Source: Promethearchaeota archaeon
GTDB taxonomy: Archaea; Asgardarchaeota; Lokiarchaeia; Sigynarchaeales; SOKP01
DNA length: 17,775 nucleotides
Direction of reading: 5' to 3'
NCBI GenBank assembly: GCA_019057735.1
Contig: JAHLWV010000020.1
Coordinates: forward strand, 1-17,775
Part shown: positions 1 to 17,775 of the stretch, one piece after another
Numbering within the stretch: position 1 is the stretch's first letter
How the letters are laid out: each line of letters starts with the position of its first letter
The notes under the pieces: generated by a model
What the model saw: the letters and a program-made list of their open reading frames with translations, nothing else
Database searches by the model: none
What the model was told of the DNA's origin: nothing
Translations under genes and position numbers: made by a program

Positions 1-2
1 GT

Positions 3-3000
3 CCTTATACTCTCCCTCAAAATATCGAAGGACAAATGGTTAATCTAGATGTCGAGGTTTACGACTCGCTAGAGAATGAAGCTAATATGTCTTATTCTTG
101 GTACCAAGAATACAGAGTTTTAATATCGAACGATAAGCGCCCTTCAATATTGTTAGACGATGGGGATTACCGCTTTACTCTAAATGTTACAAATCAAAAC
201 GGTCAAGTTGCTTCGAAAAATATTACCCTTAAGGTAAATAATATCGCTCCAGAAGTTTTCGTTTCAAATTATGTATATAACGGACCAAGTATCGATGTAA
301 GGGATGACGCAAAATTAGAACTAAGCGCTTACGGTTACGACAGCTTATTCGATGTTAATAGATTAAAATTCTATTGGACGATCACCGATGGAGATGCTAC
401 ATATACATTTAATGACACGATCGGGAAAGCAACTAGCACGATGACTTTTAGTTGTACAGATACTGCGATATATAGAGGGGAAGTGAAAATAGTGGATCCG
501 TCCGGAAAGGAGAGCGTGGCAATTTTCTTCGTTAATGTCATTATCGACAACAACAAAAATAGCGTTCCAGATATCATCGAACAACTTTTAAGCTATACGG
601 GCGAGTCTATAGAAACATTCTCCGATGCCGACAACGACCTCATCTCTGATAAGTACGAGCAATGGATACTCCACACTAATTTTGTCAATCCCGACACTGA
701 TGGAGATGGACTTTGTGATGGACTGGATTCTTCTGGAATTGGAGAGCTTTCCATTGGGACAAATCCGTTAAACGAGGATAGCGACTATGACCTACTGAAA
801 GATTCGATAGAGTTTTATGGATGGAATGTATCTATACAGTTCTTTGAAGGTTCGAAAACTTTGTATGTCTCTAGTGATCCTTTAATTTTCGATACCGATA
901 GCGACGGTTTGTCAGACTACGAAGAATATCTAATTGGTAGTAATCCCAGGTTAAAAGATTCGGATGGAGATTTATTAGAAGACTCGATAGATCCGTTTCC
1001 TATTAATTACGATCAAGACGGCGATTTTCTATCGGATAAAATAGAGATAGACATTGGAACCGATCTTACTAATACTGATTCTGACATGGATGGAATTAAA
1101 GACGGCGAAGAGTTTTATGGGTGGGGGCTTTTAGGGTTTAAAATTAACCCTTTAGATGCAGATTGTGACAGAGATTTTGCTTCCGATGGCTCCGAAATGA
1201 AATTTTATACAATAAAATTAGAGAATCCTAATAATAATGAGATTAGAGTAAATGTGTCAGATCCCGTTTCATTACACTTTCCATACATGTTCCAAAAAGC
1301 AGCAACCGCCCAAATATCAGTAGCTCTCTCCTTTGGAGAACATGGAACAAGTCAATCGGGAGAATATGGTATTAAAGATGAAAATGTGAAGAACTTAACC
1401 GTAACAATTCGCCACGAAGGATACAACGCTATTTTATTCGAAACCACTACAAATAGAACGAGATATTTCTCACATGTAATTGATGTTAGCAAAATCATGA
1501 ATAATAACTCTCTTTGTTTCAACTACTACGGAAATTATATTCTAGAGGTGAACGATCCTAGCGCCGGTTGCCTTGTGGAACAATTTGAGCTCGAATTTTG
1601 TAGATATCTAGACCCCTACGACGAGGATTTTGACAAAGATGGAATACTCGATGGAGTAGAAATGAATTTGCTCGTAGAGGGAACGCAGAAAATCGATGTG
1701 AAAGATACATTTAACAACACTCAGCGAATTATTAATTCTACAAAATTTAATTCTAATACAACTACGACATATCGATTGGAAATTCCACAAATCGGGAGAG
1801 TATTTAGCGCAGAACTTCATCTAGAGTTTGAATCTATCGGGTTAATCCAAGCAGGTACAATCATAGAAGTCGAGCTCGCTAAAAAATATTTAGACAATAG
1901 ATTGGAAAAATCCACTCTAATCTATATTCACCAACAGAGCAACTACGACAATTATGAAACATACTCTGGAACATTTGATTTATTTGAGTTGCTCCAAGAA
2001 AAGGCAATATTGGATGTGTATGGGGAATATTCCTTTACTGTTAGTCTAGAATCTTCGGAAGCGAACCAAGACCAGCTCACCCTCCTCGAGTTTTATATCG
2101 AGATGGATACCTATATCGAAGCAGGACCGCTCGATACACATGCTTGGCTAACAGATCCAGCGCTAAATGACACGGATGCCGATGGATGGAGCGATAGTTA
2201 TGAAATTTTCACTACAAACACTAATCCTCTCAATAAAGATACGGATGGAGATGGTGCAATTGATCCGAAGGATAGAGATCCCCTCAAAAATATTATACTC
2301 GAAATTACCCCGATCTCCGCTAGCTATCGAAATCAAATGTGGCCTACCATAGACCCATTGCTCAAAATTGGTATGTATCTACAGATCAACGACATTATAG
2401 ATCCCTATGGGTTAGACGAGAATAATAAAGTAGGTTTTTTTACTACTAATAAAAGAGCTACAACCGACATCTATGAAGATTTCTTGTATGTCACCTATCA
2501 AACTGCTTGGTGGAACACTGGCACAGGTTATCGTTATTATATCGACATTAGCGACGATATTACGGCACAAAGCAACGAAGTACAATTTTTCTTCACTTTA
2601 TGGGAAACTATACCATTCGGAGATCTCAACCGCTTCGACGGGAATTGGTATTCTGATACCTTTGATCTCGAATCTACCGAACTAACCCAATTCCTAGGTG
2701 TGCAACATACTGGAGCTTTAGGAAGATCTGACGAGATTTCAGTTGTAGTAACTAAAATCGCAGTAGAAAAAGCCAATACCATCGCTATCTATTCGGAGAA
2801 TTATACTCTATTCAATGGCCATTACCAATATCAAGAACGAATGAACGTCTTCCAACTACACATAACCGATTCTGGAGTAGGCACACCGTTCGTTCAAGGA
2901 GCAAACGCCATCGTAATCCCTACAAGCTTGTTCACCAAAACTAAACTCAACGCGTTCATTGAAAACGGAAAATTGGACCAGACCGTACTCTACAGCGATG

Positions 3001-5789
3001 TTGACGGAGAACTTGAGTTTTACTCAGTAGATCGAGACGGTAATATCGTCGACGACGAATGCGGAGACGCAGATTTCGTGTTTATTCGATTCGAAATCAC
3101 CTCCCAAGAAGCGATGGAACTACTTGAATTGCTCCTAACCTGTGCGGTTAACCAATCCCTCGACGAAAATAACCAAACAATTACCGATCTCGATACGGTT
3201 TATTGCTGTGTGTCAACCAAATTAAATGGAACAAACGCGATGCTGTTAAATGTGCCAACCACCGTCTCGAAATTTATCTTGTGGGGTGGCGGGTATGAAG
3301 ATTCAACCTATGGCAGCGCACCAAATCCCTATAATCCGATCTTCCTTTGGCTATTCCTCATCCCATTACTTATTCCAACCGTCGGATTAATCATGATTTT
3401 CTCGTTATCCATCGCAAGTATCACTCAACTCAATAACAACAACGCTAACGGAATCGGACTGATGATACTTACCTTCCTTGCTAACCTTGTTTGGTGTCTC
3501 ATCCGCGCAGCTCTAATTGTCGTTGCTTACATTCTACTTGCCATCGAAGTATTAATTATTTCTATCATATTTCTAGGAATCGGGGTAATTCTCGATATCA
3601 CCAGTCTTTTTAGTGGAATTGAATGCGAATGGGGAATTAACTGGGCGATACCCTACGGAGTAAATACCAAAATCGCTTATATCGAACTGAAAATGTTCGA
3701 TTATGAAGTTGCTGTCATAGCTTATATAAATTGGACCTACTGGGAATATTTTGATATTTACTTTCCACTCCTTACCATGGACTCCAAACTCGGTTCGCTT
3801 CTAGACGATGTTATTGGGGCCAGAAACAATATGTCTACTCCACCCGAGCTCGGTTGTGGATACGACCACATTGGAGGGCTTAGATACGATTTTCACGCCG
3901 GTTATAGACAACCACAAGGATACCCACCAAATTATGTAAATCTCGTTTTAGTCAGTCCATCAGGGAATATTTATAACTATTCTATGGATATTACTCCAGG
4001 ACAAACAGCTGACAACTATTATTACTGGGTTAGATTTAACCGCACCATCGACTTCGGACAAGAATTCGATTTCCACGAACGACAAGGGCAATGGCACTAT
4101 TGCTTTATTACTCAAGCAAGCGTTATAAATGCAACTACTAGATGGCCGAGGGATGGCTATGCAATCGGTCCATTATTTCACGATAATAGAAGCTATTTCA
4201 TAAGTTCATACTTAGATCCGTACTCGGGATACATCGATTACGAGTTTAACTTTACCGCTACCGGGTGCGACTTCCTTGACGGTCTCACTCCCGAACAAGT
4301 GTATCTCAAAATTAAGTGGCCAAACGAAACGATAAATACCTTCCCAATGAGTCTAGCGTCTACTTTCGCTTACGATGAGATGAGTTTTAATACTTATAGT
4401 AGAACACTCAATTTTTCGAACTACATTTCTATCGATAAGCCAACAACTCTTAACTACTATTACGAAGCCATTTTTTCCGATGGTTCGGTGTCCGTCTTAT
4501 GGGATTATCAGCCTATCGATGAAAATCCTGACAGGGATGAATACAACGATGACGGCGAGGATTTAGAATATGTTTTGTGTTGGTATGAGGGTCCATTGCT
4601 TAAACCTAAAATCACAGGAAGCAACAAAGCACCCATCATCTGGAATTGGTATGTCGAAGATTTAACCTGGAACCGCCTAATGAGCGATGATTCTGATCTT
4701 CAAGTGTTAGCCCCCGTCTCTGACGAATTTATATTGCGCTTTTGGATTTATGTTGAAGATCCCGACGGAACGCACGAACAACATTGGAACAATGGATTCG
4801 AATTCGTGCCAAAACTTAGTCTTATTAATCTCGATAATCCCGACGATCCTCTAAATCCAATCGATATGAAATGGACCGGAGGACACTATGGACCAGGACC
4901 CGAAGGATACGATGAATATTTTATCGATGTTTTTGGAGATGGATATTATGCTTATAAATACGAACAAACTTCCGATTTGGTTGAGTGCAATTTTACTTCC
5001 GGGGCGTGGACCTTTGCCTTCGAAGTAGCAGACAACCAATCTCATGTTACAAGAGAACTCCCAAATAATAAAATATGGCACGCAGGAAGCTTTGAAAACA
5101 TGAAAAACACATTTTTCTACGGACACCCAAACGGAATTGGAGTAGAAGGCATCGTTGGTAGTATTCTCATATCAATAGGATACATGGTAATGGCTTACTG
5201 TGCATCCTCTCAAGATACGAGATTACAAATTGCCGCCCAAGTTATCGCTGCGAGTATCGCGGTATCGGATATTGTCTTAAATATCGTCGCCTTCAGTAAC
5301 TTTGTGTTCGCTACAGACGACATGGGCTCGCTCGTCGGACTCGGTTGCCACATGTTTATGAAAAGCATCGGATTTCTAATCGCCCTCAGCCTTTCAAAAA
5401 AATGTGTTGGTTCCCTTAACTTTAACTTTCTAAATACATTTTCGGGATATTTAATGGCATTAATAATAATGGATTTAAACTGCGACGTAATGGGGATCAA
5501 TTGGGAAGATGATGATGAGGGAATTCTTGTACCTTCTCAAGATAACGATCCGCCTACATGGAACGAATTACTTGGAGGATATCCGATGATGATTGTTGCG
5601 TTCTTCGGCTCGATTGTCGGACTTACGACATCTCTCGTATTAACTAGTGGTGCTGCAAGGACTAGCGTAGGTTCTGAACATATTAAAACCATAATGGTTG
5701 TGCACACCATCATTTCCGTCGTACTATCGTCTTTTTGTTTCTTTACATACTTCGCTAAATCGGGATTCTTCCACATTTTATGTGAATAG
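3..5789 (+). CDS. Giant surface protein with PKD-like domains, calcium-binding TSP3 repeats and membrane blocks (5'-partial)
   Basis: The frame is open to the left edge, and residues before the first Met (nt 36) continue a PKD-like strand (EGQMVNLDVEVYDS), so the true start lies outside the window. Counting from nt 36, residues 1-180 look like two PKD/Ig-like domains. Residues 197-387 carry a ladder of thrombospondin type-3 calcium repeats (DTDGDGLCD, DTDSDGLSD, DSDGDLLED), with further copies at about 531-542 and 711-745. Beta-rich stretches lie between them; 400-525 resembles a P-domain-like sandwich. Hydrophobic blocks at about 1100-1125 and 1139-1190 are membrane helices. A second exterior-like region follows (about 1200-1690), then five or so more helices to the C-terminus (1700-1790, 1850-1870, 1885-1907). 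NxS/T sites are frequent. I infer a cell-surface protein with two exterior lobes, perhaps for adhesion or envelope structure. No enzymatic motif was seen. Confidence 0.9.
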   Translation, partial: PYTLPQNIEGQMVNLDVEVYDSLENEANMSYSWYQEYRVLISNDKRPSILLDDGDYRFTLNVTNQNGQVASKNITLKVNNIAPEVFVSNYVYNGPSIDVRDDAKLELSAYGYDSLFDVNRLKFYWTITDGDATYTFNDTIGKATSTMTFSCTDTAIYRGEVKIVDPSGKESVAIFFVNVIIDNNKNSVPDIIEQLLSYTGESIETFSDADNDLISDKYEQWILHTNFVNPDTDGDGLCDGLDSSGIGELSIGTNPLNEDSDYDLLKDSIEFYGWNVSIQFFEGSKTLYVSSDPLIFDTDSDGLSDYEEYLIGSNPRLKDSDGDLLEDSIDPFPINYDQDGDFLSDKIEIDIGTDLTNTDSDMDGIKDGEEFYGWGLLGFKINPLDADCDRDFASDGSEMKFYTIKLENPNNNEIRVNVSDPVSLHFPYMFQKAATAQISVALSFGEHGTSQSGEYGIKDENVKNLTVTIRHEGYNAILFETTTNRTRYFSHVIDVSKIMNNNSLCFNYYGNYILEVNDPSAGCLVEQFELEFCRYLDPYDEDFDKDGILDGVEMNLLVEGTQKIDVKDTFNNTQRIINSTKFNSNTTTTYRLEIPQIGRVFSAELHLEFESIGLIQAGTIIEVELAKKYLDNRLEKSTLIYIHQQSNYDNYETYSGTFDLFELLQEKAILDVYGEYSFTVSLESSEANQDQLTLLEFYIEMDTYIEAGPLDTHAWLTDPALNDTDADGWSDSYEIFTTNTNPLNKDTDGDGAIDPKDRDPLKNIILEITPISASYRNQMWPTIDPLLKIGMYLQINDIIDPYGLDENNKVGFFTTNKRATTDIYEDFLYVTYQTAWWNTGTGYRYYIDISDDITAQSNEVQFFFTLWETIPFGDLNRFDGNWYSDTFDLESTELTQFLGVQHTGALGRSDEISVVVTKIAVEKANTIAIYSENYTLFNGHYQYQERMNVFQLHITDSGVGTPFVQGANAIVIPTSLFTKTKLNAFIENGKLDQTVLYSDVDGELEFYSVDRDGNIVDDECGDADFVFIRFEITSQEAMELLELLLTCAVNQSLDENNQTITDLDTVYCCVSTKLNGTNAMLLNVPTTVSKFILWGGGYEDSTYGSAPNPYNPIFLWLFLIPLLIPTVGLIMIFSLSIASITQLNNNNANGIGLMILTFLANLVWCLIRAALIVVAYILLAIEVLIISIIFLGIGVILDITSLFSGIECEWGINWAIPYGVNTKIAYIELKMFDYEVAVIAYINWTYWEYFDIYFPLLTMDSKLGSLLDDVIGARNNMSTPPELGCGYDHIGGLRYDFHAGYRQPQGYPPNYVNLVLVSPSGNIYNYSMDITPGQTADNYYYWVRFNRTIDFGQEFDFHERQGQWHYCFITQASVINATTRWPRDGYAIGPLFHDNRSYFISSYLDPYSGYIDYEFNFTATGCDFLDGLTPEQVYLKIKWPNETINTFPMSLASTFAYDEMSFNTYSRTLNFSNYISIDKPTTLNYYYEAIFSDGSVSVLWDYQPIDENPDRDEYNDDGEDLEYVLCWYEGPLLKPKITGSNKAPIIWNWYVEDLTWNRLMSDDSDLQVLAPVSDEFILRFWIYVEDPDGTHEQHWNNGFEFVPKLSLINLDNPDDPLNPIDMKWTGGHYGPGPEGYDEYFIDVFGDGYYAYKYEQTSDLVECNFTSGAWTFAFEVADNQSHVTRELPNNKIWHAGSFENMKNTFFYGHPNGIGVEGIVGSILISIGYMVMAYCASSQDTRLQIAAQVIAASIAVSDIVLNIVAFSNFVFATDDMGSLVGLGCHMFMKSIGFLIALSLSKKCVGSLNFNFLNTFSGYLMALIIMDLNCDVMGINWEDDDEGILVPSQDNDPPTWNELLGGYPMMIVAFFGSIVGLTTSLVLTSGAARTSVGSEHIKTIMVVHTIISVVLSSFCFFTYFAKSGFFHILCE

Positions 5790-5799
5790 TCAAATTACG

Positions 5800-5812
5800 T
5801 AGGTCAGACCTA
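5800..5812. promoter_or_regulatory. Short palindrome in the surface-protein/phospholipase gap
   Basis: TAGGTC-A-GACCTA is a perfect 6-bp inverted repeat around one base. It starts 11 nt after the stop of the surface protein and lies 48 nt before the next ATG. One central base is too few for an RNA hairpin loop over the full stem, so a dimeric repressor site is more natural than a terminator. It may be chance, since only one copy is seen. Confidence 0.25.
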
Positions 5813-5859
5813 ATAAAAATAAATCAAATTATATTTAAAAAAAGAGGTGAAAAAAAAAT

Positions 5860-7350
5860 ATGAAAACCAAAAAAGTAAGTATTTTATTCCTAACAGGAAT
5901 ACTTGTTGTAATAACTCTTGAAGTGGTAATTGCTGACGCTTTTGCTTTATCTAATGGTCCAAATTACTGGGGAATGGCTTATCCTGGTAGTATACAATCA
6001 AAAACTAGATATAAACATCCAGAATTACCAAGCGATTATATTTTCGGAGCATCATGGGACGATAAATCAATGGGATACGACGGATCACACTATGGAACTC
6101 ACGATTGGGTAGCAGACGCTAGTTTACGTTCTTTAATAGATTCGTCGAAAAATCCATTGTTTTATCTCGATTGGAGATGGTTAATTACTCCTGATATAGC
6201 GCGGAATAAGTGGCCAGCCTGGAAAGCTGATTATGGAGGCCCCTCAGGAAATCATGAAGTAGTAAGAAGCTACATTTCTTATTTATATGCTACGCAGATG
6301 CCGGATACTAAAATAACTCCGGAACTACATATTCCCCAAGAAGGTGTCACTATTAAAGATTTAGAAAAAATGTGGATTGGTCAAAAAACAACGCATACAT
6401 TTCAATTTGAGATCATAGGGGATGGAGTATATGGATTTTGCCCTGTTAATACTCCAAATTTAAATAAAATTAAAATGGTTAGCGAAGAAGCAATTAAATG
6501 TATCGGAAAAACTCAAAAAGATGAAGATAATAATATAGTATCTTCTATGCAACCTGAAGGTGCTGCTATTTGGTTGGGGGCCATGACACATTATATAGCT
6601 GATATGGTTTCGCCGGCACATTTGCTAAAGGAGTCAAAATATACGCATGTTTATTCTTCATCGTATTATCATAACTGGTTTGAGAATAATCTTGCGAGCG
6701 TTACAAAATGGGATAAAGCCTATAAGGCAAGGGGAGGCCCGCAGCAAGGAAATTTCAGTTATGATTATAAAAAAGTAACGCTTGCACCGATTATCCCCAT
6801 TAAACCTGATATAGCTACAACACTTATGGCAATTACGACTATTAATGTCGCATATAGAACCGATGGACGGCATCAACATATACCTTTAAGTAATAATAAC
6901 AATCTCGAAGCTGAAAATAGTGGTTTATTTATTAATGAAACTGAATTAAATCCCAGTGTTTATTGGGATTGGAAAAATGATCTAGGCAATATCGGAAGAT
7001 CAAATAGTATTCATCGGTACTTTTATGATAAGGTTGAGTATTTGCTTTGCTGGGCAACGTATTATACCGCATGTGCCATGCAGTATTGCTATAATGAAGG
7101 AATAGAAAAGAGCAATAGTGAAGTATTAAATATTGATTATTTTGTTCGAAATCCTATCTTACCGGGACCCACTTCTGCACGCCCAGAACCAGATTCACAA
7201 ACTATAATTAATAAACTCCTTAATTTGGTACCTTTAGATGTTAGAGAGAGCGTTTCGAGAAATCTTAAAAACATAGGAGAAATACTTCGTTCAATTACTC
7301 TAGCAGGAATTTCCTTTGTATTGAAAGAAGCTGCTAAAAATTTAAGATAA
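5860..7350 (+). CDS. Secreted zinc-dependent phospholipase C-like protein (PLC / S1-P1 nuclease superfamily)
   Basis: The N-terminus is a signal peptide: basic KTKK, a hydrophobic core at residues 7-24, and likely cleavage after DAFA near residue 29. The zinc-ligand pattern of Bacillus phospholipase C is recognisable. H81 (GTHDW) matches the early His. H244, D248 and H254 (THYIADMVSPAH) have the exact spacing of PLC H118/D122/H128. H271 and E275 (HNWFE) match the H142/E146 pair. The family hydrolyses phosphodiester bonds in lipids, or in nucleic acids for the S1/P1 branch; the substrate cannot be told here. At 496 aa it is about twice a minimal PLC, with inserts at 110-230 and a C-terminal extension. 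A strong Shine-Dalgarno (GAGGTG, 5844-5849) sits 10 nt before the ATG, so it can be translated independently of the surface-protein gene 70 nt upstream. I infer action outside the cell, on membranes or as a scavenging enzyme. Confidence 0.88.
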   Translation: MKTKKVSILFLTGILVVITLEVVIADAFALSNGPNYWGMAYPGSIQSKTRYKHPELPSDYIFGASWDDKSMGYDGSHYGTHDWVADASLRSLIDSSKNPLFYLDWRWLITPDIARNKWPAWKADYGGPSGNHEVVRSYISYLYATQMPDTKITPELHIPQEGVTIKDLEKMWIGQKTTHTFQFEIIGDGVYGFCPVNTPNLNKIKMVSEEAIKCIGKTQKDEDNNIVSSMQPEGAAIWLGAMTHYIADMVSPAHLLKESKYTHVYSSSYYHNWFENNLASVTKWDKAYKARGGPQQGNFSYDYKKVTLAPIIPIKPDIATTLMAITTINVAYRTDGRHQHIPLSNNNNLEAENSGLFINETELNPSVYWDWKNDLGNIGRSNSIHRYFYDKVEYLLCWATYYTACAMQYCYNEGIEKSNSEVLNIDYFVRNPILPGPTSARPEPDSQTIINKLLNLVPLDVRESVSRNLKNIGEILRSITLAGISFVLKEAAKNLR

Positions 7351-7353
7351 ATA

Positions 7354-8379
7354 TTACAAATTAGTTGTTAATTTTCTAAATTTTATTTTTTTCTTTTTAT
7401 TTTGCTGTTTTGCCCATTTCTCTTTTTTGTACAAACCAACTTTTTTATACAGTTGTATTAGATAATCTAAAGATCCAGATCCTCCATATTCTACTATCGT
7501 TCCCCCTTGTTTTTTTATTTTTTTTAATTTCCTATATTTTTTTTTGTCAAGTTTTTTCTCTACTTTATACAAACACAGAAAGGCCCTAATTCCCTTATTA
7601 TATAAACCTAAATAATTGCAAGCCACACCTAAATTAAATAAAAGTTCTCTATCATTTGGATTATATCTTAAACCGTATTCCGAAGATATCTTTGCTTTCT
7701 GATATGAAAGCCAGCACTCATGGTAATCGTGTTCTGCTTCTGCTTCGTCTATATACCTATTGCTGAATAATTGCATTATTTTCACAATTACAGTCTTGCT
7801 TAAAACCTCAAATTCTACTAATTCTACAATTTCATTATATAATTTATCAAGTGACAATATGTCGAGATCGTCGTAGAACATTACATCAGTCAAGTAAGGT
7901 TGAACTTTCCCTAAAATGCGCTCTATGTGCCCTATACCCATTTTTTCTTTTTTATAAAAATCAAATTGTGAAAATCTATTATCAAAAGTACTTTCAAATA
8001 TAGAAATTAACTCTTCAGCTTTATAATTTGTACTTGATTGCAAGGATTTCAATATATCTAATAAACATTTAATGGATTGCTCGTGTTGAAAAACCCATTT
8101 CAGAAGGTTTTCTCCTTCCTCTAAGAAATTATTTATAATTACTTTTGCTGCTGTTAGTCTAATTTCTTCACTTAAATCTGATGTCACCAAGTGCTCGTAA
8201 AACTCGAAAAACTTGTCTACCTCTAAATTCATCTCGCCTAATAACTCGACCGACCGCACTCGCAAATCTTCGTTGCTACTGCTCTCGATAAATGATTTTA
8301 AATAGCCAACCGCCACAGCCTTGTCTAACTCCTTGCATTGATACTTACGATGTATCTCAGTCGGATTTAAATCGGACAT
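7354..8379 (-). CDS. Helical-repeat protein with a TPR segment (paralogue of the divergent LRR gene)
   Basis: I place the start at the second Met (MSDLNPTEIHRKY), not at the in-frame ATG at 8436. A TATA box at 8405-8414 lies inside the longer version, 30 nt from this ATG, and the paralogue aligns from the same place. Residues 1-157 form an all-helical, HEAT-like module (NEDLRVRSVELLGEMN, SEEIRLTAAKVIINNF) closing with EKMGIGHIERILG. Residues about 245-276 match a TPR (NLGVACNYLGLYNKGIRAF). The C-terminus is rich in lysine. No signal peptide, membrane helix or catalytic motif is seen, so a cytoplasmic protein-binding scaffold is the likely role. It converges on the phospholipase gene with a 3-nt gap. 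The same N-terminal module fused to LRRs lies across the divergent promoter region. Confidence 0.82.
   Translation of the reverse strand: MSDLNPTEIHRKYQCKELDKAVAVGYLKSFIESSSNEDLRVRSVELLGEMNLEVDKFFEFYEHLVTSDLSEEIRLTAAKVIINNFLEEGENLLKWVFQHEQSIKCLLDILKSLQSSTNYKAEELISIFESTFDNRFSQFDFYKKEKMGIGHIERILGKVQPYLTDVMFYDDLDILSLDKLYNEIVELVEFEVLSKTVIVKIMQLFSNRYIDEAEAEHDYHECWLSYQKAKISSEYGLRYNPNDRELLFNLGVACNYLGLYNKGIRAFLCLYKVEKKLDKKKYRKLKKIKKQGGTIVEYGGSGSLDYLIQLYKKVGLYKKEKWAKQQNKKKKIKFRKLTTNL
7377..7404 (+). terminator. T-rich tract, probable archaeal terminator for the phospholipase gene
   Basis: Just past the phospholipase stop the + strand runs through several T tracts (TTTTATTTTTTTCTTTTTATTTT). Archaeal RNA polymerase terminates at such T-rich stretches. 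The tract is also the complement of the lysine-rich C-terminal codons of the convergent gene, so one sequence may serve both roles. No hairpin is present. Confidence 0.35.
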
Positions 8380-8404
8380 CTCATAACCTAAAAAGTAATT
8401 GCGA

Positions 8405-8414
8405 TTTATATAAA
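8405..8414 (-). promoter_or_regulatory. TATA box for the TPR protein gene
   Basis: TTTATATAAA is centred 30 nt upstream of the ATG at 8379. With the usual archaeal TATA-to-start distance of 25-28 nt, transcription would begin about 3-5 nt before that ATG, giving a near-leaderless message. This is the main reason for preferring the shorter start. Confidence 0.55.
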
Positions 8415-8500
8415 CAAAGAGGCAAGCTGAACACAAATTTATGATTGTAAAGATAAAGTTACAATTTACTTCAATTGAATCTATTTAAAAAAAAATATTA

Positions 8501-8584
8501 ATGGAAGAGCTAATACTTCAACAAATTAATCCTATCATTAAAGGCTCTTTCTCTAAATTGTTCCCAGAACCGCAAATCATCTAA
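8501..8584 (+). CDS. Possible 27-residue ORF or gene remnant in the divergent promoter region
   Basis: An ATG opens a 27-residue frame, MEELILQQINPIIKGSFSKL plus FPEPQII, then TAA. The composition looks protein-like and a TATA-like CTATTTAAA lies at 8481-8489. No ribosome-binding site is evident and I recognise no family. It may be a relic of a gene start or chance. The rest of the 8380-8673 gap shows only the two TATA boxes and AT-rich sequence. Confidence 0.2.
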   Translation: MEELILQQINPIIKGSFSKLFPEPQII

Positions 8585-8658
8585 CATAATATTAAGTAGG
8601 ACAAACTATCAAGAAGAAAAAAGACACTAGTAAAGAAGTCGTATCATTTTAATTGATA

Positions 8659-8666
8659 TTTAAATA
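8659..8666 (+). promoter_or_regulatory. TATA box for the LRR protein gene
   Basis: TTTAAATA is centred about 29 nt before the ATG at 8692 but only about 11 nt before the ATG at 8674. The distance to 8692 equals that seen for the divergent paralogue, so the box supports the later start for a near-leaderless transcript. Confidence 0.5.
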
Positions 8667-8691
8667 AATATGTATGGATAATATATTTGAG

Positions 8692-9585
8692 ATGCCCGAT
8701 TTTTCATATTTGACACCTGACGAAGTTTATCAGAAGTATAAGAATAAAGAAATCAAAAAATCTGTGGCTATCGCTTTACTAAGAGGAAAAATTCTTAAAA
8801 GCAAAAATAGCAAAATTTTGGATAGAATTTTTGACCTTCTTGAGTTATTTGATCTAAATCCAGAGCAACATTATTACCTATTAAGTTTTATGACTGAAAC
8901 TGATAAAAACATTTACATCAAAGAAAAAGCCTACAGAATCATAATACGAGATTATTTTGAGAGATGTAAAGGCTCGTTAAAATATTCGGTTATAAATGAA
9001 AACAAATTTAGAGTGATCTGTGCGATATACACTGAATTAAGTAAGAAAAATACTAGCGACGCGCAAAAACTAATCGACATCTTAGAAAAAAGGTTCTCGT
9101 GGAAACACACAAGCTTATATGATGTCAACTCAAAAGAAGCTATGGGATTGGGAATTATTGAACTAATATTTGGGGGCGTTGGAATTGGGGTTACTGAGCC
9201 TTGTGCTCTCGGTGAATGCTGTATCAATTTTAGAGCAGAAAATGGTCATGTAGTTAGCTTATTTGCAAATCGAGTGGATATTCCTTTGCTCGAAATTTTA
9301 CAAATATTTCCAGAATTAAGATCCTTAACGCTTGAAATGAGTTCTATTGATGAAGTCAAGGATATTGGGTATTTAGAGAAACTGGAGCATTTAGAAATAA
9401 CTTACTCTAATCTATCTGAAATTAAGAACCTAGAAACTCTAAAAAGTTTAAAAACATTGATATTAAACGGAAATGAGATTAAAACAATCAAAGGTCTTGA
9501 AAACCTAATAAATTTAGAAAAATTAGAATTAGATGAAAATCAAATTAAAGAAATCGAAAATCTTGAAAATCTTGATAAATTGTGA
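8692..9585 (+). CDS. Helical-module plus leucine-rich-repeat protein, C-terminus apparently truncated
   Basis: I chose the Met at 8692 (MPDFSYLTPDEVYQKYKNKE) because it fits the TATA box and the start of the paralogue; an in-frame ATG at 8674 adds six residues. Residues 1-161 align with the minus-strand neighbour: LTPDEVYQKYKNKEI against LNPTEIHRKYQCKEL, ending EAMGLGIIELIFG against EKMGIGHIERILG. Residues about 165-205 are a linker with ECCINFRAENGHVVSL. From residue 209 there are four 22-residue SDS22-like LRRs (LxxLxLxxNxIxxIxxLExL). The protein stops one residue into a fifth repeat with no capping motif, so the array looks cut short. LRRs bind proteins; a cytoplasmic scaffold or adaptor is inferred. 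Its last 57 nt overlap the minus-strand zinc-ribbon gene tail-to-tail. Confidence 0.83.
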   Translation: MPDFSYLTPDEVYQKYKNKEIKKSVAIALLRGKILKSKNSKILDRIFDLLELFDLNPEQHYYLLSFMTETDKNIYIKEKAYRIIIRDYFERCKGSLKYSVINENKFRVICAIYTELSKKNTSDAQKLIDILEKRFSWKHTSLYDVNSKEAMGLGIIELIFGGVGIGVTEPCALGECCINFRAENGHVVSLFANRVDIPLLEILQIFPELRSLTLEMSSIDEVKDIGYLEKLEHLEITYSNLSEIKNLETLKSLKTLILNGNEIKTIKGLENLINLEKLELDENQIKEIENLENLDKL

Positions 9586-10314
9586 GAATAACTTGTTTAT
9601 TTTTGGTATTGATTTTACATTTGATGTATTAGCTGCATTTTGTTTACTTTGTAGCTTTTTAGCCTTCTTCTTATCCAAAAGTTTCTTCATATTTTCGGTA
9701 AATTCCTTTTGATCAATAATATCCTTGTTTATTTGCTTTATTAAATATGTTATAATTTCCCTGATAATCTCAGCATCTTTAAGGCACTCCTCGTCGTCTT
9801 TTTCATGTATTCCCTCACTTAAAATCCCATGAAGTGTCTTTAACGGGTTAAATTGTTCAGGAAGCAAAGATTTTGGTAGGAGATCTTTTACGAGAGCTAT
9901 TTTTTCTTGAGCATTCTTACTCTTCTTTGTTTCCCTTAAAGCCATTTCATATTCTTGCTTTTCCCCTTCATTCATAAGTTGGAGTATCATGTCTAAAAAA
10001 TCATCAATTACTCCTTCTATAACCCGTCTATAATATGTGTTAGCGCCTATGCCATATCCTTGAGATTCACAAATTAAAGCATTTTTAAAAAATTTCAGGT
10101 ATTCTCCTAAAACTTTCTGAATATTGGGTTCAACAGATATATCCCAAGGGGGATATTGTCCAACTTTCAATATATACTTACGACTTTTATCAATTCTAAT
10201 AACAAAAATCCTACGATAATAATTACAATGAGCACAAAGATATCGAAGAATAACAACTTGCCCTCCCGAATCATCATTGAAAAAAGAAGAGATATCGGAA
10301 TAATCGTATTCCAT
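9529..10314 (-). CDS. Zinc-ribbon / DUF4145-like (HEPN-type) helical protein
   Basis: From the first ATG, residues 25-40 hold half a zinc ribbon (LCAHC, C27 and C30). Residues 70-195 resemble DUF4145-type, HEPN-like helical domains: ALICESQGYGIGANTYYRRV, then a conserved-looking LHGILSEGIHEKDDEE and IREIITYL. The canonical HEPN Rx4-6H motif is not evident, so nuclease activity should not be assumed. Residues 200-240 are basic, and the last 22 (NKLFSQFIKIFKIFDFFNLI and two more) are hydrophobic and read from the strand opposite the LRR gene, so the tail may be acquired. The matching Cys pair of the zinc ribbon is encoded upstream of this ATG in the same open frame (next entry), so the gene is probably longer at its 5' end or damaged there. 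Function unknown. Confidence 0.72.
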   Translation of the reverse strand: MEYDYSDISSFFNDDSGGQVVILRYLCAHCNYYRRIFVIRIDKSRKYILKVGQYPPWDISVEPNIQKVLGEYLKFFKNALICESQGYGIGANTYYRRVIEGVIDDFLDMILQLMNEGEKQEYEMALRETKKSKNAQEKIALVKDLLPKSLLPEQFNPLKTLHGILSEGIHEKDDEECLKDAEIIREIITYLIKQINKDIIDQKEFTENMKKLLDKKKAKKLQSKQNAANTSNVKSIPKINKLFSQFIKIFKIFDFFNLIFI

Positions 10315-10465
10315 ATTAAAAGTTTGATTTGAATTACACTCTTCGCAAAATAAATTGATATTTACTTTTTCTATGTCATCTAATTTGTAGGGAACATTGT
10401 ATTCAAATTTTCTATATAATGGATATTTTTCAAGGAATTCTGAATCAGGGATCTTATGTTTTCAC
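10315..10465 (-). other. In-frame N-terminal extension of the zinc-ribbon gene, lacking a usual start codon
   Basis: The frame runs on upstream of the ATG at 10314 for 49 codons to a TGA at 10462-10464, and encodes LFCEECNSNQTF (codons at 10336-10347). CEEC here and LCAHC downstream make a complete C-X2-C/C-X2-C zinc ribbon, so this stretch is very likely real coding sequence. It contains no ATG, GTG or TTG in frame. A GTG at 10463-10465 (overlapping the TGA) is one base out of frame: removing one A from the A4 run at 10459-10462 would give GTG-AAA-CAT-AAG and open the whole gene. A one-base deletion, an assembly error or a non-canonical start are the alternatives. Confidence 0.55.
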
Positions 10466-10544
10466 CTTAAACTTATTATGGATATATAAGAAAACTTTAT
10501 TATAACTTTGCTTTTTACTTTTTTTTTAAAAGTTAATCATAGAG

Positions 10545-10552
10545 TTTAAATA
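10545..10552 (+). promoter_or_regulatory. TATA box for the HTH/Panacea-like/MazF operon
   Basis: TTTAAATA is centred about 24-25 nt before the ATG at 10573, with A/G residues just upstream as a BRE-like element. This spacing fits a leaderless transcript, and no Shine-Dalgarno is seen before that ATG. Autoregulation by the first gene product through this site would be typical of such operons, but no operator repeat is obvious. Confidence 0.5.
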
Positions 10553-10572
10553 GTTTAATACTTATTATTGAT

Positions 10573-10917
10573 ATGAAACAAATGGATATTGATCAACAGA
10601 ATTTCGTAAAAGATCTAATTGAAAATTCAAAAAGAATTAATTCTAAAGCTTTTACATTAACGCGGTGCATTCTTTTAGCAATTATGAGTTATAATAAGGA
10701 TGGACTTCAATTTCGCGAATTGACATCCCTTTTAAATATTACGGATGGAAAATTGAAGTCGAACCTCGACTTTTTAGGAGATGTCGGATATATAAATAAA
10801 GTACAAATCCAACTTGACCAAAGAAAATTGCACATTTACCTCATTACTAAATCGGGAGAAAATGAACTAAAAAAAATTATTAATTGGATTAGAATTTTGG
10901 CAAATATTGAGTGTTAA
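10573..10917 (+). CDS. Winged-helix DNA-binding transcriptional regulator (HTH_34/MarR-like)
   Basis: The 114-residue protein is essentially one winged-helix domain. A helix at 31-41 (RCILLAIMSYN) is followed by the turn and second helix (QFRELTSLLN), the recognition helix at about 57-71 (TDGKLKSNLDFLGDVGYI), a beta wing at 74-91 (NKVQIQLDQRKLHIYLITKSG) and a final helix. TDGKLKSNLDFL followed by GYI is typical of PF13601-type regulators. It is the first gene of a tight operon: the next ATG comes 4 nt after its stop. It most likely represses its own operon. The partnership with the downstream toxin-like gene is inferred from position only. Confidence 0.85.
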   Translation: MKQMDIDQQNFVKDLIENSKRINSKAFTLTRCILLAIMSYNKDGLQFRELTSLLNITDGKLKSNLDFLGDVGYINKVQIQLDQRKLHIYLITKSGENELKKIINWIRILANIEC

Positions 10918-10921
10918 AAGT

Positions 10922-11488
10922 ATGAATGAGATAAATAAGGATTTTGAAAAAGTAATCGCAATTCTAAAGCGTTTAAATTTAAATTTAAAGGACCCAAAAC
11001 GAGCCACCAACTTTCAGACGAGGTTAGTTATCCAAAAAATTGTATTTTTGAGTAAGTTTATGAAGATTAAGCTTAATAGTTATAACTTTGGTCTCTATAA
11101 AAATGGTCCATACTCACCTGATTTAACCGCAGATTATTATCAAAATAATGAATTAATAACTACTTTAGACACTGTTGTTCAATTGACACCAAAAGAGAAA
11201 GAAGTCGTCGACAATATCAACGATTTAATATTAAATCATCCTCTAAATGATTATCATCAAGCAGATTTTCTTGAAGCTATTTCCACGGCCTATTACTTTA
11301 AATATTATAATGAAGCTTTATTGGACGATGATCTCTTTGAAAAAACAAAAGCAGAGAAACCATATATTAGTGATAAGATAATTGTTATCGCAATTAATAC
11401 AGTTAAAAAATTATTATTTAAACCAGAATATCTAACTGAAGATATTAGGAAAGAGTTAGCTCTATGGGATAATGTAAATGACGAATAA
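10922..11488 (+). CDS. YwgA/Panacea-like protein, candidate antitoxin
   Basis: I chose the ATG at 10922, 4 nt after the regulator stop; an in-frame TTG at 10907 would add five residues and overlap it. Near residues 33-70 the pattern RLVIQKIVFLSKFMKIKL then YNFGLYKNGPYSPDL matches the QK(L/I)xYL and YxYGPYSP signature of YwgA-type proteins, and loosely that of the Panacea (DUF4065) domain. The remainder is helical and acidic towards the end (ELALWDNVNDE). Panacea domains are known as antitoxins that neutralise varied toxins. A MazF-type toxin starts 11 nt downstream, so an antitoxin role is a reasonable inference. No MazE-like AbrB fold is present. Assignment to YwgA or to Panacea proper would need a profile search. 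Confidence 0.82.
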   Translation: MNEINKDFEKVIAILKRLNLNLKDPKRATNFQTRLVIQKIVFLSKFMKIKLNSYNFGLYKNGPYSPDLTADYYQNNELITTLDTVVQLTPKEKEVVDNINDLILNHPLNDYHQADFLEAISTAYYFKYYNEALLDDDLFEKTKAEKPYISDKIIVIAINTVKKLLFKPEYLTEDIRKELALWDNVNDE

Positions 11489-11499
11489 TTAAGAATACG

Positions 11500-11865
11500 A
11501 TGACGAAAAAAATATACGAAAAAATAAAACCGGGGGAAATCTGGTGGGTAAACTTATCAAGCAACCTTGACGATACAATTGGGCACGAAACTCAAAAAAC
11601 GCGTCCCTGTCTTGTAGTTGCAAATTGTAAAGATACTAAGTTTCTAATTATTATCCCTTTTCAATCCAATTTAGATGTTAACCGCCTTCCTCATACTCTT
11701 ACAATTAAAAAACATCAAAACAATGGTTTAAAGAACGATTCAGTAGCTATTATTTTCCAAATGAGATCGATTGATTATATGAGAATCAGAAGTTATAGTG
11801 GAACTATTAGAAATAATGATTTAATTAAAATTAAAAATATAATCAAGGATTTATTGAGTTTATAA
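11500..11865 (+). CDS. MazF/PemK-family toxin (endoribonuclease)
   Basis: The 121-residue length is normal for MazF. Residues 10-42 carry the family opening: KPGEIWWVNLSS, then GHETQKTRPCLVVAN, where E30 and R35 correspond to conserved E24 and R29 of Escherichia coli MazF. Residues 75-95 give GLKNDSVAIIFQMRSIDYMR, matching the second conserved block (GxxxDSxxxxxQxRxxDxxR). The family cleaves mRNA or other RNA at short sequences and slows growth; the sequence specificity here is not predictable. The gene starts 11 nt after the Panacea-like gene. A membrane-protein gene follows 8 nt after its stop. Nothing looks broken, so the toxin is probably active and needs a neutraliser. Confidence 0.92.
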   Translation: MTKKIYEKIKPGEIWWVNLSSNLDDTIGHETQKTRPCLVVANCKDTKFLIIIPFQSNLDVNRLPHTLTIKKHQNNGLKNDSVAIIFQMRSIDYMRIRSYSGTIRNNDLIKIKNIIKDLLSL

Positions 11866-11873
11866 GGAAAATT

Positions 11874-12494
11874 ATGTCTGAAAGAGATGGTAAATTAAAT
11901 ACTCTGTTAATAGAGATAGTAATTGGGATTATAGCCGAAATGGTAGTTGTAATACTATTTTCTGTTAATATATTTATACCAATTATCATTGGGATTATTA
12001 TTTTCATCTTTCTTATTTTAAGGGTAAAGAAAAATGAACTTTTTATCATTAATCGAATTATTTTTATTCTTAAAAAATATGAAAAGATAAAATACAATAA
12101 TCAAAAAGAAAAGAAGAAAGCTAGGAAGTTTGGAACATTGCTAGATAATGGAAGCGAAAAATTAGAGAAATTGGGATTTAATATTCAACATAATGGAGAT
12201 ACTGTTAAAAATAATTTCTTTGGAATACATCTTACAAGAAAGAATAGATTTATATATCAATTTTTAATAAGAAGATTAGAAAATAGTCAAATTAAAAGAC
12301 CAGATGAAGCATATTTTTCAGAAGGGTATCCAGAGCCTATGAAAGAAAAAAGTAATGCTCAAGTTTTATATGAATTTATTGAATATCTTAAAAATAAAAA
12401 GAAATTCTCAAGAATTTATAAATTTTTGAGTATTAAAAAAAGTAATTCTAATAAGAAACGGTTAAACATAAAGAACAAGTTAAAGAACACATAA
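11874..12494 (+). CDS. Small two-helix membrane protein with basic cytoplasmic domain, unknown function
   Basis: Two close hydrophobic helices at about residues 10-31 and 33-51 (LLIEIVIGIIAEMVVVILF; IFIPIIIGIIIFIFLIL) form a hairpin. After them comes a lysine-rich segment at 65-85, a small soluble part with GFNIQHNGDTVKNNFFGIHL, and another basic tail. I recognise no family. It is translated from an AAGGA site at 11864-11868 that overlaps the MazF stop codon, so it belongs to the same operon. It could be a membrane anchor or effector for the module. No catalytic motif is visible. Codon use is as AT-rich as its neighbours. Confidence 0.72.
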   Translation: MSERDGKLNTLLIEIVIGIIAEMVVVILFSVNIFIPIIIGIIIFIFLILRVKKNELFIINRIIFILKKYEKIKYNNQKEKKKARKFGTLLDNGSEKLEKLGFNIQHNGDTVKNNFFGIHLTRKNRFIYQFLIRRLENSQIKRPDEAYFSEGYPEPMKEKSNAQVLYEFIEYLKNKKKFSRIYKFLSIKKSNSNKKRLNIKNKLKNT

Positions 12495-12561
12495 AACAAG
12501 CAAAACCAGAAAGGAGAAACTTATCTAAATATCTCACTAATTAAGAGATGGAGGTGATATA

Positions 12562-12798
12562 ATGGGCAATACATATATTGATGGTAATGGATACAAACGC
12601 TATCGTGATTCTAACAAACTAGTACATAGATATATCGCAGAAAGGAAACTCGGACGAAAATTACGCGCTGGTGAAGTCGTACACCATAAAAATAGAAATA
12701 AACGAGATAATAGAAGGACAAACCTTTGGGTTTTTAAATCCCAACGGAAACACTATAGAATCCATAAAAAAGATGAAGAAGAAACTGGAAGATGGTGA
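12562..12798 (+). CDS. Small HNH endonuclease (HNH_3-type)
   Basis: The 78-residue protein is close to the minimal HNH_3 fold. GNGYKRYRDSNKLVHRYIAE is the DNA-contacting strand and first helix. EVVHHKNRNKRDNRRTNLWV gives the metal-binding core (H41-H42, N50, N54), and H64/H68 lie in the last helix. Such small proteins occur in phages and as free-standing homing-type nickases or nucleases. It has an unusually perfect Shine-Dalgarno (GGAGGTGAT, 12550-12558) with 5-nt spacing, whereas the upstream operon shows weak sites. It lies 67 nt after the membrane-protein gene, so co-transcription is possible. It could be a mobile passenger or part of the defence-like block. Confidence 0.88.
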   Translation: MGNTYIDGNGYKRYRDSNKLVHRYIAERKLGRKLRAGEVVHHKNRNKRDNRRTNLWVFKSQRKHYRIHKKDEEETGRW

Positions 12799-12835
12799 AG
12801 ATAATCAAATTTAATCTTCAACTAAAACTGTTTTT
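12796..12835 (+). terminator. Hairpin plus T-run between convergent genes
   Basis: TGAAGAT (12796-12802, beginning with the HNH stop codon) pairs with ATCTTCA (12814-12820) around an 11-nt loop. A T5 run follows at 12831-12835. It sits between the HNH gene and the end of the convergent nuclease gene, where a terminator is expected. The stem is short and the loop long, so the T-run may matter more. Confidence 0.35.
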
Positions 12836-12854
12836 AAATGATCAATTACAAACC

Positions 12855-15800
12855 TTACTTGTTTTTTGTGAGATAGGTTTTTAGTTCTTTTTCAAATATG
12901 AAATCAACATCATAATTTTGAACATATATAGATGGAAAATTACGCCTAATTACAAATCCTTTCTTAATTTTCCATTCTGATTTATCTTCAATTTTGAAGT
13001 AGTCTAAAAATAAATTAATATTCTCAGAAACAAATTTTTCTTTTTTCTTGAGTTTTATGAAATCTGAATTCTCATTTGTTAAAATTTTACTAATCTGATT
13101 CTTTATATCATAGGGATGTAATTTAAGATAATAATTCTTTGCATCTATTACGAAGATTATCTTAATTGCGGGATTTATAGCAAGAAGATCAATCTCTCCA
13201 CAATCTGGGAATTTTGGAAGATCTTCAGAAATATTATTGAATTTTTTCAATCTTAAAATATAATTCTTTTCTCCCAAAACATCTTTTACAATCTCTCCAC
13301 ATAAATCTTCAAAACTTTTATCTCTGTACGAATGGATAAGGCTTAAAGCTTGCGATATAGAAGAGTTTGCTGAAATACGAAATGGGAAAACTCCCGAAAA
13401 TATAAAATGACGCCATAAGTTAAAGCTAACATGACAACATTCATGTCCGAATATGATTTCATCGTCCTTGTTTAATTTGATGAGAGGACAAATAGTTAAA
13501 CGCTCTTTCTTTTTCAATAGTTTAAGTTGAAGGAGAATTTCTTCATCTCTATAAGATTTGAAATCTAAGCTAAGATACTGAATTATATTACTTATCACTT
13601 TTTTTGTAATAGAACTCGATTCTGAGCCTAATACATCTTGAATTCCTTCAAATTGGCTTTTATAATGTATTAGGATTTCGTTTATTAAATCTTTAGTTAT
13701 GATTCTAATAATGGGAAAAAATCCTTGTTTCTTTGTTTCAATCTCGCCTGTACTTAAAATAAAAAGGATTCTCATCATATCAGTAAAAGTAAAGCCAAAT
13801 TCTTCTAAAAATGCCGTTTCTAATCCCACTAATAATTTTCTTTCATTATCGTCCAAGATGGACTTTGATTTTTCATTCTGTTTATCTTGATTAATTTCAC
13901 TTTCAAGGAGACTTCTTGAAATCTCAATTTTACCATCAAATTCCTTATCTATATATGTATCATAATCAAAAGTGGTAGGTTCTTGGATCTCATCAAATTC
14001 ATAATGATCCTTTATTTGAATTAGATTATCTAATACTTTAGAATGCGTGAAGTCAGATCTTTGTGAAATAATTACCAAGTAGCTAGAAAGTGCTTGAAGA
14101 TATCCATAATCAATAGCATTTATCTTTTTCCTCCCAGCTAGACCAATATTTAATATATTTTCTATTAAAAATCTGGTGGAACTAGATAAATTCATTATTT
14201 CTCCCATTTTTTTTCTAAAATATTTTAAATAATTTAAATCAAGCAATTCATTGCTCTTCATCCCTGTTTCCATTAATAATTGGTATCTTCTTGCTTCAAT
14301 TAGTTCTAACTCTGCATAAGCCTTTAAGAGTAGATTTAAATCATAAGATGAAATTTCTTCTCGTAATTTCTCGTATAGAAAACGATAAACTTCGTTATAA
14401 ATATTTTTAGATTCTCCAGGGGAGTATGCTCTTTTTTCAATCGATTTTTCTCTAAAATACGCCTTTACATACTTTATTATTATTTCTTGATCTCCTTGAT
14501 GGACTTTTTGATAAGGTGGATATGAATTTATCTGAGGATTCCAAGCAGGGGTTTTTATTGCGAGATAATCTTTTTCACCACCTTTAAAATGCATTCTTAA
14601 GAAATCTTCAATTTTAAATACCTTTTCTTGTTCAATCAGTTCTGCTTCGAAGAGATCAATGATGCTTCTTAAGAATTGAGAAATGGCATATTTACAATTA
14701 TCATTTTTTTGTTGGTTTTTAAATTTTTCACACCATAATTCAAAATCATAAAAAACAAGAGATATTAATTTAAAATTAGCATTGATAAAACTTGTAGTGA
14801 TTATAGGATCATCTAAATTGATTTTTAACCAGATTTCCTTGAACCTTTCAACTTTGGGATTTTTTTTACACATTCTTATAGGAATTAAATATAATCCGTG
14901 AAGTTTATATCCAGAATAAGATGCTATTAGTTCATTAAGTGGATTTAAAATTCTTTGAAGATAGTCGGCATACATCGGACCGATTACTCGCATAGCAAAT
15001 CTGAAATCATCTAGGTCTAAATTTTGATTTTGAAGGGGGTTAAAAAACCAAATCAATCTATTTTCAGTTTTTATAATATTTGCTCCTTGAAGGGTATATG
15101 TGTCAAAACATTCATATAGATCTTGCTCTTCATTCCATTTCTTTATAAGGTTATATTTATGAGGGTAATCTTTTTCAACTAGTTCATAAATATTATCTTT
15201 GTATTTATCAAAAAGGTGCTTGGTGTAATAGTCAATCCAAAAATTAGGACCCAAAAACAACATATCTTCTCCATAATCAGGTATGGATTCGTTACTCATG
15301 AGATATACTGCGAGTATATTGATTCCATTAATATTAAAAAGCTTATCTCTATATTGCTCTCTCTCTTGTAAATATTTAATAAATGAATTTTTTGATGGTA
15401 ACAGTTCAAACATAGAAATGAGATCCTTAAGACTAAAGAGTTGTTCTGAGAAATTCGTTTTGAAATTCATGTCAATTTGATGAAATCCAGATCTTATGCT
15501 TTCAAAGACAGTAATGGTTACTATACGAAGTTCTTTTATAGGAATTCTATATGAATGGTTTTCATTTAATACTAAAAATATTTCTTCTTCATTTTGAATT
15601 CTTTTAACATATTGCTCCAGTAATTCATGTGCTTCATTTATTCCTTCAGATAATTCTTTTGATAAGGGATTTACAAGCTTGAACAATAGGAGATAATCTT
15701 CATAAAATATTTTTAGATCAAAATTCTCAGAAAACATTTCAGTTTTATTCCCAATCGCTATAATAAAATTTTCAGGACTAAAAAAACGACCACTAAGAAA

Positions 15801-16625
15801 TCTAAATCTAGATATCAGATTTCTGATGATGCTAGAGTTTAGGTTCTCTATATCAGAGGAATTTTTAATCACATCAAGAAAGAGGGAGGGGAGTAATTCA
15901 AGATGAAGTTGCGGAAGTATGAAATATTGATCTTTCGAAGTCTTGATAAAGAGATGTTTAAAATAATTGCCTTCTTTCAATTTTTTTAAATCCTCAAGTG
16001 TTTCAAATGATGATTCTCCAAATTTTAGTACAAAATTTTCATTTGAAACCGATCTAGGAATTAGAAAATGACTACAGAATTTTTCGAGGAATTCTTGAGG
16101 GGGGACTTGAAATTCATCTAAATTATAAGATTTATTGGCAAATTCTTGTTTTAAATCAATCAATAATCTTGTTTGAAAGATTAAACTCTGTAAAAATAAG
16201 TGTTGAACATTGGATAGTTCACTAGAAGGGGATTGATGGGGTAGCAAGAAAATCCAATCTAAAACGCGTAATGATTCATACGGTCTCTCTGTAATTCCAT
16301 AAAAAAAAAAGAATTTGCGTTTTCTATAGAAATACGGAATTAATTTGAGCTGATCGAAAATATAAAAATCTTCAACAGCAATATGATTTGTTTTGTCTTT
16401 AAAATTTGTAACGAACTCTTTGAAATCATCATAACCTAATTTCTCATCTTGGAACTCATCTTCCTTCATTGAAAGGATTATAGCTATCAATAGTTCAAAT
16501 CTCAATTGATATTTCTGATTTCCGGGGTAAATTGAGCATGTTTGTATCCATTTCATTAATATTTCAGGCGTATATTGTTTCATCCATTTCTTAGTTTGAT
16601 TGATGATACATTTAAATTTCTCCAT
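12855..16625 (-). CDS. 1256-residue protein with C-terminal PD-(D/E)XK nuclease domain
   Basis: The first 1000 or so residues are mainly helical, without a P-loop, helicase or protease motif that I can see. The C-terminal 170 residues hold a restriction-endonuclease-like fold: helix SFEDLCGEIVKDVLG (E1106 or E1111), then CGEIDLLAI with D1146, then IIFVIDAKNYYL with D1161 and K1163 as the (D/E)XK pair, and Q1177 in the next helix. Just before it, GHECCH (1060-1065) is a Cys/His cluster that might bind metal. The layout, a long helical body and a terminal GEID...(D/E)AK nuclease, recalls large uncharacterised bacterial proteins found near defence genes. Cleavage of foreign DNA or RNA is inferred; the sensor and target are unknown. 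The ATG overlaps a short upstream ORF by 14 nt and has only a weak AAAGG site. Confidence 0.9.
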   Translation of the reverse strand: MEKFKCIINQTKKWMKQYTPEILMKWIQTCSIYPGNQKYQLRFELLIAIILSMKEDEFQDEKLGYDDFKEFVTNFKDKTNHIAVEDFYIFDQLKLIPYFYRKRKFFFFYGITERPYESLRVLDWIFLLPHQSPSSELSNVQHLFLQSLIFQTRLLIDLKQEFANKSYNLDEFQVPPQEFLEKFCSHFLIPRSVSNENFVLKFGESSFETLEDLKKLKEGNYFKHLFIKTSKDQYFILPQLHLELLPSLFLDVIKNSSDIENLNSSIIRNLISRFRFLSGRFFSPENFIIAIGNKTEMFSENFDLKIFYEDYLLLFKLVNPLSKELSEGINEAHELLEQYVKRIQNEEEIFLVLNENHSYRIPIKELRIVTITVFESIRSGFHQIDMNFKTNFSEQLFSLKDLISMFELLPSKNSFIKYLQEREQYRDKLFNINGINILAVYLMSNESIPDYGEDMLFLGPNFWIDYYTKHLFDKYKDNIYELVEKDYPHKYNLIKKWNEEQDLYECFDTYTLQGANIIKTENRLIWFFNPLQNQNLDLDDFRFAMRVIGPMYADYLQRILNPLNELIASYSGYKLHGLYLIPIRMCKKNPKVERFKEIWLKINLDDPIITTSFINANFKLISLVFYDFELWCEKFKNQQKNDNCKYAISQFLRSIIDLFEAELIEQEKVFKIEDFLRMHFKGGEKDYLAIKTPAWNPQINSYPPYQKVHQGDQEIIIKYVKAYFREKSIEKRAYSPGESKNIYNEVYRFLYEKLREEISSYDLNLLLKAYAELELIEARRYQLLMETGMKSNELLDLNYLKYFRKKMGEIMNLSSSTRFLIENILNIGLAGRKKINAIDYGYLQALSSYLVIISQRSDFTHSKVLDNLIQIKDHYEFDEIQEPTTFDYDTYIDKEFDGKIEISRSLLESEINQDKQNEKSKSILDDNERKLLVGLETAFLEEFGFTFTDMMRILFILSTGEIETKKQGFFPIIRIITKDLINEILIHYKSQFEGIQDVLGSESSSITKKVISNIIQYLSLDFKSYRDEEILLQLKLLKKKERLTICPLIKLNKDDEIIFGHECCHVSFNLWRHFIFSGVFPFRISANSSISQALSLIHSYRDKSFEDLCGEIVKDVLGEKNYILRLKKFNNISEDLPKFPDCGEIDLLAINPAIKIIFVIDAKNYYLKLHPYDIKNQISKILTNENSDFIKLKKKEKFVSENINLFLDYFKIEDKSEWKIKKGFVIRRNFPSIYVQNYDVDFIFEKELKTYLTKNK

Positions 16626-16710
16626 TGAATTCGCCTTTACAATTGTTCAATGTACTAGTTTTTTTGAGATTATCCCACTCATCAAATGCTTTTTCATTAT
16701 ATTCACTCAC
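16612..16710 (-). CDS. Short ORF resembling the start of a MazF-type toxin, overlapping the nuclease start
   Basis: A GTG at 16708-16710 opens 32 residues: MSEYNEKAFDEWDNLKK, a short polar stretch, and GEFNGEI before the stop, which falls 14 nt inside the nuclease gene. The frame also extends 13 codons upstream without a start codon. FDEWDNLKK followed after a spacer by F-x-GEI recalls the leader of one branch of PemK/MazF toxins, in which GEIWW begins the fold, so this may be a toxin gene cut off at that point. It could also be a coupled leader peptide. It is too short for a firm call. Confidence 0.3.
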   Translation of the reverse strand: MSEYNEKAFDEWDNLKKTSTLNNCKGEFNGEI

Positions 16711-17038
16711 TTGAGTTCTCTTGGAATCTTTATTCTTATAGGAATATTATTTCATTATTAATAATAACTTTTAGTTTTAAATTCCTTTATTTAAGCTAAT
16801 TAGTGAAATATTAAAAATAATAATAAAAAGAAAAAAATTGGAGTGTAAAACTCCAGAACATACCTCCTCTATATTTATTCAGTCACGCTGGAGAAAAAAC
16901 ATTTGGATAAAATTCAGATCTTATTGGGAGAATATATTAAAGGTTAAAGTAATGGAATAAAAACACTTAAATTAAAGAATCAAGGAAAATTACTTCTTTT
17001 ATCCATAAAAAGACATATAATATTAGGTTATAAGGTAA
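16711..17038. other. Intergenic stretch upstream of the HD gene
   Basis: This 328-nt region carries no convincing gene. It is very AT-rich, contains the first copy of the 26-nt hairpin repeat, and has a TATA-like ATATAATAT at 17015-17023 with AAGGT at 17032-17036, just before the HD gene ATG. Other short frames in it stop after a few codons. Confidence 0.5.
16839..16864. repeat. Direct repeat, copy 1, with hairpin
   Basis: This 26-nt sequence is identical to 17723-17748. Its first 17 nt form a perfect 6-bp stem, TGGAGT/ACTCCA, with a GTAAA loop, followed by GAACATACC. Both copies have an A-rich stretch of about 25 nt immediately before them, of similar but not identical sequence. Read on the minus strand the unit is a hairpin followed by a T-rich tract, as in an intrinsic terminator. 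Confidence 0.8.
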
Positions 17039-17404
17039 ATGCCAAAAAATTCTAAACCAAATCCGTTTTTAAATAAAGGAGCAACTAAAGGGATAAAACT
17101 TGAATGTAATGATTTTAAGTACTTTTTGGACATAGTAAGCCTTGAAAAAGAAGAAAGAAACGCGATTCAAAAGGTCTTAAAACAAGCGAAGAGCTTACCC
17201 GCTGCTTTAGGGGATTATCACGGTACCTATCAGGGCGGGCTTTATGATCACACACTTTTAGTGACGAATTTAGCCCATCACTTATACGAAGATAGTGTAA
17301 TTAAAAACCTCGATCTCAATAAAATCGTTCTCACATCTATTTATCACGATTTTGGGAAGGTATCATACTACGGACTAAAAAAAAGCTACCGAACAGGAAA
17401 GTGA
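17039..17404 (+). CDS. HD-domain phosphohydrolase, N-terminal part (before frameshift)
   Basis: Residues 56-83 (ALGDYHGTYQGGLYDHTLLV) and 94-112 (NKIVLTSIYHDFGKVSYYG) are the front half of an HD metal-dependent phosphohydrolase. H61, H71, H103 and D104 are the expected ligands. This HD type is common in phages and mobile elements. The frame ends at TGA soon after the HD pair. The missing distal Asp and histidines are encoded in the -1 frame immediately downstream, so this is one gene broken, or recoded, at the A8 run at 17377-17384. A -1 shift there gives a 206-residue protein of normal size. Alone, this piece should not be active. Start: ATG with AAGGT a few nt upstream. Confidence 0.8.
   Translation: MPKNSKPNPFLNKGATKGIKLECNDFKYFLDIVSLEKEERNAIQKVLKQAKSLPAALGDYHGTYQGGLYDHTLLVTNLAHHLYEDSVIKNLDLNKIVLTSIYHDFGKVSYYGLKKSYRTGK
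17377..17384 (+). other. A8 slippery run at the HD gene frame junction
   Basis: The zero frame reads CTA-AAA-AAA-AGC across this run. A -1 slip on A-AAA-AAA, followed by G, continues as AAG-CTA-CCG and joins the downstream HD half. The -1 frame is open only from 17323, and the HD motif must be read in the zero frame, so the switch lies between about 17359 and 17401; this is the only homopolymer there. Programmed ribosomal slippage, polymerase slippage to A9, a real mutation and an assembly error all fit. Confidence 0.6.
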
Positions 17405-17658
17405 GTGTGAGACCAATAGAGAGGACAAAAGCAAACAAAAAAAATATATCAACTTTTAAATTAAAGGGAGCCGACAATCATGTAGACGAATGCATTGCGG
17501 TCTTGGATAAATACAAGCTTCCTTACGATGAGGAAATCCATAGGACTATATTATTTCATCACGGATGTTTCTCCCTATATGAGCCTTTTGTGCCAAACAG
17601 ACTTGCAACTATGGTTTATACGGCAGATATTATCGCAACAAGGATACATAAAATTTAA
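17401..17658 (+). CDS. HD-domain phosphohydrolase, C-terminal part (after -1 frameshift)
   Basis: This frame continues the HD fold. ADNHVDECIAVLDKYKLPYD is a helical stretch, EEIHRTILFHHGCF gives the H53-H54 pair (counted from a GTG at 17401), and RLATMVYTADIIATRIH carries D76, the distal metal ligand. The GTG at 17401 overlaps the upstream stop but has no ribosome-binding site, and an independent protein would lack the HD pair, so I regard it as the second half of one gene. If the two frames were translated separately they would need to assemble to form the site, which seems unlikely. Confidence 0.7.
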   Translation: MSVRPIERTKANKKNISTFKLKGADNHVDECIAVLDKYKLPYDEEIHRTILFHHGCFSLYEPFVPNRLATMVYTADIIATRIHKI

Positions 17659-17722
17659 AGTTTAAATTTAAAAAAGAAAAAGTAAATTAACCTTTTCAAA
17701 AATAATAAAAAAAAGAAAAGTT

Positions 17723-17748
17723 TGGAGTGTAAAACTCCAGAACATACC
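17723..17748. repeat. Direct repeat, copy 2, with hairpin
   Basis: Second identical copy, in the same orientation, 65 nt after the HD gene stop. Together the copies enclose the HD gene in a unit of about 910 nt. No target-site duplication is obvious next to either copy. The window ends 27 nt further on, so a continuing series of copies cannot be excluded. Confidence 0.8.
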
Positions 17749-17775
17749 CCCAAATATACTATACTCATCTCACCT

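Follow-up and report, generated by a model that had tools for sequence, protein, structure and literature searches.

Known systems and the cassette of the window

In MazEF of E. coli the MazF gene directly follows that of its partner, and the same holds for the cassette described here, for which an autoregulated operon is likewise expected. The partner in MazEF is an AbrB-type MazE, whereas the present one does not resemble AbrB or MazE (no MazE match in Pfam, NCBIfam or PHROGs) and the DNA-binding and proposed toxin-binding parts are found in separate proteins. Another MazF-associated antitoxin family has been described in the accessible text of PMC2701414. The PanA-PanT modules (PF13274/DUF4065) have a distantly related core, which is combined with unrelated toxins, MazF-like ones included, and in some PanAs neutralising extensions are attached to this core (accessible text of PMC8832971 and PMC10440598). 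The present partner differs in having no PF13274 match and in standing nearer to YwgA-like proteins, and the regulator is separate and has its own operator; furthermore, third genes are rare in the accessible part of the PanA-PanT survey, whereas the trio has a conserved third gene. In DarTG the toxin is a different one, and the YwgA-like protein lacks the macrodomain and carries an added tail. The paaR-paaA-parE system, mentioned in the accessible part of PMC8832971, also distributes regulator, antitoxin and toxin over three genes, but all three families differ. The text searched of two papers on archaeal and Asgard defence (PMC12988326, PMC11291487) mentions neither MazF nor Panacea.

The DNA that we analysed, a stretch of 17,775 nucleotides from an Asgard archaeon of the Promethearchaeota (the window), carries the following features:

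10514..10536, no strand assigned: palindromic operator (predicted), TTTACTTT-N7-AAAGTTAA, 15/16 consensus positions
10545..10552, + strand: TATA-like box TTTAAATA, from sequence, by consensus only
10573..10917, + strand: winged-helix regulator (HTH_34), 114 aa, Pfam PF13601, E 5e-10
10922..11488, + strand: YwgA-like, distantly Panacea-like protein, 188 aa, proposed antitoxin
11414..11482, + strand: C-terminal tail of the YwgA-like protein, residues 165-187, from the tail profile, proposed MazF-binding element
11500..11865, + strand: MazF/PemK-family toxin, 121 aa, Pfam PF02452, E 1e-18
11874..12494, + strand: membrane protein of unknown function, no family above cut-off, probably outside the module

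The open reading frames bear out the order of the four genes and the spacings of 4, 11 and 8 nt that were given in an earlier interpretation made without database searches (the sequence-only reading), and Pfam agrees with its identification of the regulator and the toxin. The PF02452 match reaches 67.7 bits against a cut-off of 23.1, and the protein resembles solved MazF/Kid structures. The 188-aa protein has no match in Pfam or NCBIfam and a weak one in PADLOC (PDC-M19A, 3e-4). Its nearest named relatives are Lokiarchaeota and Promethearchaeota records, and the name YwgA was taken from a single source's label for its homologues. The position of the TATA-like box is compatible with a leaderless transcript. 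RNA families and tRNAs were not found in the window.

We consider it likely that the first three genes constitute a type II toxin-antitoxin module of three components. The toxin would be MazF, by family an RNA-cleaving enzyme, and the YwgA-like protein, the core of which has the fold of a probable DarG antitoxin chain, would neutralise it, with the tail docking on MazF. The winged-helix protein would serve the module as its dedicated regulator; it would bind the palindrome beside the TATA box in the promoter of its own gene and thereby control expression of the trio. In this way, the two jobs of MazE would be divided between regulator and antitoxin. The antitoxin role is assigned to the YwgA-like protein because of its fold, tail and position. 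At the level of sequence, support for the module comes from the gene order and its recurrence, the exclusive linkage of the regulator and MazF clades to the YwgA-like gene, the near-unique operator, the association of tail and MazF, and the fold match. What is new is this putative MazF module, in which the partner is tailed and of YwgA fold and regulation would fall to a separate protein with a near-unique predicted operator.

Other genes of the window include one for a 261-aa protein of unknown function (9529-10314, - strand; phrog_25239, E 2e-39), just upstream of the operator on the opposite strand, a divergent pair (7354-8436, - strand, and 8674-9585) of which the N-terminal parts look alike by eye and one member has leucine-rich repeats, and one for a 1256-aa protein (12855-16625, - strand) with a sub-threshold NERD match at the C terminus as its sole match.

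Recurrence of the trio and status of the membrane gene

A profile of the YwgA-like protein was built from 39 homologues and used to search 227 Promethearchaeota genomes other than that of the window; the first 14-20 candidates of each genome were scored, and the resulting counts are lower bounds. Relatives (E <= 1e-5) were recovered from at least 25 of the 227 genomes, and the complete trio, with all genes open and in the same order, from at least nine loci in eight genomes (G001 twice, G002, G091, G092, G095, G098, G101 and G133), the flanks of which differ. The gene order also recurs in a second phylum, that of a Nitrosocosmicus genome, where at least 31 of 398 genomes contained a YwgA-like relative and at least two the trio (L106 and L107; the start of the L106 MazF looks irregular). 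Since the three-gene order recurs elsewhere, the arrangement is more than chance. The gaps in 12 measured loci range from -23 to +4 nt between regulator and YwgA-like gene and from -22 to +15 nt between the latter and MazF, so the genes overlap or nearly touch. Within the 227 genomes the regulator and MazF clades occurred exclusively beside a YwgA-like gene: among the matches listed, this was the case for all 15 regulator matches at E <= 1e-12 (weakest 9e-41; 13 genomes) and for all 12 MazF matches at E <= 6e-43, after which the next-best MazF matches were at 3e-20 and 2e-15. Among metagenomic sequences, six of 22 MazF relatives have a longest contig of the same size as that of a YwgA-like relative (9938, 3951, 2958, 11350, 7459 and 1261). 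The earlier suggestion that regulator, antitoxin-like protein and MazF form a recurring unit is thus supported, and the sequence evidence for the trio as a unit is strong.

Several loci deviate from the complete arrangement. MazF contains an in-frame stop in L048 and its place is taken by a TnpB-type gene (OrfB_IS605, E 2e-22) in L044, regulator and YwgA-like gene being open in both; L042 and L047 have these two genes without MazF; in L053 MazF is located upstream of the regulator; L049 and L055 are partial, cut by contig ends, and L056 contains fragments. Carriage of the cassette by mobile elements was considered and rejected, as YwgA-like relatives were not found in viral contigs, phages or plasmids. 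In L043, L050, L052 and L056 the vicinity of the cassette also contains PIN-like genes accompanied by small partners (sub-threshold matches to PIN families in L043 and L050, no match in L052), which suggests surroundings rich in toxin-antitoxin genes.

The residues E24, R29 and T52 of E. coli MazF are presumably catalytic or active-site residues. The counterparts of Glu24 and Arg29 are kept in the MazF of the window, and the Thr52 position is occupied by Gln, as it is in all 21 members of the lineage that were examined (the window, L001 and 19 metagenomic MazFs). The active site of this lineage may be altered. One could imagine that its MazF has given up the role of a toxin and works instead as an RNase in regulation or as a subunit that binds RNA, in line with a Gln that is fixed rather than decaying. 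Considering the retained Arg and Glu, the Thr (nine) or Ser (three) at this position in the other trio MazFs, and the loss or disruption of MazF beside two intact genes in L044 and L048, which is what one expects of a toxin, we regard such a change of role as very unlikely.

Elsewhere in the phylum, classic pairs also occur: MazFs outside the trio clade follow MazE-like genes in L079 and L092-L094, and the one partner scanned (L093) gave a MazE_antitoxin match below cut-off. In 11 further loci (L077, L078, L080-L087 and L091) the gene ahead of MazF encodes a protein of ~220-310 aa, possibly another unrecognised MazF partner; the two that were scanned had no Pfam match.

The sequence-only reading had proposed a four-gene system with the membrane protein, which by eye has two hydrophobic stretches near its N terminus, as a working partner. 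The 8-nt gap that separates its gene from MazF would fit such a role. Moreover, the metagenomic contig size 9938 is common to close relatives of three of the proteins, namely the YwgA-like protein, MazF and the membrane protein (113 aa in the case of the last), which implies that the neighbourhood is kept in the closest kin of the window. The membrane-protein family, however, with 18 database members including that of the window, was recovered from at least six of the 227 genomes (G106, G115, G118, G129, G131 and G142), all without the trio, and relatives were absent from loci L001-L038 and L106/L107. We therefore rejected the membrane gene as a module part; a four-gene system is highly improbable and the gene is probably a mere neighbour. 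A small HNH endonuclease gene (12562-12798; PF13392, E 1e-11), the start of which is preceded by a GGAGGTGAT stretch, was rejected as well, being located 67 nt past the membrane gene and absent from the trio loci among L001-L038.

The palindrome upstream of the regulator

The start coordinate of the sequence-only reading lies just past a palindrome (10514-10536), which that reading missed. All 18 loci examined have its consensus, TTTACTTT-N7-AAAGTAAA, ahead of the regulator gene, with 13-16 of the 16 positions matched and a start 45 to 75 nt before the start codon, a score that was reached by at most 0.8% of shuffled upstream regions. Some of these loci are near copies, and L054-L057, in which no regulator was found, were left out; the set takes in the MazF-less L042 and L047, L053 with its changed gene order, and the two loci from the second phylum. 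Across the 227 genomes the exact pattern is present 12 times, once in each of 12 genomes, and 11 of these sites are at the promoters of these regulators; the twelfth (in G118) is within an open reading frame. A reversed control pattern was present in six of the genomes. No comparable palindrome was seen at the HTH genes upstream of the tailless L124 and L129.

The 18 loci have, as far as the sequence goes, a dedicated operator at the module promoter, as is found in type II toxin-antitoxin modules, and we take the palindrome to be the predicted site of the regulator. The TATA-like box follows 8 nt downstream of the operator, and therefore both repression at the TFB/TBP site and activation are possible. 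The regulator would presumably repress by hindering TFB/TBP, with activation as the alternative.

The YwgA-like protein, its tail and its partners

The earlier label 'Panacea-like' holds for the 188-aa protein as a distant relation only. In hhalign comparisons the family matched nine solo archaeal YwgA-like proteins at 99.6% (E 3e-24, 152 columns), which makes these its nearest kin; the solo proteins matched Panacea PF13274 at 95.3%, and the family of the window matched PF13274 directly at 79% across 40 columns. Not one of the 39 members of the alignment showed PF13274 at E <= 1. Homology across the core places the protein among the YwgA-like proteins. The core has the same fold as the C-terminal domain of DarG (7yk3 chain B), at a sequence identity of 15%; this chain is probably DarG, the title of the entry naming the complex alone. 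The domain has been reported to mimic ssDNA and to block DarT (accessible text of PMC11481870). A PDB sequence search with the alignment gave chance-level xylanase matches only, and there were no structural matches among viral proteins at E <= 0.001. In the literature searched, where the word YwgA led to unrelated papers only, we found no paper that links YwgA with an antitoxin; an earlier description elsewhere is possible.

The MazF-linked YwgA-like proteins carry a tail of ~23 residues after the core (F.PE.LT.EI..EL.LWD...D). Rows with identical first 60 residues were merged and the better-neighboured row kept (L044 was thus merged into L045), which left 62 distinct YwgA-like rows. The tail profile scored above 10 bits in 15 of these, all 15 beside MazF, whereas of the 47 rows without a tail score two were beside MazF, namely the reordered L053 (row L022), in which a similar stretch can be seen by eye, and a fragment (row L024). 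In L044 the tail is kept though MazF is interrupted. One Promethearchaeota homologue in the 39-member alignment, P0038, lacks the tail. In a tree of the core, from which the tail columns were cut, the tailless and MazF-less L042 and L047 form a sister pair beside the window and L001 (94/92). Tail and toxin were apparently lost together there, either in a single joint loss or, at any rate, in fewer events than a raw count would indicate. Because most of the tailed proteins belong to a single clade, the association of tail and MazF rests on few independent events. Homology of the tail to that of MazE was considered and rejected: one of 45 comparisons gave p < 0.05 against shuffles, which is not beyond chance. 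A tethered model of YwgA-like protein and MazF as one chain (pTM 0.60) did not yield a folded MazF (pLDDT <50) and therefore speaks neither for nor against docking.

The roles could also be distributed differently, such that the winged-helix protein, or both upstream proteins jointly, would be the antitoxin and the YwgA-like protein mainly a sensor that frees MazF upon infection or stress, by analogy with Panacea domains. Both upstream genes are together in every trio locus, and a sensory role has been proposed for cases in which Panacea itself does not neutralise (accessible text of PMC10440598). In addition, L047 has the same regulator/YwgA pair, tailless, followed 9 nt past the stop codon by an AbiJ_NTD4 protein (E 4e-30; start codon uncertain), although this pairing was found in a single locus. 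The MazF-associated feature, however, sits on the YwgA-like protein and not on the regulator, and L042 and L047 retain both regulator and operator although they have no MazF, which makes such a distribution rather unlikely.

To return to the tailed YwgA-like protein as the putative antitoxin, its tailless relatives adjoin a variety of other genes. Of 20 scanned neighbours of YwgA-like genes, six were HD, six PIN-like, three winged-helix, one HicB-like and one ParE, and three had no match. The HD-domain genes (PF01966) directly adjoin the YwgA-like gene in L025, L026, L028, L030, L031 and L032, a recurring arrangement, all in Promethearchaeota. The PIN-like neighbours are in line in L114, L118, L120, L123 and L126 and convergent in L112; only those of L112 and L126 are above the Pfam cut-off. 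This diversity resembles that of the Panacea network, in which MazF-like toxins occur too (accessible text of PMC8832971 and PMC10440598). We tentatively put forward, as one possibility, that the YwgA fold is an archaeal toxin-control hub parallel to bacterial Panacea, in which the helical core shared with DarG has become paired in evolution with effectors of unrelated families (MazF, AbiJ_NTD4, PIN-like and HD proteins), the tail serving as a plug-in MazF adaptor and the core perhaps as a trigger sensor; to this the trio would add a dedicated regulator with an operator that is almost unique per genome.

The recurrence of the cassette in other archaea suggests a mix-and-match toxin control system. 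The proposed MazF antitoxin would have an unexpected fold and would belong to those archaea that stand closest to eukaryotes, the predicted regulator/operator pair is defined to the base, and the short tail makes for a sharp prediction. The comparison joins the literatures on YwgA, Panacea and DarG, which are separate in the literature searched. If the tail is indeed an adaptor, it would show how one antitoxin core swaps toxin partners.
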